A program made the translations under genes and the position numbers. Under the pieces are notes generated by a model. That model saw only the letters and a list, made by a program, of their open reading frames with translations, did no database searches and was not told the DNA's origin. A stretch of DNA of 64,000 bases from positions 1,054,001 to 1,118,000 of the forward strand of contig NZ_JAPEOB010000002.1 in assembly GCF_026341775.1 (NCBI RefSeq), given 5' to 3'. Position 1 is the stretch's first letter. Each line of letters opens with the position of its first letter. The DNA comes from Streptomyces sp. NBC_00654 (GTDB lineage: Bacteria; Actinomycetota; Actinomycetes; Streptomycetales; Streptomycetaceae). Of the stretch, positions 1 to 64,000 are shown in pieces.

Positions 1-66
1 GAGATGCTGGTTGGGCAGAACGAACTCCTGGAAGAACTGCGGGGAGCCGAGGTCGCCGCCCGGTGA
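1..66 (+). CDS. ArsR-family regulator, C-terminal fragment (cut by window edge)
   Basis: An open frame enters from the left edge and ends at the TGA at 64-66. It encodes about 21 residues including VGQNELLEELRGAE. This closely resembles the C-terminal ends of the two complete ArsR regulators further on (LAGQAELLADLQAAE at 4015-4377, LAGQQDLLAELHGAE at 5227-5583), so I infer a third ArsR-type winged-helix repressor whose DNA-binding part lies outside the window. Its stop overlaps the GTG start of the SulP gene by four bases (GTGA), which implies translational coupling and one operon. The assignment rests on a short tail only. Confidence 0.6.
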   Translation, partial: EMLVGQNELLEELRGAEVAAR

Positions 67-1778
67 GTACGTTGCTTGCCCTGTCCTGGGACCGCGTCTC
101 CGCTCTGCTGCCTGCCCGCGCCGACTTCGCCGTCATGGCCCGCAACCCGCGCCGCGACCTGCTCGCCGGCCTCACCGTCGCCGTCGTCGCGCTGCCGCTC
201 GCCCTCGGCTTCGGAGTCTCCTCCGGCCTCGGCGCCGAAGCCGGGCTGGCGACCGCCGTGGTGGCCGGCGCCCTTGCCGCACTGTTCGGCGGCTCCAACC
301 TCCAGGTCTCCGGCCCCACCGGCGCGATGACGGTCGTGCTGGTGCCCATCGTCGCCCGGTACGGGCCCGGCGGGGTACTGACGGTGGGGCTGATGGCCGG
401 TGCCCTGCTGATCGCGCTCGCGCTGCTGAAGGCCGGCCGGTACATGCGCTACCTCCCGGCGCCGGTGGTGGAGGGCTTCACCCTCGGCATCGCCTGCGTC
501 ATCGGCCTCCAGCAGGTCCCCAACGCGCTCGGGGTGGCCAAGCCGGAGGGCGAGAGGGTCCTCGTGGTGACCTGGCACGCGGCCGAAGAGTTCGTGACGG
601 CCCCCAACTGGGCCGCCGTGAGCCTTGCCGTCGCCGTGGCGGCTGTGATGCTGCTGGGTGCTCGCTGGCGCCCCACCATCCCGTTCTCGATCGTCGCGGT
701 CCTCGCGGCGACCCTGGCAGCCCAGCTTCTCCACCTGGATGCGGCCGCCCCGATCGGCGAGCTGCCCTCCGGGCTGCCCGCACCCTCGCTCGGTTTCCTC
801 GACCTGTCCGCGCTGGGCTCACTGCTCGCTCCGGCCGTCGCGGTCGCGGCGCTGGCGGCGTTGGAGTCGCTGCTGTCGGCGACCGTCGCGGACGGCATGA
901 CGGTGGGCCAGCAGCACGACCCGGACAAGGAACTGTTCGGGCAGGGCATCGCGAACCTGGCCGCCCCGCTGTTCGGCGGCGTCCCCGCCACCGCGGCCAT
1001 CGCCCGTACCGCCGTCAACGTCCGCACCGGCGCGGGATCCCGGCTCGCCGCCCTCACCCACGCCGCCGTCCTCGCGGTCATCGTGTTCGCCGCCGCCCCG
1101 CTCGTCTCCCGGATCCCCCTGGCGGCGCTGGCCGGGGTGCTCCTTGCCACCGCGATCCGCATGGTCGAGGTCGGCGCGCTGCGGGCGATGGCCCGAGCGA
1201 CCCGCGCGGACGCGCTGGTCCTGGTCCTGACCGCCCTCGCCACGCTCGCCCTGGATCTGGTCTACGCGGTCATCATCGGCCTCGTCGTGGCCGGAGCGCT
1301 GGCGCTGCGCGCGGTTGCCAACCAGGCCCGCATGGACCAGGTCGACCTTCGCCCGGATCTGCCCGGCGAGCACAGCGACGAGGAACATGCCCTGTTGGCC
1401 GAGCACATCGTGGCCTACCGGATCGACGGGCCGCTGTTCTTCGCCGGCGCCCACCGCTTCCTCCTGGAGCTCTCCGAGGTCGCCGACGTGCGAGTGGTGA
1501 TCCTGCGCATGTCGCGGGTGTCGACCATGGACGCGACCGGCGCGCTGGTCCTCAAGGACGCGGTGCAGAAGCTGAACCGGCGCGGCATCGCCGTGCTGGC
1601 CTCCGGGATTCGTCCCGGCCAGCGCCAGGCTCTGCGATCGGTCGGCGCACTGGACCTGCTGCAGGTGGAGGGCCGGGAGTACGCCACCACCCCGGAGGCC
1701 ATCGCCGGGGCCCGCGCCCACCTGCACCGGGCCGGGCTGCTGCCCGCCGCCCCCGACACCGAGGAGGCTTCCCGATGA
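63..1778 (+). CDS. SulP-family anion transporter with STAS domain
   Basis: 571 residues. The N-terminal three quarters (about residues 20-430) are a run of hydrophobic segments of the SLC26/SulP transporter fold, with the family's conserved block near residues 76-95 (GGSNLQVSGPTGAMTVVL). The C-terminal part (about 440-550) is a STAS domain containing the stretch ending STMDATGALVL. Families of this type import sulfate, bicarbonate or other small anions across the cytoplasmic membrane; the substrate cannot be read from sequence. The GTG start overlaps the upstream ArsR stop, and the 3' end overlaps the next gene by ATGA, so the gene sits inside a tightly coupled operon probably under the ArsR repressor. 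Confidence 0.9.
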   Translation: MSTLLALSWDRVSALLPARADFAVMARNPRRDLLAGLTVAVVALPLALGFGVSSGLGAEAGLATAVVAGALAALFGGSNLQVSGPTGAMTVVLVPIVARYGPGGVLTVGLMAGALLIALALLKAGRYMRYLPAPVVEGFTLGIACVIGLQQVPNALGVAKPEGERVLVVTWHAAEEFVTAPNWAAVSLAVAVAAVMLLGARWRPTIPFSIVAVLAATLAAQLLHLDAAAPIGELPSGLPAPSLGFLDLSALGSLLAPAVAVAALAALESLLSATVADGMTVGQQHDPDKELFGQGIANLAAPLFGGVPATAAIARTAVNVRTGAGSRLAALTHAAVLAVIVFAAAPLVSRIPLAALAGVLLATAIRMVEVGALRAMARATRADALVLVLTALATLALDLVYAVIIGLVVAGALALRAVANQARMDQVDLRPDLPGEHSDEEHALLAEHIVAYRIDGPLFFAGAHRFLLELSEVADVRVVILRMSRVSTMDATGALVLKDAVQKLNRRGIAVLASGIRPGQRQALRSVGALDLLQVEGREYATTPEAIAGARAHLHRAGLLPAAPDTEEASR

Positions 1779-2191
1779 CCGCCCCCACCACACGCCACAT
1801 GGTCGAGGTGTCCGGCACCGAGGCACTGTGGCTGCTCGAAAGCGCCGCCCAGGGCCGCCTGGCATATGTCCAGCGCGAGCAGCCGGTGCTTCGTCCGGCC
1901 GTCCACATCCTGGAGTACGGCCGTCTGATCGTCCGCACCCCGGCCCAGGCCGCCGCCCTGTCCGTACGGGCCCGGCTCACCTATCAGTCGGACGAGATCA
2001 AGGTGGCCGGCGGCACCGGCTGGACCGTGACCGCCACGGGCCCGGCCGAGGTGATCACCGATCCGGACGAGGCCGCACACTACCGCCGTACCCTGCCCGG
2101 CTGGGCGCACGGACCGCACGACACCCTGGTGCGCATCCGTCCGCAGACGGTGACCGGGTTCCGCCTGGCCCACGCCGAGGCCGCCCGATGA
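1775..2191 (+). CDS. Pyridoxamine 5'-phosphate oxidase-like (FMN-binding split-barrel) protein
   Basis: 138 residues. The pattern of an N-terminal helix (SGTEALWLLESAAQGRLAYV), then a beta-rich segment (PAVHILEYGRLIVRTP) and a late VRIRPQTVTGFRL strand fits the small PNPOx-like flavin-binding proteins abundant in actinomycetes, which bind FMN, F420 or haem; the cofactor is not determinable here. The ATG overlaps the SulP stop (ATGA) and its own stop overlaps the next ATG the same way. Such proteins often act as redox or stress enzymes, so this operon may couple anion uptake with a redox protein; that is inference. Confidence 0.75.
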   Translation: MTAPTTRHMVEVSGTEALWLLESAAQGRLAYVQREQPVLRPAVHILEYGRLIVRTPAQAAALSVRARLTYQSDEIKVAGGTGWTVTATGPAEVITDPDEAAHYRRTLPGWAHGPHDTLVRIRPQTVTGFRLAHAEAAR

Positions 2192-2613
2192 GCATCCACC
2201 TCGAATCACTTCCCCTGCGGCATGTGTTGACGCTGCCCGCGATGGGCTCGGCGGTGAGGCTCGCGCGAGAGACCACCGAACAGGTCCTGATGGAGTGGGG
2301 TGTCAGCCGACGCCACCCCACAGTGGATCCGGCGCTGCTGATCCTGTCCGAGCTGGTGGCCAACAGCGTCCGGCATGCCGCGGCGCTGTCCCCGAATGTC
2401 ACCGTGATCTACGCGGCCGGCCAGGGCTCCTTCGCCTTCGCGGTCCACGACCGCCACCCGTACCAGCCCGCCCTGCTCGCTTCGGTCACCGGCAACAGCA
2501 GCGGTGGACTGGGCACCGTCATGGAGCTCACCCTCGGGCTGGGCGGTACCGCCGTGGTCCGGGGCGATGCGGACGGCGAGGGCAAGAGCATCTGGATCAC
2601 CCTCCCCCTGTGA
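2188..2613 (+). CDS. ATP-binding protein of the RsbW-like HATPase family
   Basis: 141 residues forming a single GHKL ATPase domain. The N box is ELVANSVRHA at about residues 52-61; the later glycine-rich segment NSSGGLGTVMELT and the terminal KSIWITLPL strand are typical of streptomycete anti-sigma/RsbW-like kinases. These proteins phosphorylate or bind STAS-domain or sigma partners. It is the fourth gene of the overlapping ArsR–SulP–PNPOx operon; the only STAS domain nearby is the one on the SulP transporter, which makes it an obvious candidate partner (inference). The G1/G2 glycine motifs are weak, so kinase activity is uncertain. Confidence 0.8.
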   Translation: MSIHLESLPLRHVLTLPAMGSAVRLARETTEQVLMEWGVSRRHPTVDPALLILSELVANSVRHAAALSPNVTVIYAAGQGSFAFAVHDRHPYQPALLASVTGNSSGGLGTVMELTLGLGGTAVVRGDADGEGKSIWITLPL

Positions 2614-2940
2614 AAGACCGAGGCAGCAGCGGACGGCCGTGCAACGGCGCTACCCCACATGGGCGTTCCGACCCGGGCGGACCGCCAACTCGCCGATGGG
2701 GGACGGCGCCTGGAACGTGCCGCGATCCCCGCGTACGGCTCCCTGGTCCCGGACAGCGCGTGTCCGCCGATCCCCGTGCACCGCGATCCGCCCGCCGCCC
2801 TCGCAGCCCACCGGGTGGTGACCGGTGAGCAGCGGCAGGGGTGCAGCGACGCGCGGCCCGGCGGGCACGCCGAGGCAACATGGAGCCTGATGCAGAAGAT
2901 GCACCAGAAAGATCAAGGCAAGGAAAGACGAGGAAAGACC
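2614..2940. other. Intergenic, no supported gene
   Basis: No reading frame here shows streptomycete codon use. The last 50 bases before the PhnA-like gene are unusually A-rich for this genome (2889-2940) and hold repeated purine tracts (AAGGAAAGACGAGGAAAGACC), of which GAGGAAAG serves as the ribosome binding site. The remainder probably carries that gene's promoter, but I see no clear consensus hexamers. Confidence 0.5.
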
Positions 2941-3306
2941 ATGAGTGATGTGACCGAGAAGCTGCCACCGTGCCCCGAGTGCTCCGGTGCGTACACCTAC
3001 GAGATGGGCGCGCTGCTGATCTGTCCCGAATGCGGCCACGAGTGGTCACCCGTCTCCGCCGAACCCGCTGGCAGCGGTGCCGAGAACGGGGTGATCCGGG
3101 ACGCGGTCGGCAACGTGCTCGCCGACGGCGACACGGTCACGGTGGTCAAGACGCTGAAGGTCAAGGGCAGCCCGTCCGGGATCAAGGCGGGCACCAAGGT
3201 ACGCAACATCCGTCTCGTGGACGGAGTGGACGGCCACGACATCGACTGCAGGATCGACGGATTCGGGCCCATGCAACTCAAGTCCAGCGTGGTCAAGAAA
3301 GCCTGA
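2941..3306 (+). CDS. PhnA/YjdM-family zinc ribbon protein
   Basis: 121 residues. The N-terminus carries a zinc ribbon with Cys pairs at 11/14 (CPEC) and 28/31 (CPEC), followed by an EWSP element and then the conserved SH3-like PhnA domain ([23 protein letters not shown], ending [11 protein letters not shown]). The family was named from the E. coli phn locus, but a role in phosphonate breakdown is not established for most members; the molecular function is unknown. The ATG is preceded by GAGGAAAG. It stands alone and is followed by a short hairpin at 3315-3335. Confidence 0.9.
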
Positions 3307-3486
3307 TCACACGCCTCGGCCCCTCGCCGGCCGAGCACGACACGGGAAGGTGGTCCCGCCCTCGGCGAGGACGGGAACTGCTGCGCCGCAGGGGTGAGGA
3401 GGCGCGAGGTGCTCGGCGAGCGCGGCGCGGTCGCGTGCGGCGCGGGCCCGCAGCAGGTCCAGGGCCCGCCGGGCCGCCTCGTTCAT
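3307..3486 (-). CDS. Small hypothetical protein (doubtful)
   Basis: 59 codons starting ATG at 3486 (MNEAARRALDLLRARAARDRAALAEHL at the start, given here in two overlapping parts in the same frame; helical and Ala/Arg-rich) and ending at 3307. Third positions in the first half are nearly all G/C. Directly upstream a 13-codon ORF (3527-3486, MKDFKGFKDLTDS) with a GGAGAG site ends in TGATG overlapping this ATG, suggesting reinitiation or a small frameshifted remnant. The C-terminal third is proline/arginine-rich and less coding-like. No family recognised. Confidence 0.3.
   Translation of the reverse strand: MNEAARRALDLLRARAARDRAALAEHLAPPHPCGAAVPVLAEGGTTFPCRARPARGRGV
3315..3335. terminator. Hairpin after the PhnA-like gene
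   Basis: CTCGGCC (3315-3321) and GGCCGAG (3329-3335) form a perfect 7-bp stem with a 7-base loop, nine bases after the PhnA-like stop. There is no T-tract, which is usual in streptomycetes. It may act in both directions if the small reverse gene at 3307-3486 is real. Confidence 0.45.
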
Positions 3487-4014
3487 CAAGAATCGGTGAG
3501 GTCCTTGAAGCCCTTGAAGTCCTTCATCGTCTCTCCGTGGCCGAGCGGGACCCGGACAGGCCCCTCCGCACGCCCCGGGGACCCAGCTTCTCTTCGCGGG
3601 CGTGTCAGGGGCGTTCAATGCGGCACCCAGATCGGTGTGGACCGTCACCGCGATCAGACGGTTGGCCGTCAGGGTCCGCGCATGGGCAGGACGCCGGTGC
3701 CGCACAGGGCCGGCGGATGGGAGCGGCCCGATACGCGCCGGGCCGGTTCGAAGGCGTCCGACAAGCACGTGACACGCGGGCCGGGCACCTCAGGAGGGCT
3801 CCGCCGGAGCCGGGCAGTCGGGGGATGCGGGCCAGACCTTCCTCTCACGGCTTTCCTCATTGCCAGTCTTAGCAATTACCAAGGTCATCATGCGTGGGTG
3901 AGGGCGCAAGGATGTCCCCATGACGAAGAGTTTTGAGCGGATGCGATGCACACTGCACGCACGACAGCGGACCACGGGCACCCCGGCAGTCCCTTCCGGT
4001 GCGGGGCGGGCGCT
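3487..4014. other. Intergenic region with a regulatory tail
   Basis: Apart from the 13-codon reverse ORF at 3486-3527, I see no convincing gene. The stretch at 3850-3950 is clearly lower in G+C than its surroundings and contains the palindrome at 3859-3876, so it probably holds the promoter and operator of the following ArsR gene. Sequence between about 3550 and 3840 shows neither codon bias nor repeats I can interpret. Confidence 0.45.
3859..3876. promoter_or_regulatory. Candidate ArsR operator palindrome
   Basis: ATTGCCAGTCTTAGCAAT has 5-base arms ATTGC/GCAAT around an 8-base centre, embedded in an AT-rich patch 139 bases upstream of the ArsR start at 4015. ArsR repressors bind such short AT-rich palindromes near their own promoters. 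That this one is the operator is inference from position and symmetry. Confidence 0.4.
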
Positions 4015-4377
4015 GTGAGCGCGCCGCTCTACCAGCTGAAGGCGGAGTTCTTCAAAACCCTCGGCCACCCGGTCCGCATCCGGGTGCTGGAACTCCTCAG
4101 CCGGCGCGAGCACGCGGTCTCCGAAATGCTCAGGGAGGTGGACATCGAAGCGGCCCACCTCTCCCAGCAACTGGCCGTACTGCGCCGCGCCAACCTCGTC
4201 ACCCCCCGCCGAGAGGGCTCGGCCGTCTACTACTCACTGACCAACCCCCAGGTGGCGGAACTGCTGCGGGTCGCGCGCACGATCCTGTCCGGTGTGCTGG
4301 CAGGCCAGGCCGAACTGCTGGCCGACCTCCAGGCCGCCGAACCGGAGACCTCACCCCTGCGGCGCGGGTCGTCGTAG
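4015..4377 (+). CDS. ArsR-family transcriptional regulator
   Basis: 120 residues from the GTG at 4015. The winged helix-turn-helix is evident: LKAEFFKTLGHPVRIRVLELL, the recognition region AAHLSQQLAVLRRANLV and the wing RREGSAVYYSL. The frame is open further upstream (ATG at 3946), but those residues look non-coding and the homologous neighbour at 5227-5583 begins in register with this GTG. No Cys pair in the metal-binding alpha-3 position (no ELCVCDL-like motif), so it does not look like a classical arsenic or cadmium sensor; redox or other ligand sensing is possible. No obvious target gene follows it directly, unlike the copy upstream of SulP. Confidence 0.85.
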   Translation: MSAPLYQLKAEFFKTLGHPVRIRVLELLSRREHAVSEMLREVDIEAAHLSQQLAVLRRANLVTPRREGSAVYYSLTNPQVAELLRVARTILSGVLAGQAELLADLQAAEPETSPLRRGSS

Positions 4378-4668
4378 CCGGCCGCTCCCCCGAACGGCGG
4401 TCGTCTCTCAACGGAACTCATTCCGCGCTCTGGACAGCGGAGAGACGGCCGCCTCCCACCCGGCCACAGCCAGGGCCGGCCGGGGGTACGAGGCGTGCAA
4501 CCAGCCGGGGCGAGGCTCAAGGGACAAGGCCCTTGCCTGCCCGGCGAACATCAGGATCGACTCCGCCGACCACACCGGTCCTACCGCACGTTCGAGCGCC
4601 AGACACTGCTCGTACCGGCGCACCGCCAGTCCTCCTCGCGCTTTCGGCCGCTCGGCTACCGCTGACGT
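4378..4668. other. Intergenic, nothing recognised
   Basis: This 291-base gap lies between the ArsR stop and the end of the reverse DUF6126 gene. Frames in both strands are interrupted or lack codon bias. I see no strong hairpin at either end. Confidence 0.4.
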
Positions 4669-4845
4669 TCACTTGTTGGCGTGCTGGCCCACGTAGAACA
4701 GCAGCCACACGAATCCCGCGAACAGGTGCGTGCCGAAGATGTAGAAGAAGGCACGCAGGACAACTCCCCGCTCCTTCCAGCTCTCGATGTCCCGCTCTCC
4801 CGCCCCGGCTGCGGGCGCCGCCTCGTCCTCGGCCTCATCGCTCAC
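4669..4845 (-). CDS. DUF6126-like small membrane protein
   Basis: 58 residues from the GTG at 4845, preceded by GGGAGA. The first half is acidic and disordered (SDEAEDEAAPAAGAGERD); the second half is one membrane helix (VVLRAFFYIFGTHLFAGFVW) ending in GQHANK. The RxFxYIxGTHLFAxFxxLLF pattern matches the small DUF6126 proteins of streptomycetes, whose role is unknown and which often lie next to XRE regulators. Here the upstream neighbour on the same strand is a broken gene whose stop overlaps this start (GTGA). Confidence 0.65.
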   Translation of the reverse strand: MSDEAEDEAAPAAGAGERDIESWKERGVVLRAFFYIFGTHLFAGFVWLLFYVGQHANK

Positions 4846-5226
4846 GGCATGTCTCCCGTCCTGGTGCAGCTGTGGTGTCCGGCGTGGCACCACGTGGCGT
4901 GGTGGCCGGGGTGGGTTCGGGTATCGCGCGTAAGGACGCGCACCTCAACGCTGTGCCGGCCGGCCCACGCGACGATCACGCGGAGGTCGGCGCCCTTCGC
5001 GGTGTGCGTGACGCGGCCGTCGTCCGGGTCCGGGTAGGTGATCCCGCAGCACGTCGAACTGTTCGTTCGGTCATGCGAGGGTCCTGGTCACCCACCCCGA
5101 TCACCAGCTGCCCGGCAACCACGGTGACCGTCACCTCCGCGTCCGGCGAGTGCCCGGCGGTACATGCCTGGTCAACACGCGGCAGCGCCGGTACCCCGGT
5201 CCGCTCACGCCCGCGGTTGCCCCACC
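4846..5226 (-). pseudogene. Degraded gene remnant upstream of the DUF6126 gene
   Basis: On the reverse strand coding-like segments occur in three frames in succession: PDAEVTVTVVAGQLVIGVGD (about 5153-5094), then NEQFDVLRDHL (about 5070-5037), then YPDPDDGRVTHTAKGADLRV and a continuing frame with almost all G/C third positions that stops in the GTGA at 4845. No single frame joins them, so at least two frameshifts separate them. The last segment overlaps the DUF6126 start as in an intact operon. I do not recognise the family. Whether the shifts are genuine decay or sequencing errors cannot be told here. Confidence 0.4.
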
Positions 5227-5583
5227 TCACGGCCCAGTCGTCCCGGTCTCGGCGCCGTGCAGCTCGGCCAGCAGGTCCTGTTGCCCGGCCAGCATCACCG
5301 TCAGGATCCGCCGGGCGGCCCGCAGCAGCTCCGCCACGTCCCCGCCCGCCAGCTCGTAGACGACGGTCGAGCCCTTCCGAGTCGCACTCACGATCCCCGA
5401 GCGGCGCAGCACCGCCAGCTGCTGGGAGAGGCTGGAGGGCTCTATCTCGATCGCCGCGAGCAGGTCACGAACCGGGAGCGGCCCCTCCTGCAGCAGCTCC
5501 AGCACCCTGATGCGCACCGGATGACCGAGCATCCGGAAGAACTCCGCCTTCGCCTGGTACAGCGGCACCGTCGTCGTGTTCAC
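5227..5583 (-). CDS. ArsR-family transcriptional regulator
   Basis: 118 residues from GTG at 5583. Winged helix-turn-helix: YQAKAEFFRMLGHPVRIRVL, IEPSSLSQQLAVLRRSGIV and the wing KGSTVVYEL, then a helical tail VMLAGQQDLLAELHGAE. It is clearly a paralogue of the ArsR at 4015-4377 and of the fragment at 1-66. No cysteine metal site is present in the recognition helix. The start overlaps the stop of the preceding small gene (GTGA), so the two form an operon probably controlled by the palindrome at 5822-5841. Confidence 0.88.
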   Translation of the reverse strand: MNTTTVPLYQAKAEFFRMLGHPVRIRVLELLQEGPLPVRDLLAAIEIEPSSLSQQLAVLRRSGIVSATRKGSTVVYELAGGDVAELLRAARRILTVMLAGQQDLLAELHGAETGTTGP

Positions 5584-5765
5584 TGCCCGCCCATTCCGTT
5601 CTCCGTCTCCGGGCCGACGCCGTGATCGCGGGCCAGACGGAGCGCGTCCTCAAGCTCGTCCTCGGCCATCGCCGCCTCATAGGCGTCCTCGGCCTCCAGC
5701 GCCGCCACCAGCCGGGCCCGTGCCTCACGGATACGCCGTCGCGCTGCCTCGGTGAACCCGCCCAC
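5580..5765 (-). CDS. Small helical hypothetical protein, first gene of an ArsR operon
   Basis: 61 residues from the GTG at 5765, chosen because GGGGA lies six bases upstream; an ATG at 5798 in the same frame lacks a ribosome binding site. The product is almost wholly helical and charged (GFTEAARRRIREARARLVAA, then acidic EDAYEAAMAEDELEDALRLA), so a coiled-coil or helical hairpin is likely. No domain recognised. The stop overlaps the ArsR start by four bases. It might modulate the regulator, but that is a guess from linkage. Confidence 0.6.
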   Translation of the reverse strand: MGGFTEAARRRIREARARLVAALEAEDAYEAAMAEDELEDALRLARDHGVGPETENGMGGQ

Positions 5766-5821
5766 CGTCACTCCCCGCCCGACTCGCTTGACCAACATGA
5801 CAACTAACAAATTGCAGAACT

Positions 5822-5841
5822 CTTCAAGTCTAGAGGTGAAG
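5822..5841. promoter_or_regulatory. Candidate ArsR operator palindrome
   Basis: CTTCAAGTCTAGAGGTGAAG is symmetric at 16 of 20 positions with a perfect TCTAGA centre and CTTCA/TGAAG ends. It lies just upstream of the small-gene–ArsR operon (starts at 5765 or 5798) in an AT-rich stretch. Position and symmetry fit an autoregulatory ArsR site; the assignment is inference. Confidence 0.5.
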
Positions 5842-6218
5842 CGTCTCGCTGGACACCAGCTCTACAGCCCGGCACGAGGCGGTGTCTGCCGGCTCCACGT
5901 AGCGATCATGCCTCCCGGCCTCGCGGGAACTGCCGGGATCACCCGCTACCTGGGCGTCAGAGCCTGTCCGGTGAGTCGCATGACGCTGCCCGGCATCGGC
6001 TCCGGCTCGTCACATTGAGGATCCACGCTTCCGGCGCGACGCGGTTCCCGACCGCCGGTTGGAGGCCGTCGGCGCCGCGTACGCCCGCCGGCAGGAGATG
6101 CCGTTGCCGTTGAAGCCTGTGGCCGTCGCCCCAGCGGCCAAAGGCGTCAGTGGCGAATGCATGGCGGCAGTGCGCTGGACACCGTCAGGCCGACAGAACC
6201 ATGAGGAGAGCGCACACG
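5842..6218. other. Intergenic, nothing firmly supported
   Basis: No frame has convincing codon use. A small perfect hairpin (GCTGG/CCAGC, 5848-5860) follows the palindrome. A good ribosome binding site (GAGGAGAG, 6202-6209) appears at the very end, serving the broken ORF that starts at 6219. Confidence 0.4.
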
Positions 6219-6447
6219 ATGGCAGACGGGAAGAAGGGCGCGGTGCCGGAGCCGAGCAAGCCGCGGTCGACGCGGCGGCGAAGACACTCGCGCCACAACG
6301 GGCGCCGAAGACCTGGCCGCCGGGGTCCACCACCCGCCGGTGGACAACGGCCTGCACTACCTGGTCGGCGTGGTGGACCACCTGCGCGGCTACGGCTTCG
6401 CAGAGGCTGAGCCAGAACCAGGACTCGTTCTCAAGCCATGCGCGTGA
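6219..6447 (+). pseudogene. Frameshifted small gene
   Basis: An ATG at 6219 with GAGGAGAG upstream opens a coding-like frame (MADGKKGAVPEPSKP), which degenerates into Arg/Pro-rich sequence after about 30 codons. In another frame a coding-like stretch with G/C third positions follows (GAEDLAAGVHHPPVDNGL, then LVGVVDHLRGYGFAEAEPEP) and stops at 6447. The simplest reading is one small soluble protein of about 75 residues broken by a single-base frameshift near 6300. Family not recognised. The neighbouring P450 operon is on the opposite strand and ends 46 bases beyond. Confidence 0.35.
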
Positions 6448-6493
6448 TTCCCGCGCGGACACACTGCGACAGTTCCGCCAGGTTCAAGGAGCG

Positions 6494-7540
6494 TCACGGT
6501 CGAGTCATCCGCACTTCGGACACTTCGAGCAATCCATCGAGTTCGACCTTCCCCCTGGTCTGGTCCGGACTCACCACGAGGCCGTCCCGGCGCACGATTT
6601 CCAGGAGCCGTTCAGCCAGGGGCAGGACCATATGACGGCCCCAGCATCGTTCGCTCACGTGGCCGAAGGGCAGATAGCCGGGATGAGTATCTCCATCCAG
6701 CTCGTCCCAGCGTTCGGGGTGAAACTCGTCGGGCTCCTCCCAGAGCTTGGGGTCGCGGTGGCTCAGCAGGGGAAGCAGCAGGACGTCGTCTTTCGGGCCG
6801 ATCCGTGCGTCCACGTCCGAGAACTCCGGGGAAGCCACTCGCAAGATATTCCACGACGGGGGAAGCAGTCGGAGTGCCTCAAGGAGGATATTCCGATTCG
6901 ATACGTCGTCGCTGAACGGAGCTCCGAGCCACAGGGCGCTGGTGACAAGCGCGGAGACGGTGAAGCATACGGGTGCCGCCACTCGCCGGTACAGGTACAT
7001 GGCATAGCGCCGGTCACTGTAGTTCGTGGAATCGAGAACGAGAGCGGCAAGTTTTGACAGCGGCACGTCCGGCCCGGGTCTGCCCAACAAAGCGGCACCG
7101 GAGGCGACGGCCGACCAAGTCAGTTTCGGGGTCAACTCCAGTCGGCGGTCGACCAGAACCCGGAATCGCAGACTTTCGTCCCCGAAAACGAGATCCCGCA
7201 GGTAGACATGCGCCACATGCGGCCACCGGCCGGTCAGGTCGACCGCGTCCTCGAGGGGACGTTGCAGCGCGGTTCGTACGTCCGAGCCCACGGCTTGCAT
7301 AAAGGTGGATGCGTCGGCACGGCTGACAAGCCGCTTCTGGACGGGTTTGAAGGTAGGCCTCTCCTCCGCGTTGGCCGGTCTGCTGCGGAGCAGGCTGTCC
7401 ATCAGATCGGCGCCGGATACACCGATCGTGTCGGGCTCCAGACGGAACAGCGACGCATCGCGATAACGGCTCAATAGCTCGTCGAGCCTCGGCGCGAACT
7501 CAGTAACCCGACCGCTCCCGCCGGCGCGGAGCATAGACAT
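6494..7540 (-). CDS. Atypical cytochrome P450, probable atropopeptide-forming enzyme
   Basis: 348 residues from the ATG at 7540 (GGAG seven bases upstream; the longer ATG at 7576 lies inside the hairpin). P450 landmarks: K-helix ExxR as E221-A-L-R224, the PERW element (HPERW, 274-278) and the haem loop FGHVSERCWG with ligand Cys299. It is about 50 residues shorter than usual bacterial P450s, and the I-helix (about 189-205, APVCFTVSALVTSALWL) lacks the acid–alcohol pair that normally aids oxygen activation. It follows the AWYGWI peptide gene on the same strand. Known atropopeptide clusters consist of a peptide and one P450 that cross-links its aromatic side chains; by context I infer that role, with cross-links among W, Y and W of the core. 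Confidence 0.88.
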   Translation of the reverse strand: MSMLRAGGSGRVTEFAPRLDELLSRYRDASLFRLEPDTIGVSGADLMDSLLRSRPANAEERPTFKPVQKRLVSRADASTFMQAVGSDVRTALQRPLEDAVDLTGRWPHVAHVYLRDLVFGDESLRFRVLVDRRLELTPKLTWSAVASGAALLGRPGPDVPLSKLAALVLDSTNYSDRRYAMYLYRRVAAPVCFTVSALVTSALWLGAPFSDDVSNRNILLEALRLLPPSWNILRVASPEFSDVDARIGPKDDVLLLPLLSHRDPKLWEEPDEFHPERWDELDGDTHPGYLPFGHVSERCWGRHMVLPLAERLLEIVRRDGLVVSPDQTRGKVELDGLLEVSEVRMTRP

Positions 7541-7561
7541 GGGTGAACTCCATGGGTAGGC

Positions 7562-7598
7562 GGCTCGCGTCGGCAAGAATTCCTGACCGACGCGAGCC
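7562..7598. terminator. 12-bp hairpin between peptide gene and P450 (likely attenuator)
   Basis: GGCTCGCGTCGG (7562-7573) pairs perfectly with CCGACGCGAGCC (7587-7598) around a 13-base loop. It lies between the stop of the peptide gene (7618) and the P450 start (7540). In RiPP operons such hairpins let most transcripts stop after the precursor, giving far more peptide than enzyme, or protect the short mRNA from 3' decay. There is no U-tract. Confidence 0.75.
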
Positions 7599-7617
7599 CG
7601 GCAAGGAAACTACCTGA

Positions 7618-7695
7618 TTAAATCCAGCCGTACCAGGCGTAAGCCTTGAGACTCTTCTCCGGGCGGAACTTATTGACGAGGCGAACGAGCTTCAT
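7618..7695 (-). CDS. Atropopeptide (tryptorubin-like) RiPP precursor peptide
   Basis: 25 codons, ATG at 7695, stop TAA at 7618-7620. The peptide starts MKLVRLVNKF, contains the basic leader end KSLKAY at residues 14-19 and finishes with AWYGWI at 20-25. From memory, the tryptorubin A precursor has the same architecture, with core AWYIWY directly after a KAY-type leader end; the match in leader, position and aromatic spacing is strong. A perfect GGAGG (reverse strand 7705-7701) sits five bases before the ATG, and a consensus promoter lies 97 bases upstream. The adjacent P450 should cross-link W2, Y3 and W5 of the core, after which leader removal frees the N-terminus. No dedicated protease or exporter is visible nearby, as is common for this family. 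The ORF is too short for standard gene callers. Confidence 0.9.
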   Translation of the reverse strand: MKLVRLVNKFRPEKSLKAYAWYGWI

Positions 7696-7778
7696 GAAAA
7701 CCTCCATGCGTGATGAACGAGATGCTTGTTCGGTGGCAGAAGATATGGATACCGGAAGGAATTCCCGGCATTCAGTTC

Positions 7779-7795
7779 AACTGCCGTGGGCAGTT
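7779..7795. promoter_or_regulatory. Perfect palindrome over the peptide promoter
   Basis: AACTGCC-GTG-GGCAGTT, arms of seven perfectly matched bases. It overlaps the -10 hexamer (7792-7797) and the expected transcription start of the peptide gene. It could be a repressor operator or, as RNA, a 5'-end hairpin stabilising the transcript. Confidence 0.55.
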
Positions 7796-7820
7796 AAGAC
7801 CTGTTCGATGAATGTGTCAA
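7792..7820 (-). promoter_or_regulatory. Consensus promoter of the peptide–P450 operon
   Basis: On the reverse strand TTGACA (7820-7815) is followed after exactly 17 bases by TTAACT (7797-7792), close to the vegetative sigma consensus. The start point would fall near 7785, giving a leader of about 90 bases before the ATG at 7695. Immediately upstream are GTGACTCAC (7821-7829) and a second TGACTCA, which may bind an activator. Confidence 0.65.
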
Positions 7821-7829
7821 GTGACTCAC

Positions 7830-8043
7830 ATCACTGCCTGAATTGACTCATTCACGTTTCGATTTCACAGATATTCACATCTCGGCAAATCGCCCCTAAT
7901 TCATCCATTGGCGCCCAAATATGGACACCCCGGGGAGGGGATGGCCTCGAATGCGGTGATTCGGCCATGCGGCATGACCGGGGGCATCTCCCGCGGGACG
8001 ACTCCGCCGAAGGCGTCCGGTCGCCTGTTCCGACGAGGCCGAC
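7830..8043. other. AT-rich upstream region of the peptide operon
   Basis: This stretch is far richer in A+T than the rest of the window up to about 7920, then returns to normal. It contains no gene. Low G+C around the peptide cluster is compatible with horizontal acquisition or simply with a regulatory region. Confidence 0.4.
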
Positions 8044-8280
8044 TCACACTGATCGCCCACGATGATTGACCTGCGTCAGAACGAGGCTTCCTCTACTGCG
8101 AGCGCGCGGAGACAGGCCACGCGGCACTTGGCTGCGGACCCACAAGCCCGTTGCTTCTGACAACCGAGCCTCGGCGGACTCCGCAGGCAGCCCCGGCAGG
8201 AGGGCAAGGGCAGCGGCGATGAACGCCGCCTGCGCCCGCACGTCCTCCTGGACCGCCCGGAACAGCACGTCCGCTTCCAT
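8044..8280 (-). CDS. Hypothetical protein or gene remnant (doubtful)
   Basis: 78 codons from an ATG at 8280. The first 45 codons look coding ([20 protein letters not shown], then helical Ala/Leu-rich sequence and [13 protein letters not shown]), while the tail is basic and poor in coding signal. There is no ribosome binding site and the frame is open upstream for 100 codons, so this may be a fragment of a larger decayed gene. No family recognised. Confidence 0.25.
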
Positions 8281-8451
8281 CAAGAGCCAGAGGCGGCACG
8301 GGGTTCCCGGAGCAGGGAGTCCGCTCCACCGGGGTGCAGCGGCAGCATTCCGCCCCTCGCATGCCCGACCCGTGTCCCCGAACGCCTGGGCACCGACCCC
8401 GGACAGCCACCCCGGTGCCAAGAACCAGGCGCGTGCCCCGCCAAAGCTTTC

Positions 8452-8466
8452 TGTACGTCCTGTACA
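8452..8466. promoter_or_regulatory. Inverted repeat upstream of the ClpP-like gene
   Basis: TGTAC-GTCCT-GTACA, perfect 5-base arms, 113 bases before the ATG at 8579 and next to the AT-rich patch CATTTCTTACGG. Non-housekeeping clpP genes of streptomycetes are under transcription factors such as PopR; whether this is such a site is unknown. Confidence 0.4.
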
Positions 8467-8578
8467 TTTCTTACGGACGCGGCCGCGGGTCCCCAGGGAC
8501 CACGTACCCGGGAACGGCGCGCCCGCGGAACAGCGACCCACCGAGAACAACCGTGCAGACCCCAGGAGAGGCACCGCC

Positions 8579-9214
8579 ATGATCCGACCTGCCGCCCGTT
8601 ACGTCCTGCCGGAGTTCACCGAGCGCACCGCGACCGGGACCCGGACCCTGGACCCGTACTCCAAGCTGCTGTCCGAGCGGATCGTCTTCCTCGGCACCCC
8701 GGTCGACGACACCGCGGCAACCGACCTGATCGCACAGTTCATGTATCTGGAGCACGCCGAGCCGGACCGGCCCATCTCGCTCTACATCAACTCCCCCGGC
8801 GGCGAGTTCAACGCCATGGCCGCGATCTACGACACCATGCAGTACCTGGCGTGCGACGTGGAGACGTTCTGCCTCGGCCAGGCCTTCTCCAGCGCCGCCG
8901 TGCTGCTGGCGGCAGGCGCGCCGGGCCGCCGACATGCCCTGCCCGGCGCCCGGGTAGTCATCCGGCAGCCGACGCTGGACGAACCGGTCCAGGGCCAGCC
9001 GTCCGATCTCGAAATCGAAGCACGCGAGCTGATGCGGGTGCGCGAGATGCTCGCGGCCATGCTGGCCCGTCACACGGGCCGGTCCACGGAGCAGATCACC
9101 GCCGACATCGAGCGCGACACCATCCTCGACGCCCGAGCCGCCCAGGCGTACGGGCTCGTGGACCACGTCATGGAGAACCGCGGCCCGTCCCGGCCGCCGC
9201 ACCCCCCGAGGTGA
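8579..9214 (+). CDS. ClpP-family protein with Arg replacing the catalytic His
   Basis: 211 residues with the full ClpP fold: INSPGG oxyanion region (70-75), nucleophile loop [14 protein letters not shown] with Ser104, [10 protein letters not shown] handle helix and ERDTIL with the third catalytic residue Asp180. The catalytic His normally found in IHQP is Arg129 here (VVIRQPT), so the Ser-His-Asp triad is broken and the subunit is likely inactive alone, comparable to ClpR-type subunits that assemble with active partners. The leader [10 protein letters not shown] and the LDPYSKLL element match the secondary ClpPs of streptomycetes. ATG preceded by AGGAGAGG. A small gene follows after seven bases. 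Confidence 0.9.
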
Positions 9215-9221
9215 ACCCACC

Positions 9222-9530
9222 ATGCTTCCACCGGAGTACCCGCCGCTCCCCGCGCTGACCCGCGCCGAGGGGGAGTTCATCGACCGCTACCTGGAAGTTC
9301 TCGACCAACTGGGCCGGATCAACCCGGCCCGAGGCAGTGACACCTATGGCGCGCTCCGGGCCGCGCAGGCCCTGGCCTCCCGGGCCACGGCGCTGCGCGA
9401 CGCCCTGGCGTTGATGCACGAACGGGGCGAAGCGCAGATCCACGCGGCGACGTTGGCGCGGGCCCTGCGCCTGCTGGACGGAGAACGGCGCGCCGGCCGG
9501 GTCACCATGCCCCCGCCGCCGGTGGGCTGA
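9222..9530 (+). CDS. Hypothetical protein linked to the ClpP-like gene
   Basis: 102 residues, ATG seven bases after the ClpP-like stop, so co-transcribed. Mostly helical: LTRAEGEFIDRYLEVLDQLG, then ALRAAQALASRATALRDALA and ALRLLDGERRAGRV. No membrane segment, no signal peptide, no family recognised. Linkage suggests an adaptor or accessory to the noncanonical Clp protein, but there is no direct evidence. Confidence 0.7.
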   Translation: MLPPEYPPLPALTRAEGEFIDRYLEVLDQLGRINPARGSDTYGALRAAQALASRATALRDALALMHERGEAQIHAATLARALRLLDGERRAGRVTMPPPPVG

Positions 9531-10060
9531 CCGGACCCCAGGCCCGCCACTCGGCCGGGGTCCGCCCCGGCCGACCCCTCGGCACCGCATCCGGCACAAC
9601 GCCCGGCACCACGTCCGCCACCGGCTCCCGGCTCCCGATCACGGGGAGCCGGGACCTGGCCACGCCAGTCCTCACCACTCCTCACCACTCCACACCTCGC
9701 CGCATCTCATGCGCGCCTCCGCACCCCTCCGCGCCCCGCCACACCTCTCCGCGCCCGCCCCGCGACACGCCCGGCAAGGAGATCAGATTTCCTCCCTCGT
9801 TCGGCGTAGGCATTCCCCCTCACGAGGGACAGCCCAACTTGCGCTCAGCGCGTGGACAGTACTCGGAATCTGACGTTCCGTCGCTGGTGCGAGGCTGGTC
9901 GGGCAGCCCGGCCGAGGGCGGAAATCGGGCTCGTCCACCCGAACGGATCAGTCGTGACGACTCTCACAAATCGCTGTTTCAGCTCGGAAATCCGGCACTT
10001 CGTGAGTCAAGATCCCTGGGACGACAAGCCCCCGCCACCGCGGCGGGGCGGTCCGGGCGG
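9531..10060. other. Intergenic region before the riboswitch
   Basis: No frame shows coding bias. A small tandem repeat CCTCACCACT occurs near 9668-9690. G+C drops between about 9780 and 10020, where the promoter of the riboswitch transcript should lie; I see no convincing consensus hexamers. Confidence 0.4.
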
Positions 10061-10235
10061 ACGCCGAGTCCTGCCACTGCCCGGATGACTGGTCGACAGA
10101 AGTGGATCGGCAGGAGTGGAGGACCCGAGCACAACGGGTCGGCCGGGCAACCGGTCGCCCCTCGGGGTGAAGCCGCCAAGTGCGGCCGGGCAACTTCGCC
10201 AGCCCGAACCCGACAGGTCATCCTTCACAGGCGGC
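10061..10235 (+). promoter_or_regulatory. ydaO/yuaA-type c-di-AMP riboswitch
   Basis: The leader of the NlpC/P60 gene carries the hallmark blocks of actinobacterial c-di-AMP riboswitches in order: GCCGAGTCCTGCC at the start, GGCAGGAGTGGAGGACCCG, the block CTCGGGGTGAAGCCG (10161-10175), GGGCAACTTCGCC, then CCCGAACCCGACAGGTCA (10203-10220) and the closing CAGGCGGCTG. The outer stem pairs CGCC near 10062 with GGCG near 10230. In streptomycetes this class turns off rpfA and other cell-wall hydrolases when c-di-AMP is high; the start codon is 16 bases downstream. Edges are approximate. Confidence 0.88.
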
Positions 10236-10251
10236 TGACGAAGGGTTGCGC

Positions 10252-10722
10252 ATGACTGCGCAGGTACATGTCCCGTCTCTGCTTACCCGGGCCGGTACGG
10301 CCTCGGTCCTCACCTTGGCCGTCGGCTCCGCCATGCTGGCGCCGGGGCTGGTCAACGAGGCCGAGGCCGCCACGCACTCGACGAAGGCGCTCACGATCGC
10401 CGCGTCGAAGAAGGGATCGCCCTACAAGTACGGAGCATCCGGTCCGCGCCGGTTCGACTGCTCGGGGCTGACTCTCTACTCCTTCAAGAAGGCCGGCAAG
10501 AAACTCCCGCGCACGGCCCAGCAGCAGTACAACAAGACCCACCACATCTCGAAGTCCAAGCGGAAGAAGGGTGATCTGGTCTTCTTCCACTCCGGCCGCA
10601 GCGTCTACCACGTGGGCATCTACGCGGGCAAGGGAAAGATCTGGCACTCCCCGAAGACCGGGGCGGTGGTCCGGCTGGAGAAGATCTGGTCGAACAGCGT
10701 GTGGTACGGACGGGTCCGCTGA
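10252..10722 (+). CDS. Secreted NlpC/P60 (C40) peptidoglycan endopeptidase
   Basis: 156 residues. A signal peptide covers about residues 1-40 (AGTASVLTLAVGSAMLAPGL, cleavage near AEAA). The rest is one NlpC/P60 domain with the catalytic triad visible: Cys70 in RFDCSGLT, His120 in VYHVGIYAG and His132 in WHSPKTG. It cleaves stem peptides of peptidoglycan outside the membrane, as in remodelling or resuscitation. Small for the family: no SH3, LysM or coiled-coil partner. It is preceded by a c-di-AMP riboswitch. Confidence 0.93.
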   Translation: MTAQVHVPSLLTRAGTASVLTLAVGSAMLAPGLVNEAEAATHSTKALTIAASKKGSPYKYGASGPRRFDCSGLTLYSFKKAGKKLPRTAQQQYNKTHHISKSKRKKGDLVFFHSGRSVYHVGIYAGKGKIWHSPKTGAVVRLEKIWSNSVWYGRVR

Positions 10723-10752
10723 CCCACGGCCTGACCCACGGCCGGACCCGCT

Positions 10753-11394
10753 TCAGCGCAGCAGCGGTCCGGTCACCAGCACGAGCCCCAGTGCGGTGAG
10801 CGCCGCGCCGCTGCCGCCCTCGATCGCACGGGCGGTACGCGGCCGGCGCAGCCACCGCCCCAGCCGGTCCACCAGCAGGGCCACGGCCGGGAACCAGATG
10901 AGCGCCAGCACCACGACGACGGCCGCGAGCAGCAGGGTCCTGGGCAGTGGCGGCTGCCCGTCGGGCACGAACTGGGGCAGCAGGCTGAGAAAGAGCACCG
11001 GCGCCTTGGGGTTCAGCGCGTTGGTCAGGAAGCCCTGCCGCAGGGAGCGTCCCAGCTCCTTCTGCACGGGGCCGGCCTCCGGCTGCGCTGTCCGGTCCGC
11101 CTCGGCGGGCCGACGTCGCCACGCGAACAGAGCGCTGAGACCGAGCCAGAGCACATACGCGCCGCCCAGGAGCTGGACGGTGCGGAACAGCACGGGCATG
11201 GTGACCAGCACCGCGGCCAGGCCCGCCACGGCCAGCGCGGTGTGCACCAGCAGCCCCCCGGCGACACCCAGCGCGGTGACGACCCCGGAACGGCGCGAGG
11301 CGAGTGCGTTGCGTACGACGACGGTGAAATCGGCGCCGGGCAGCGCGACCATCCCCGCGGCGACTCCCGTGAAGGCGAGCAGTTGTGCGTCCAT
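10753..11394 (-). CDS. LysE/RhtB-family amino-acid exporter
   Basis: 213 residues from the ATG at 11394. Six hydrophobic segments, beginning QLLAFTGVAAGMVALPGADF, whose P-G-x-D/N-F element is the family signature, and including GFLTNALNPKAPVLFLSLLP, the second conserved block. The family exports amino acids or derivatives through the cytoplasmic membrane. It is divergent from a LysR regulator 72 bases away, the usual control arrangement for these exporters. An in-frame upstream start at 11454 would overlap that promoter and is rejected. Confidence 0.9.
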   Translation of the reverse strand: MDAQLLAFTGVAAGMVALPGADFTVVVRNALASRRSGVVTALGVAGGLLVHTALAVAGLAAVLVTMPVLFRTVQLLGGAYVLWLGLSALFAWRRRPAEADRTAQPEAGPVQKELGRSLRQGFLTNALNPKAPVLFLSLLPQFVPDGQPPLPRTLLLAAVVVVLALIWFPAVALLVDRLGRWLRRPRTARAIEGGSGAALTALGLVLVTGPLLR

Positions 11395-11466
11395 GGTTAC
11401 ACCCTGGACCGGAAGAGCCTTTAGCGTGTACTTGCAATCTTCTGGGTCTGCCAAAAGGAACGCTTA

Positions 11467-12384
11467 ATGTACGACCCGACACGGCTGGCGGCGCTGGTGG
11501 CGGTCGCCGAGGCCGGATCGATCACGCGTGCGGCCGCGCGCCTGGGCTACACCGCGCCTGCTCTCTCCCAGCAGCTGGCCAAACTGGAGCGCGAGGCCGG
11601 TGCGGCGCTCCTGGTTCGTCATCATCGCGGGGCGCGGCTGACGGCCGCCGGTGAGCTGCTGGCGGGCCGGGCCAGAAGGGTCCTGGACGAGCTGGACCAG
11701 GCTCGGCACGAGCTGGCTCAGCTGGCCGGGCTCTCCGGGGGGCGGCTGCGGGTCGGCACGTTCACCACGGCCGGAATCCACCTGCTGCCGCCGGTCCTGA
11801 GCGCGTTCCGGCGCGCACATCCGGATGTGGAGCTCGCCGTGACCGACTACGAGCCGCCCGAGGGAGTCACCGCCGTGGCTGCCGGAGAGGTCGACCTCGC
11901 CCTGACCCATGCGTACGAACCGGCGCCCGCGGGTCCCCCGCCCATGGGCGTCGTCGTCGAGCCTCTCCTGGTCGAGGAACTGGTCCTCGTCACCGCGGTC
12001 GGCCACCGGCTCGCCGAGGGGACGGGCCGGCTGCCGGTCGCCGAGCTGGCGGGACGGCCGCTGATCAGCAGCGCGCCCACGCATCCGCCCCGGCGCGGGG
12101 TGGAGAGCGCCCTGGCCGAGGCCGGCGCCACCCCGGCCGTGGTGTGCGAGTCCCCCGGCTACGCCCTGGTGTGCGCGCTGGTCAGCGCCGGGCTCGGGGT
12201 GGCCGTGGTTCCGGAGATGGTCGCCGCGATGTCCCCGACCCCGCTGGCCGTGCGGCGGCTGGATCCGGCGGCCTTCCGCCGGACGATCTCCGTCGCGCAC
12301 CGGGGCGACCGGGCGACCTCCGCCGCGTCGACCCTGCTGGCACTGATGCGCAGCGGATTCGGACGGGGCGCGGCGGCGCGGTAG
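11467..12384 (+). CDS. LysR-family transcriptional regulator
   Basis: 305 residues. N-terminal winged helix-turn-helix (residues 5-65: AALVAVAEAGSITRAAARLG, APALSQQLAKLEREAGAALL), then the two-lobed ligand domain beginning GGRLRVGTF at about 92. The ribosome binding site is AAGGAA just before the ATG. Divergent to the LysE-type exporter; it most likely activates that exporter in response to a small effector such as an amino acid. No LysR-type palindrome is obvious in the 72-base gap. Confidence 0.92.
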   Translation: MYDPTRLAALVAVAEAGSITRAAARLGYTAPALSQQLAKLEREAGAALLVRHHRGARLTAAGELLAGRARRVLDELDQARHELAQLAGLSGGRLRVGTFTTAGIHLLPPVLSAFRRAHPDVELAVTDYEPPEGVTAVAAGEVDLALTHAYEPAPAGPPPMGVVVEPLLVEELVLVTAVGHRLAEGTGRLPVAELAGRPLISSAPTHPPRRGVESALAEAGATPAVVCESPGYALVCALVSAGLGVAVVPEMVAAMSPTPLAVRRLDPAAFRRTISVAHRGDRATSAASTLLALMRSGFGRGAAAR

Positions 12385-12488
12385 GGCCGGCCGGGACTCC
12401 GGGGGCCCTGCCCGGACGCCGGGAGCCTGCCCGGACGGACGCCGGGGCCCTGCCCGCGAGCAGTGGACCCGGCGCGCCCGCTTCCCCG

Positions 12489-12920
12489 TCAGCCCTGGCC
12501 CGGAACCGTCCAGGGCAGGGCGATCCAGACCGTCTTGCCTCCTTCGGGGGTGGGAGTGACGGAGAGCTGTCCCCCGTACTCCTTGGCCAGGGCCCGGATG
12601 ATCACCATGCCGCGTCCGTTGTCCTGCTGGACGGCGGCCGGCAGCCGCTGGGGCCAGCGGGGGTGACTGTCCGTCACGCCGAGACGCAGCTCCTCCTCCC
12701 GGTCCAGCCGGAGGTCCACGGTGAAGGTGGGTGACAGCCCGAACGTGTGCTGTACGGCGTTGGTGGCAAGCTCCGAAACGATCAGCCGGATGGTGTCGGC
12801 GATCTCGGTGTCGTCGGCCAGACCCCATTCGGCCAGTATCCGGGCGACATACCTGCGGGCCGAGGAGACCGAGACCGGATCACTCGGCAGGGTGACGGTT
12901 GCTTCTTGATGATCTGCCAT
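12489..12920 (-). CDS. ATP-binding regulatory protein (HATPase)
   Basis: 143 residues from the ATG at 12920. GHKL ATPase domain: N box ELATNAVQHT (about 64-73), GVTDSHPRWP, then QDNGRGMVIIRALAKEYGG with the G2-like glycine box and a final GKTVWIALPW. Such single-domain kinases in streptomycetes stand next to XRE–DUF397 genes and are thought to act as anti-sigma-like partners. Here it is divergent from the XRE regulator. Confidence 0.85.
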   Translation of the reverse strand: MADHQEATVTLPSDPVSVSSARRYVARILAEWGLADDTEIADTIRLIVSELATNAVQHTFGLSPTFTVDLRLDREEELRLGVTDSHPRWPQRLPAAVQQDNGRGMVIIRALAKEYGGQLSVTPTPEGGKTVWIALPWTVPGQG

Positions 12921-13156
12921 GGCGACGCCGTCCCTTTCCCGCCCCGGCCGACCCGCGATCGGCCGGGATTGTGCTTCGCGCCAGATTGCCACTGATGCTG
13001 CCCTCTGTAACGACGATCGGCCAAGGTATGCATATATCTGTCGCTCAAAGCGGTGAACTCTGCCCCGGTGGCAGTCGAACGCGCGGCACACTGACCTCTC
13101 TGCGGGCCGGTCCCCGTGCGGGCCCGGCTCTCCCTGCACAGCGGAAGGAGGCCGGC

Positions 13157-14029
13157 ATGCTGCACGGTCCCGTGGTACGCCGACGCAAGCTCGGAGAGGA
13201 GTTACGCGGCCTGCGCCACGCGTCCGGGCTGACGAGCCGGGACGCGGCGCGGCTGCTCGGCTGGCACCAGTCGAAGGTGAGCCGTATCGAGACCGGCGCC
13301 AGTGGGGTCAGTCCCGCCGACGTGACCCGGCTACTGGACGCGTACGGCGTGCGCGACGCCCAGTTGCGCGCGCTCCTGGAGGTGCTCGCGGGTTCGGCGG
13401 GCGGTGGCGGAACAGGCTGGTGGCACGCGTACCGCGGGCTGATCCCTCCCCAGTACCGCGACTTCATCAGCCTGGAGTCCCAGGCGAGGACCGCGCGGAC
13501 GCTGGAGACCTCGGTGGTGCCCGGGCTTCTCCAGACCGCCGGCTACGCCCGCGCGGTGACCCGGTCCTCATTGGACGGACTGCCGGCCGGACAGCTGGAT
13601 TCCCTGGTGGAGGTACGGCTGACCCGGCAGGGCGTCCTGCGGGCGAACCCGCCGCTGCAGCTGACGGCCGTACTCGACGAGGCCGTACTGCGGCGCGAGG
13701 TGGGCGGTCCCGAGGTGATGAGGGACCAGCTGCACCATCTGACCCAGGTGGGCCAACTGCCCCATGTGCAACTTCAGTTACTGCCGTTCAAGGTCGGGGG
13801 TTACATCGGCCTGACCGGCCCTTTCGTAATTTTCTCCTTTCCGAACATTTCTGATCTGGATGTGGTCGTTCTTGACCACTTGACGAGTAGCCTCTATCTG
13901 GAGCGGAAAGAAGACCTTGAGGCGTACAGCTCGGCCTTCCGCACCCTGCAGGCTCACGCGCTGTCGCCGGAGCGTTCGTTGGATCTCATCGCCGCGATCA
14001 GCCGCGGCGGCCAGGGGGACTCCGGCTGA
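13157..14029 (+). CDS. XRE-family regulator with DUF5753 domain (WhiJ-like)
   Basis: 290 residues. Helix-turn-helix at about 8-62 (LGEELRGLRHASGLTSRDAA, WHQSKVSRIETG), followed by the DUF5753 effector domain from about 95 (YRDFISLESQARTARTLETS, VVPGLLQTAGYARAV). Start ATG preceded by GGAAGGAGG. With the DUF397 gene downstream and the divergent HATPase this forms the recurring streptomycete WhiJ-type module linked to development and antibiotic control; the target of this copy is unknown. Confidence 0.93.
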   Translation: MLHGPVVRRRKLGEELRGLRHASGLTSRDAARLLGWHQSKVSRIETGASGVSPADVTRLLDAYGVRDAQLRALLEVLAGSAGGGGTGWWHAYRGLIPPQYRDFISLESQARTARTLETSVVPGLLQTAGYARAVTRSSLDGLPAGQLDSLVEVRLTRQGVLRANPPLQLTAVLDEAVLRREVGGPEVMRDQLHHLTQVGQLPHVQLQLLPFKVGGYIGLTGPFVIFSFPNISDLDVVVLDHLTSSLYLERKEDLEAYSSAFRTLQAHALSPERSLDLIAAISRGGQGDSG

Positions 14030-14074
14030 CCGGCCGTGCTCCCCGCGCACCTTCCGACTGCCCGAGGGAGCATC

Positions 14075-14281
14075 ATGTCCGACCGCCTCGCACAGCCCGC
14101 GTTACGGTGGCGCCGCAGCAGCCGCAGTACCGGAATGAACAACTGTGTGGAGACCGCGCCGCTCGACGGCGAACACCTCGCCGTACGGGACTCCAAGGAC
14201 CTGGACCGGACTCCGCTGCGGATCTCCGCGACGGCCTGGACCTCGTTCGTGACAGGGCTGCACGACCTCCCGGTCAGCTGA
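14075..14281 (+). CDS. DUF397 protein
   Basis: 68 residues: LRWRRSSRSTGMNNCVETAP, then VRDSKDLDRTPLRISATAWT. This is the DUF397 pattern (W-x-KSS-x-S...NCVE...VRDSK...W). DUF397 proteins are small partners of XRE–DUF5753 regulators, as at whiJ, where the small protein relieves DNA binding. It follows the regulator by 45 bases. Its last eight bases overlap the 3' end of the convergent bioF. Confidence 0.92.
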   Translation: MSDRLAQPALRWRRSSRSTGMNNCVETAPLDGEHLAVRDSKDLDRTPLRISATAWTSFVTGLHDLPVS

Positions 14282-15434
14282 CCGGAGCGGTCCTCGTCCC
14301 GGGAGCGGTGCGTACGACGGTGGCCACCGCGGCCGCGATCTGCTCCCGGGTCAGGTCGGCCCGCGCGGTCAGCCGCAGGCGGGAGATTCCGTCCGGCACC
14401 GACGGCGGACGGAAGCACCCCACCGCGATCCCGGCCGCGCGGCAGTCGGCCGCCCAGCGCACGGCCGCGTCCGCGGACGGCGCGCGTACGGAGACCACCG
14501 CGGCGTCGGGCCGGACGGCGGTCAGCCCGGCCGAGGTCAGCCGTTCGTACAGGGTGAGGGCGACCTCGCGGGCGCGGTCCGCGCGCTCCGGTTCGCGGCG
14601 CAGCAGCCGCAGCGCGCCCAGGGCGCCGCCCGCCGCGGCGGGGGCCAGTCCGGTGTCGAAGATGAACGTCCGGGCCGTGTTGACGAGATGATCGATGACC
14701 CGGGCCGGGCCGAGGACCGCGCCGCCCTGGCTGCCCAGGGACTTGGAGAGGGTGAGCGTGGCCACGATGCCCTCGCCGCCCGCGAGTCCGGCGGCGGCGA
14801 GCGCGCCGCGCCCTCCGTCCCCGAGCACCCCCAGACCGTGCGCGTCGTCGACGAGCAGTGCGGCGCCCTCGGCCCGGCATGCCTCGGCCAGCGCGGGCAG
14901 CGGGGCCGCGTCGCCGTCGACCGAGAAGACCGAGTCGGTCACGGCGAGCGCCCGCCCGCCGTGCGCGTGCAGTGCCTTGCCCACCGCTTCGGGATCCGCG
15001 TGCGGGACCACGGCGGTCTCGGCCCGGGAGAGCCGGCAACCGTCCACGATCGAGGCGTGGTTGCCCGCGTCGGAGACGATCAGCGAGCCCCGGGCGGACA
15101 GGGCGGTGAGGGCCGCCAGGTTGGCGGCGTAACCGGAGGAGAGCACGAGGGCCGCCTCGAAGCCGCAGAAACGCGCCAGTTCGTGTTCGAGTTCGGCGTG
15201 CAGCTCGGTGGAACCCGTGACCAGCCGTGAACCGGTGGCACCGGCACCCCAGCGGTGCGCCGCCGCTGCGGCGGCCCCGGTGACTTCGGGGTGCCGGGTG
15301 AGGCCCAGATAGTCGTTGCTCGCGAGGTCGAGGAGTTCCGGTCCGGCGGGGCGCGGGCGGAGCGTCCGGACGAGTCCGGCCGCCGCGCGGCGGCGCGCCT
15401 CGTCATTGATCCAGTCGAACGGGGCGAAGGACAT
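14274..15434 (-). CDS. bioF: 8-amino-7-oxononanoate synthase
   Basis: 386 residues. A PLP alpha-oxoamine synthase joining pimeloyl-CoA/ACP with L-alanine in biotin synthesis. Visible features: DLASNDYLGL near 36, GATGSRLVTGSTELH (66-80), VDDAHGLGVLG around 195-204 and the PLP lysine K231 in LTLSKSLGSQGG. Divergent from bioB across 143 bases. Converges with the DUF397 gene with an 8-base overlap. No bioC, bioH or other pimeloyl-forming gene is in the window. Confidence 0.95.
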   Translation of the reverse strand: MSFAPFDWINDEARRRAAAGLVRTLRPRPAGPELLDLASNDYLGLTRHPEVTGAAAAAAHRWGAGATGSRLVTGSTELHAELEHELARFCGFEAALVLSSGYAANLAALTALSARGSLIVSDAGNHASIVDGCRLSRAETAVVPHADPEAVGKALHAHGGRALAVTDSVFSVDGDAAPLPALAEACRAEGAALLVDDAHGLGVLGDGGRGALAAAGLAGGEGIVATLTLSKSLGSQGGAVLGPARVIDHLVNTARTFIFDTGLAPAAAGGALGALRLLRREPERADRAREVALTLYERLTSAGLTAVRPDAAVVSVRAPSADAAVRWAADCRAAGIAVGCFRPPSVPDGISRLRLTARADLTREQIAAAVATVVRTAPGTRTAPVS

Positions 15435-15490
15435 GGGCCGGTCCCTTTTGTAGGCAGCTCACAGACCCTAGCCGGGGGCGCAGCGGGTCA

Positions 15491-15512
15491 GGGTGTGGCA
15501 ATACACACACCC
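15491..15512. promoter_or_regulatory. Inverted repeat between bioF and bioB
   Basis: GGGTGTG (15491-15497) and CACACCC (15506-15512) are perfect arms around GCAATACA. It lies in the divergent bioF/bioB control region, 57 bases from bioF and 66 from bioB. It is not a BirA-type box; a TetR-like biotin regulator or a hairpin are possibilities. Confidence 0.45.
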
Positions 15513-15577
15513 TCGCCCTCCTCTCCTGTCTGGTTCCTCCTTGGCTGATGACCGTGCCGTAGGCCAGGATCATCGCC

Positions 15578-16756
15578 ATGGACCTGCTGCTGAACACGCT
15601 GGTGGACAAGGGGCTGCGGCGCGAACTGCCGACCCGCGAAGAAGCGCTCGCCGTGCTGGCGACCTCCGACGACGAGCTGCTCGACGTGGTGGCCGCGGCC
15701 GGAAAGGTGCGCCGTCAGTGGTTCGGGCGGCGCGTGAAGCTCAACTATCTGGTCAACCTGAAATCCGGTCTCTGCCCCGAGGACTGCTCCTACTGCTCCC
15801 AGCGGCTGGGATCGAAGGCCGAGATCCTCAAGTACACCTGGCTCAAGCCGGACGAGGCCTCGAAGGCCGCGGCGGCCGGGGTGGCGGGCGGGGCGAAGCG
15901 GGTCTGTCTGGTGGCGAGCGGACGCGGGCCGACGGACCGTGATGTCGACCGGGTGTCGCAGACCATCGAAGCGATCAAGGAGCAGAACGAGGGCGTCGAG
16001 GTCTGCGCCTGTCTCGGCCTCCTCTCCGACGGGCAGGCCGGTCGGCTGCGGTCGGCGGGCGCCGACGCGTACAACCACAACCTCAATACGTCCGAGGGGA
16101 CGTACGGCGGCATCACCACCACACACACGTACGCGGACCGGGTGGAGACCGTCCAGCAGGCGCAGGCTGCGGGGCTCTCCGCCTGTTCCGGGCTGATCGC
16201 CGGCATGGGCGAGAGCGACACCGACCTGGCCGACGTCGTGTTCGCGCTGCGCGAGCTGGACCCGGACTCGGTACCGGTGAACTTCCTGATCCCGTTCGAG
16301 GGAACCCCGCTCGCCAAGGAGTGGAACCTCACCCCGCAGCGCTGTCTGCGGATTCTGGCCATGGTCCGCTTCGTCTGCCCCGATGTCGAGGTCCGGCTCG
16401 CCGGTGGCCGGGAGGTGCATCTGCGCTCGATGCAGCCGCTCGCGCTCCACCTGGTGAACTCGATCTTCCTGGGTGACTATCTGACCAGCGAAGGCCAGGC
16501 GGGGCAGGCGGATCTGGACATGATCGCCGATGCCGGTTTCGAGGTGGAGGGTGCGGGAACGACGACGCTGCCTCAGCACCGGGCGACGGCGGGAGGCGGC
16601 TGCGGCTCGCACGACGGCGGCTGCGCGCCCTGCGGTGACGGTGACACGGCGGCGTCCACCGGGGAGTCCTCGCCCACCGAGGTCCCGGCCGCGCGTACGG
16701 ATCTGGTGGCGGTCCGCCGCCGGGGCGCCGGGACGGATCTCGCGCCCAATGCCTGA
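15578..16756 (+). CDS. bioB: Biotin synthase
   Basis: 392 residues. A radical SAM enzyme that inserts sulfur into dethiobiotin. The SAM-cluster cysteines are C66, C70 and C73 ([10 protein letters not shown]); [15 protein letters not shown] near 165-180 and the later [15 protein letters not shown] are standard BioB blocks. The C-terminus is about 60 residues longer than in enterobacteria and holds a Gly/Cys-rich segment ([15 protein letters not shown]). The start ATG has only a weak ribosome binding site. First gene of bioB-bioA-bioD. Confidence 0.96.
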
Positions 16757-18101
16757 GACGTACTCCCCGGAACGGCCGTCGAACGGCCCGGCCCCGCACA
16801 CTGTGGCGCTCGCCCCTGCCGAGCTGCGCGCCCTGGACCGGGCCCATGTCTGGCATCCGTACGGTCCGATGCCGGGCCGGCAGGAACCCCTGGTCGTGGA
16901 GTCCGCGTCCGGCGTACGGCTGCGGCTGGCCGAACCCGTCTGCGAACGGACCGAGTTGGTGGACGGCATGTCGTCCTGGTGGTCGGCGGTGCACGGCTAC
17001 AACCACCCGGTGCTCAACGAGGCGGCCCGCGGCCAGCTGGACCGGATGAGCCATGTGATGTTCGGCGGGCTCACCCATGAGCCGGCCGTGCGGCTGGCCG
17101 CCCGGCTGGTGGAGATCACCCCGGAGCCGCTGCGGCATGTCTTTCTCGCCGACTCCGGGTCCGTCTCGGTCGAAGTCGCGGTGAAGATGTGCTTCCAGTA
17201 CTGGCGTTCGCTCGGCAGGCCGGCCAAGCGACGGCTGCTGACCTGGCGCGGCGGCTATCACGGAGACACCTGGCAGCCGATGTCCGTGTGCGATCCCGAG
17301 GGCGGGATGCACGACCTGTGGTCGGGGGCTCTTCCCCGGCAGGTCTTCGCCGACGCGCCGCCGGACGGTTTCGACGCGGAGCCGGACCCCGGATACGTCC
17401 AGCGTCTGCGGGATCTGGTCGCGCGGCACGCCGACGAGCTCGCCGCGGTGATCGTGGAGCCGGTGGTACAGGGGGCGGGCGGGATGCGGTTCCACTCGCC
17501 CGCGTATCTGCGGGTCCTGCGTGAGGCGTGCGACGCGAACGACGTACTGCTCGTGTTCGACGAGATCGCGACCGGCTTCGGCCGCACGGGAAAGCTGTTC
17601 GCCGCGGAACATGCCGGGGTCTCCCCCGATGTCATGTGTGTCGGCAAGGCGCTGACCGGCGGCTATCTGACGATGGCGGCGACGCTGTGCAGCTCGCGGG
17701 TGGCGGAGGGCATCTCCAGGGGTGACGTTCCGGTGCTGGCGCATGGCCCGACGTTCATGGGCAACCCGCTGGCCGCCGCGGTGGCGAACGCCTCCGTCGA
17801 TCTGCTGCTCGGCCAGGACTGGGAGCGGGAGGTCAAGCGGATCGGCACCGGACTGGAGGCCGGTCTGGCCGCTGCGGCCCGGCTTCCCGGGGTCGTGGAT
17901 GTGCGGGTGCTGGGCGCCATCGGTGTCGTGCAGCTCGATCACGAGGTGGACATGGAGGCCGCCACCCGGGCAGCCGTGCGCGAGGGCGTGTGGCTGCGGC
18001 CGTTCCGCGACCTCGTGTACACGATGCCGCCCTATGTGACCGGTGATGACGACGTGGCACTGATCTGCCGGGCCGTGTGCGCGGCGGCTCGGGAGGGCTG
18101 A
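16749..18101 (+). CDS. bioA: Adenosylmethionine-8-amino-7-oxononanoate aminotransferase
   Basis: 450 residues, class III aminotransferase (PLP) making diaminopelargonic acid from KAPA with SAM as amino donor. Blocks seen: HVWHPYGPM near 35, [42 protein letters not shown], and [16 protein letters not shown] with the PLP lysine in [12 protein letters not shown]. The ATG overlaps the last codons of bioB by eight bases, giving translational coupling. Confidence 0.95.
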
Positions 18102-18102
18102 C

Positions 18103-18801
18103 ATGACGATTCTGGTGGTGTCCGGTACGGGCACCGAGATCGGGAAGACGGTGGTGACCGCCGCCGTGGCCGCGGCCGCCCGGGGCCGCCGGGTCGCGGT
18201 GCTCAAGCCCGCCCAGACGGGCCTCGCCCCGGGGGAGCCGGGGGACGCCGCCGAGGTGGTGCGCCTTGCCGGCGGTCATGTGACGCCGGTCGAACTGGCC
18301 AGGTTCCCCGAGCCGCTGGCCCCGGCGACCGCAGCCCGGCGGGCGGGTCTCGCGCCAGTGCGGCCCTTCGAGGTCGCCGAGGCGGCCGGGAAGCTGGCCA
18401 CCGAGCACGATCTGGTGCTGGTGGAGGGGGCGGGCGGACTGCTCGTACGGTTCGACGACGAGGGCAGCACGCTCGCGGACGCGGCGCGGCTGCTGGCGGC
18501 GCCGGTCCTGGTCGTGGTGCCCGCGGGTCTGGGCACGCTCAACGCCACGGCGCTGACGGCGGAGGCGCTGCGGGCCCGGGGCCTGGAATGCCTCGGTGTG
18601 GTGGTGGGCAGCATGCCGGACGAACCGGATCTGGCCGCGTCGTGCAATGTGGACGATCTGCCGGTGGCGGCCGGAGCTCCGCTGCTGGGTGCCGTCCCGG
18701 CCGGGGCGGGGTCGCTGGCACCCGTCGATTTCCGTGCGCGGGCGGCCCATTGGCTGGCTCCGGAACTCGGCGGGGTCCGGTCCCCGACGATGAAGGGCTG
18801 A
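18103..18801 (+). CDS. bioD: Dethiobiotin synthetase
   Basis: 232 residues. ATP-dependent carboxylase closing the ureido ring. P-loop [11 protein letters not shown] near 7-17, KPAQTGL at 41-47, and [11 protein letters not shown] around 107-117 are the BioD signatures. Two bases after the bioA stop. Last gene of the biotin operon. Confidence 0.95.
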
Positions 18802-18861
18802 GTACGCCGATACGGGGGAGAATCGAGGGCAGCCACTGCTTTCCCGTCACGGAGGCCCGTC

Positions 18862-19539
18862 ATGCATCTGCGCAGCAGGAAGATCCACCGGGACGCTGTG
18901 CATCACCCGGTGTTCGCCCGGTTCTACGCGCGGATGAGCGTGGATGCCGACCGGCGGGGCGGTATCGCCGCGTATCGCCGGGAACTGCTGGCCGGGGTCT
19001 CCGGCCGGGTGATCGAGATCGGGGCCGGAAACGGACTGAACTTCGCGCACTATCCGGGCGCCGTCTCCGAAGTGGTGGCCATCGAACCGGAACGCACGCT
19101 CCGGCAGCTGGCGGTCCGTGCCGCGATGCGGTCCGAGGTGCCGGTGGACGTGGTGCCCGGTGCCGCGGAGGCGCTGCCGGTCAAGAGCGAGGCGTTCGAC
19201 GTCGCCGTGGCCTCATTGGTCCTGTGCACGGTGCGGGACCTGCCCCGGGCCCTCGCCGAGATCAAGCGGGTCCTGCGGCCCGGTGGTGAACTGCGGTTCT
19301 TCGAGCACGGGCTGGCACCGGGCCGGGCGCTGGCCGCGGCACAGCGGGCCGTGGACAGGACCGTCTGGCCCCTGCTCTTCGGCGGCTGCCACACCGCTCG
19401 CGACACCCTGGCCGCGATCGAGGCGGCCGGCTTCGAGTTGAGCACGTACCGCAGGCTGCGGATTCCGGAGAAGGGCGTGCAGCTGCCGCCCTCCCCCTGT
19501 GTCCTCGGGGTGGCCCGCCGCCCCTTCGCGGTCGACTGA
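18862..19539 (+). CDS. Class I SAM-dependent methyltransferase
   Basis: 225 residues. Rossmann SAM-binding motifs: VIEIGAGNGLNFAHYPG (about 54-70) and IEPERTLRQLA, then motif IV FDVAVASLVLCTV and KRVLRPGGELRFFEHG. The HPVFARFYARMS start and FEHGL ending block resemble the UbiE/phospholipid-type methyltransferases; the substrate cannot be inferred. 60 bases after bioD with its own GGAGG, so it may be a separate unit. Confidence 0.85.
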   Translation: MHLRSRKIHRDAVHHPVFARFYARMSVDADRRGGIAAYRRELLAGVSGRVIEIGAGNGLNFAHYPGAVSEVVAIEPERTLRQLAVRAAMRSEVPVDVVPGAAEALPVKSEAFDVAVASLVLCTVRDLPRALAEIKRVLRPGGELRFFEHGLAPGRALAAAQRAVDRTVWPLLFGGCHTARDTLAAIEAAGFELSTYRRLRIPEKGVQLPPSPCVLGVARRPFAVD

Positions 19540-19575
19540 CCTGTCGGGGACGGGTGGTCGGCGGTCGGCGGCACG

Positions 19576-19597
19576 GGTCCACGCGAGCCGGTGGACC
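19576..19597. terminator. Hairpin between convergent genes
   Basis: GGTCCAC and GTGGACC form a 7-bp perfect stem with 8-base loop between the methyltransferase stop (19539) and the toxin stop (19602); it probably ends transcription from the methyltransferase side, or both. Confidence 0.4.
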
Positions 19598-19601
19598 GGG
19601 T

Positions 19602-19973
19602 TCACACGCTCCACTGCCGGAGTTCGTCCGCGATGGCCCGGACGTCCGCCTTGCCCTCCTTGACCAGTCGGGCCAGATCACGCACCTGCTCGGGCGAGGT
19701 GATGACCTTGAGCCCGGAGGCGACGAGATATCCGTACGCGACAGCGGAGGCGAACATCGCGTTGGAGCGTTCGAGCGCGGGAACGTGGAGCAGCAGTTGC
19801 AGCAGGGCAGCGGCGCGGGAGTGCGGATCGCTGTAGACGGGGCTGCCGAAGATCTCCGCCTCGTGGCGGCTGACCGCGGCGACGAGCGCGCCCCAGTCGA
19901 CGACCTGCGGATCGCCGGGCGTCTTGTGCTCGGCGACCATGAGCAGCCAGGAGAGGTCGATCCGTAGGTTCAA
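19602..19973 (-). CDS. Doc/Fic-related toxin-like protein with degenerate Fic motif
   Basis: 123 residues. The helical layout and the block LLHVPALERSNAMFASAVAYGYLVAS resemble the Fic/Doc core, and streptomycete relatives are usually labelled Fic-family toxin components. The canonical HxFx(D/E)(A/G)NKR is not intact: His63 is present, followed by VPALERSN with Asn71 but no NKR pair. Doc kinases phosphorylate EF-Tu; activity here is therefore uncertain. The ATG overlaps the antitoxin stop by four bases, as expected of a TA operon. Confidence 0.7.
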   Translation of the reverse strand: MNLRIDLSWLLMVAEHKTPGDPQVVDWGALVAAVSRHEAEIFGSPVYSDPHSRAAALLQLLLHVPALERSNAMFASAVAYGYLVASGLKVITSPEQVRDLARLVKEGKADVRAIADELRQWSV

Positions 19974-20206
19974 CGGGTACCTTCGCGCTCCGGGCCGAAC
20001 TCCTCGGCGAACACCGACTCGTACTGCTTCATGAAGTCCGCCGCCGCCTCGACGAAGGTGTGTCCCACTTCGCCCGCGTCCTGTTTGACGAGCTCCTCTA
20101 TATAGCGGTTCACGCTCATCCCCCTCTGCAGCGCGCGCTGACGCGCGGCCTCGGCGGTGGCCTCGTCCACTCGAACGTTCAGCTGAGTCTTGGGCACAGC
20201 CATCAC
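19970..20206 (-). CDS. Ribbon-helix-helix antitoxin
   Basis: 78 residues from the GTG at 20206, preferred over the next ATG (20203) because GGAGG ends nine bases upstream. KTQLNVRVDEATAEAARQRA forms the ribbon and first helix, GMSVNRYIEELVKQD the second; the remaining 30 residues (FVEAAADFMKQYESVFAEEF) would wrap the toxin. First gene of the TA operon, probably autoregulating through the repeats at 20206-20226. Confidence 0.8.
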   Translation of the reverse strand: MMAVPKTQLNVRVDEATAEAARQRALQRGMSVNRYIEELVKQDAGEVGHTFVEAAADFMKQYESVFAEEFGPEREGTR

Positions 20207-20226
20207 GCTAGCGCGCCTCCGCTAGC
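20206..20226. promoter_or_regulatory. Repeated palindrome at the antitoxin start
   Basis: CGCTAGC occurs twice, at 20206-20212 and 20220-20226, each containing the self-complementary GCTAGC, spaced 14 bases centre to centre and flanking the ribosome binding site GGAGG. Paired short palindromes at such spacing are the classic binding layout of RHH antitoxins. Confidence 0.55.
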
Positions 20227-20362
20227 ACCGGCAAGAGGAGCCCGGGGGCGCGTGGGGTGGGTGGCATGGCCATCGACCGGGCTGCCACAGGGCTCCGCCG
20301 CGCGGCAGCCCGGATGGCGAAACGGGGTCGACGCTCCGGTCGCCCGGTGGTGGGATTGCCGC

Positions 20363-20788
20363 ATGAACGATCTTTCGATACGTGCCGCGACCGCCGCGGA
20401 CCTGGACGAGGTCCTCGCGTTCTGGAAGGTGGCCGCGGAGGGCACGAGCATCAGTGACGACCGGGACGGCATCGCGCGCCTGGTGGAACGCGATGCCGAG
20501 TCCCTGATCCTCGCCGAGCGGGACGGCACGCTCGCCGGGACCGTGATCGCCGGCTTCGACGGCTGGCGGTGCCATCTCTACCGGCTCGCCGTCCACCCGG
20601 ACCAGCGCCGCCGGGGTGTGGGCGGAGCGCTGCTCGCGGCGGCGGAGGAGCGGTTCGTCCGGCTGGGAGGGCGCAGGGGCGACGCCATGGTGCTCGACCG
20701 CAACGAACTGGCGCAGCATGCCTGGCGGGCCGCGGGGTACGCGCCGGAACCGCAGTGGAGCCGCTGGGTGCACCACCTGACCGACTGA
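20363..20788 (+). CDS. GNAT-family acetyltransferase
   Basis: 141 residues. SIRAATAADLDEVLAFW opens the fold; the acetyl-CoA pyrophosphate loop is VHPDQRRRGVGGALL (about 75-89), followed by helix AAEERFVRLGGRR and AQHAWRAAGYAPEP, the last typical of GNATs. Substrate unknown. The TA promoter region lies 157 bases upstream on the other strand. Confidence 0.9.
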   Translation: MNDLSIRAATAADLDEVLAFWKVAAEGTSISDDRDGIARLVERDAESLILAERDGTLAGTVIAGFDGWRCHLYRLAVHPDQRRRGVGGALLAAAEERFVRLGGRRGDAMVLDRNELAQHAWRAAGYAPEPQWSRWVHHLTD

Positions 20789-20979
20789 CCCCGTACCTCG
20801 CAGACCTTGCGCTCCTCCCCGCACGCCATTTTGCTGGTCCTTTACTATGGGATCTCATCCGACCACCCCCTTGACGAAAGGTGTGAGCGTCCGCCCATGG
20901 GCGAGCCTCCCAGTAGCCGACATCGCCGACATCGCGCGATCCTCCTGCCCCTGCCCGATCATGGGACGGAGGTGAACCG

Positions 20980-22317
20980 ATGACCGAAGTGCTGCTGCTG
21001 CTCGTCGCGGTCCTGCTCTCCCTGGCTTGTGGCGCCTTCGTCGCGGCGGAGTTCTCACTGACCACGGTGGAGCGCGGCGAGCTCGAACGGGCCGTGGAGC
21101 GGGGTGAGCGGGGCGCCGCCAGTGCCCTGAAGGCTGTCCGCAGCCTCACCTTCCAGCTCTCCGGCGCCCAGCTCGGCATCACCGTCACCAACCTGGTGGT
21201 CGGCATGCTCTCCGAACCGTCGATCTCCAAACTCATTCGCGGACCGCTCGAGGCGATCGGCCTCTCCCCCAGCGTGTCGTCCTCGGTCGCCCTCGTGATC
21301 GGTACCGCCCTGTCCACCGTGGTCCTGATGGTCGTCGGCGAACTCGTCCCGAAGAACTGGGCGATCTCCTCCCCACTCACCGTGGCCAAGGCCGTCGCCA
21401 CGCCGCAGCGGGCGTTCACCGCGGTGTTCCGGCCCTTCATCAGCCATCTGAACAACACGGCCAACCGGATGGTGCGCCGCTTCGGCCTCGAACCGGCCGA
21501 GGAGCTGGCCTCCGCCCGCAGCCCCCAGGAACTGGTGGCCCTGGCCCGTCACTCCGCCAAGGAGGGCGCGCTGGAGGCGGACACCGCCGAACTCTTCGTC
21601 CGCACCCTCAACCTGGCGGAGCTGACCGCGGAGAACGTGATGACCCCGCGCGTCCAGGTCACCGCCCTGGATCTGCAGGCGACGGCCGAGGATGTCGCCA
21701 ATGCCACCCGGGCGACCGGACTGTCCCGCTTCCCCGTCTACCGGGGCAGCCTCGATACGGTCGTCGGCGTCGCGCACATCAAGGACGTGCTGGCGATACC
21801 GGCCGAGCAGAGGCCCCGCAAACGCGTCTCGGAAATGCTGCGCGAACCGCTCCTCGTGCCCGAGACCCTCACCGTGGACCGCCTGCTGGACCGGCTGTCC
21901 GGCAAGATCGCCATGGCCGTCGTGATCGACGAGTACGGCGGCACGGCCGGTGTGGTGACCCTGGAGGACATCGTCGAGGAGGTCGTCGGCGAGGTGCGCG
22001 ACGAGCACGACCCGCACGAGACCCCCGACCTCGCCCCAGCCGGTGAGGACGCCGACGGACGCACCCTGTGGTCGGCCGACGGCGCGGCCCGCACCGACCA
22101 GCTCAGGACCATCGGGCTACGGGTGCCGGACGGACCGTACGAGACGCTGGCCGGGCTGATCGCCAATGAGGTCGGCCGCATCCCGGCGGTGGGTGACACC
22201 GTCGAGCTGGCCGACTGGCGGATCGATGTGGTGGACGCCTCCGGGCGCAGGGCCGCACGCGCCCTGCTGCACGCCCCGCTGCCCGCTTCCGGGGAAGAGA
22301 CGGAGGACGCACGATGA
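20980..22317 (+). CDS. CNNM/CorC-type membrane protein (DUF21, CBS pair, CorC domain)
   Basis: 445 residues. N-terminal DUF21 with hydrophobic helices (first: VLLLLVAVLLSLACGAFVAA; others around 100-125 ending VGELVPKNWA), then two CBS domains (NVMTPRVQVTAL; IAMAVVIDEYGGTAGVVTLEDI) and a C-terminal CorC_HlyC domain (LAGLIANEVGRIP...DWRIDV). Homologues transport or sense magnesium or cobalt and bind nucleotides in the CBS pair. The 3' end overlaps the next, related gene by ATGA, a tandem commonly kept in streptomycetes. Confidence 0.92.
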   Translation: MTEVLLLLVAVLLSLACGAFVAAEFSLTTVERGELERAVERGERGAASALKAVRSLTFQLSGAQLGITVTNLVVGMLSEPSISKLIRGPLEAIGLSPSVSSSVALVIGTALSTVVLMVVGELVPKNWAISSPLTVAKAVATPQRAFTAVFRPFISHLNNTANRMVRRFGLEPAEELASARSPQELVALARHSAKEGALEADTAELFVRTLNLAELTAENVMTPRVQVTALDLQATAEDVANATRATGLSRFPVYRGSLDTVVGVAHIKDVLAIPAEQRPRKRVSEMLREPLLVPETLTVDRLLDRLSGKIAMAVVIDEYGGTAGVVTLEDIVEEVVGEVRDEHDPHETPDLAPAGEDADGRTLWSADGAARTDQLRTIGLRVPDGPYETLAGLIANEVGRIPAVGDTVELADWRIDVVDASGRRAARALLHAPLPASGEETEDAR

Positions 22318-23333
22318 TCGCCCTTCAGCTCTTCATCGGCCTGATGACCCTCGTGGTCAACGCCTTCTTCGTCGGCGCGGAGTTCGCGCTGATCTCCGTA
22401 CGCCGCAGCCAGATCGAGCCGGAGGCCGAGGCCGGGAACCGGCGGGCCCGCAGCGTCATCTGGGGCCTGGAGCACGTGTCCGCGCTGCTCGCCGCCGCCC
22501 AGCTCGGCATCACCCTCTGCACACTGGTGCTGGGTATCGTCGCCGAGCCCGCCATCGCGCACCTGCTGGAGCCCGTATTCGACTCGGTGGGCGTACCGCA
22601 CGGACTGGTCCATCCGATCTCGTTCGTGATCGCCCTGTCCGTGGCCACGTATCTGCACATGCTGCTGGGCGAGATGGTGCCGAAGAACATCGCGCTGGCC
22701 GAACCGGCCCGCAGCGCGCTGCTCCTCGGACCGCCCCTGGTGGCCCTCGCCAGGGCCCTGCGCCCGGTGATCTTCACGATCAACGCCTTCGCCAACGCGC
22801 TGCTCAAGCTCCTGCGCGTGGAGACCAAGGACGAGGTGTCCGCGACGTTCTCGGACGACGAGCTGGCACGGCTGGTGAAGGACGCCGGGGATGCCGGGCT
22901 GGTCGACGACCGGTCGGCGCAGCGGCTGCGGCACGCCCTGGAGCTGGGCCGTCGCCCCGTACAGGACGTGGTCATGCCGGTCGACCGGGTGATGTACGCC
23001 AAGGTCGGCACCACGCCCGAGGAACTGGAACGGCTCTCGTCCGAGTCCGGTTTCTCGCGCTTTCCCGTGATGGACAGCGAGGAACGCATCCTGGGCTATC
23101 TCCATGTGAAGGACGCTCTGGACGCGACACCGCGCGATGTCCCCTTCCCGGTGACCGCGATGCGGCCGATCGCGCGGGTGCGCGCGTCGACCCCGCTCGA
23201 TGACGTGCTGACGGCGCTCAGGCGCAGCCGTACACATCTGGCGGCCGTGCTCGACGAGGACGACCGGCTGGCCGGCATGGTCACGATGGAGGACGTCCTG
23301 CGCGAACTCGTGGGCAGACCGCAGGGGCGCTGA
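22314..23333 (+). CDS. CNNM-type membrane protein (DUF21 and CBS pair)
   Basis: 339 residues. Same plan as its upstream neighbour: DUF21 helices (LFIGLMTLVVNAFFVGAEFA; LGEMVPKNIALAEP), CBS domains (DVVMPVDRVMYAKV; LAAVLDEDDRLAGMVTMEDV), but no CorC_HlyC domain at the end. Likely a hetero-oligomeric partner of the longer protein. Overlapping start, then a strong terminator at 23367-23402. Confidence 0.92.
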   Translation: MIALQLFIGLMTLVVNAFFVGAEFALISVRRSQIEPEAEAGNRRARSVIWGLEHVSALLAAAQLGITLCTLVLGIVAEPAIAHLLEPVFDSVGVPHGLVHPISFVIALSVATYLHMLLGEMVPKNIALAEPARSALLLGPPLVALARALRPVIFTINAFANALLKLLRVETKDEVSATFSDDELARLVKDAGDAGLVDDRSAQRLRHALELGRRPVQDVVMPVDRVMYAKVGTTPEELERLSSESGFSRFPVMDSEERILGYLHVKDALDATPRDVPFPVTAMRPIARVRASTPLDDVLTALRRSRTHLAAVLDEDDRLAGMVTMEDVLRELVGRPQGR

Positions 23334-23366
23334 GTTCCTGCGCCCCCGGGACCCGTGAGTCGGGCA

Positions 23367-23402
23367 GGGGCGGGGGACGGTTGCAGAGCCGTCCCCCGCC
23401 CC
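23367..23402 (+). terminator. Strong rho-independent-type terminator
   Basis: GGGGCGGGGGACGG and CCGTCCCCCGCCCC form a perfect 14-bp stem with an 8-base loop (TTGCAGAG), followed by CTTTGG. It ends the two-gene CNNM operon 33 bases after the stop. Confidence 0.85.
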
Positions 23403-23460
23403 CTTTGGCTGTGCGCGACCCCGGAACCCGGCACGGCCGTCACGGTACGATCGCAGGGCC

Positions 23461-24306
23461 ATGGAATTGAATGCCACCTACACCAGTCTTGTCGCGGTCG
23501 GCGACTCGTTCACCGAGGGCATGTCGGACTTGCTGGCCGACGGCACGTACCGCGGCTGGGCCGATGTCCTCGCCTCCCGGCTCGCGGCCCGGTCCCCCGG
23601 ATTCCGGTACGCCAATCTCGCCGTACGCGGAAAGCTGATCGGTCAGATCGTCGACGAGCAGGTGGGCCCCGCGGCCGCCATGGACGCGGATGTGATCACC
23701 CTGGTGGGCGGTCTCAACGACACACTGCGGCCCAAGTGCGACATGGGCATGGTGCGCGGACGGCTCGAAGAAGCGGTGGAGCGGCTGGCCCCGTCCTGCA
23801 AGCACCTGGTCCTCATGCGCAGCCCCGGCCGCGACGGCCCGGTGATGGAGCGCTTCCGTCCTCGCATGGAGGAACTGTTCTCCCTGGTCGGCGACCTGGC
23901 CGACCGGCACGGGGCACTCGTGGTGGATCTCTACGGTGCGCCGTCGCTCGGCGATCCCCGGATGTGGGACGTCGACCGGCTGCACCTCACGGCCGAAGGA
24001 CACCGCAGGGTGGCCGAGGCGGTCTGGCAGACGCTGGGCCTGCCTGCCGAGCACGACTGGCAGTCGCCCGTACCGGCGACGCCGCCGCCCCGCTGGGCGA
24101 CGCGTCGGGCCGACGATCTGCGCTTCGCCCGGCAGCATCTGGCGCCCTGGATCGGGCGGCGGCTCACGGGCCGGTCGTCCGGGGACGGCCGGACGGGAGC
24201 GCAGTTCAGCGCCGAAACGGGCAAGGCCTTCTGGATCACGCCCGAGGACGCCTCGGATCCGGGCCCGGTGACGGGGTGGCGCCGGACGGACGAGTCCGGA
24301 AGCTGA
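23461..24306 (+). CDS. SGNH/GDSL hydrolase
   Basis: 281 residues. Block I VGDSFTEGM with nucleophile Ser (about residue 14), block III VGGLNDTL with the oxyanion Asn, and block V WDVDRLHLT supplying Asp and His complete the SGNH esterase signature. No signal peptide, so cytoplasmic esterase/lipase-like. The last 70 residues (RQHLAPWIGRRLTGRSSGDG and on) extend the core and may be variable. Substrate unknown. Confidence 0.92.
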   Translation: MELNATYTSLVAVGDSFTEGMSDLLADGTYRGWADVLASRLAARSPGFRYANLAVRGKLIGQIVDEQVGPAAAMDADVITLVGGLNDTLRPKCDMGMVRGRLEEAVERLAPSCKHLVLMRSPGRDGPVMERFRPRMEELFSLVGDLADRHGALVVDLYGAPSLGDPRMWDVDRLHLTAEGHRRVAEAVWQTLGLPAEHDWQSPVPATPPPRWATRRADDLRFARQHLAPWIGRRLTGRSSGDGRTGAQFSAETGKAFWITPEDASDPGPVTGWRRTDESGS

Positions 24307-24518
24307 CTCTCCGGGCCCTGCGGGCGGTACTCGGCACCACTCGCCGCTCGCCGCACCGGTAGCCCGCCCACGGCATGCTCCGGCCCCTCCACGCCTTCGC
24401 CGCCTCATCCACACCGCCTCACCCTCGCTGCCGCGGCCACGCTCCTTCGCCCCTGCTTCGTACCTGTTCGTAGCAAGCCACAAACGGGGGCGCGGCGCTG
24501 GCCTGCACAAACCGCCAG

Positions 24519-24524
24519 TAGAAT
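24519..24524 (+). promoter_or_regulatory. -10 box; purB possibly leaderless
   Basis: TAGAAT fits the streptomycete -10 consensus (TAGRRT) exactly and ends eight bases before the purB GTG at 24533, with no ribosome binding site between. Transcription would begin at or next to the start codon. A clear -35 is not visible. Confidence 0.5.
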
Positions 24525-24532
24525 CTGTTTAC

Positions 24533-25975
24533 GTGACTGCTGTGTCTGCGAAGCCTCGCATCCCCAATGTCCTGGCCGGCCGCTACGCCTCCACGGAGCT
24601 GGCCGTCCTCTGGTCCCCCGAGCAGAAGGTGAAGCTGGAGCGTCAGCTGTGGCTGGCGGTGCTGCGCGCTCAGAAGGACCTCGGGATCGAGGTGCCCGAC
24701 GCGGCCCTCGCCGACTACGAGCGCGTCCTCGACCAGGTCGACCTGGCCTCGATCGCCGAACGCGAGAAGGTCACGCGGCACGACGTGAAGGCCCGGATCG
24801 AGGAGTTCAACGCCCTCGCCGGCCACGAGCAGGTCCACAAGGGCATGACGTCCCGGGACCTGACCGAGAACGTCGAACAGCTCCAGATCCGGCTCTCGCT
24901 GGAGCTCATGCGCGACCGGACGGTGGCCGTCCTGGCGCGTCTGGGCAAGCTGGCGGGCGAGTACCGCGAGCTGGTCATCGCGGGGCGTTCCCACAACGTC
25001 GCCGCTCAGGCGACGACCCTCGGCAAGCGCTTCGCGACGGCCGCGGACGAGCTACTGGTGGCGTACGGACGGCTGGAGGACCTGCTGGGCCGCTACCCCC
25101 TGCGCGGCATCAAGGGCCCGGTCGGCACGGCGCAGGACATGCTCGACCTGCTGGGCGGGGACGCCGGGAAGCTCGCCGACCTCGAACAGCGCATCGCCGG
25201 GCACCTCGGCTTCGCCCAGGCCTTCACCTCGGTCGGTCAGGTCTATCCCCGCTCGCTCGACTACGACGTGGTGACCGCGCTGGTACAGCTGGCCGCGGCG
25301 CCCTCCTCGGTGGCGAAGACGATCCGGCTGATGGCGGGCCACGAGCTGGTCACCGAGGGCTTCAAGCCCGGTCAGGTCGGCTCGTCCGCCATGCCGCACA
25401 AGATGAACACCCGCTCCTGCGAGCGTGTGAACGGCCTGATGGTCATCCTGCGCGGCTACGCCTCGATGACGGGCGAGCTGGCCGGTGACCAGTGGAACGA
25501 GGGCGATGTGTCCTGTTCCGTGGTCCGCCGGGTGGCCCTGCCCGATGCCTTCTTCGCGTTCGACGGTCTGCTGGAGACGTTCCTGACCGTGCTCGACGAG
25601 TTCGGCGCGTTCCCCGCGGTCGTGGCCCGGGAGCTGGACCGCTACCTGCCGTTCCTGGCCACCACCAAGGTCCTCATGGGTGCTGTCCGGGCCGGGGTGG
25701 GCCGCGAGGTCGCCCACGAGGCCATCAAGGAGAACGCGGTCGCCTCCGCTCTGGCGATGCGGGAGCAGGGCGCGGAGCGCAACGAGCTGCTGGACAAGCT
25801 CGCCGCCGACGAGCGCATCCCGCTCGACCGGGCACAGCTCGACGCGCTGATGGCCGACAAGCTCTCGTTCACCGGCGCGGCGGGCGACCAGGTCACCGCG
25901 CTGGTGTCCCGGATCGAGGACATCACCAAGCAGCACCCGGAGGCCGCGGCCTACACCCCCGGCTCCATCCTCTGA
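24533..25975 (+). CDS. purB: Adenylosuccinate lyase
   Basis: 480 residues. Fumarase/aspartase superfamily, cleaving SAICAR to AICAR and adenylosuccinate to AMP. The superfamily signature GSSAMPHKMNTRSCER (about 284-299) is intact, with earlier blocks KGMTSRDLTENVEQLQI and the His-bearing AGRSHNVAAQATT. Starts at GTG; probably leaderless (see the -10 box). Followed closely by a mug-type DNA glycosylase. Confidence 0.95.
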   Translation: MTAVSAKPRIPNVLAGRYASTELAVLWSPEQKVKLERQLWLAVLRAQKDLGIEVPDAALADYERVLDQVDLASIAEREKVTRHDVKARIEEFNALAGHEQVHKGMTSRDLTENVEQLQIRLSLELMRDRTVAVLARLGKLAGEYRELVIAGRSHNVAAQATTLGKRFATAADELLVAYGRLEDLLGRYPLRGIKGPVGTAQDMLDLLGGDAGKLADLEQRIAGHLGFAQAFTSVGQVYPRSLDYDVVTALVQLAAAPSSVAKTIRLMAGHELVTEGFKPGQVGSSAMPHKMNTRSCERVNGLMVILRGYASMTGELAGDQWNEGDVSCSVVRRVALPDAFFAFDGLLETFLTVLDEFGAFPAVVARELDRYLPFLATTKVLMGAVRAGVGREVAHEAIKENAVASALAMREQGAERNELLDKLAADERIPLDRAQLDALMADKLSFTGAAGDQVTALVSRIEDITKQHPEAAAYTPGSIL

Positions 25976-25994
25976 CATCCGTCGCTGTCACCCG

Positions 25995-26567
25995 ATGACA
26001 CCCGAGGAGCTCAGGGCCGCTCGTGACCGCATCGTTCCCGATGTGGTCACGGGCGGCCTGCGGGTGCTGTTCTGCGGCATCAACCCCAGCCTGACCACCG
26101 CCGTCACGGGCCACCACTTCGCCCACCCCGGCAACCGCTTCTGGCCGGTGCTCCATCTCTCGGGCTTCACACCCCGCAGGCTGATGCCCTCCGAGCAGGG
26201 CGAGTTGCTGAACCACGGTCTGGGCATCACCAACGTGGTGGCGCGGGCCACGGCTCGGGCGGACGAACTCGGGGCCGAAGAATTCCGTGAAGGTGGCAGG
26301 ATCCTGGCCGAGAAGACGGAGCGCCTGGCACCGTTGTGGCTCGCCGTGGTCGGTGTCACGGCCTATCGCACGGCCTTCGGCGAGCGCAAGGCCCATATCG
26401 GCCCGCAGGACCGGACGATCGGTGGTGCCCGCGTATGGGCTCTGCCCAACCCCAGTGGCCTCAACGCCCACTGGACCGTCCGGACCATGGCGGACGAGTA
26501 CGCCCGTCTCCGCGAAGCCACCCGTTCGACCCCACCCGCCGCCGGAAACCCGACACCTGACGGCTGA
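25995..26567 (+). CDS. mug: G/U mismatch-specific uracil-DNA glycosylase
   Basis: 190 residues. Family-2 UDG landmarks: motif 1 LFCGINPS (about 25-32), then HPGNRFWPVL, and motif 2 LPNPSGLNAHW near 158-168. It excises uracil or thymine-derived adducts opposite G during base excision repair. ATG 19 bases after purB, so co-transcribed. The last 15 residues are a disordered Pro/Thr-rich tail. Confidence 0.9.
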   Translation: MTPEELRAARDRIVPDVVTGGLRVLFCGINPSLTTAVTGHHFAHPGNRFWPVLHLSGFTPRRLMPSEQGELLNHGLGITNVVARATARADELGAEEFREGGRILAEKTERLAPLWLAVVGVTAYRTAFGERKAHIGPQDRTIGGARVWALPNPSGLNAHWTVRTMADEYARLREATRSTPPAAGNPTPDG

Positions 26568-26680
26568 CATCCGACGACTGACACCCGACGCCGGGAGCCA
26601 CCGTGTCGTCGGCATGTGGCCGACCGGTGACCGCCGACGGTCAAGGCGTCCGAACGGTGGTCGGTGCGCGGCCATCATCG

Positions 26681-27118
26681 TCAGGGCGGGTCGATCACCG
26701 TCACCAGAACGGTCAGCTCGCAGCCAGGGCCGTTCTCTTCGAGGAAGAGCCCCATCGCGACCCATCGGTCCTCGATCCTCCAGAGCTGAAGGTACTCACA
26801 GCCGGCGACCGGATCCGCCCACGGCTCGGGGATCGTCTCGCCCGCCATCATCCGCTCCTGCGCACTCCACAGGCTCACCATCTGCGGCTCACCCCAGCGT
26901 GAGGTGAGCAGCGTGATCAGTGCGTCGTGTTCCGCGAGGCACTGAGCTCTGTGTTCCAGACGGCCGGCCTCACCGTCGTCCCAGTGCTCCTCGTCCGAGT
27001 GCAGGGATGCTGTGTGGTAGCCGGGCCCACTGACTCCCGAGCCCGAGGGGATGCGCTCCGCGGGAAATCCCTTGGTGCGCAACCCGTCGATGAGGCGGAG
27101 ATGGTGTGCGGTCGTCAT
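26681..27118 (-). CDS. Hypothetical protein
   Basis: 145 residues from ATG at 27118. TAHHLRLIDGLRTKGFPAER, several acidic patches, LITLLTSRWGEPQMVSLWSA and the closing beta stretch ELTVLVTVIDPP. Such HxxWxWG-rich proteins recur in streptomycetes without known function. No signal peptide or membrane segment. Runs convergent with mug; 107 bases separate it from the ABC permease stop. Confidence 0.75.
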   Translation of the reverse strand: MTTAHHLRLIDGLRTKGFPAERIPSGSGVSGPGYHTASLHSDEEHWDDGEAGRLEHRAQCLAEHDALITLLTSRWGEPQMVSLWSAQERMMAGETIPEPWADPVAGCEYLQLWRIEDRWVAMGLFLEENGPGCELTVLVTVIDPP

Positions 27119-27225
27119 ACCGTCAGTAAACCGCCTCGCACTGACAAGTGCCCCTCTGCCCCGGCCTCCGAAGCACCCCGGCTCCGGGCAGCGTCGGCCC
27201 TCTCCCCTTTCCCTGTCCCGGCCGC

Positions 27226-27963
27226 TCAGGCGTCCCGATTCCGTACGGCGCACCAGCCCGCCACCAGAGCGGCCGCGGTCCAGGCTGCCGTCACCGCCAG
27301 CCCCGCCCATGGGCCGATGCTTCCGTCCGGACTCCCGTGGAGCACCAGCTGCCCCGCTCGGTCCGGCAGATACTGGGCCGCTTCCCCGGCGATGTCCCCG
27401 ATCACGAAGGAGGCGATCAGGATGAAGGGTATGAGAAGACTGAGCACGGCCACCGCACTGCGGAGCAGCGCCGCCAGTCCTGCCGCGAACAGGGCCATCA
27501 GCGCGAGATAGACACCACCTCCGAACACCGCCCTCAACGCGCCCGGATGCCCCAGGCCGATCGCGTCCTCCCCCATGAAGAGCTGTCCCGCCAGGAACGC
27601 CGCAAAGCTGGTGGCCAGCCCCACGCCGAGGGCCGACCCGCCCACGACAGTCATCTTGGCCGCGTAGAAGAGTCCACGGCGCGGGACCGCCGACAGCGAT
27701 ATCCGCAGGGCACCATTGACGAACTCCGAGGAGAGTGCCGTCGCACCGAAGCTGATGGCTGCCATCTGCCCGAAGTTCAGGGCATAGAGGGCGTCGAACA
27801 CCGGGTCCGCATCCGCGCTGTCCGCATCCGCCCCGCCGTCGATGGCGAAGGTCAGCACGGTGATGGCGAGCGTGACGAGGAACACCGCTGACAGCGAGCC
27901 GGAGATGGAGCGCAGCGATCTGACTTTGATCCACTCGGAGTGGAGCACTGCGGTCGGGGACAT
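27226..27963 (-). CDS. ABC-2 type exporter permease
   Basis: 245 residues from ATG at 27963, seven bases after GGAGG (an in-frame GTG at 27969 overlaps the ATPase stop but sits too close to it). EWIKVRSLRSISGSLSAVF opens the first membrane helix; six hydrophobic segments follow, ending ALVAGWCAVRNRD. Partner of the ATPase directly upstream; together they would export a peptide, lipid or drug. Likely regulated by the divergent two-component pair. Confidence 0.9.
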   Translation of the reverse strand: MSPTAVLHSEWIKVRSLRSISGSLSAVFLVTLAITVLTFAIDGGADADSADADPVFDALYALNFGQMAAISFGATALSSEFVNGALRISLSAVPRRGLFYAAKMTVVGGSALGVGLATSFAAFLAGQLFMGEDAIGLGHPGALRAVFGGGVYLALMALFAAGLAALLRSAVAVLSLLIPFILIASFVIGDIAGEAAQYLPDRAGQLVLHGSPDGSIGPWAGLAVTAAWTAAALVAGWCAVRNRDA

Positions 27964-27965
27964 GG

Positions 27966-28904
27966 TCACGCCTCCTGACGGTCAGCGGTGGACACCGTGC
28001 CGGCTGCGAATTCCGCCTCGTCCGCCGTGAGGCCGAGGTAGGCCTGTTCCAAGGTCGGCCGCTCGTCGATGAGTTCGAAGAGGGGGATGCCTTCAAAGGA
28101 AGCCAGCGTGCCTATCTCCTCGGCCGTGACACCCTCGACCGTCCAACGTCCGTCATCGTTCCGCTCGGGTACATGGCCCTTGCGCGTCAGCACGTCCTGA
28201 AGCCTGCCGGGTTCGGAGGTACGCAGCCGCACCCGGGGCCGGCTGCGAGAGTCGAGGAACTCCCGCATCGGCATGTCGACGAGGAGCCTGCCTCTGCCGA
28301 GCACCACCAAGTGGTCGGCGAAGGACGATGTCTCGTTCATGAGGTGGCTGGAGACCAGAACCGTGCGGCCCTCACGGGCCAGCCTCTTCATCAGTTCGCG
28401 GATCCAGACGATGCCTTCCGGATCAAGTCCGTTGGACGGCTCGTCCAGCATGACCACGTCCGGGTCCCCGAGCAGCGCCGCCGCGATCCCGAGGCGCTGG
28501 CGCATGCCGAGGGAGAACGTCCTGATCCGCTTTCCCCCGACCTGAGCGAGGCCGACTTCCGCCAGCACGGCCTCCACCCGTGCGGCAGCTATGCCGTTGC
28601 TCGTGGCGAGCACGAGCAAGTGGTTGCGGGCAGTCCGCGAGCCGTGAGCCGACTGGGCGTCGAGCAGCGCGCCGACGCGGTGCAGCGGAGCGCTGAGCGC
28701 CGCGTACGCCTGGCCGTCTATGGTGGCCGTTCCGCCGGAGGGCCGGTCCAGGCCGAGGACGAGCCGCATGGTGGTGGACTTGCCCGCGCCGTTCGGGCCG
28801 AGGAATCCGGTGACCCGGCCTGGTCGCACGCTGAACGTGAGACGGTCCACGGCACGGGTGGTGCCGTAGTCCTTGGTGAGTCCGTGGACGTCGATGGTGG
28901 TCAT
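27966..28904 (-). CDS. ABC exporter ATPase (drug/peptide type)
   Basis: 312 residues. Walker A GPNGAGKST (about 38-46), Q-loop region, signature FSLGMRQRLG, Walker B VVMLDEPSNGLDPEG and H-loop VSSHLMNET. C-terminal 90 residues form the extra domain of DrrA/BcrA-type ATPases. Start ATG at 28904, 108 bases from the divergent kinase. The stop overlaps the permease region (coupled translation). Confidence 0.93.
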   Translation of the reverse strand: MTTIDVHGLTKDYGTTRAVDRLTFSVRPGRVTGFLGPNGAGKSTTMRLVLGLDRPSGGTATIDGQAYAALSAPLHRVGALLDAQSAHGSRTARNHLLVLATSNGIAAARVEAVLAEVGLAQVGGKRIRTFSLGMRQRLGIAAALLGDPDVVMLDEPSNGLDPEGIVWIRELMKRLAREGRTVLVSSHLMNETSSFADHLVVLGRGRLLVDMPMREFLDSRSRPRVRLRTSEPGRLQDVLTRKGHVPERNDDGRWTVEGVTAEEIGTLASFEGIPLFELIDERPTLEQAYLGLTADEAEFAAGTVSTADRQEA

Positions 28905-29012
28905 GTCCTCAGCCTGGCCGCCGCGCCCGCCGCACGGCCTCCCCCTGCCGTGGGGTTCATCTCCCTCGCTCGGGGGAGCCGTCGCCGGCTGCGCGGCTGG
29001 CACGATGACGGC

Positions 29013-30188
29013 ATGCGCCACCTCCTCGCTCCGCTGGCCAGGCCGGTCACCTACACCCGCTGGCTGCATCTGCTCGCCCCGGCCGCCGTTGTCAGCGTGT
29101 GGCTGTTCATCTCGATGGACATGCCGTGGATGCCGCTGCTCTTCGCGGTGCCGGTGGGTCTTGTCCCCGCGATGCGCCTGGCGGAAGGGGTTCAGGCGCA
29201 GTTGCTCCTCACCCCTGACGAGCGTGGCCGCCCGGATGCCTCGATCTCCGCGGCCGTCGCCGCCACATGGGCGGACCGCTGGCGGACCGTTCTGTGGCTG
29301 GAGGTGCGGTTACTGCTGGCCGTCGCCGCAGGGCCGGCGACGATCTGGCTGCCCGCCACCACGGTCGATCTGATCCGGGCCGGCCTGGGCAAGGCCCCCA
29401 GCGACGAGGGGCTGTTCGCGCACAGCGATCCGCACGGATGGCATGCGCTGCTGTTGGCCCCCTTGCCCTTGGTACTGCTCATAGCCGTGGTCGTGCTCAC
29501 GGGCGAGCTGGCCACGGCGGTCGCGCGGCGGCTGCTCGGACCGTCGCCGATGGAGCGGATGACCGCTCTGGAGGAGCTCACCGAGCAGTTGCTGGAGCGC
29601 AATCGCATCGCTCGCGAGCTGCATGACTCCATCGGCCACGCGTTGACGGTCGCCGTCGTGCAGGCCGGGGCGGCACGGACCGCGAAGGACCCTGAGTTCA
29701 CCGAACGCGCGCTCGCCGCCATCGAGGAAACGGGGCGTGACGCGCTGGAGGATCTGGAACGGGTGCTTCGGGTTCTGCGGGAATCCGGTACGCCGGTGAG
29801 CAGGCGGCCGACTCTCGTCGAGGCCGGCCGGCTGCTCGACTCGGCGCGCGGCTCGGGGGCGAAGGTGGACGCGGAGGTGTCCGGAACCTTGGACCGGGTG
29901 CCGGCAGCGGTGTCGCGCGAGGGGTACCGCATTCTGCAGGAGTGCCTCACCAATGTGCTGCGTCACGCCGGATCAGTCCTCGTACGGGTGAGGATCACGG
30001 TTGTCCGGGACCGGCTGGAGTTGGAGGTGGCCAATCCGCTGACGGGGTCGGACAGGCTGCCCGGCGGCGGCAGCGGGCTGCGTGGCATACGTGAGCGGGC
30101 GGCGCTCCTGGGGGGAAGGGCCGAGGCGGGGCCCCTCGACGGCGAGTGGAGAGTGCGCGTGAGCCTCCCGCTGGAGCGCATACGCTGA
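29013..30188 (+). CDS. Sensor histidine kinase (HPK7, NarL-type partner)
   Basis: 391 residues. Four hydrophobic segments in the first 170 residues form the membrane sensor. The dimerisation motif is [11 protein letters not shown] with phospho-acceptor His204; the HATPase follows ([11 protein letters not shown] as N box, [13 protein letters not shown] as G box). It pairs with the response regulator four bases downstream and is divergent from the ABC exporter, which it probably controls in response to cell-envelope or antibiotic stress. Confidence 0.93.
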
Positions 30189-30192
30189 CCCG

Positions 30193-30843
30193 ATGCCGGT
30201 TACCGTTCTTCTGGTCGACGACGAACCCCTCGTGCGCGCCGGCCTGCGTGCCGTCCTTGAGGCCCAGCCCGACATCGAGGTGGTGGGCGAGGCTGCCGAC
30301 GGTGCCGCGGTGATCCCGCTGGTGCGTCAGCTGCGGCCCGACGTGGTGGCGATGGATGTGCGGATGCCTCTGATGGACGGCATCGAGGCGACCCGGGTGG
30401 TGCTGCGCACGGTGCCGGATCCGCCGAAGGTCCTGGTGGTCACGACGTTCGAGAACGACGAGTACGTGTACGAGGCGCTGCGCGCGGGAGCCGATGGGTT
30501 CCTGCTCAAACGAGCCCGGCCCGCCGAGATCGTGCACGCGGTGCGCCTGGTCGCCGAGGGCGAGTCGCTGCTGTTCCCGGCGGCGGTCCGGCGGCTCGCG
30601 GCCGAGTACGGGACGAACCGGGCCAGGGAGGCCATGGAGCGTGCGGCGCTCACGGAGCGGGAGGCCGAGGTCCTCCGGTTGATGGCCCGGGGCCTGTCCA
30701 ACGCGGAGATCGCGGCCAGACTGGTGGTCGGCGTCGAGACGGTGAAGACACATGTCAGCGCTGTACTGGCGAAGTTGGGGGCGAGGGACCGCACGCAGGC
30801 GGTCATCGCCGCGTACGAGTCCGGTTTCGTCGCTCCGCGGTGA
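30193..30843 (+). CDS. LuxR/NarL-family response regulator
   Basis: 216 residues. Receiver domain with acidic pocket VDDE (8-11), phospho-acceptor Asp55 in AMDVRMP and Lys near 104; C-terminal LuxR helix-turn-helix [20 protein letters not shown] followed by [20 protein letters not shown]. Partner of the kinase upstream. Confidence 0.95.
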
Positions 30844-30943
30844 CGCAGGTTGCGGCTCCATACCGGCTCCCGCTGCCGCTCGCCGTGTCCCTGGCCAGCG
30901 AGTACCATCCGGCAGACATGCGCACGAGCTGGGAGGACACACG

Positions 30944-32101
30944 GTGGGCCGGCTGACCGGTGGGGACCCTTCGCTGTTGCGGCGGATCAATTCCGCGGTG
31001 GTGCTGCATGCCCTGCGAGGGGCCGGCACTCCGACCCTGACGGATCTGACCCGGATCACCGGTCTGTCGAGGCCGACGGTCGAAGGCGTGGTCGAGGGGC
31101 TGTTCGAGGCGGGCCTGGTCGTCGAGGCGCTGCCCGACGAGAGCGAGGCACGGCGCCAGGGGCGGCCCGCGCGGCGGTTCCGCTTCCGTGCCGAGGCAGG
31201 CCATCTGCTGGGCATCGAGATCGGCCCGCACCGCGTCTCCTCGATGCTGTCGGGGCTGGACGGACGGATCATCGGCGCCGGATCGCGCGTGGTGTCCGAG
31301 ACCGCGAGCGCGGACGACCGGCTCGATCAGGTCAGGGCCGTGATCGCCGACGTGCTGCGGCGCACCGGGGTGGCCAGGAGCAGCCTGCGTGCGGTGGGGG
31401 TGGGCAGCCCCGGCATCGTGGAGGCGGACGGGACCGTACGGCTGGGCACCGCGTTGCCGGACTGGACCGGCCTCCCGCTCGGCGAGCGCCTGCGGCGCTC
31501 CTTCCGCTGTCCGGTTCTCGTGGAGAACGACGCCAACGCCGCGGCGGTGGCCGAGCACTGGAAGGGTGCGGCGACCGAGTCCGACGACATCGTCTTCGTC
31601 CTGGCCGGGCTGAGCCCCGGGGCCGGATCGCTGATCGGCGGACGGCTGCACCGCGGTTTCGGGGGTGCGGCGGGTGAGATCGGCGCTCTGCATCTGCTCG
31701 GCAGGGATGTGACCCCGGAGCATCTGCTGTCGACGACCGACACACCGCTCGTTCCCCTGGACGAGCACGCCGTGACCGCCGTTTTCGCCCAGGCGCGGCA
31801 GGGAGACGCCGGGGCCCAGGCAGCGGTCGAGCGGTTCATTCAGCGGCTGGTGCACGATGTCGCGGCTCTGGTGCTGGCGCTCGATCCGGAGCTGGTGGTG
31901 GTCGGGGGCTGGGCGGCCGGTCTGGACGGTGTCCTGGACCCGCTCCGCAATGAGCTGGCGCGCTACTGCCTGCGCCCGCCGAAGGTGGCGCTGTCGCTCC
32001 TCGGTGAGGCCGCTGTCGCCACCGGGGCGCTGCGACTGGCCCTGGACCATGTCGAGGAGGAGCTGTTCGCGGTGGAGGGCAGCGTGACGGCCCGCCGCTG
32101 A
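30944..32101 (+). CDS. ROK-family transcriptional regulator
   Basis: 385 residues from the GTG at 30944 (GGGAGG upstream). N-terminal winged helix (about 8-75: SLLRRINSAVVLHALRGAGT, LSRPTVEGVVEGL), then the ROK sugar-kinase-like domain (HLLGIEIGPHRVSSM, GIVEADGTVRLG, VENDANAAAVAEHW, GGAAGEIGAL). The CxCGxxGC zinc motif of NagC/Mlc is absent; the corresponding region has no cysteine. Presumably a sugar-responsive repressor; no sugar genes adjoin it. Confidence 0.9.
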   Translation: MGRLTGGDPSLLRRINSAVVLHALRGAGTPTLTDLTRITGLSRPTVEGVVEGLFEAGLVVEALPDESEARRQGRPARRFRFRAEAGHLLGIEIGPHRVSSMLSGLDGRIIGAGSRVVSETASADDRLDQVRAVIADVLRRTGVARSSLRAVGVGSPGIVEADGTVRLGTALPDWTGLPLGERLRRSFRCPVLVENDANAAAVAEHWKGAATESDDIVFVLAGLSPGAGSLIGGRLHRGFGGAAGEIGALHLLGRDVTPEHLLSTTDTPLVPLDEHAVTAVFAQARQGDAGAQAAVERFIQRLVHDVAALVLALDPELVVVGGWAAGLDGVLDPLRNELARYCLRPPKVALSLLGEAAVATGALRLALDHVEEELFAVEGSVTARR

Positions 32102-32141
32102 GGGCCCGGGACACGGCAACGGGAGTGTCCGGGGCACGGCA

Positions 32142-32172
32142 ACGGCCCGCCGCTCAGTGTGCGACGGGCCGT
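32142..32172. terminator. Hairpin after the ROK gene
   Basis: ACGGCCCG and CGGGCCGT (8-bp stem, 15-base loop), 41 bases beyond the ROK stop; just before it the sequence CACGGCAACGG is duplicated. Confidence 0.5.
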
Positions 32173-32231
32173 GCGGTGCGGATCCGGTGGGCGGGCGTGG
32201 CTCCACCGGCCAGGAACCTTTTCGAGCGGAG

Positions 32232-32256
32232 CCCGGGCGGCCCTGAGCCGCCCGGG
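32232..32256. terminator. Hairpin after the GntR gene
   Basis: CCCGGGCGGC and GCCGCCCGGG make a perfect 10-bp stem with the loop CCTGA, 17 bases after the GntR stop (reverse strand) and facing the ROK terminator. Together they insulate the two convergent regulators. Confidence 0.7.
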
Positions 32257-32272
32257 GCGGAGTCCGACGGCG

Positions 32273-33040
32273 TCAGGAGGCCTGACGCTCCTGCCCCTCG
32301 TGGCTGATCTCCAGCGCGCCGGAGTCCCCGAAGGTGAGCCGGCAGGTGTCGGCCCGGTAGGTGGCCACGGAGACGGCCGCTGTACCGCCGGCGGTGAAGT
32401 AGCGGGTCGTGACCACGAGAACGGGCGCCCCGGGAAGGCGGTCGAGCTCCTTGGCATCGTCGGCACGGGCCGATCCGAGCTCCACGGAACGGTCCTGGCC
32501 CTCAAGGCCCAGCCGGTGCAGTTCGCGCAGCACGCTCCGGGCGCGGGCGGGACCGGACGGTGTGTCGATCGCGGAGAGGTCCGGCACCGACGACGACGGG
32601 ACGTACAGCAGTTCGGCGGCCACCGGCTGGCCGTGGGTGACACGGATCCGGCGCACCACATGGACGGGCTCCCCGGTGCTCGTGTCGAGCATGCCCGCCA
32701 CCGCGGCCGGCGCCGTGTCGGTGGTGCAGTCGAGGAGCTGCCATGCCTCGCCGACCACTCCGCCGGTCCAGTCGTGCTGCGCGGTGGAGACCGCGACGCC
32801 CACGCGCGGCGGGGCGACGGTCGTCCCCACACCACGGCGGCGCTGCAGCCTGCCTTCGAGTTCGAGCTGCTCCAGAGCCTGACGGAGCGTGGCCCGTGCG
32901 ACACCGAACCGGGCCGCGAGGTCGCGCTCGTTGGGCAGGACCGCTCCCACCGCAAAGTCCGAGTCGAGTGCCTCACTGAGCACGGTCTTGAGGTGCCAGT
33001 ACTTCGGCTCCTGTACCGATTCCAGCTGCGTGGTCCCCAC
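32273..33040 (-). CDS. GntR-family regulator with UTRA domain
   Basis: 255 residues. Winged helix-turn-helix at about 14-80 (PNERDLAARFGVARATLRQA, LELEGRLQRRRGVGTTVAPP), then a UTRA ligand domain (HVVRRIRVTHGQPVAAELLY, LVVTTRYFTAGGTAAVSVAT). UTRA regulators of the HutC/DasR type sense small molecules such as sugar phosphates. It is monocistronic with a promoter and overlapping palindrome 60-97 bases upstream, so autoregulation is likely. Confidence 0.92.
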   Translation of the reverse strand: MGTTQLESVQEPKYWHLKTVLSEALDSDFAVGAVLPNERDLAARFGVARATLRQALEQLELEGRLQRRRGVGTTVAPPRVGVAVSTAQHDWTGGVVGEAWQLLDCTTDTAPAAVAGMLDTSTGEPVHVVRRIRVTHGQPVAAELLYVPSSSVPDLSAIDTPSGPARARSVLRELHRLGLEGQDRSVELGSARADDAKELDRLPGAPVLVVTTRYFTAGGTAAVSVATYRADTCRLTFGDSGALEISHEGQERQAS

Positions 33041-33099
33041 CCTGTCCTCCGCAATCGCCCAGCGTCTATTCCGCGACGTTATTTATTAAAGGTTCCTGT

Positions 33100-33116
33100 C
33101 TTAAGGTGACCTTAGG
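33100..33116. promoter_or_regulatory. Palindromic operator upstream of the GntR gene
   Basis: CTTAAGGTGACCTTAGG: symmetric as TAAGGT-G-ACCTTA in its core. It covers the -10 hexamer of the GntR promoter, so binding would block RNA polymerase. GntR proteins of this type bind such short palindromes near their own promoters. Confidence 0.55.
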
Positions 33117-33137
33117 GTGGCGCACCCCCTTGGTCAA
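33109..33137 (-). promoter_or_regulatory. Promoter of the GntR gene
   Basis: Reverse strand TTGACC (33137-33132), 17-base spacer, TAAGGT (33114-33109). The predicted transcription start is about 65 bases before the ATG at 33040. Confidence 0.5.
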
Positions 33138-33323
33138 GACCAATCCTTAGTCCGTAACGGAGCGAAACGGGACCTTGGCGCAGAGCGTTCACAGGACGTT
33201 CTTGACGCCGCGAGCCGCGCGCAGCACAAAGCCCCACGACCGGGAGGGCCAGTGGGGCTGTGACCAGGCGTTCAGAAGTCCCGTGGGGCGCGAGAAGTCA
33301 GCCCGGACGGCTGGGGTGGCCGG

Positions 33324-34208
33324 CTATTCCAGGGCCAGACCGACAAGCTTGTCCGGATTTCGAACAATATAGGCACATTGAATGAGTCCGTCCCTGACGT
33401 CCACCTGGAAGAAGCTGTCGGGCTTTCCTCCGGAGAACATCACCAGTGCCGGACCGCCGTTGAACTCCGCGAGCCGGAACTCCATGTCGGACCCCACCTC
33501 GTGCGCCACCGCGAAGAGGAACCGTCCGACCTTGTCCGCCGTCTCGATGATCCGCCTCGGGGCCTTCGACTTGCCGCCGCTGTCGCTGACGAGCCGGACA
33601 TCGGGGGCCAGCAGCGCGAGGAGCCGCCCGATGTCTCCGCCCGACGCAGCCGCCAGGAACCGCTCGGTGAGATCCCGCCGCTCCGCCGGGTCGACGTCGT
33701 AGCGCGGCTTGCGCTCCTCCACATGGCGCTTGGCGCGCCCCGCGAGCTGGCGCACGGCGGCGTCCGTACGGTCGAGCGCACCGGCGATCTCCGCGTACGG
33801 GAATCCGAAGGCCTCGCGCAGGACGAAGACCGCGCGCTCCAGCGGCGAGAGCGATTCGAGGACGACCAGCACGGCGAAGGACACGGAGTCGGCGAGTACG
33901 GCCCGTTCCGCGGTGTCGGGGACACCGGGCCCGAAGTCGGTGACCACCGGTTCGGGCAGCCAGGGCCCGACGTAGTTCTCGCGGCGCGACCGGAGATGCC
34001 GGAGCCGGTCGATGGCCAGGCGAGTGGTGATCCGTACGAGGAACGCCCTCGGTTCCCGCACCTCCTCGTGGGCCACCGACGACCACCGCAGCCAGGCCTC
34101 CTGCACCACGTCCTCGGCGTCCGCGACGCGGCCGAGCATGCGGTAGGCGACACCGGTGAGCACGGGCCGGTGTTCCTCGAAGACGTCGGTCGCGGTGTCG
34201 GCTGTCAC
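33324..34208 (-). CDS. ECF sigma factor, ECF41/SigJ-like, with C-terminal SnoaL-type domain
   Basis: 294 residues from the GTG at 34208. Sigma region 2 (GVAYRMLGRVADAEDVVQEAWLRW) at about 14-40, region 4 (LSPLERAVFVLREAFGFPYA, TDAAVRQLAGRAKRH) around 112-150. The C-terminal 110 residues form the regulatory domain of ECF41 factors, with DVRLVSDSGGKSKA in the place of the conserved DGGGK motif and the terminal NPDKL (in VRNPDKLVGLALE). ECF41 genes usually sit beside a carboxymuconolactone decarboxylase or oxidoreductase; here the divergent neighbour is an alpha/beta hydrolase. No anti-sigma gene is visible. Confidence 0.9.
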   Translation of the reverse strand: MTADTATDVFEEHRPVLTGVAYRMLGRVADAEDVVQEAWLRWSSVAHEEVREPRAFLVRITTRLAIDRLRHLRSRRENYVGPWLPEPVVTDFGPGVPDTAERAVLADSVSFAVLVVLESLSPLERAVFVLREAFGFPYAEIAGALDRTDAAVRQLAGRAKRHVEERKPRYDVDPAERRDLTERFLAAASGGDIGRLLALLAPDVRLVSDSGGKSKAPRRIIETADKVGRFLFAVAHEVGSDMEFRLAEFNGGPALVMFSGGKPDSFFQVDVRDGLIQCAYIVRNPDKLVGLALE

Positions 34209-34329
34209 TCCCCCATCCCAACCGACGTGCCGGACGCTGTCCAGCGGGAATCGCCACCCTCTTGAACTGGGAGCTACTGGACGGTAATTGTTGTTGACGC
34301 GACGTCTACCCACCTCAGGGAGCAGCTAC

Positions 34330-35160
34330 ATGGCCGCCACGGTCTCCTTCACCATCGATTCGGCCGACGGCCCCCGCCCGGTTTCCCTCGCGTACGAACG
34401 GAGCGGCTCCGGAGAACCGTTGCTGCTGCTCCACGGCATCGGCCACCACCGCCAGGCCTGGGACCCGGTGCTGCGGATCCTGGCCGCCGAGCGGGACGTC
34501 ATGACCGTGGACCTGCCGGGCTTCGGAGCTTCCCCGGCGTTGCCGGACGGCGTCCCGTACGCCACGGACTCGGTGGCCCGGGTCCTCGGGGCCTTCTGCG
34601 CGGAACTCGGGGTCGGCCGTCCGCATGTGGCCGGCAATTCCCTCGGGGGGCTGCTCGCCCTGGAGATGGGGCGCGTGGGGCTCGCCCGCTCGGTGTCCGC
34701 ACTGTCCCCGGCCGGATTCTGGACGGAGCCGGAGCGGCGCTACGCGTTCGCGGCCCTCCGCGCGATGCGCGGGGGTGCGCTGGCGCTGCCGGTGACGACG
34801 ATCGAGCGGCTCTCGCGCAGCGCGGCCGGGCGTACCGCCCTCACCAGCACCATCTACTCCCGGCCCGCCCGGCGCTCACCCGACGCGGTCCTCGCGGAGA
34901 CCATGGCCCTGCGCGGGGCGACCGGATTCCACGAGACGCTGGCCGTCGGCCGGGGCGCCGTCTTCACCCACGACGTACCGGGGCTTCCCGTCACCGTCGC
35001 GTGGGGCAGCCGCGACCGGCTGCTGCTGCGCCGCCAGGGAGTCCGGGCGAAGCACACGATCCCCGGCGCCCGTCTCGTGCGCCTGCCCGGCTGCGGTCAT
35101 GTCCCGATGCACGACGACCCCGCCCTGGTGGCGCGCGTCATCCTCGACACGAGCCGCTGA
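34330..35160 (+). CDS. Alpha/beta hydrolase
   Basis: 276 residues from the ATG at 34330 (AGGGAG upstream). Oxyanion loop LLLLHGIGHHRQAWD (31-45), nucleophile elbow AGNSLGGL with Ser104, acid in VAWGSRDRLL and His in LPGCGHVPMHDD. Cytoplasmic hydrolase of the esterase/haloperoxidase-like type; substrate unknown. It is divergent from the ECF41-like sigma factor and may be its target. The last 285 bases are overlapped antisense by the EamA reading frame. Confidence 0.9.
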   Translation: MAATVSFTIDSADGPRPVSLAYERSGSGEPLLLLHGIGHHRQAWDPVLRILAAERDVMTVDLPGFGASPALPDGVPYATDSVARVLGAFCAELGVGRPHVAGNSLGGLLALEMGRVGLARSVSALSPAGFWTEPERRYAFAALRAMRGGALALPVTTIERLSRSAAGRTALTSTIYSRPARRSPDAVLAETMALRGATGFHETLAVGRGAVFTHDVPGLPVTVAWGSRDRLLLRRQGVRAKHTIPGARLVRLPGCGHVPMHDDPALVARVILDTSR

Positions 35161-36162
35161 CCCACCGGCGCCCCGGGGTCCGGACCCGGAGAGCGCGCGG
35201 CGCCCCAGGACACCGGAGCCGAGCGCCACGCCCGCGCCTACCAGGAGGCTGCCCGCACCCTGGGCGATGCCGTACACGCCGGCACCGACGAGGGGCGCGG
35301 TGAGAGCGGCGGAGACCGGGATCAGACCGGAGAAGAGCGTGGCGCGTTCGGCGCCGATCCGCTGGATACCGCTGTACCAGCAGACGAAACCGATGACCGT
35401 GACGACGACGGCCTGCCACAGCAGCGCCGTCGTCTCGGCGGGCGTCGGCAGCCGCAGGAAGGCGGGCCCGTCGAGCAGGACACCGAGCACCGCGGACTCC
35501 AGGGCGGCGACGGCGCAGACGGCCGCCGACAGCAGTTTCGGGCCGAGCGGGCTCAGCAGCGGTACGGCGAGCACGGCGAATCCGACCTCGCCCGCGAGCG
35601 CGCCCACCGAGCAGAGGACTCCGGCGAGGTCGGTACGCCCCCACCCCTGGACGGTGAAGGCCCCGGCCGCGACGAGCCCGGCCGCGTACAGCACGGTCCG
35701 GGACGGGCGACGGCCCTCCAGCAGCGGGACGAGCACGCCCACGACGATGGGCGCGCAGCCGACGAGGACCCCGGGCACCGCGGGTTCCGCCGACCGCTCG
35801 GCGGCCAGGACCGCCAGGTTGAAACCGACCATGCCGACCGCCGCGAGAAGGGCGAGGCGGCCCCAGTGCCGCCGGGAGAGAGCGCGCAGCGGAGCGAGCC
35901 CGGAATCCTTCTCCGGCACTCCGGAATGTCCCTCCCGGCGTACGGAGTCTCCCTCCCCGCGTCCGGAGTCTCCCTTCCGGAGTGCGGAGTCTCGCTTCCG
36001 GCGCAGCAGCGGTACGAGCAGCAGCGCGGCCAGGCCGTAGCGCAGCGCCTGGCCCCCGGCGTACGGATAGTCGCCGAGAACGCTGTTCGCGGTGAAGGAG
36101 GCGCCCACGAGTACGCAGGCGAAGGCGGCGAGGAGTACCCCGCGTACGGAAGGTGCGTTCAT
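34876..36162 (-). CDS. EamA/DMT-family transporter with an antisense C-terminal extension
   Basis: 428 residues as read. About ten membrane helices form two EamA repeats (GVLLAAFACVLVGASFTANS; FVCWYSGIQRIGAERATLFS). After about residue 330 the frame leaves transporter sequence and runs on as hydrophilic, shadow-like sequence antisense to the hydrolase until 34876, about 95 residues more than expected, suggesting a lost stop or a frameshift near 35160. Between helices 2 and 3 a cytoplasmic loop contains a heptad repeat coded by five 21-bp units (35901-36005). Divergent from a MocR regulator 47 bases away, the standard partner. It probably exports an amino acid or metabolite. Confidence 0.82.
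   Translation of the reverse strand: MNAPSVRGVLLAAFACVLVGASFTANSVLGDYPYAGGQALRYGLAALLLVPLLRRKRDSALRKGDSGRGEGDSVRREGHSGVPEKDSGLAPLRALSRRHWGRLALLAAVGMVGFNLAVLAAERSAEPAVPGVLVGCAPIVVGVLVPLLEGRRPSRTVLYAAGLVAAGAFTVQGWGRTDLAGVLCSVGALAGEVGFAVLAVPLLSPLGPKLLSAAVCAVAALESAVLGVLLDGPAFLRLPTPAETTALLWQAVVVTVIGFVCWYSGIQRIGAERATLFSGLIPVSAALTAPLVGAGVYGIAQGAGSLLVGAGVALGSGVLGRRALSGSGPRGAGGSAARVEDDARHQGGVVVHRDMTAAGQAHETGAGDRVLRPDSLAAQQQPVAAAPRDGDGKPRYVVGEDGAPADGQRLVESGRPAQGHGLREDRVG
35901..36005. repeat. Five 21-bp tandem repeats inside the EamA gene
   Basis: Units start at 35901, 35922, 35943, 35964 and 35985 with the consensus beginning CGGAGTCTCCCTTCCGG. In frame each adds seven residues of the type R-K-G-D-S-G-x to a hydrophilic loop. 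Unit number can change without frameshift, so length variation between strains is expected. Confidence 0.85.
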
Positions 36163-36209
36163 GCGGGCAACGCTAGATTTCGGGCCGGTCCGGTTTAAGG
36201 TCCACTTTC

Positions 36210-37703
36210 ATGATGTCTTCGGGGACCAATTCGTCTGTCGGCACGGGGAGTCATGGTGATCGGGAGGCCGGCGACGGCCCGCCCGCCTGCGGCTCCGGAG
36301 CCTGGGAACTGCTGCTCCCCGCGGCCGCCGCTCCGGCACGGCAGCGGGGCCGTGCGCTGCGGTCGGCGCTGCGTGAGGCGATCCGCTCGGGCCGTCTCGC
36401 GGCGGGGACCAGGCTGCCTTCCAGCCGTGAGCTGGCCGCCGAACTCGGGGTGTCGCGCGGCCTGGTCACCGAGGCGTACGAACAGCTCGTGGCGGAGAGC
36501 TATCTGCGCAGCGGGCGGGGCGCGGGGACCTGGGTCAGCGGCGGAGTCCGGCCGGCGCGGCACAGCGCGCGCGATCTGGCGCCGCGTGCGCCCGGTGTGC
36601 GGGTGGACTTCCGGCCCGGCACCCCTGACCTCTCGCTCTTCCCGCGTGCGGCATGGGCCGCCACCCAGCGCGCGGTCATCGGCAGACTGCCGCACAGCGC
36701 CCTGGGCTACCCCGATCCACGCGGCCTGCCGGAGCTGCGCGAGGCCCTGGCCGCGCTGCTGATCCGGCGGCGCGGAGTGGTCGCCGACCCCGAACGGCTG
36801 GTCGTCTGTTCCGGCGTCGCGCAGGCGGCCACCCTGCTGGGGTTCGTACTGCGCGGACAGGGGCTGCCGGCCGTGGGCGTCGAGGACCCGGGGAGTCCCG
36901 AGCACGCGTCGCTGTTCGCCTCGACCGGGCTGGGGGTCGTTCCGCTGCCTCTGGACGACGAGGGCCTGGCGGTGGGTCCGCTGCTGGCTTCCGGAGTCCG
37001 TGCGGTCGTCACCACGCCCGCCCACCAGTTCCCCACCGGAATCGGCTACTCGGCCGATCGCCGCAGCCGGCTGCTCGCATGGGCCCGTGCCTGCGACGGG
37101 GTGATCATGGAGGACGACTACGACGGAGACTTCCGGTACGACAGGGCACCCGTCGGCGCGTTGCAGGGGCTGGACCCCGAACACGTGGCGTACACCGGCT
37201 CGGTGAGCAAATCGCTGGTTCCCGGGCTGCGCCTGGGGTGGCTGATCGCTCCCGCGTCCATGGCCGACGCGATCGTCGAGCGCAAGCGCACGATGGATCT
37301 GGGCAACCCCGCGATCGACCAGGCGGTACTGGCCGACTTCATCACGCGAGGCGGCTACGACCGGCAGCTGCGACGCTGCCGACGCGCCTACCGGGAGCGC
37401 CGCGACGCCCTGGTGGGCGCGCTGCGCGAGCACTTCCCCGGCGTCGTGATCAGTGGCATAGCGGCAGGCCTGCACATCATCGCGCGGCTGCCCGAACGGT
37501 ACGGCCCCGAAGGCCGGTTCCTGGACCGGGCGGCCGGTGCGGGCATCGCGCTGCGTCCGCTGGACGACTACGGCACGGTGGGCGGCCCGGACGGCGAGGA
37601 CGGCGCCGTGCGCCTCGTACTCGGCTATGCCCATCTGACTCCGGCCGATATCGCGCGCGGAGTGGGGCTGTTGGCGCGGGCGCGGGTGACGGATCAGCGG
37701 TGA
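36210..37703 (+). CDS. MocR-family regulator (GntR winged helix fused to aminotransferase fold)
   Basis: 497 residues. N-terminal wHTH at about 48-120 (LRSALREAIRSGRLAAGTRL, LPSSRELAAELGVSRGLVTE), then a class I aminotransferase-like domain with AYTGSVSKSLVPGLRLGW carrying the PLP lysine. MocR/PdxR proteins use PLP as effector, often activating divergent genes for vitamin B6, amino acid or exporter functions. The divergent EamA gene is the likely target. Confidence 0.93.
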   Translation: MMSSGTNSSVGTGSHGDREAGDGPPACGSGAWELLLPAAAAPARQRGRALRSALREAIRSGRLAAGTRLPSSRELAAELGVSRGLVTEAYEQLVAESYLRSGRGAGTWVSGGVRPARHSARDLAPRAPGVRVDFRPGTPDLSLFPRAAWAATQRAVIGRLPHSALGYPDPRGLPELREALAALLIRRRGVVADPERLVVCSGVAQAATLLGFVLRGQGLPAVGVEDPGSPEHASLFASTGLGVVPLPLDDEGLAVGPLLASGVRAVVTTPAHQFPTGIGYSADRRSRLLAWARACDGVIMEDDYDGDFRYDRAPVGALQGLDPEHVAYTGSVSKSLVPGLRLGWLIAPASMADAIVERKRTMDLGNPAIDQAVLADFITRGGYDRQLRRCRRAYRERRDALVGALREHFPGVVISGIAAGLHIIARLPERYGPEGRFLDRAAGAGIALRPLDDYGTVGGPDGEDGAVRLVLGYAHLTPADIARGVGLLARARVTDQR

Positions 37704-37860
37704 CGTACGTGTCATCGCGGTTGTTCACCTGTGGTTGGTGTGGCAGCCTCCCCCGGGCACTAGGCATGACCGGGCGATCACCTCGCGACGAACACCGCCG
37801 CGTCCCGTGCTCGCGCTCCCGCCCCGTCACTCCGCACCGCCGCCCTCTGGAGGCGCACCG

Positions 37861-39441
37861 ATGTCGCACCGTCCTCGTGTACACACTCCCGGCCGTCGGA
37901 CCGTGCTGCGCGGTTCGCTCCTCGCCTCGGCGGCCGTCACGCTGCCCGCCGCCGTCGGGGCGGCGCCCGCCTTCGCGCTCTCGGGGCGGCCCGAGGCCGC
38001 CTGGGGTGTCCAGGCCGGCGATGTGACGTCCTCGTCCGCACTCGTGTGGGTACGGTCGGACCGGCCCGCGCGCATGCTGGTGGAGACCTCGGCCACCGAA
38101 TCGTTCCGCCGGGCCCGGCGTTGGCACGGGCCGCTGGTCGGGCCGGGTACGGACTTCACGGGTACGACGCCGCTGTACGGCCTGCCCGCGGGTGAGCAGG
38201 TGCACTACCGCGTCACGCTCTCGGACCCGCACGACCCGCGCCGCACGGGCAGGCCGGTGTACGGAACGTTCCGTACCGCGCCCGCCCGGCGCCGTGACGG
38301 CGTGCGCTTCCTGTGGTCCGGGGACATCGCGGGGCAGGGGTGGGGCATCAACCCGGACATCGGCGGCTATCGCGTGTACGACGAGATGCGCCGGCTCGAT
38401 CCGGACTTCTTCCTGTGCAGCGGCGACAACATCTACGCGGACGGGGTGATCGAGCCCAGCGTGACGCTGCCCGACGGGCGGATCTGGCGCAACGTCACCA
38501 CCGAGGAGAAGGCGAAGGTCGCCGAGACCCTCGACGAGTACCGCGGCAACTTCCGTTACAACCTCCTTGACGAGAACCTCCGGCGGTTCAACTCCCAGGT
38601 ACCCTCCGTCATCCAGTGGGACGACCACGAGGTGCGCAACAACTGGTACCCCGGTCAGATCCTGGACGACGCCCGCTACACCGAGAAGAACGTGGACATC
38701 CTCGCGGCGCGCTCGATGCGCGCGTTCCGTGAGTACTTCCCCGTGTCCACGCCGCGCGGTCCGTCGCACGCGGGGCAGGTGCATCGCGTCGTGCGGCACG
38801 GACCGCTGCTCGATGTGTTCGTCCTCGACATGCGTTCGTTCCGCAACGCCAACTCGCCCGGCCGGCAGCCCGACGACACGACCGGCATCCTCGGGGCCGA
38901 GCAGCTGCGCCGGCTCAAGCACGAGCTGTCGCGCTCGCGCGCGGTGTGGAAGGTGATCGCGGCGGACATGCCGCTCGGCCTCGTCGTCACCGACGGCGCG
39001 ACGGACTTCGAGGCGGTGGCGCAGGGCGACCCCGGCGTACCGCTCGGCCGGGAACTGCAGATCGCCGAGCTGCTCCGGTTCATCAAGCACCGGCGGATCA
39101 CCGGCACGGTCTGGCTGACCGCCGATGTGCACTACACCTCGGCACAGCACTACGCCCCCGAGCGGGCGGCCTTCAAGGACTTCGCCCCGTTCTGGGAGTT
39201 CGTGTCGGGACCACTGGCGGCCGGCGGATTCCCCGCCAACGCGCTCGACGGCACCTTCGGCCCCGAGCGGGTCTTCCTCCGGGCACCGGACAGGGCGAAC
39301 GTGTCGCCGATGGAGTCACCGCAGTTCTTCGGCGAGGTCGAGATCGACGGCGACAGCGGGGAACTGACGGTTCGGCTGCGGGCGCAGGGCGGCTCCGTCC
39401 TGTTCGGCAAGGTCCTCCAGCCGGGTCTGACAGGGCAGTGA
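37861..39441 (+). CDS. PhoD-like alkaline phosphatase (phosphodiesterase), Tat-exported
   Basis: 526 residues from ATG at 37861 with GGAGG upstream. A Tat signal is clear: GRRTVLRGSLLASAAVTL with twin arginines at 12-13 and cleavage near AFA. Then an N-terminal Fn-like PhoD domain (VQAGDVTSSSALVWVRSD) and the metallophosphatase core: FLWSGDIAG, FFLCSGDNIYADG, VIQWDDHEVRNNW and WLTADVHYTSA. These motifs bind the iron/calcium cluster. Secreted phosphatase for phosphate acquisition from diesters. No pho box is evident in the short upstream gap. Confidence 0.93.
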   Translation: MSHRPRVHTPGRRTVLRGSLLASAAVTLPAAVGAAPAFALSGRPEAAWGVQAGDVTSSSALVWVRSDRPARMLVETSATESFRRARRWHGPLVGPGTDFTGTTPLYGLPAGEQVHYRVTLSDPHDPRRTGRPVYGTFRTAPARRRDGVRFLWSGDIAGQGWGINPDIGGYRVYDEMRRLDPDFFLCSGDNIYADGVIEPSVTLPDGRIWRNVTTEEKAKVAETLDEYRGNFRYNLLDENLRRFNSQVPSVIQWDDHEVRNNWYPGQILDDARYTEKNVDILAARSMRAFREYFPVSTPRGPSHAGQVHRVVRHGPLLDVFVLDMRSFRNANSPGRQPDDTTGILGAEQLRRLKHELSRSRAVWKVIAADMPLGLVVTDGATDFEAVAQGDPGVPLGRELQIAELLRFIKHRRITGTVWLTADVHYTSAQHYAPERAAFKDFAPFWEFVSGPLAAGGFPANALDGTFGPERVFLRAPDRANVSPMESPQFFGEVEIDGDSGELTVRLRAQGGSVLFGKVLQPGLTGQ

Positions 39442-39514
39442 ACAGGCTCTGTTGACCCGGCGCGGAGCGGCCGGCCGCGGGCCCGTTGTCAGTGGTGGCC
39501 TCTACGGTTTTCCC

Positions 39515-40888
39515 ATGACCCGATCCGTTCAGGCCCTGGCCTACGCACGCCACTCCGCCCTGGAGTCCTCGCCCACCGGAGCCCTGCTGGGGCTGGAAAC
39601 CTCGGGCGGTCTCACCCCGCGCGGCGCCGAGGCCCATCCCCGGTTCTTCGCCGGTTTCCTCTCCTCGCCGCGCATCGCCGCGCGAGGCCTGCTGGCCGTG
39701 GCCGACGTGGCCTCCGCCCGCTACTACCAGCGTTCGCCGGCCGCGTCCCTCGACCCGGTCGTGACGGGGAACGGGGACCGGCTGCGCTTCGAGTCGTTCT
39801 CCGGATGCTGCGGGGTGTACGCGCGACTCGACGTGCTGCAGGAGGGCCTCGAAGGGGAGCGGACAGGTCACGGCACGACGAATGTCGATGTCAACAACCC
39901 TTTGCGGGAGGCTCTTTCGCGGATAACGGCGGATGACCCGCTGCATCTGCGGGTCGGCCCCGAGGAGATGACGGTCACCACGCTGGACGGGCCGGTGGTG
40001 GAGAAGAAGGTTCCGCTGCCGGACCGGTGGCTGCGCGGCTTCGCCGAGGCGCAGGTGGCCTCGGCCGCCTTCGATCTGCGGGCCGAGCTGCCCGCGGCCG
40101 AGGCCGTCAGATTCCTCCGTTCCCTGCCCCGCTCCTCGGGAAATGCCTCACGCGGCGCCCGGTGGGTGATCGCCACAGGGACAGGTCTGCGGCCGACGAC
40201 CCGGCCGGTTCCGGGTGCGGTGTGCCTGCCGGGCCCCGAGCGGCTCGTGGCTCTTCAGCGGGTGCTGCGTCACGCGACGGCTCTGCGGGTGTACGGGCCG
40301 GTGGCCGACGGCGTGGCCGCGGCGAGCGCCTGGGAGGTCGTCCTGCCGGGGATGCGTCTCACGCTGACCCTGTCGCCCGAGGCCTCGCGCGGGTTCTCCG
40401 GTGAGGGCGGGGTCCTCGAAGCTCTGGCCACCGACGACGCCGCGGCCGACGCCGAGCTGGTCTCGGTGCTGCTGGCCTGGGAGCCCCGGATCGAGCCGGC
40501 CGACCTCGCCGAGCAGTCCGGTCTGACGGTCGCGCGGGTACGGGCCGCGCTCACCCGGCTCGGAACCGCGGGCCGGGTGGGCTACGACCTGGCGGACGCC
40601 GCGTACTTCCACCGCGAGCTGCCCTACGACGCGGACCGGGCCGAGCGGCACAATCCACGGCTCGTCGACGCCCGGCGGCTCGCCGGTTCGGGCGCGGTGA
40701 CCCTGGACGGTGACCTGGCTTCCGTCGCCTCGGGCGAGCGAAGGTACCGGGTGCGGGAGCACGAAGGGGTGCTGAGCTGCACCTGCCAGTGGTGGGCGGA
40801 CTACCGGGGACGCCGGGGCCCGTGCAAACACGCGCTGGCCGTCCGGATGGTCCGCCGCGGCGCAACGGTCTCCGGCGGTGCGCGATGA
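39515..40888 (+). CDS. SWIM zinc finger protein
   Basis: 457 residues from ATG at 39515. Only the C-terminal end is a recognisable domain: CTCQWWADYRGRRGPCKHAL, the CxC...CxH zinc-binding SWIM motif. The N-terminal 400 residues are a large uncharacterised helical domain (ARHSALESSPTGALLGLETS and on). It overlaps the DUF6493 gene by ATGA. SWIM–DUF6493-like pairs in many bacteria travel with a MoxR ATPase and a VWA protein (as in E. coli yehQ/yehP/yehL/yehI); neither partner is in this window. Confidence 0.88.
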   Translation: MTRSVQALAYARHSALESSPTGALLGLETSGGLTPRGAEAHPRFFAGFLSSPRIAARGLLAVADVASARYYQRSPAASLDPVVTGNGDRLRFESFSGCCGVYARLDVLQEGLEGERTGHGTTNVDVNNPLREALSRITADDPLHLRVGPEEMTVTTLDGPVVEKKVPLPDRWLRGFAEAQVASAAFDLRAELPAAEAVRFLRSLPRSSGNASRGARWVIATGTGLRPTTRPVPGAVCLPGPERLVALQRVLRHATALRVYGPVADGVAAASAWEVVLPGMRLTLTLSPEASRGFSGEGGVLEALATDDAAADAELVSVLLAWEPRIEPADLAEQSGLTVARVRAALTRLGTAGRVGYDLADAAYFHRELPYDADRAERHNPRLVDARRLAGSGAVTLDGDLASVASGERRYRVREHEGVLSCTCQWWADYRGRRGPCKHALAVRMVRRGATVSGGAR

Positions 40889-43662
40889 ACGATCTGCTCA
40901 CCGCGGTACGGGAAGGCCGCAAGCAGGACGTTCCCGCGCTCGTGCTGAAACTGGACCCCGTCGGCCGCAGGGCGGCTCTGACCGAGCTGAAGGCGCTGCG
41001 CAAGGAGGCGCAGAGCTGGGAGTGGCAGAAGCACGACAAGATCCAGAAGGCCCTGCTGGTGGCCGGGGCGGGCTGCCACACGGGGGCGGCCGGCTGCGCC
41101 GCGTGGATGAGCGGCCGCGCTCTGCGCGACTGGGTGAGAACGCCGTACCCGCTCGTCCTGGAAGCGCTCGCGGACCGTGATCCCGCCTGGCTCGCCGACC
41201 TCGCCCACCGGCTGGCCGCGCGGTCGTCCACATCTGAATCCGAGTACTGGTTCATCTCCGAGCTGGCACGGATCGCCCAGTGCCCGGTTCCCGTCACGGA
41301 CAGTCTGGTGGTGGGCTGGACGGAGAGGGTCGGCTCCGCCCGGTGGCGCAGGGACTCTCCCACGTCATTGCTGGACATCCTGCGCGCCGAACCGCATCTG
41401 ACCGTTCTCGCGCCGCGGCTCTTCGAACTGCAGGTCCTCCCGCCCCAGGTCGGCTGGTTCGAGGAACCCGACTCCCTCAGACACTGGCCGGCCGCGCTCA
41501 CCGCGCTGGCGGAGGAAGGCCTGCTGGACCGCGGGATGCTGGTTGACGGGTGCGTGACGCGGCTGCTGCGCGGCGGGAAGCCGGGCGACCAGCGCTGCTT
41601 CCTGGTGATGCTCCGCCGGCTCGCCCTGACCGAACAGGAGGAGACGGAGAGGATCGCCGACTGGATGGGCATGGCGGCGGACGGGATCTCGACCGTGGCG
41701 GGCCACGCCCAGGAGGTGCTCATACGGCTGGACGGGCTCGGCCTGCTCACCCTGCGGGACCTCGCCGAGGTCTCGGGCTCGGTGCTCTTCCGCAGTGAGA
41801 AGAAGCTCGTACGCGGGCAACTGGTGTTTCTGGGAAAGGTGCTGCGCAGAGACGCCTCGACAGCCGGCGAACTGCTGCCGGTCATCGCGGAAGCTCTCGG
41901 CCACGAGGACACCGGCATCCAGGAACGGGCACTGAAGCTGATCGCCCGGCACCTCCCCGCCGTGGACGGCGCGCTCCGCGAGGAGCTCGCCCTCGCCGCG
42001 GGACAGCTGGGTCCGATGCACCGGTCCGCGGCCGTCGAGCTGTTCGGCGAGCTGCCGGACGAGGCCTCCGGCAGCAGTGCCTACGAGGAGCAGCTGCCGC
42101 CCGCACCCGCCCTCCGCCGGCTCGAACCGGCACCGGAGAGTCTCGCCGAGCTCGTCGAGGAGGTGGCGGCTCTGACGGGGTCCGATTCGCGGGAGACCAC
42201 CGCCTTCGAGCGGGCGCTGGACGGGATGATCCGGCACGCCCGGACGGACCGCACGGCACTCGCCGCCGCGCTCCGCGAGGCGCTGTCCGGACACTGGCTC
42301 CTCAGTGGCACCTCGCAGGAGGAGACCGACAGGAGATTCGCGCGGAACCCCCGCGGGCTGGACCTGATCGCGGCCTCCGTGCTCGGACGGGTGTCCCCGG
42401 CCATCGTGCGCGACGGAAACGCCCGCTGGACCGGAACGGGGACCTGCACCCATGCCGCGCTGGACGGGGTGCTGTTCGCCCGGATGTGGGAGGCCGCCGC
42501 CGCGGTGCGGAGCGGACAGATCCCGTTCCTGCTCGCGACGCCGACCTGGCACACCGGGTCGCTGGACGCACGGGAACTGGTCGAGCGGCTGCGCACCTAC
42601 CAGCGCCTCGGCGCCGTACCCGGCCCTGCCGACTTCGCCCAGGCACTGCTGCGCGTACGCCGGGCCGGGGAGCTGGAGGCGGCGGAGGGAGCCGCGCTGC
42701 TCGGCACCCCGGAGGGCGACCGGCTGGCCGCCTGGATACGTGCCGACGAACCGGTCGCCCGGGTGCTGAGGCACCGCCCGCAGGACGGCCGGCCGTCCTC
42801 GGGCAACTGGTGGCAGCGTTCGGCCGCCGGAACGCGGCGGGTCCTCCTCGCCACCAAGGAGCGTCCGGTGATCCAGCGGGAGTTCCCACGCTCCTTCCAC
42901 TGGCTGGGCCGACCGCATCTCCCCGAGGCGCGTCGGTGCTACCACTGGGAAGGCGCGGGCTCGGAGCACTGGCTCGCCACGCTGCCCGAGGACGGGGAGA
43001 CCATGGCCGCCTGGCTGATGCCCGACCTGATGCACAGCGCGGACGAGGGTGCGCGAGGCGCGGCCCGGTGGCTGCCCGCGCTCGCCGAGGCCGGCGGACC
43101 GGCCGGCGGAGCGATACATCTGGCCCTGGGCTACGGGCTGGGTGCCCGGCACGCCGAGGACCGGCTGTCGGCGGTGGACGCCCTGCTGGTTCTCGCCGCG
43201 CAGGGACGGCTGGACGCGCCCCTGCTCGGCCGCGAGCTCTCGATCCTCGTCGACCACGACCTGGTGAAGCTCGGCCGGCTCACGGACTCGGCGCGGACGG
43301 CCGCCGCCACCGGCGCGTACCGGACGGTGCTTTCCGTGCTGGTGGAGTTGCTGCCCCCGCTGCTGGCGTACCCCAAGTCTCCGTACGGCCTCGGCGAGAC
43401 GCTCGCCGTGACCGCGGACTGCGCGGAACGCAGCGGTGCACCAGAGCTCGGGCCGATAGACGGGCTCACCGCCGTGGCCGGACGCAAGAGCTCCTCGCAA
43501 CTCGTGCGGCAGGCGGGCCGCCTGCTCGCCGTCTGCGGGGCGGAGCCCCGGCCCGTACCCGTCCCGAGCGAGGACAGCCGTGCGACGGAGTCGGAGAGTA
43601 GCCGGAATCAGGCCGCGGAATCTGACCAAAAAGCGACGATAGGCGACCAGATCCACACTTAA
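40885..43662 (+). CDS. DUF6493-type large helical protein
   Basis: 925 residues. Almost entirely helical repeats (LTELKALRKEAQSWEWQKHD; ALKLIARHLPAVDGALREEL), no membrane segment. The layout matches the DUF6493 proteins (SWIM/MolR-like neighbours) that resemble HEAT-repeat scaffolds; biochemical role unknown. Its ATG overlaps the SWIM gene stop, so the two proteins are surely co-translated. The C-terminus (about 895-925) is hydrophilic. Confidence 0.8.
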   Translation: MNDLLTAVREGRKQDVPALVLKLDPVGRRAALTELKALRKEAQSWEWQKHDKIQKALLVAGAGCHTGAAGCAAWMSGRALRDWVRTPYPLVLEALADRDPAWLADLAHRLAARSSTSESEYWFISELARIAQCPVPVTDSLVVGWTERVGSARWRRDSPTSLLDILRAEPHLTVLAPRLFELQVLPPQVGWFEEPDSLRHWPAALTALAEEGLLDRGMLVDGCVTRLLRGGKPGDQRCFLVMLRRLALTEQEETERIADWMGMAADGISTVAGHAQEVLIRLDGLGLLTLRDLAEVSGSVLFRSEKKLVRGQLVFLGKVLRRDASTAGELLPVIAEALGHEDTGIQERALKLIARHLPAVDGALREELALAAGQLGPMHRSAAVELFGELPDEASGSSAYEEQLPPAPALRRLEPAPESLAELVEEVAALTGSDSRETTAFERALDGMIRHARTDRTALAAALREALSGHWLLSGTSQEETDRRFARNPRGLDLIAASVLGRVSPAIVRDGNARWTGTGTCTHAALDGVLFARMWEAAAAVRSGQIPFLLATPTWHTGSLDARELVERLRTYQRLGAVPGPADFAQALLRVRRAGELEAAEGAALLGTPEGDRLAAWIRADEPVARVLRHRPQDGRPSSGNWWQRSAAGTRRVLLATKERPVIQREFPRSFHWLGRPHLPEARRCYHWEGAGSEHWLATLPEDGETMAAWLMPDLMHSADEGARGAARWLPALAEAGGPAGGAIHLALGYGLGARHAEDRLSAVDALLVLAAQGRLDAPLLGRELSILVDHDLVKLGRLTDSARTAAATGAYRTVLSVLVELLPPLLAYPKSPYGLGETLAVTADCAERSGAPELGPIDGLTAVAGRKSSSQLVRQAGRLLAVCGAEPRPVPVPSEDSRATESESSRNQAAESDQKATIGDQIHT

Positions 43663-43718
43663 CCCATCAGTCACAAGACGTTCGTGATCAGGCAACACCG
43701 CTCGGTCACAGTGAGGTC

Positions 43719-45242
43719 ATGACCGATGTGACATCTGCGAAGAGTGCCCGCCGTCCGCACCACTGGCGGCGGGACCTGATCGAACTGGCCGCCCTGTTCA
43801 CGGCGGTCGCCGTTGCCGACGCGATCGCCAATCTGATCGGCCACCAGCCGGACGGCCCCTATCTCCTGATCGCCTCGGCCGTGGCGCTCGTGGCCACGGC
43901 CACCTTCCACACATGGTGGGCACGGCGTCACAGCCACGCCCCGCCGCCGGGCCCCGGCAGCGGGGCGACGGACTCCGCCACGGATTCCGCCACGGCCCCG
44001 GCCAGGAGCTCGGCCATGGGCCCCGTCCCGGCCGACGGGGAGGGAGGACCGTCCCTGTCCACCGGGGAGACGGTGCTGTGGCGGATGCGGACGACCGTAC
44101 GGGACAGTCCGGGCACCCTGGCCGCGCTGTGCACCGCACTCGCCCGGTTCCGGATCGACATCCTCACCCTGCAGACCCACCCGCTGGCGCAGGGCACCGT
44201 CGACGAGTTCCTGCTCCGCGCGCCCGCGACGCTCCAGGCCCAGGAGCTGACCCGGGAGATCTCGGCGGCGGGCGGCAGTTCCACCTGGATCGAACGGGCG
44301 GACGCCCACGATCTGGTCGACACCCCGACGAGCGTCCTCGGGCTGGCCACCCGTACCGCGCTCGACGCGGCGGAACTCCCCCTGGCACTGCGCCGGCTGC
44401 TCGGCCGGTGCACGATCCACTCGCTGCCCGCGGTATCGGCAACCGGACGACCCACCGGTGAGAGCGCACCCGTGGAGGGCGTGCTGGAGGAGACCGTGAT
44501 GCGGCTGCGCGACCCGTCCGGCGGGGTGATCACCGTCGAACGTCCGTATCTGCCCTTCACACCGACCGAGTTCGCCCGCGCCCGCGCGCTGGTCGAGCTC
44601 GACGCCCGGCTCGGCCCCCGGGTCCCGCGCAGCCGGGCCGTGCTCACCCTCCCCGAGGGCAACGAGATCACCGTGCGCCGCGCGGACCGCGGCGACCTCG
44701 CCGCCGCCCGCGCCATGCACGACCGCTGCTCCGAGCGCACGCTCGGCCTGCGCTACCACGGTCCGGTCCGTGACGCGGACCGGTACCTGGACCACCTGCT
44801 GAGCCCGCGCTTCGGCCGGACCCTCGCCGTGCAGACCGCCTCCGGCCGCCTGGTGGCGCTCGGCCATCTCCTCTGGGACGGCGACGAGACCGAGGTCGCA
44901 CTCCTCGTCGAGGACGACTGGCAGCGACGGGGAATCGGATCGGAACTGCTCGGCCGCCTGGTGGCACTCGCCGTGGAGGCGGGCTGCGAGAGCGTGTACG
45001 CCGTGACGCAGTCCCGCAACACCGGCATGGTCGCGGCCATGCGCGCGCTCGGGCTGCCCCTCGACTACCAGATCGAGGAAGGCACCCTGGTCATCACCGC
45101 CCGGCTGAGGACCGCTCCGGCTGTTCCCGGCGCCGCTGCCGCTCCCGCAGCAGCGACTGCTCCGGCAACTACGACGGCTCCGACAGCAGTTCCCGGCCGG
45201 CCGAACGGTCCCGGTCCGCGGGGAGGGCAGGTCCCTCGCTGA
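43719..45242 (+). CDS. GNAT acetyltransferase fused to ACT domain and membrane helices
   Basis: 507 residues. Two membrane helices near 22-62 (LAALFTAVAVADAIANLIGH; YLLIASAVALVATATFHTWW), a linker rich in Gly/Pro/Ser/Ala, an ACT domain at about 120-190 (VRDSPGTLAALCTALARFRI), then a GNAT at about 330-475 with the acetyl-CoA loop DWQRRGIGSELLGRLVALA. The tail is Ala/Pro/Thr-rich. ACT domains usually bind amino acids, so an amino-acid-gated acetyltransferase at the membrane is a plausible reading. Its 3' end overlaps the lyase gene convergently. Confidence 0.88.
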   Translation: MTDVTSAKSARRPHHWRRDLIELAALFTAVAVADAIANLIGHQPDGPYLLIASAVALVATATFHTWWARRHSHAPPPGPGSGATDSATDSATAPARSSAMGPVPADGEGGPSLSTGETVLWRMRTTVRDSPGTLAALCTALARFRIDILTLQTHPLAQGTVDEFLLRAPATLQAQELTREISAAGGSSTWIERADAHDLVDTPTSVLGLATRTALDAAELPLALRRLLGRCTIHSLPAVSATGRPTGESAPVEGVLEETVMRLRDPSGGVITVERPYLPFTPTEFARARALVELDARLGPRVPRSRAVLTLPEGNEITVRRADRGDLAAARAMHDRCSERTLGLRYHGPVRDADRYLDHLLSPRFGRTLAVQTASGRLVALGHLLWDGDETEVALLVEDDWQRRGIGSELLGRLVALAVEAGCESVYAVTQSRNTGMVAAMRALGLPLDYQIEEGTLVITARLRTAPAVPGAAAAPAAATAPATTTAPTAVPGRPNGPGPRGGQVPR

Positions 45243-46389
45243 GCGCCTGGCACAGATCCGCCCACAGATCCTCGACGTCCTCCAGGCCGACCGACATGCG
45301 CAGCAGCCGGTCCCCCACACCGGACGCCTGTCGGTCTCCCTCATCCACAATGCGGTGGCTGATGGAGGCCGGATGCTGGATCAGCGAGTCCACACTGCCC
45401 AGGCTGACGGCGGGCGTGATGAGCCGTACCCCCGCGATCACGCGGTGCGGATCCCCGTACACCTCGAACGAGACCATCGCCCCGCCCAGCGCCGGGTAGT
45501 GCACCCGTGAGATCCGCGGGTCGGCGGTGAGGCGGCGGGACAGCTCGGCCGCGCTCGCCGACGCCGCCCGGACACGCACCGGCAGCGTGGAGAGCCCGCG
45601 CAGCAGCAGGTAGCCGGCCAGCGGATGCAGCACGCCACCCGTGGCGAACCGCACCTGGCGCAGCCGGGCCGCGAACTCCTCGTCGCAGGCCACGACTCCG
45701 CCCATCACATCCCCGTGCCCGCCCAGGTACTTGGTCGCGCTGTGCAGGACGATCCGGGCGCCGTGCTCGGCCGGCCGCTGGAGCACAGGAGTGGCGAAGG
45801 TGTTGTCGACGAGCAGCGGCACGGACCCGCAGGAGTGGGCGACGGCCCGGATGCCGACCTCCGCGAGGGTGGGGTTGGCCGGTGTCTCGACCATCACCAG
45901 GCCGGTGTCGGGCCGGATCGCGTCAGCGATGCCGGCCGGATCGGTCCAGGTCACCTCGGTGCCCAGCAGTCCCGCACCCAGCAGATGGTCGCTGCACCCG
46001 TAGAGGGGGCGGACGGCCACCACATGGCGCAGCCCCATGCTCGAACGGGCCAGCAGGACGGCCGTCAGCGCCGCCATTCCGCTGGCGAACGCGACAGCGC
46101 TGTCGGTCCCCTCCAGCTGGGCCAGGGCCGTCTCGAAACGAGCGGTGGTCGGGTTGTCCAGCCGGGCGTAGACCGGCGGGCCGTCCGGCCGGGCGCCGGT
46201 CGTGGCGAAGGCGTCGATCCGTTCGGCCTCGCCCCGGGAGTCGTACGAGGGATAGGTGGTGGACAGGTCGAGCGGTGGGGCGTGCAGTCCGAGTGAGGCG
46301 AGATCGTCGCGTCCGGCGTGCACGGCTTCGGTGGCCAGCGCCCTGGACCGGGATGGGGCCGGGGGCGTCATCGAGACTTCGTTGTCCAT
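45169..46389 (-). CDS. Cystathionine gamma-lyase/synthase-type PLP enzyme
   Basis: 406 residues from ATG at 46389. Cys/Met-metabolism PLP family: DLSTTYPSYDS, YARLDNPTTARFETALAQLE, FASGMAALTAVL, LVDNTFATPVLQRP and the PLP lysine in HSATKYLGGHGDVMGG (near residue 215). Which sulfur amino acid it acts on cannot be fixed: it could be a gamma-lyase or a methionine gamma-lyase. Divergent from an Lrp regulator with a palindrome between them. Confidence 0.9.
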   Translation of the reverse strand: MDNEVSMTPPAPSRSRALATEAVHAGRDDLASLGLHAPPLDLSTTYPSYDSRGEAERIDAFATTGARPDGPPVYARLDNPTTARFETALAQLEGTDSAVAFASGMAALTAVLLARSSMGLRHVVAVRPLYGCSDHLLGAGLLGTEVTWTDPAGIADAIRPDTGLVMVETPANPTLAEVGIRAVAHSCGSVPLLVDNTFATPVLQRPAEHGARIVLHSATKYLGGHGDVMGGVVACDEEFAARLRQVRFATGGVLHPLAGYLLLRGLSTLPVRVRAASASAAELSRRLTADPRISRVHYPALGGAMVSFEVYGDPHRVIAGVRLITPAVSLGSVDSLIQHPASISHRIVDEGDRQASGVGDRLLRMSVGLEDVEDLWADLCQALSEGPALPADRDRSAGRELLSEPS

Positions 46390-46405
46390 GGGCCCACCCT
46401 GAACA

Positions 46406-46421
46406 CCTACCGGATGGTAGG
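46406..46421. promoter_or_regulatory. Palindromic Lrp/AsnC operator candidate
   Basis: CCTACCGGATGGTAGG: perfect 6-base arms (CCTACC/GGTAGG) around GGAT. It lies in the 59-base gap between the divergent PLP enzyme and the Lrp regulator, so it can control both genes. Confidence 0.65.
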
Positions 46422-46448
46422 GGCAAAAGCCCGTGCTACGTTCGCCCG

Positions 46449-47021
46449 ATGGCCGAATCTGTCGCTTTGGATCCGGTGGATCTGCACATTCTGCGACTGC
46501 TGCAGAACGATGCACGGACCACGTACCGCGAACTCGCCGCCGAAGTGGGTGTGGCGCCCTCCACCTGCCTGGACCGGGTGACCCGGCTGCGCCGCTCGGG
46601 TGTGATTCTCGGCCATCAGCTGCGGCTCGACCCCGCCATGCTCGGCCGGGGTCTGGAGGCCCTGCTCCTGGTGCAGGTCCGGCCGCACCGCCGGGAACTC
46701 ATCGGCCCGTTCGTCGAGCGGATCAGGGCGCTGCCGGAGTCCCGTGCGCTGTTCCACCTCACCGGCCCCGACGACTATCTCGTCCATGTCGCGGTCGCCG
46801 GCACGGCGGATCTGCAACGGCTCGTGCTGGACGAGTTCACCTCGCGCCGTGAGGTGGCCCGGGTGGAGACCCGGCTGATCTTCCAGCAGTGGGAGTGCGG
46901 TCCGCTGCTGCCACCGTCCGAGGGGCAGCCGGGCGGAGGGAAGCCGCCTGTGGGGAAGCCGGCCGGCGGGAAGCCGGGCAGCGGGAAGCCGGGCAGCGGG
47001 AAGCCGGGCAGCGGCTCCTGA
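46449..47021 (+). CDS. Lrp/AsnC-family regulator with repetitive tail
   Basis: 190 residues. Helix-turn-helix VDLHILRLLQNDARTTYREL, EVGVAPSTCLDRVTRLRRSG at 10-50, then a RAM domain (LLVQVRPHRRELIGPFVERI, LTGPDDYLVHVAV). After about residue 150 the family normally ends; here there is a further tail of GKP-type repeats (three perfect 15-bp units encode GKPGS). Such a tail could bind DNA or RNA nonspecifically or be neutral drift. Divergent to the lyase. Confidence 0.9.
   Translation: MAESVALDPVDLHILRLLQNDARTTYRELAAEVGVAPSTCLDRVTRLRRSGVILGHQLRLDPAMLGRGLEALLLVQVRPHRRELIGPFVERIRALPESRALFHLTGPDDYLVHVAVAGTADLQRLVLDEFTSRREVARVETRLIFQQWECGPLLPPSEGQPGGGKPPVGKPAGGKPGSGKPGSGKPGSGS
46968..47012 (+). repeat. 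Three perfect 15-bp repeats in the Lrp tail
   Basis: Units GGGAAGCCGGGCAGC at 46968, 46983 and 46998, preceded by two degenerate units. They encode repeated GKPGS and are expected to vary in number. Confidence 0.85.
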
Positions 47022-47101
47022 CGGCCGCAAAAAACGCGGTTCCGGACGCCCGAGCCCGAATGATGGTGACGCGGAGGGCCCCGCCGTACGAGGATGTCCG
47101 C

Positions 47102-48787
47102 ATGTCAGACACATCGAGCCGCGCGCTGCCCCGCCAGGTCGCCGACGCCTACGTCGACGCACTCATCGAACTCGACCCGATCACGGGCACCTATCTGGGT
47201 GTGCCGGAAAGCTCGCGCCGCCTGCCCGATTTCTCACCGGCCGGTCAGGCCGCCCTCGCCGCCCTCGCCCGCGCCACCCTGGCGGAACTCGACGCCGCGG
47301 AGCAGGTGCCCGGCGCCGACAGCGACGCGGAACGCCGCTGCGGACGGCTGCTGCGTGAACGCCTGACGGCCGAACTCGCCGTCCATGACGCCGAGGAGGG
47401 GCTGCGGGCCGTCTCCAACATCCATTCGCCCGCCCACAGCGTCCGTGAGGTGTTCACGGTCACCCCGACCGAGACCGACGAGGACTGGGCAGCGGTGGTG
47501 GACCGCCTGCGCGCGGTTCCCGCAGCGCTGGAGGGGTACCGGGCCTCGCTGGCGCTCGGCCTGGAGCGCAAGCTCTACGGCGGGCCGCGCCCGACCGCCA
47601 CCTTCATCGAGCAGCTGGCGGAGTGGAGCGGAAGCGACGGCCCGTCGTTCTTCGAGGACTTCGCCGCTCCCGGTCCCGCCGCGCTGCGCGCGGACCTGGA
47701 CGACGCAGCCCGGCAGGCGACGGAAGCGGTCGTGGCACTGCGGGAGTGGATGAGTGAGGTCTACGCCCCCGCGATCGAGGGTGCGCCCGACACCGTGGGC
47801 AGGGAGCGCTATGCCCGCTGGTCCCGCCAGTTCAACGGCACCGATCTGGATCTCGACGAGGCGTACGCGTACGGCTGGGCCGAATACCACCGGCTGCTCG
47901 CCGAGATGAAGACGGAGGCCGACAAGATCCTGCCCGGCGCGGGTCCCTGGGAGGCGCTCGCCCACCTCGATGTGCACGGCAAGCACATCGAGGGCGTCGA
48001 GGAGGTCCGGGACTGGCTGCAGAGCCTGATGGACGAGGCGATCGAGGCACTCGACGGCACCCACTTCGAACTCGCCGAGCGGGTACGGAAGGTGGAGTCC
48101 CGGATCGCCCCGCCGGGGGGCGCGGCCGCGCCGTACTACACCGGTCCGTCCGAGGACTTCTCGCGCCCCGGCCGCACCTGGCTGCCGACCATGGGCGAGA
48201 CCCGCTTCCCGGTGTACGACCTGGTCTCCACCTGGTACCACGAGGGTGTTCCCGGCCATCACCTGCAGATCGCCCAGTGGACTCATGTCGCCGACAGCCT
48301 GTCCCGCTACCAGGCGTCCGTGGGGGAGGTCAGCGCGAACGCCGAGGGATGGGCGCTGTACGCGGAGCGCCTGATGGACGAGCTGGGTTTCCTGCCCGAC
48401 GCGGAACGGCGGCTCGGCTATCTGGACGCCCAGATGATGCGGGCCTGCCGGGTGATCGTGGACATCGGCATGCACCTGGAGCTGGAGATCCCGGCGGACT
48501 CGCCGTTCCATCCGGGTGAGCGCTGGACACCCGATCTGGCCGAGGAGTTCTTCGGCAGCCACAGCGGCCGTCCGGCGGACTTCGTGGCGAGCGAGCTGAC
48601 CCGCTATCTGTCGATGCCGGGGCAGGCCATCGGCTACAAGCTGGGCGAGCGCGCCTGGCTGCTCGGCCGGGAGAACGCCCGCAAGGCGCACGGCGACGCG
48701 TTCGACCTCAAGGCCTGGCACATGGCCGCGCTGTCGCAGGGTTCGCTGGGTCTGGACGACCTGGTGGACGAGCTGTCGAAGCTCTGA
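47102..48787 (+). CDS. DUF885 metallopeptidase-like protein
   Basis: 561 residues from ATG at 47102. The zinc-binding-like element WYHEGVPGHHLQIAQ (about 379-393) and later EGWALYAERLMDELG (about 418-432) are the hallmarks of DUF885 proteins, resembling thermolysin-like or M3-fold peptidases whose substrate is not known. No signal peptide. Follows the Lrp gene after 80 bases; a long hairpin follows. Confidence 0.88.
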   Translation: MSDTSSRALPRQVADAYVDALIELDPITGTYLGVPESSRRLPDFSPAGQAALAALARATLAELDAAEQVPGADSDAERRCGRLLRERLTAELAVHDAEEGLRAVSNIHSPAHSVREVFTVTPTETDEDWAAVVDRLRAVPAALEGYRASLALGLERKLYGGPRPTATFIEQLAEWSGSDGPSFFEDFAAPGPAALRADLDDAARQATEAVVALREWMSEVYAPAIEGAPDTVGRERYARWSRQFNGTDLDLDEAYAYGWAEYHRLLAEMKTEADKILPGAGPWEALAHLDVHGKHIEGVEEVRDWLQSLMDEAIEALDGTHFELAERVRKVESRIAPPGGAAAPYYTGPSEDFSRPGRTWLPTMGETRFPVYDLVSTWYHEGVPGHHLQIAQWTHVADSLSRYQASVGEVSANAEGWALYAERLMDELGFLPDAERRLGYLDAQMMRACRVIVDIGMHLELEIPADSPFHPGERWTPDLAEEFFGSHSGRPADFVASELTRYLSMPGQAIGYKLGERAWLLGRENARKAHGDAFDLKAWHMAALSQGSLGLDDLVDELSKL

Positions 48788-48825
48788 CGGTCCGAGGGTC
48801 CGACGAGTAGTCGACGCCCCGACGC

Positions 48826-48875
48826 GGGCTCATGGCACCCCGGTCCGGTACGCCGGTCCGGGGTGCCATGAGCCC
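48826..48875. terminator. 18-bp perfect hairpin between convergent genes
   Basis: GGGCTCATGGCACCCCGG (48826-48843) pairs with CCGGGGTGCCATGAGCCC (48858-48875) without mismatch, with a further CCGG/CCGG pair and a TACG loop inside. It lies in the 223-base gap between the DUF885 stop and the reverse sbcC stop, ideal for a bidirectional terminator. Confidence 0.85.
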
Positions 48876-49010
48876 GGTCGCCGTCGGTCGGCAGCCGCTC
48901 GATGAGCCACCTGGAGGAGGTCGCGGGCCGGATCGGTGCCCTCGGCTGCGTCACCACCGGCGTCGTCCACTCCTCGCCACCGCCCCGGCGGGCGATCAGT
49001 CTCCGAGCCC

Positions 49011-52000
49011 TCAGGTCACCCGGTGGCGCACCGCTGACCCGTTCCGCTCCTTCACCACTTCGAGCTGGGCGGGGATCCGGCGGCGCAGATCGGCGACATG
49101 GCTGACGATGCCGACGCTGCGGTCCCGCTCGCGCAGCGAGTCCAACACGTCGAGCACCTCGTCCAGGGTCTGGTCGTCCAGGCTGCCGAAGCCCTCGTCG
49201 ATGAAGAGCGTGTCCAGCCCGGCGCCGCCCGCCTCGTCGGTGACGACATCGGCGAGGCCGAGTGCCAGGGCGAGCGAGGCGAAGAACGTCTCGCCCCCGG
49301 AGAGCGTGGCCGTATCGCGCTCGCGGCCCGTCCAGGCGTCGACGACATGCAGGCCGAGTCCCGACCGGCGGCCTCCGGCGCGGGCATCGGAGTGGACCAG
49401 GGTGTAACGGCCCGAGGACATCCGCTGAAGCCGGGCGGTGGCGGCCGCGGCCACCTGTTCGAGGCGGGCGGCGAGTACGTACGCCTCCAGGCGCATCTTG
49501 CGCTCGTTGTCGGCGGCGGTGCCCGCGGTCAGCCCGGCGAGCCGCGCGACACGCTCGTACTCCTGGCGCACCGGGCCCAGCCCCCGGACCTCCTCGGCTG
49601 CTCGCCGCGAGAGACGGCCGAGTTCGGCGCAGCGCTCCTCCGCGGCGGCGAGCGCCGTCGCGGTGTCGCGCAGCAGACGCTCGGACCGGTCGTACGCGGC
49701 CTGCGCGAGGTCCGGCGCCGCCCGCGGGCGCTCGGCGGCAGCTCGCGCGTCGTGTTCGGCGCGCCGGTCGGCCACCGCGGCTGCCTCGGCCTGCCAGGCG
49801 TCGATCCGTTGCTGGAGGTCGCGCTGGCCGACGGCGTCGAGCAGGGTCTCCGCGGCCTCCTGCGGGGTGCTGAAACCCGCGCGGAAGGCAGCGTCGGAGA
49901 GCCGGTCGTCGGCCTCCTTGCGCCGTTGCGCCGCGTCCTGTTCGGTGCGTACGGCCGCCGCCGCCCCGGCGAGGAGCGCGACCCGGCGGGCGAGCAGGTC
50001 GGCGTGCGCGGCGACGGAGTCCGACTCCCCCCGGGCCATGACGAGTCCGGCTTCCAGCGCGGACTGCTCACGGTCGAGCGCCTCCCGCTGGGAGGTCCGG
50101 GCGGCGGCCCTCCGCTCGGCCTGCTGCTGCTCGTCGAGGCGGCCCAGGTGCTCCCGCTCGGCCGCGGCGAGGGCCTCGCGCGCGGCGTGCGTCCCGGCCG
50201 CGAGGCGGTGCGCCTCGGCATGCTCGCGCGCCAACCGGTCCACGAGCGCTTCCAGTTCGGCGGCCGCGGGGTCCACGGCCGAGGCACGAGCGGCATCGCC
50301 CGGCCCCGGCCCCGCTCCGGCTCCGGCCCCCGCTCCGGCTCCGGCTCCGGCTCCGGCGGCATCAGGCTCTTCCGCGGCTTCCGCACGCGCCGCGGTGTGC
50401 CGTTCGCGTACGACTCCCAGCGCGTGCTCCGCCCGGGCACGCGCCTCCTCCGCGTGCCGGTGGGCGGCGAGGGCCGCCTCCTCCGTCGCCCGGTCGACAT
50501 GGCCGTCGCCCGCGCTGGCCGGCGCCGGGTGCTCGGCCGAGCCGCACACCGTGCAGGCCGCACCGTCGACGAGTTCGGCCGCCAGCTCCGCCGCGATGTC
50601 CCGCAGGCGCCGCTCGCGCAGGCCCAGCCAGGTCTCATGGGCGGCGAGGGCGCGTTCGCGGGCCTCGTCCAGCCGGTGGCGGGCGGACGCCGCCTCGACG
50701 GCCAGTGTGTCGCGGCGGCGTGCGGCGTCCAGCCTCCTGCGGGCCGGGGCCAGACGCCCCGCCACCTGTTCGGCGCGGGTCGCCGACTCCTGTGCCGTTT
50801 CGATCCGCTCCCGCAGGGTCCGGTGGGCGGTGTCCCAGCCGGCCAGCCAGCCGGCCGCTTCCTGGATCAGGTCGTCGTCGGCCCGGGACTGCCGTTCCAG
50901 CCGGCTCCGTTCGGCGTCGATCTCCGCGCTGCGGCGTTCGGCGCGGCGGGCGGCATCGAGTCCGCCGAGCTCCTGGCGCAACCGGCGCTCCAGTTCGGCG
51001 AGCTGCTCCGCGCCCGCGTCGCGCAGACCTCCGGGCAGCAGGGCACGGGAGCGCTCGCGGGCCTCGTTCGCCGTGCGGTAGGCCCGTTCGGCCTCGTCGC
51101 GGAGCTCCAGGGCCGGTGCGACCCGGTCCGCCTTGCGGGCACGCTCCAGACGCTCGTGCCGGCGGTCCCGCCCGGGGCGCCGCTCCTCCAGCGCCGCGGC
51201 GCGCCGCAGGGTCTCCTCGTACCGCTGCTGGAGCCTCGCCAGCTCGCGTTCCGTGTCCAGTGCGCGGCGGGCGGTGTCCCGTTCCCCCTCCACCGCGGAC
51301 AGGACGGAACGGGCGATGTCGAGCCGTTCGCGCGCCGTGCTGCGGGCGATGGCGGCCCACTCCAGTACGTCCTCGGCCAGTCCCGGCTCTCCCGGCTGCG
51401 CGCCGGGCGGTGGGACCTCGTCGGCCGCGGGGCCGGCGGCCTGGGCGAGACGCTGGGCGACGGCGAGGATCTTCTCGTCCCCCGCCTTCACCCTGGCCTC
51501 GGCGCCGCGTCGCAGTTCGGCGAGGCGCTCCTCCACGGCGGCGAAGCGCCGGGTGTCGAAGAGCCGCCCGAGGAGTCTGCCGCGGGCCTCCGCGTCGGCG
51601 CGCAGGAAGCGGGCGAAGTCGCCCTGGGGCAGCAGCACGACCTGGCAGAACTGGTCCCGGCTCATCCCGATGAGCTGGGTGATCTCCTCGCCGATCTCCT
51701 GGTGGGAGCGGCTGAGGGCCCGCCAGCCGTGCTCGGCGTCGTACTCGCGCAGCCAGCTCTGCGCCTTCTCCGTCGTGAAGCCGTCGCCCTTCTTCTTGGG
51801 GCGGGGCTGGGCGGGCCTGCGGGTGATTTCGAGGCGGCGGCCCCCGACGGTCATCTCCAGCAGGACCTCGGTCGGCAGCCCCGCGGGCGCGTGGTCGCTG
51901 CGCAGGGAGGTGCCGGGGCTCTGGCGGGCGCCGGGAACCGCGCCGTACAGGGCGTAGCAGACTGCGTCCAGCACCGAGGTCTTCCCGGCTCCGGTCGGTC

Positions 52001-52103
52001 CGTGCAGCAGGAAGAGGCCGGCCGAGCTGAGCGCGTCGAAGTCGACTTCCTGGGTGGCGCCGAAGGGGCCGAAGGCGGTGAGGGTGAGGCGGTGCAGTCT
52101 CAA
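49011..52103 (-). CDS. sbcC: SbcC exonuclease ATPase subunit
   Basis: 1030 residues from the TTG at 52103 (RLHRLTLTAFGPF), whose TTGA overlaps the sbcD stop. Walker A LLHGPTGAGKTSVLD near 33-47, long coiled coil with the zinc hook CTVCGSAEHP near the middle (about 498-507), and the C-terminal LSGGETFFASLALALG signature with the final Walker B FIDEGFGSLDDQTLDEV. With SbcD it opens hairpin ends and double-strand breaks. An Ala-Gly-rich stretch (AGAGAGAGAGAGPGPGDA) lies in the second coiled coil. Confidence 0.95.
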   Translation of the reverse strand: MRLHRLTLTAFGPFGATQEVDFDALSSAGLFLLHGPTGAGKTSVLDAVCYALYGAVPGARQSPGTSLRSDHAPAGLPTEVLLEMTVGGRRLEITRRPAQPRPKKKGDGFTTEKAQSWLREYDAEHGWRALSRSHQEIGEEITQLIGMSRDQFCQVVLLPQGDFARFLRADAEARGRLLGRLFDTRRFAAVEERLAELRRGAEARVKAGDEKILAVAQRLAQAAGPAADEVPPPGAQPGEPGLAEDVLEWAAIARSTARERLDIARSVLSAVEGERDTARRALDTERELARLQQRYEETLRRAAALEERRPGRDRRHERLERARKADRVAPALELRDEAERAYRTANEARERSRALLPGGLRDAGAEQLAELERRLRQELGGLDAARRAERRSAEIDAERSRLERQSRADDDLIQEAAGWLAGWDTAHRTLRERIETAQESATRAEQVAGRLAPARRRLDAARRRDTLAVEAASARHRLDEARERALAAHETWLGLRERRLRDIAAELAAELVDGAACTVCGSAEHPAPASAGDGHVDRATEEAALAAHRHAEEARARAEHALGVVRERHTAARAEAAEEPDAAGAGAGAGAGAGAGAGPGPGDAARASAVDPAAAELEALVDRLAREHAEAHRLAAGTHAAREALAAAEREHLGRLDEQQQAERRAAARTSQREALDREQSALEAGLVMARGESDSVAAHADLLARRVALLAGAAAAVRTEQDAAQRRKEADDRLSDAAFRAGFSTPQEAAETLLDAVGQRDLQQRIDAWQAEAAAVADRRAEHDARAAAERPRAAPDLAQAAYDRSERLLRDTATALAAAEERCAELGRLSRRAAEEVRGLGPVRQEYERVARLAGLTAGTAADNERKMRLEAYVLAARLEQVAAAATARLQRMSSGRYTLVHSDARAGGRRSGLGLHVVDAWTGRERDTATLSGGETFFASLALALGLADVVTDEAGGAGLDTLFIDEGFGSLDDQTLDEVLDVLDSLRERDRSVGIVSHVADLRRRIPAQLEVVKERNGSAVRHRVT

Positions 52104-53281
52104 CGCGACACCTCGTGCACGCCGTCGTCCACCCGTACGTCGTCGAAGGCCTCGCGCAGCACGGTGCGCTCCCGGTCGTCGGGCCCGGTGCCGCCCCGGA
52201 CATGGGCCACGAAGTCCTCCGCGATCTGGTGGTCGTCGCGCCCCTTGAGCCGCTGGGCGTAGGAGGCGTGGGGGTCCTCGGGGGCGCGGTCCGGGTCGAG
52301 GACCAGGCTGAGGATGTGCGGGAAGCGCCGAGCGAGGCGGACCATCGGCTCGGCGGGGCGTGCCGGGTCGGTGAGAGTGGCCTCGACCCACGCGTTCTCG
52401 TGCCGCTCCAGGGCCGGGTCCTCGATCAGGGTGTCCAGACGGCCGCGGATCCGGGCGAGAGGCCGCGGGACCGGGCAGTCGACGCGTTCGGCGGTGAGGC
52501 CGCCCGAGCCGTCGAGGTCGATCAGCCACATGGTCTTGCGGTGGTCGGCCTCGGAGAAGGAGTACGCGAGGGGAGAACCGGAGTAGCGGATGCGCTCGGT
52601 GACCACCTGGCTGCCGTGCAGGTGGCCCAGGGCCACGTAGTCGATGCCTTCGAAGACTCCGGCCGGAACGGCGGCGACCCCGCCGACGGTGATGTCGCGC
52701 TCGCTGTCGCTGGGGCGGCCTCCCGCGACGAAGGCGTGTGCGAGGACCACGGACCGGGTGGCGCCGCTCCCGGTGGCACCGGACCGGGCGGCAAGGTCCG
52801 CGCGGACCTTGTCCATGGCGGCGCCGAGGACGGCCTCGTGGCCGGCCTTCGCGGCTCCCAGGGTGTCCTTGACGAGGGCGGGTTCCAGATAGGGCAGGCC
52901 GTAGAACGCCACGTCGCCGTGGTGGTCGGACAGCACGACGGGGGTGGCGCAGCCCTCGGGGTCGGTACGCAGATGGATGCCCGCCCGCCCGAAGAGGCCC
53001 GCGCCGACGCCGAGCCGGCGCGCCGAGTCGTGGTTGCCGGAGATCATGACGGTCGGGACGCCCGCGTCGGCGAGCCGGTGCAGCGCGGTGTCGAAGAGTT
53101 CGACGGCGGCCAGCGGCGGCACGGCACGGTCGTAGACGTCGCCGGCGACCAGCACCACATCGACGTCCCGCTCCCGCACGGTCGCCACCAGGTGATCGAG
53201 GCAGGCGGCCTGCGCGTCGAGCAGCGGGACACGGTGGAAGGACCGTCCCAGGTGCCAGTCCGAGGTGTGCAGAATCCTCAA
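52100..53281 (-). CDS. sbcD: SbcD exonuclease subunit
   Basis: 393 residues starting at TTG 53281 (RILHTSDWHLGRSFH); GGAG lies seven bases upstream. An in-frame GTG at 53326 adds 15 residues without family support. Metallophosphoesterase motifs: SDWHLGRSF, AGDVYDRAVPP, ISGNHDSARRLG, GHLHGSQVV. Mn-dependent nuclease of the SbcCD (Mre11-Rad50) complex. Overlaps sbcC by TTGA. Confidence 0.94.
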   Translation of the reverse strand: MRILHTSDWHLGRSFHRVPLLDAQAACLDHLVATVRERDVDVVLVAGDVYDRAVPPLAAVELFDTALHRLADAGVPTVMISGNHDSARRLGVGAGLFGRAGIHLRTDPEGCATPVVLSDHHGDVAFYGLPYLEPALVKDTLGAAKAGHEAVLGAAMDKVRADLAARSGATGSGATRSVVLAHAFVAGGRPSDSERDITVGGVAAVPAGVFEGIDYVALGHLHGSQVVTERIRYSGSPLAYSFSEADHRKTMWLIDLDGSGGLTAERVDCPVPRPLARIRGRLDTLIEDPALERHENAWVEATLTDPARPAEPMVRLARRFPHILSLVLDPDRAPEDPHASYAQRLKGRDDHQIAEDFVAHVRGGTGPDDRERTVLREAFDDVRVDDGVHEVSR

Positions 53282-53461
53282 GACATCACTCCGCCGACTC
53301 CGACCTGCATGTTTCTCGTCCTCCACCCCATGGGCCGGGCCGGCCCCGCACCGGATCCGGGCCGGTCCGGCCCGTGATCACGCTGTCAGCACCGACCACG
53401 CTAACGCCGGTGCGCCCCGGAACCCGCATCGATCACGGTTTTCCCCGGGCCGGGTGCGGTG

Positions 53462-54088
53462 TCAGGCATCGCCGTACGCCTCGCCGCCCAGCACCAGCGT
53501 CGCCGATCCGGCGGTCGCGTCGGCCAGCCAGGCCGTGAACGCCGGGACGTCGGAGTCCGGGAGTCCGATCTCGATGGTGACGGCCTCCGCGTACCGCACC
53601 TCGCGCACGTTCCGGCCGGTGGCGCGCAGATCGTTCTCCAGCTTGCCCGCCCGCTGGTGGTCGACGGTGACCGTCGCGAGCCGGAACCGCTGCCGGGTGA
53701 GGGTGCCGAGTTCGTCGAGTGCTTCGCCGACCACTCCCCCGTACGCCCGGATCAGACCGCCGGCGCCGAGTTTCACACCGCCGTAGTAGCGGGTGACGAC
53801 CGCGACGACGTAGCGCACCTCGCGGCGCAGCAGCATCTGGAGCATGGGGACACCGGCGGTGCCGCCGGGCTCGCCGTCGTCGCTCGCCTTCTGTACGGAG
53901 GCGTCGGCGCCGATCACGTACGCGAAGCAGTTGTGTGTGGCGGTGGGGTGTTCCCTGCGGACACGTGCGACGAACTCCTGCGCCTCCTGTTCGGTGGCGG
54001 CGGGGGCGAGCGCGCAGAGGAAGCGTGATCGGTTGATCTCGGTCTCGTGCACGCCCGCGCGGGCGACTGTCCGGTACTGCTCCTGCAT
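53462..54088 (-). CDS. YigZ/IMPACT family protein
   Basis: 208 residues. UPF0029 N-terminal domain with NRSRFLCALAPAATEQEAQE and THNCFAYVIG, then DDGEPGGTAGVPMLQML, the family signature, and a C-terminal DUF1949-like domain (LATVTVDHQRAGKLENDLRA). Function unknown; structures suggest a role at the ribosome or nucleic acid. Separated from sbcD by 180 bases. Confidence 0.92.
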   Translation of the reverse strand: MQEQYRTVARAGVHETEINRSRFLCALAPAATEQEAQEFVARVRREHPTATHNCFAYVIGADASVQKASDDGEPGGTAGVPMLQMLLRREVRYVVAVVTRYYGGVKLGAGGLIRAYGGVVGEALDELGTLTRQRFRLATVTVDHQRAGKLENDLRATGRNVREVRYAEAVTIEIGLPDSDVPAFTAWLADATAGSATLVLGGEAYGDA

Positions 54089-54162
54089 CCGGCCACCCTA
54101 TGCGCCGGTGTCCGGGTGCGTCCGGGCGGGAATGGCGCGCGGGGATCGTCCGTTGTCCGGGC

Positions 54163-54579
54163 ATGTACGCAGACGAAGCGACGATCCGGCGGATCCTTCG
54201 GCACTCGGGCGACACCTGGGCGGTGGTGGGCCTGTCCAACAACCGTTCGCGGGCTGCCTACGGCGTCGCCGAGGTGCTCCGGCGCTTCGGCAAGCGGGTG
54301 GTGCCCGTGCATCCCGGGGCGCAGCCGGTACACGGCGAACAGGGGTACGCCTCGCTGGCGGAGATCCCGTTCCCGGTGGATGTGGTGGATGTCTTCGTCA
54401 ACAGCGAGCTGGCGGGCGGGGTCGCGGACGAGGCGGTCGCGGTGGGCGCGAAGGCGGTGTGGTTCCAGCTGGGGGTGACGGACGAGCAGGCGTACGAGCG
54501 CACGCGTGCGGCCGGGCTCGACATGGTCATGGACAGGTGCCCCGCCATCGAGATCCCGCGGCTGGCGCCCGGGGCCTGA
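54163..54579 (+). CDS. CoA-binding (Rossmann) domain protein
   Basis: 138 residues from ATG at 54163. TWAVVGLSNNRSRAAYGVAE (about 17-36) is the CoA-binding loop, with VVPVHPGAQPVHGEQGYASL and DVVDVFVNSE following and VWFQLGVTDEQAYERTRAAG. This is the YccU-type single-domain CoA-binding protein; role unknown. Divergent from the YigZ gene, 75 bases apart. Confidence 0.9.
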   Translation: MYADEATIRRILRHSGDTWAVVGLSNNRSRAAYGVAEVLRRFGKRVVPVHPGAQPVHGEQGYASLAEIPFPVDVVDVFVNSELAGGVADEAVAVGAKAVWFQLGVTDEQAYERTRAAGLDMVMDRCPAIEIPRLAPGA

Positions 54580-54622
54580 GAGCCTGTCGGGGTGGCATGG
54601 CACCTGCCCCGGGACGGGAAGA

Positions 54623-55438
54623 ATGCCCACCGTGAGCGTTCCTCTCGACGGTGACCTGGCCGCCGCCCACCTGGCCGCACTGGGCGTACGGCCGGGCGAC
54701 GTCCTGATCGTGCACGCCTCGCTGCGGGCGGTGGGGCCGGTCGACGGGGGCGCGCGGACGATGGTGGACGCCCTGCGCCGGGTCCTCGGGCCGGCGGGGA
54801 CGCTGGTGGTTCCCGCCTTCACCCCGGAAAATTCCGACACCTCCCCGCACTACCGCGAGCGCGTGGACGGGCTGAGCGCCGAGGCCCGGGAGGCGGTGCG
54901 CGCGTCGATGCCGCCCTTCGACCGGGACACCTCGGCGGCACCGTCCATGGGACGCCTCGCCGAGACCGTCCGGACCATGCCGGGGGCCGGGCGCAGCGGG
55001 CACGCGCAGACCTCGTTCGCGGCGATCGGCCCGGCGGCGGGCGAGCTGCTCGCGGGGCACCGCGCCGACTGCCATCTCGGGGAGGACTCACCGCTGGCCC
55101 GGCTGTACGAGGCCGATGCCCACATCCTGATGCTGGGAACCGGCTTCGACACCTGCACCGCCTTCCACCTGGGCGAGTACCGGCTCCCCGATCCGCCCCG
55201 CCGCCGCTACAGCTGTGTGGTGACCCGCGAGGGCCTGCGGCAGTGGTGGGAGTACGAGGACGTCGACCTGGACGACAGCGACTTCGGGGGCCTGGGGGCG
55301 GCCTTCGCCGGTGCGGCCGGCGAGGGGACCGTGCGCCTCGGCCGGGTGGGATCGGCGCCCTGCCGCCTCGTGCGCCTCACCCCGGCCGTGGACTTCGCCA
55401 CCGGCTGGCTCGCCGCCCACCGGCCGGTCCGGGGCTGA
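54623..55438 (+). CDS. AAC(3)-type aminoglycoside N-acetyltransferase homologue
   Basis: 271 residues from ATG at 54623. The AAC(3) family blocks are present: DVLIVHASLRAVGPVDGGAR, FTPENSDTSPHYRERV, SMGRLAETVRTMPGAGRSGH and CHLGEDSPLARLYE. Antibiotic-family members acetylate the 3-amino group of 2-deoxystreptamine with acetyl-CoA; many chromosomal actinomycete copies act on other amines, so resistance should not be assumed. The overlap with no biosynthetic gene argues against a self-resistance role. Confidence 0.85.
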   Translation: MPTVSVPLDGDLAAAHLAALGVRPGDVLIVHASLRAVGPVDGGARTMVDALRRVLGPAGTLVVPAFTPENSDTSPHYRERVDGLSAEAREAVRASMPPFDRDTSAAPSMGRLAETVRTMPGAGRSGHAQTSFAAIGPAAGELLAGHRADCHLGEDSPLARLYEADAHILMLGTGFDTCTAFHLGEYRLPDPPRRRYSCVVTREGLRQWWEYEDVDLDDSDFGGLGAAFAGAAGEGTVRLGRVGSAPCRLVRLTPAVDFATGWLAAHRPVRG

Positions 55439-55484
55439 GGCTCCGGTGTCCTCCTGCCCGGGGCACCGGGAGCGGGCACGCGGC

Positions 55485-55730
55485 TCAGACGCCGAGGCCC
55501 TCCACCAGGACGGCGCCGGGCAGGGCGGCGAAGGCCTTGCCGGGGACGATCGGCTTGCCGCGCCGTGTGCCGCTGCCGATCAGTACCCACTCCTCGTCGA
55601 CGACCGCGGGGCCGAGCGGCAGCGGCCAGGAGGCGGGCCGTCCGATCGGGGCGAACGACGCCTTGCGGGCTCCGAGGTGGCGGCGTGCGGCGCCGTCCCC
55701 CGGGCCGTCCCGGAGTACGGACGGCTCAGC
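55485..55730 (-). pseudogene. C-terminal remnant of an unrecognised protein
   Basis: A frame ending at 55485 shows strong coding bias (RHLGARKASFAPIGRPASWP, then VVDEEWVLIGSGTRRGKPIV and GKAFAALPGAVLVEGLGV) but has no ATG, GTG or TTG start; upstream coding-like sequence (VVRDDGTDPAEPTRGRPVPV) is in a different frame that stops at 55736. It looks like one gene broken by a frameshift. No family recognised. Confidence 0.4.
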
Positions 55731-55822
55731 GTGCGGGCGGGACCGGGACGGGACGGCCCCTGGTCGGCTCGGCCGGATCGGTGCCGTCGTCGCGGACCAC
55801 ACGCGCACGGCAGCCGGCCCCG

Positions 55823-56605
55823 CTACCCGGTGCCCGGTGACTCCTCCAGCCGGGCCAGCGCCAGCAACTGCTCGGAGGTGACGCCCGCCGGGATCGGTAC
55901 GGGAGCCGGTGTACGCAGCGGCGGCTGCCAGCCCCGGTCCGGATCCCAGCTGCGTACGACACGCGCCGGCGCCCCCGCCACCACCGCGTGGTCGGGGACC
56001 TCGCCCCGGACGACCGCGCCCGCCGCCACCACCACATTGCGGCCGAGCCTGGCGCCGGGCAGGACCACCGCGCCCGTACCTATCCAGCAGCCGGGGCCGA
56101 TCTCGACCGGCTCCATCCGCGGCCACTGCTTGCCGACGGGCTCGTGCGGGTCGTCGTAGCTGTGGTTGGTCGAGGTGATGTAGACATACGGACCGCAGTA
56201 CGTGTCCGGGCCGATCGTCACCGTCGTATCGGCGATGACATGGCTCCCGCGGCCGAGCACCACTCCGTCACCGAGGGTCAGTATCGGGTCGGGTCCCAGA
56301 TCCAGGCCGGGCATCATCCCGGCCGTGAGCGTCACCTGCTCACCGATGACGCAGTGCTCGCCGAGCACGATCCACGGCTCACCGAACACCGTGCCCTGCG
56401 GGAACGCGAGCCGGGTCCCCGTACCTATCCGGCCGAACCGCAGCCTCCCGGGGTGCTGGGCGGTGACCGCGCCGGACTCCCGCATCCAGGCCCAGCCGCG
56501 GTGGACGGCGCGGGAGGCGGCGCGGCGGCGCCAGCGGGCGAGGGCGGAGAACACGTTCCGGTTGTTCGGCACGGGCTCACGGTAGTCGGCGGCGCATCGG
56601 CCCAT
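55823..56605 (-). CDS. Hexapeptide-repeat (LbH) acyltransferase
   Basis: 260 residues as called from ATG at 56605; a GTG at 56572 is an alternative. Left-handed beta-helix hexapeptides run from VLGEHCVIGEQVTLTAG through VVLGRGSHVIADTTVTIGP to WIGTGAVVLPGARLGRNVVV and AGAVVRGEVPDHAVVAGAPA. TSTNHSYDDPHEPVG with its His is the active-site region of NodL/maltose-type O-acetyltransferases. Substrate unknown. The C-terminal 35 residues are hydrophilic. Confidence 0.88.
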   Translation of the reverse strand: MGRCAADYREPVPNNRNVFSALARWRRRAASRAVHRGWAWMRESGAVTAQHPGRLRFGRIGTGTRLAFPQGTVFGEPWIVLGEHCVIGEQVTLTAGMMPGLDLGPDPILTLGDGVVLGRGSHVIADTTVTIGPDTYCGPYVYITSTNHSYDDPHEPVGKQWPRMEPVEIGPGCWIGTGAVVLPGARLGRNVVVAAGAVVRGEVPDHAVVAGAPARVVRSWDPDRGWQPPLRTPAPVPIPAGVTSEQLLALARLEESPGTG

Positions 56606-56713
56606 CCGTGCGGTGACCTGTGATGTTCACCCCACCCCCGGGGCTGGCGGAGAACCCGCGCCTACCGTTTCCATGGCATGAGCGCACCACACCGGAGCAC
56701 GGAGGAGCAGGCC

Positions 56714-57244
56714 ATGGCGGAACAGGCGTTGATCACGGGTATGGGCGGCAAGGAGCCGGACATCGACGCGGATGCCTTTGTGGCACCGACCTCCGTGGTG
56801 ATCGGGGAGGTGACTCTGGCCCCGGGCTCCAGCGTCTGGTACCAGGCCGTGCTGCGCGCCGACTGCGGCCCGATCACGCTCGGACCGGACAGCAATATCC
56901 AGGACAACTGCAGCGTGCACACCGACCCCGGGTTCCCGCTCACGGTGGGGGCGCGGGTCTCCGTCGGTCACAACGCGGTGCTGCACGGCTGCACGATCGA
57001 GGACGACGTGCTGGTCGGCATGGGTGCGACGGTGCTCAACGGGGCGCACATCGGCGCCGGTTCACTGGTCGCCGCGCAGGCGCTGGTCCCGCAGGGAATG
57101 CGCGTACCGCCGGGTTCGCTCGTCGCGGGAGTGCCCGCCAAGGTGAAGCGGGCACTGACCGAGGAGGAACGCGAAGGCATCAGGTTCAACGCGGCCGGTT
57201 ATGTGGAGCTGGCCAAGGCGCACCGCGCCGCCCACGAGGACTGA
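56714..57244 (+). CDS. Gamma-carbonic anhydrase-family protein
   Basis: 176 residues from ATG at 56714, six bases after GGAGGA. Left-handed beta-helix with the three zinc ligands in place: His69 (QDNCSVH), His86 and His91 (VGHNAVLHG). PVGAGSVVG-type turns follow (VGMGATVLNGAHIGAGSLVA; QGMRVPPGSLVAGVPAKVKR). Whether the enzyme hydrates CO2 or is a ferripyochelin-binding-like paralogue cannot be told from sequence. Divergent from the acyltransferase by about 110 bases. Confidence 0.9.
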   Translation: MAEQALITGMGGKEPDIDADAFVAPTSVVIGEVTLAPGSSVWYQAVLRADCGPITLGPDSNIQDNCSVHTDPGFPLTVGARVSVGHNAVLHGCTIEDDVLVGMGATVLNGAHIGAGSLVAAQALVPQGMRVPPGSLVAGVPAKVKRALTEEEREGIRFNAAGYVELAKAHRAAHED

Positions 57245-57321
57245 GGACGGCTTCCCGGCGGCCGAAGCGGGCCTGTCACCGGTTCCGCGCCGCCGGCCCG
57301 TCCGCCGTTCCGCGCCGCGGG

Positions 57322-57981
57322 TCAGTCCGCGGCCGGGACGGCCGCCGGTTCGGCCACCGGGTGCCCGCCGGACTGCGCCGCCGCCTTCTTCGCCCGGTTC
57401 CTCAGCACCAGCATCGACGCCAGCCCGCAGATCACGGCGAACACCAGCCCCAGCCATGAGAATCGCTTGAGCCAGGCCTCGGCGACGACTCCCACCGAGT
57501 AGATGACGGCCGTGGTGCCGCCCGCCCAGACGATGCCGCCGAGCACGTTGGCGGTCAGGAACTTCCAGTACGGCATCCGCAGGACTCCGGCCAGCGGCCC
57601 GGCGAAGATCCGCAGCAGGGCGACGAAGCGGCCGAAGAACACGGCCCACATGCCCCACTTCTCGAACGAGCGCTCCGCCATGGCGATCTGCGCCTCACCG
57701 AAGTGCTTGGGAAATCTCCGCCCCAGCCGGGCGAGCAGCGGCCGGCCGCCCCTGCGGCCGATGGCATAGCCGATCGAGTCCCCGATGATCGCACCGGCCG
57801 TCGCACAGGCGCCGAGCACCACCGGGTCGATCTCACCGTGCTGGGAGGCGAGCAGCGCCGAGCTGACGAGGATGATCTCGCCGGGCAGCGGAATGCCCAG
57901 GCTCTCCAGCCCGATCACGACCCCCACGAGGAGGTAGACGCTGATCGCGGGAACCGTCTCCAGCCACTCCTGGACGTGCAA
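57322..57981 (-). CDS. DedA/SNARE-associated family membrane protein
   Basis: 219 residues. Five to six membrane segments (VYLLVGVVIGLESLGIPLPG; ALLRIFAGPLAGVLRMPYWK) with the family's GEIILVSSALLASQHGEIDP and FGRFVALLRIFAGPLAG blocks. DedA proteins move lipid carriers or lipids and support membrane potential and peptide resistance. The C-terminus is cytoplasmic and Ala-rich. Confidence 0.9.
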   Translation of the reverse strand: MHVQEWLETVPAISVYLLVGVVIGLESLGIPLPGEIILVSSALLASQHGEIDPVVLGACATAGAIIGDSIGYAIGRRGGRPLLARLGRRFPKHFGEAQIAMAERSFEKWGMWAVFFGRFVALLRIFAGPLAGVLRMPYWKFLTANVLGGIVWAGGTTAVIYSVGVVAEAWLKRFSWLGLVFAVICGLASMLVLRNRAKKAAAQSGGHPVAEPAAVPAAD

Positions 57982-58126
57982 CGCCGGTGCCTCCCGTACG
58001 GGTTGTCGGCCGCGGGTGCCGCGGCGCAGGCGGGAAGCCTACCGGTCCGCGGCAGCGCGAAGGGCCGCCGCGCCTCCCCCGCCGGGAGCACGACGGCCCG
58101 TTCGCCACCCGCTGTCCGAGTGACCG

Positions 58127-58579
58127 TCAGCTGTTCGGGCGCAGCGTCCAGACCACGGTCATCCCGCCCGTCACCGCGCCGTCGGCCCGCTGGATCTCGA
58201 TGCCCACGGGGAACTCGGGCCGCTTGCCCTCGTCCAGTTCGGCGACCACCTCGGCGACGGGGCGGCCGAGGGTCGCGGTGGCGGTGACCTCTCCCATCGC
58301 CAGCTTCCTGTAGCCGATCTCCGCCTTCACCGCGAGCGGTACGGCGCGGGTCATCTGGTCGCCGAACGCGGCTATGACGATCGCGCCGCTGGCCGATTCG
58401 GCGAGCGTGAACATCGCTCCGGCGTGCGGGCCGCCGACGTGGTTGTGGTATTCCGCCTGGTCCGGCAACCGCACGACCGCGCGTTCGGCGGTCGTCTCCA
58501 GGAATTCGAGGTTGAGGGTCCGGGCCATCGGAACCGTCGCGACGAGCATCTCTCCGACGGTCATCTGTTCAGCGCTCAT
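58127..58579 (-). CDS. PaaI/DUF4442-type hotdog thioesterase
   Basis: 150 residues from ATG at 58579. NLEFLETTAERAVVRLPDQA then HNHVGGPHAGAMFTLAESAS, the conserved hotdog helix with the catalytic-region Gly/His, and EIGYRKLAMGEVTATA. Hydrolyses acyl-CoA of unknown type. Several in-frame starts exist (58564 next); the first was taken for its better spacing from upstream sequence. 94 bases to the divergent membrane protein. Confidence 0.85.
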   Translation of the reverse strand: MSAEQMTVGEMLVATVPMARTLNLEFLETTAERAVVRLPDQAEYHNHVGGPHAGAMFTLAESASGAIVIAAFGDQMTRAVPLAVKAEIGYRKLAMGEVTATATLGRPVAEVVAELDEGKRPEFPVGIEIQRADGAVTGGMTVVWTLRPNS

Positions 58580-58673
58580 GGCCCGAATGTTACTCACGGG
58601 TAGGACTGTTTGGCCATCCCCCCGCAGGGGCGGCCGTGGCAGCGGGGGCGCCGCCCCTCTATGGTTACTGGCC

Positions 58674-59729
58674 ATGTGGCCAGGACAGCAGCCGCCCGGG
58701 GGCGAGCAAAACCCGCAGGACCAGAATCAGAACCCGTACCAGCAGCCGGGGTACCAGCAGCCGAATCCCTATCAGCAGCCGGGATATCAGCAGCAGGGCC
58801 GGCCGGGGTACCCGCAGGGGCAGCCCGGTCAGCAGCAGGGTTACCCACAGCCCAACCCGTACCAGCAGCCGACCGTGACGGCTCCCGCCGTTCCGGGGCC
58901 GCCCGGGGGGCCGCAGCCCGACGACAAGAAGAAGACGACCGTCGTCGCCGTCGTCGCGGCGGCGGCGGTCGTCGTGGCCGCCGTGGTCACCGGGGTCGTC
59001 GTGATGAACAAGGACGACGACAAGGGCACGACGGTCGCGGACGACAAGAAGTCGTCCTCGCCCAGCGCCGAGGTGTCCGGTTCCCCCTCCGCACCCGTGG
59101 AGAACCCGCGGGGCGCCGGCGGGGAGGCCAAGCCCCTGATCCCGGGCTGGAAGGTCGTCACCAACCCCAAGTGGGGGACCCAGTTCGACGTCCCGGGTGA
59201 CTGGGAGGTCGCGGGCACGGGTGTGTTCGCGGGCTTCGAGAACGCCAAGAAGCCCGAGGGGCCGCCCGCCGTCGGTTTCTCCGCACCCGCCTACTACAAG
59301 AGCAAGTGGTGCGTCGACGACTCCGACAAGGACGGCACCAAGGAGGACACCGGTCTGGCCGGTGTCGGGACCAAGGGCGCCCAGGGTGCCAAGAGCACCG
59401 ACGAGGCCGCCACGAACGAGGCGGGCAACTGGGTGTGGGCCGCCTACGCCCAGACCGAGCCCAAGGGCACCGTCAAGGTCGGCAAGCCCAAGCCGTTCAC
59501 CACGAAGTCGGGCCTGTCCGGAAGCGTCGTGACGGCCACCGCGTCCGGGGTGTCCAAGAAGGAGAAGTGCGACACCGACGGCAAGTCGATCGCCTTCACC
59601 TTCAAGAACGCCAAGAGCGAGTACTCGACCTGGGTGCTGTACGCCAACGCGGCGGTCAAGGACGAACTCCCCGACACCACGATCCAGCAGATCCTCAGCA
59701 CGGTGCGGCTCGCGGAGACCACGCCCTGA
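58674..59729 (+). CDS. Proline/glutamine-rich single-span membrane protein
   Basis: 351 residues. Residues 1-80 are low-complexity, repeating NPYQQPGYQQ-type units; a basic stop-transfer precedes the membrane helix VVAVVAAAAVVVAAVVTGVV (about 90-110). The outer part has an acidic linker and then a globular domain with a possible disulfide pair (C at KWCVDDS and KEKCDTD). The arrangement is common in actinobacterial membrane proteins linked to signalling or cell-wall growth; function unknown. Confidence 0.85.
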   Translation: MWPGQQPPGGEQNPQDQNQNPYQQPGYQQPNPYQQPGYQQQGRPGYPQGQPGQQQGYPQPNPYQQPTVTAPAVPGPPGGPQPDDKKKTTVVAVVAAAAVVVAAVVTGVVVMNKDDDKGTTVADDKKSSSPSAEVSGSPSAPVENPRGAGGEAKPLIPGWKVVTNPKWGTQFDVPGDWEVAGTGVFAGFENAKKPEGPPAVGFSAPAYYKSKWCVDDSDKDGTKEDTGLAGVGTKGAQGAKSTDEAATNEAGNWVWAAYAQTEPKGTVKVGKPKPFTTKSGLSGSVVTATASGVSKKEKCDTDGKSIAFTFKNAKSEYSTWVLYANAAVKDELPDTTIQQILSTVRLAETTP

Positions 59730-59865
59730 GCCGCCCATGACGCGGCCGCCGGCCGCCGGCAGCACGCGAACGGCCGACACCGCCGCGATCATCACGGGCC
59801 GCTCCCTCAGGGCTCACCGGTCGCGGCGGCGTCCGCCGTTCCCGTACGGACCCGGCACGCGCCCC

Positions 59866-60711
59866 TCAGCCGATGCTGAACGCCCCGTCCGGCGGTACGG
59901 GTGAGGCGACCGCGTCCTCGTCCGCGACCGGCTCCGCCGCGCCGATGAGCCGTACGAGGGCATCGCCGTACTCGACCCTGGCCGGAAAGGCGTCGGCGGC
60001 GCAGCGGCGGGTGAGCGCCGCCGTGTCGACCGGCGTGTGCGAGGCGATGAGCACGACGTTGCCGAACCTCCGGCCGCGCAGCACGGCCGGTTCGGCGATC
60101 AGCGCCAGCTCGGCGAAGACCGTGGCGAAGGTGGCGAGCTGCGAACGCAGAAAGCCGAACGGTGCGCCGTCGGCCAGATTGGCGGCGTAGAGCCCGTCCG
60201 CGCGCAGGGCCCGTCCGGCGGCCCTCGCGTACTCGACGGAGGTCAGATGGGCGGGGACCCGGGAGCCGCCGAACACATCCGCGACCAGGACATCGGCCGA
60301 GCCCGGCGCGGCCCGCTCCAGCCACCCCCGGGCGTCGGTGCCGTGGACCGTGATGCCGCTGCCCTCCGGCACCGGAAGGTGCTCCCCGACCAGGTCCAGC
60401 AGTGCGTGGTCCGCCTCGGCCACGTGCTGCCGTGATCCGGGCCGGGTCGCCGCGACGTAGCGGGGCAGGGTGAGGGCGCCGCCGCCCAGGTGCACCACAT
60501 CGAGCGGGGTACCGGGTACGGCGGCGCAGTCGACGGCGTGGGCGAGCCTTCGGACGTACTCGAATTCGAGGTACGTCGGGTCGTCGAGGTCGACATAGGA
60601 CTGGGGCGCGTCATCGACCGTCAGCAGCCAGGCCCGCTCGCGGTCCACATCGGGCAGCAGGCGGGCGGTGCCGCGGTCGACGTCGCGGATGACGGGTATC
60701 GGCTCGTTCAC
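59866..60711 (-). CDS. Spermidine synthase-like methyltransferase-fold protein
   Basis: 281 residues from GTG at 60711. Aminopropyltransferase-like Rossmann fold: DVVHLGGGALTLPRYVAATR, HVAEADHALLDLVGE, then VLVADVFGGSRVPAHL and GLYAANLADGAPFGFLRSQL. The substrate-binding acidic residues of true spermidine synthases (GGGxG then D-x-E) are only partly kept, so another role is possible. Two other proteins nearby start with the same GGGGGAGTG context. Confidence 0.75.
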   Translation of the reverse strand: MNEPIPVIRDVDRGTARLLPDVDRERAWLLTVDDAPQSYVDLDDPTYLEFEYVRRLAHAVDCAAVPGTPLDVVHLGGGALTLPRYVAATRPGSRQHVAEADHALLDLVGEHLPVPEGSGITVHGTDARGWLERAAPGSADVLVADVFGGSRVPAHLTSVEYARAAGRALRADGLYAANLADGAPFGFLRSQLATFATVFAELALIAEPAVLRGRRFGNVVLIASHTPVDTAALTRRCAADAFPARVEYGDALVRLIGAAEPVADEDAVASPVPPDGAFSIG

Positions 60712-60775
60712 TCCCCCATTGTGCGGCGTGGTCCGCGCTGTTCCGCACCGCGCGGCCCGACGCGGTCCCCCCGTG

Positions 60776-60805
60776 GACCCGCCTCCCGCGGACTGCGGGG
60801 GCGGG
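60776..60805. terminator. Hairpin downstream of the third EF-Tu gene
   Basis: ACCCGCC-T-CCCGC and GCGGG-GGCGGGT form a 12-bp stem with one bulged T and the loop GGACT, 19 bases beyond the EF-Tu stop on the reverse strand. Confidence 0.65.
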
Positions 60806-60823
60806 TTCACGAGTCCCGGACCG

Positions 60824-61999
<1,176 letters not shown>

Positions 62000-62094
62000 G
62001 GCTCGTTCCTTCGGAGAATCGAAGCTGAGTGCAGAAGACCCCCAGGTCCCGCCGACCCTCCCCTTGCGGGGTCCGCCGGACTGTCGGGGGAGGG

Positions 62095-62241
62095 TCAGCT
62101 TCGGGTGCCGCCGATGGGCGCCGCCGCGCAGGAGATCGCGGCGGGGACGGCGGCTGCGGCGGTGACCGCGACAGCGCTCACGGCAGCCTTCGGCGCGTCC
62201 GCGACCGCGGACGGCGCTGCGAGGAAGGCGTACCGGAACAT
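62095..62241 (-). CDS. Small Ala-rich hydrophobic peptide (possible)
   Basis: 48 codons from ATG at 62241 ([20 protein letters not shown], then [20 protein letters not shown]). High G/C third positions argue for a real gene; the composition suggests one membrane helix. The start lacks a good ribosome binding site. No family recognised. Confidence 0.4.
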
Positions 62242-62389
62242 GCCCCGATGATGGCCCGGCGGCGCGGCCGCGTCGAATGGTTTTCGGTGGCCGGGAGCTG
62301 CTCCGCGCATCCCTGGGGAACGCCCGCGTGGGATGCCCGCCATCTGCGCATTACGGCGATCACACACCCGTTTCGGTTACTCTCCCCGA

Positions 62390-63100
62390 ATGTTCGACCC
62401 CGTCCCCGCGGCCCGGCCCACCGGTGGTCTCGCCATGCGCTGCTCGAAGGCGCTGCTCTCGCCCTGGTCCCGGTTCTCCCTGCTCGTGGTGGTGCTGCTG
62501 TCCGCCGCGTCGACGATGCTGCTGTTCGAGCCGCAGCGACTGCTGGCCTCGGGGTGGCCCCCTCAGCTGACCGGTGGCGGCGCGGCCATGATGTTCGGCC
62601 TCGCGTACGGGGTCTGCACGGTGGCGTTCGTCCCGCGCCCCCTCCTCAACATCGCCGCGGGCGCCCTGTTCGGCACCCAGGCGGGGCTGGCGGCGGCCCT
62701 GGCGGGCACGGTGCTCGGCGCGGGAATCTCGTTCATGCTGGGCCGGGTGCTGGGCCAGGACGCGCTGCGCACGCTGCTGCGCGGGCGCTGGCTCAAGGCC
62801 GCCGACGGGGTCCTGAGCCGGCACGGCTTCCGGTCGATGCTCGCTCTGCGGCTCTTCCCCGGGGTGCCCTTCGCCGCCGCCAACTACTGCGCCGCGACCT
62901 CACGCATGGGGTATCCGCCGTTCCTGCTGGCCACGGGACTCGGCTCGATACCCAATACGGCGGCGTACGTCATCGCGGGCAGCGAGGCTGCCTCTCCCAC
63001 GTCGCCCGCGTTCCTGGCTGCGATGGGGTTCATCGTGGTGTCCGGGCTCGGCGGGGCACTGGTCGCCTGGCGCAAACGCCACCGGCTGGGCGGCGAATGA
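62390..63100 (+). CDS. TVP38/TMEM64 (VTT-domain) membrane protein
   Basis: 236 residues from ATG at 62390; MRCSKALL at 16 is an alternative start. Hydrophobic helices and the VTT block VAFVPRPLLNIAAGALFGTQ, GISFMLGRVLGQDALR, and RLFPGVPFAAANYCAATSRM show the SNARE-associated fold, related to DedA. Presumed membrane homeostasis or lipid movement. C-terminal basic tail in the cytoplasm. Confidence 0.88.
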   Translation: MFDPVPAARPTGGLAMRCSKALLSPWSRFSLLVVVLLSAASTMLLFEPQRLLASGWPPQLTGGGAAMMFGLAYGVCTVAFVPRPLLNIAAGALFGTQAGLAAALAGTVLGAGISFMLGRVLGQDALRTLLRGRWLKAADGVLSRHGFRSMLALRLFPGVPFAAANYCAATSRMGYPPFLLATGLGSIPNTAAYVIAGSEAASPTSPAFLAAMGFIVVSGLGGALVAWRKRHRLGGE

Positions 63101-63357
63101 CCCGGGCGTCGGCGATGGACGCCCGGAGACGGGCGGCACGCGTACCTCGGGGCGGGCGGCACCGGTGCCGTGAGGGGGGCAGCAGGGGCAGGCGGCAGAA
63201 CGTTCACTCACAGGCGATACGCTGCCCGCGACCCACAAAGGATCCCGGGGCCGATGCCCTGATGCGTCCCCTTTCCCTTTGACCGCAATCCGCACGCTGC
63301 CGGCGGCCCTGTGCCCACCGGCCGATGCACGATCACCTCCGGGATGGCCAAAGCCCC

Positions 63358-64000
63358 ATGAGCTGGTTCGAATCATTCGTCCTGGGCCTCGTTCAGGGAC
63401 TGACCGAGTTCCTGCCGATCTCCTCCAGCGCCCATCTGCGGCTGACCGCGGCGTTCGCCGGCTGGCACGACCCCGGGGCGGCGTTCACCGCCATCACCCA
63501 GATCGGCACGGAAGCGGCGGTACTCATCTACTTCCGCAAGGACATCGCCCGGATCCTGTCGGCCTGGTTCCGGTCGCTCACCAACGCCTCGCTGCGCAGC
63601 GACCACGACGCGCAGATGGGCTGGCTGGTCATCGTCGGCTCGATCCCGATCGGTGTGCTCGGCGTGACGTTCAAGGACCAGATCGAGGGCCCGTTCCGGG
63701 ATCTGCGGCTGATCGCGACGACCCTCATCGTGATGGGCATCGTCCTCGGTGTCGCGGACCGGCTCGCCGCCCGCGACGAGGCGGGCGGCAAGCACCGCGC
63801 GGTGAAGGAGCGCAAGTCCCTCAAGGAGCTGGGGGTCAGGGACGGCCTGATCTTCGGTTTCTGCCAGGCCCTGGCGCTGATCCCCGGAGTCTCCCGCTCC
63901 GGCGCCACGATCAGCGGTGGTCTGCTGATGGGCTACACGCGTGAGGCGGCGGCGCGGTACTCGTTCCTGCTGGCGATCCCGGCCGTACTGGCCTCGGGCG
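63358..64000 (+). CDS. uppP: Undecaprenyl-diphosphatase, 5' part (cut by window edge)
   Basis: 214 complete codons from ATG at 63358 before the edge. Motif 1 [15 protein letters not shown] (about 14-28) and motif 2 [19 protein letters not shown] (about 177-195) of the BacA/UppP family are both present, as are several membrane helices. It removes a phosphate from undecaprenyl-PP so that the carrier can be reused for peptidoglycan, and gives bacitracin resistance when abundant. The rest is beyond the window. Confidence 0.95.

Follow-up and report, generated by a model that had tools for sequence, protein, structure and literature searches.

The locus lies on the minus strand of the window (the whole stretch of 64,000 nucleotides that was analysed) and comprises two genes. 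An open reading frame of 25 codons followed by TAA (7618..7695, minus strand, with the ATG at 7695 and the TAA at 7620-7618) encodes the precursor peptide MKLVRLVNKFRPEKSLKAYAWYGWI. Read directly from the DNA, it specifies MKLVRLVNKFRPEKSLKAY-AWYGWI and thus ends in KSLKAY-AWYGWI. The KSLK leader motif occupies residues 14-17 (codons at 7645..7656, minus strand) and the core AWYGWI is encoded at 7621..7638 (minus strand). A ribosome binding site (RBS), GGAGG (7701..7705, minus strand), lies upstream of the ATG with a spacer of five bases. Separated from the precursor by 77 bases, the second gene encodes an atropopeptide-type cytochrome P450 of 348 amino acids (6494..7540, minus strand). Its RBS, GGAG (7548..7551, minus strand), has a spacer of seven bases to the ATG at 7540, which we prefer as start codon to a TTG at 7576, and is located outside a stem-loop that lies between the two genes (7562..7598, minus strand). 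Upstream of the precursor there is a promoter-like element, GTGA-N6-TCAC TTGACA-N17-TTAACT (7792..7834, minus strand). The preliminary description of this DNA had reported the peptide with its leader end and core, its RBS, and its place directly before a P450 gene, and all of these are present in the DNA as reported.

The precursor matched the NCBIfam model NF038372 (tryptorubin_fam) with 52.7 bits, against a cut-off of 33 (E 3.8e-14), and it was the only match to this model at E<=10 across the 9.6-Mb genome. Short frames commonly arise by chance, and 21 of at least 20 amino acids overlap the surrounding 800-base stretch. Yet the probability that the 25-codon frame is such a chance frame beside an ordinary P450 is negligible: it is contradicted by the score to a curated model and by 21 of 101 dereplicated loci that have the identical core in the identical place. 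We therefore ruled it out on the basis of the score, the sole match in the genome and the recurring core. The gene had been called invisible to usual gene callers, which is incorrect, since the curated NCBI model exists and, according to the available text describing it, antiSMASH 8.0 includes an atropopeptide rule (PMC12230676).

The P450 matched the Pfam p450 profile with 48.9 bits. It has the heme Cys299 and the ExxR motif (Glu221 and Arg224), three residues that were invariant in 100 of 100 P450s of the family. Usual yardsticks for P450s are the Gly and the basic residue of the heme motif, and the acid-alcohol pair of the I-helix. Here, the heme stretch reads FGHVSERCWG, where the motif's usual Gly and basic residue are replaced, and no I-helix acid-alcohol pair was seen in the sequence. 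The AlphaFold2 model, made with a 50-sequence alignment, had a mean pLDDT of 87; the 50 best PDB matches listed were all P450s, with modest TM-scores (0.48-0.61, by query length). Used as a query in its own genome, the protein gave four matches, the only full-length one being the gene itself; the other three were C-terminal stretches with 27-39% identity. The P450 shares 91% identity with its counterpart in Streptomyces sp. TSRI0281 and 76% with the sva-locus P450 of Streptomyces varsoviensis. The latter lies in our dataset on the same contig as the published sva locus (L006), and its precursor, read from the DNA, ends in SWYQWL, as published. We rejected the aminopyruvatide P450 ApyO (NCBIfam NF050147) as a family for this protein: the match scored 65.3 bits against a cut-off of 525 and covered residues 217-327 only.

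Atropopeptides are defined by a P450 of a given class, a KSLK-type leader motif, and a Trp at core position 2 (PMC11450843). The P450 of the window is 76% identical to SvaB and shares with it a clade supported at 100/100, the leader carries KSLK in a precursor that passed NF038372, and the core AWYGWI has Trp in second position. The core also has the form xWxxWx which, together with a KSLK leader, defines the bitryptide subgroup (PMC11450843). The assignment to a tryptorubin-like family, proposed in the preliminary description, is thus confirmed by the leader motif, W2, the class of the P450 and the NCBI precursor model. It had been set beforehand that a lack of leader similarity to known precursors would count against this assignment, and the similarity was found. 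We rejected the biarylitides, whose precursors, in the available text of PMC13417212, have five residues encoded by an 18-base gene, versus 25 residues here.

We regard the locus as an intact and ordinary member of a known RiPP family, whose core is apparently uncharacterised and common to other genomes. We found no report of an AWYGWI product in the literature searched, where AWYGWI, AWYGW and WYGWI were met solely in one unrelated paper on insect peptides; a published list of 683 loci may already include AWYGWI. It is very unlikely that the pair of genes makes no product, as a relic that is silent or in decay. In favour of a relic, the sva locus did yield 100-fold less product before the addition of an RBS. 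However, both frames of the window are open, the heme Cys and the ExxR motif are conserved in all 100 P450s, and the core, the RBS and the stem are conserved across species.

To place the locus among its relatives, we used several sets of genomes. A scan of genome contigs with the P450 kept 80 of 122 relatives, and 43 of the 392 genomes of a genus draw had a precursor match (41 above the cut-off). A pattern found the precursor in 124 of 127 loci with a P450 match (duplicates included), the exceptions being L028, L105 and L130, the last of which covers the same locus as L105. The core AWYGWI was present in 26 of these 124 loci. Among the 101 dereplicated loci, 21, from four genera, encode AWYGWI beside the P450, and 23 have a core ending in GWI, GWV or QWL. 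In the maximum-likelihood tree, built with 100 of the 101 rows after dropping a short one, the P450s of these 23 loci form one clade with a support of 100/100, which includes Streptomycetaceae, Pseudonocardiaceae and Nocardiaceae. The KSLK motif and the core residues W2, Y3 and W5 are invariant in the 23 loci of the clade, the Gly is found in 22 and the final Ile in 21. SvaB is sister to the group of the window (100/97), on a long branch that makes its placement less sure.

Given the P450 tree and the core counts, the clade likely has AWYGWI as its main core, with the varsorubin core as a derived variant. This rules out a core unique to this genome. The earlier claim of a new member thus stands for the membership in the family, but not for a core peculiar to the genome, since AWYGWI recurs in others. 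The core is rare at large: it was found in 1 of 396 genomes of a phylum draw (as the exact DNA pattern of the window) and in 6 of the 392 genomes of the genus draw. Class-wide sampling gave 3 of 296 genomes, and a family draw gave 54 matches in 52 of 394 genomes. The 30 loci from the class and family draws (L134-L163) provided 16 new pairs, of which seven belong to the clade, with the cores AWYGWI (4), AWYGWV, AWYGWL and AWYRWV. One of the loci where the pattern found no precursor does encode one: at L105:1501-1578 (minus strand, genome G357), the precursor MKLIHSLKNKIRPEKNLKSYAWYIWY carries KNLK. The published leader motifs are KSLK, RSLK, ESLK, KSRK, KPLK and PSLK (PMC11450843), and KNLK is not among them. 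The same genome also holds an AWYGWI locus (L125).

The closest characterised relative is the varsorubin locus, svaA/svaB. Both loci have a precursor of 25 residues with KSLK, a core of the type xWYxW with an aliphatic last residue, P450s of the same clade, and a stem-loop and an upstream element that are equally placed. They differ in the core (SWYQWL versus AWYGWI), in residue 182 of the P450 (Phe in SvaB, Tyr here), and in the product, which is known there and only predicted here. Tryptorubin A (AWYIWY) and its relatives share with the window the two-gene layout, the KSLK leader, W2, Y3 and W5 of the core, and a P450 of the family. Here, however, core residue 4 is Gly instead of Ile and residue 6 is Ile instead of Tyr, and the leader lacks one residue relative to the common precursors of 26 residues; the AWYIWY loci have Gly182 and their P450s are in a separate clade. 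The scabrirubin system of Embleya scabrispora (ScaA/ScaB) also has an atropopeptide P450, a KSLK leader and a Trp-x-x-Trp bridge, as far as the available texts describe it (PMC11450843, PMC12352619). In contrast to the product expected here, its core TWFIWYS is trimmed to WFIW with a single C-N bond, and ScaB is placed near the root of the family (PMC12352619, available text).

We consider it highly probable that the locus is a minimal two-gene atropopeptide pair of the tryptorubin family that yields a varsorubin-like, cross-linked AWYGWI, with a stem that attenuates transcription and with a role for Tyr182. The P450 would bind the leader of the precursor and place cross-links at W2, Y3 and W5 of the core, and host proteases would then likely free a cage peptide resembling varsorubin, in which the first Ala may be kept or lost. 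In varsorubin B1, which derives from SWYQWL, two Trp residues are joined by a C-C bond, Trp and Tyr by a C-N bond, and Trp and an amide by another C-N bond, with a loss of 4 H (PMC11450843). By analogy, a C-C bond W2-W5 and two C-N bonds, one between W2 and Y3 and one from W5 to a backbone amide, are predicted for AWYGWI, also with a loss of 4 H. The positions W2, Y3 and W5 proposed in the preliminary description agree with those placed in varsorubin B1 by the nearest characterised P450 (PMC11450843), whereas its count of 2 H per cross-link was mistaken, since varsorubin B1 has three new bonds and loses 4 H. From this loss, the product should be sought first at [M+H]+ 791.351, or at 720.314 for the form lacking Ala. 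AWYGWI and WYQWL are isobaric, which is a trap for identification by mass only.

The three bonds are not certain, because the sva P450 also makes single-bond products: it yields varsorubin B2a beside B1 (PMC11450843). The product might thus be simpler: a monocyclic WYGW or WYGWI without a cage, in which a single bond joins the two Trp residues, as it does in scabrirubin or varsorubin B2a. In the available descriptions ScaB also sets single C-N bonds in many precursors (PMC11450843, PMC12352619), and the Gly at core position 4 would add flexibility to the core. Still, the three-bond varsorubin B1 is a product of SvaB, sister to the group of the window, and all 23 clade loci keep Y3, as expected if this residue is bonded. 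We therefore find the single-bond product rather unlikely, and retain the cage as the expected product. The chemistry as such belongs to a family that is already well described; the locus would add an apparently uncharacterised and recurring natural cage peptide, with masses to seek and a biosynthesis that would need two genes only.

The P450s of the clade differ from the others of the family at eleven positions, including 182, using as criterion residues present in at least 95% of the clade and at most 5% outside. Position 182 is the sharpest by side chain and lies within a long helix of the model (174-206), which we have taken as the I-helix. We studied its association with the core in 116 dereplicated pairs (112 resolved together, and L146, L147, L150 and L161 separately). 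All 30 pairs with an aliphatic core residue 6 (Ile, Val or Leu) have an aromatic residue 182 (Tyr in 29, Phe in SvaB), whereas all 86 pairs with an aromatic core residue 6 (Tyr, Phe or Trp) have Gly182. Among the 120 listed database matches and the window, two proteins fit neither class (P0064 with Leu, P0120 with Val). Core position 4 was dropped as a partner of residue 182, because the core AWYRWV (L146) goes with Tyr182, and position 6 fits. Tyr182 likely fills the space taken by the core's Tyr6 in tryptorubin-type enzymes, and would suit the enzymes of the clade to cores with a final Ile, Val or Leu. Since the association rests on one deep split and one Tyr-to-Phe change, residue 182 is a lead for mutagenesis rather than a test. 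It is a possible handle for altering the range of cores that the P450 takes.

The stem-loop between the genes has 12 unbroken Watson-Crick pairs, plus inner pairs, and is proposed as an attenuator from its fold, its conservation and its compensatory changes. Its fold in the window has an energy of -37.4 kcal/mol (z -4.0; one of 200 shuffles was as good). To compare loci, we scored stems with G-T pairs counting half and one mismatch allowed at -2. A score of at least 11 was reached in 23 of 23 clade loci versus 56 of 78 other loci of the family, the remaining 22 of these scoring less. The background was taken from the same loci with GC3-based gene calls made for this analysis. There, codirectional gaps reached this score in 12 of 100 cases, convergent ones in 11 of 35 and divergent ones in 2 of 38, and random windows in 11 of 489. 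Six of the seven later clade loci also scored at least 11 and the seventh 10.5, so that 30 of 30 clade loci reach 10, a score also attained by 21 of 100 codirectional background gaps. When each of the 23 clade loci was shuffled 40 times, none or one of the shuffles equalled its stem score. The AWYRWV locus L146 comes from another genus of the family (genome G1083); it has an Arg between the two ring-forming aromatics, a Tyr182 P450 and a stem score of 16. Outside the clade, L129 (genome G373), with a PSLK-type precursor read by the pattern as only 20 residues (MPLFKKSEPSLKQSAWYIWY), scores 19.5, whereas none of the other eight PSLK loci exceeds 7.5.

All 23 stems fell in one group at the threshold used, and we thus claim compensatory change only within two sub-alignments. 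In the five closest sequences, four pairs changed on both sides and 95.3% of the cells pair, against 34-45% when the strands are slid. For the noursei group, with six sequences, three pairs changed on both sides and 94.9% of the cells pair, against 36-56%. Shuffles equalled the covariation score in 6 of 500 cases for the first set and in 7 of 500 for the second. The count of pairs changed on both sides was equalled in 134 of 500 shuffles of the noursei group, and the number of pair types, equalled in 284 and 241 of 500 shuffles, was above the shuffles in neither set. With only five and six sequences, the covariation is supportive, not conclusive. We rejected a known RNA family for the stem: the one sub-threshold Rfam match (mir-600, 24.6 bits versus 80) was taken as chance, as was one further sub-threshold match elsewhere.

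The stem-loop likely ends most transcripts after the precursor gene, which would give much substrate and little enzyme. It might instead shield the precursor message, as a barrier to 3' decay or as a site of processing, and the net excess of precursor over enzyme would be unchanged; we give this reading an appreciable chance, well short of an even one. In its favour, 22 of 23 clade loci have no T-run after the stem (0-3 T in the ten following bases, two in the window; L022 has six), and in the window the RBS of the P450 is outside the stem. A scan of the window for terminators did not list the stem, which speaks against an attenuator. Against the protective reading, GC-rich stems without T-runs may still terminate transcription in actinomycetes. 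Furthermore, the documented precedents at this place in RiPP loci are attenuators, according to the available text of PMC7113386. There, a terminator-like stem between the precursor gene and the next enzyme gene, as in btmD-btmE of bottromycin and in others, was proposed to set their ratio. Those cases are backed by RNA data and ours, in a two-gene P450 pathway, by conservation.

The likely attenuator would also bear on yields. Placing an RBS before svaB increased the yield 100-fold (PMC11450843), which agrees with an output limited by the P450 and is no proof of the part of the stem. If the stem-loop limits the expression of the P450, it would help explain this gain and suggest how to boost other members of the family. 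The main text of the two core atropopeptide papers, the part covered by our search, does not mention a stem-loop or attenuator between the genes; this feature and residue 182 are points that specialists may not know.

The element upstream of the precursor had been described as a perfect promoter. This is accurate for TTGACA (7820-7815), and the element is conserved in part of the relatives, but 17 bases further its second half is TTAACT (7797-7792), and a sigma-70 scan found no site. The first half fits a -35 box and the second is a poor match to the usual -10. Two overlapping patterns before the precursor, GTGA-N(5-8)-CA-N(0-2)-CTTGAC and CACTTGAC-N(16-18)-TTNACT, occur together in 14 of 23 clade loci, and none of the 78 other loci of the family has either of them. 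Upstream stretches shuffled by single bases had them in a mean of 0.00-0.02 loci, and two similar patterns of the element each have a single occurrence in the genome. Outside the clade, the plain form TTGAC-N17/18-TTHACT is found in 6 of the 78 loci as well. The nine clade loci that lack the element are L010, six of Amycolatopsis and two of Nocardia. The second pattern is present in two of the seven later clade loci and absent in five, which brings the total to 16 of 30. The element may act as a promoter of the precursor.

The clade might be a separate, slowly changing branch in which Tyr182 replaces the last Tyr of the core, the enzyme thereby finishing the mould for an Ile-ending core. One main core in three families, an attenuating stem-loop, and a private promoter in most members from Streptomyces and Kitasatospora would then suggest that the peptide acts as a dedicated signal or on a dedicated target, more than as a weapon that diversifies. 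We offer this reading of the sequence comparisons tentatively, as it is less probable than not.

Finally, we searched for further genes of the pathway among the neighbours of the 23 clade loci, using crude calls of open reading frames of at least 70 amino acids over ~6 kb on each side (less at contig ends). The P450 is the only gene family present in all 23 loci. The next families reach six loci, and one of these partly consists of frames running through the precursor. We thus rejected a larger gene cluster, as no third shared neighbour was seen. A Clp protease gene (PF00574; 8576-9214, plus strand) is divergent from the precursor in the window, its start ~0.9 kb away. It is a candidate for the host protease by nearness only, and the list of twelve gene families shared among the clade loci does not include it. 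Elsewhere in the window, two convergent ArsR-type regulators (PF01022) are encoded ~0.85 kb apart (3946-4377, plus strand, and 5227-5583, minus strand), and positions 63-1778 encode a SulP-type sulfate permease with a STAS domain.
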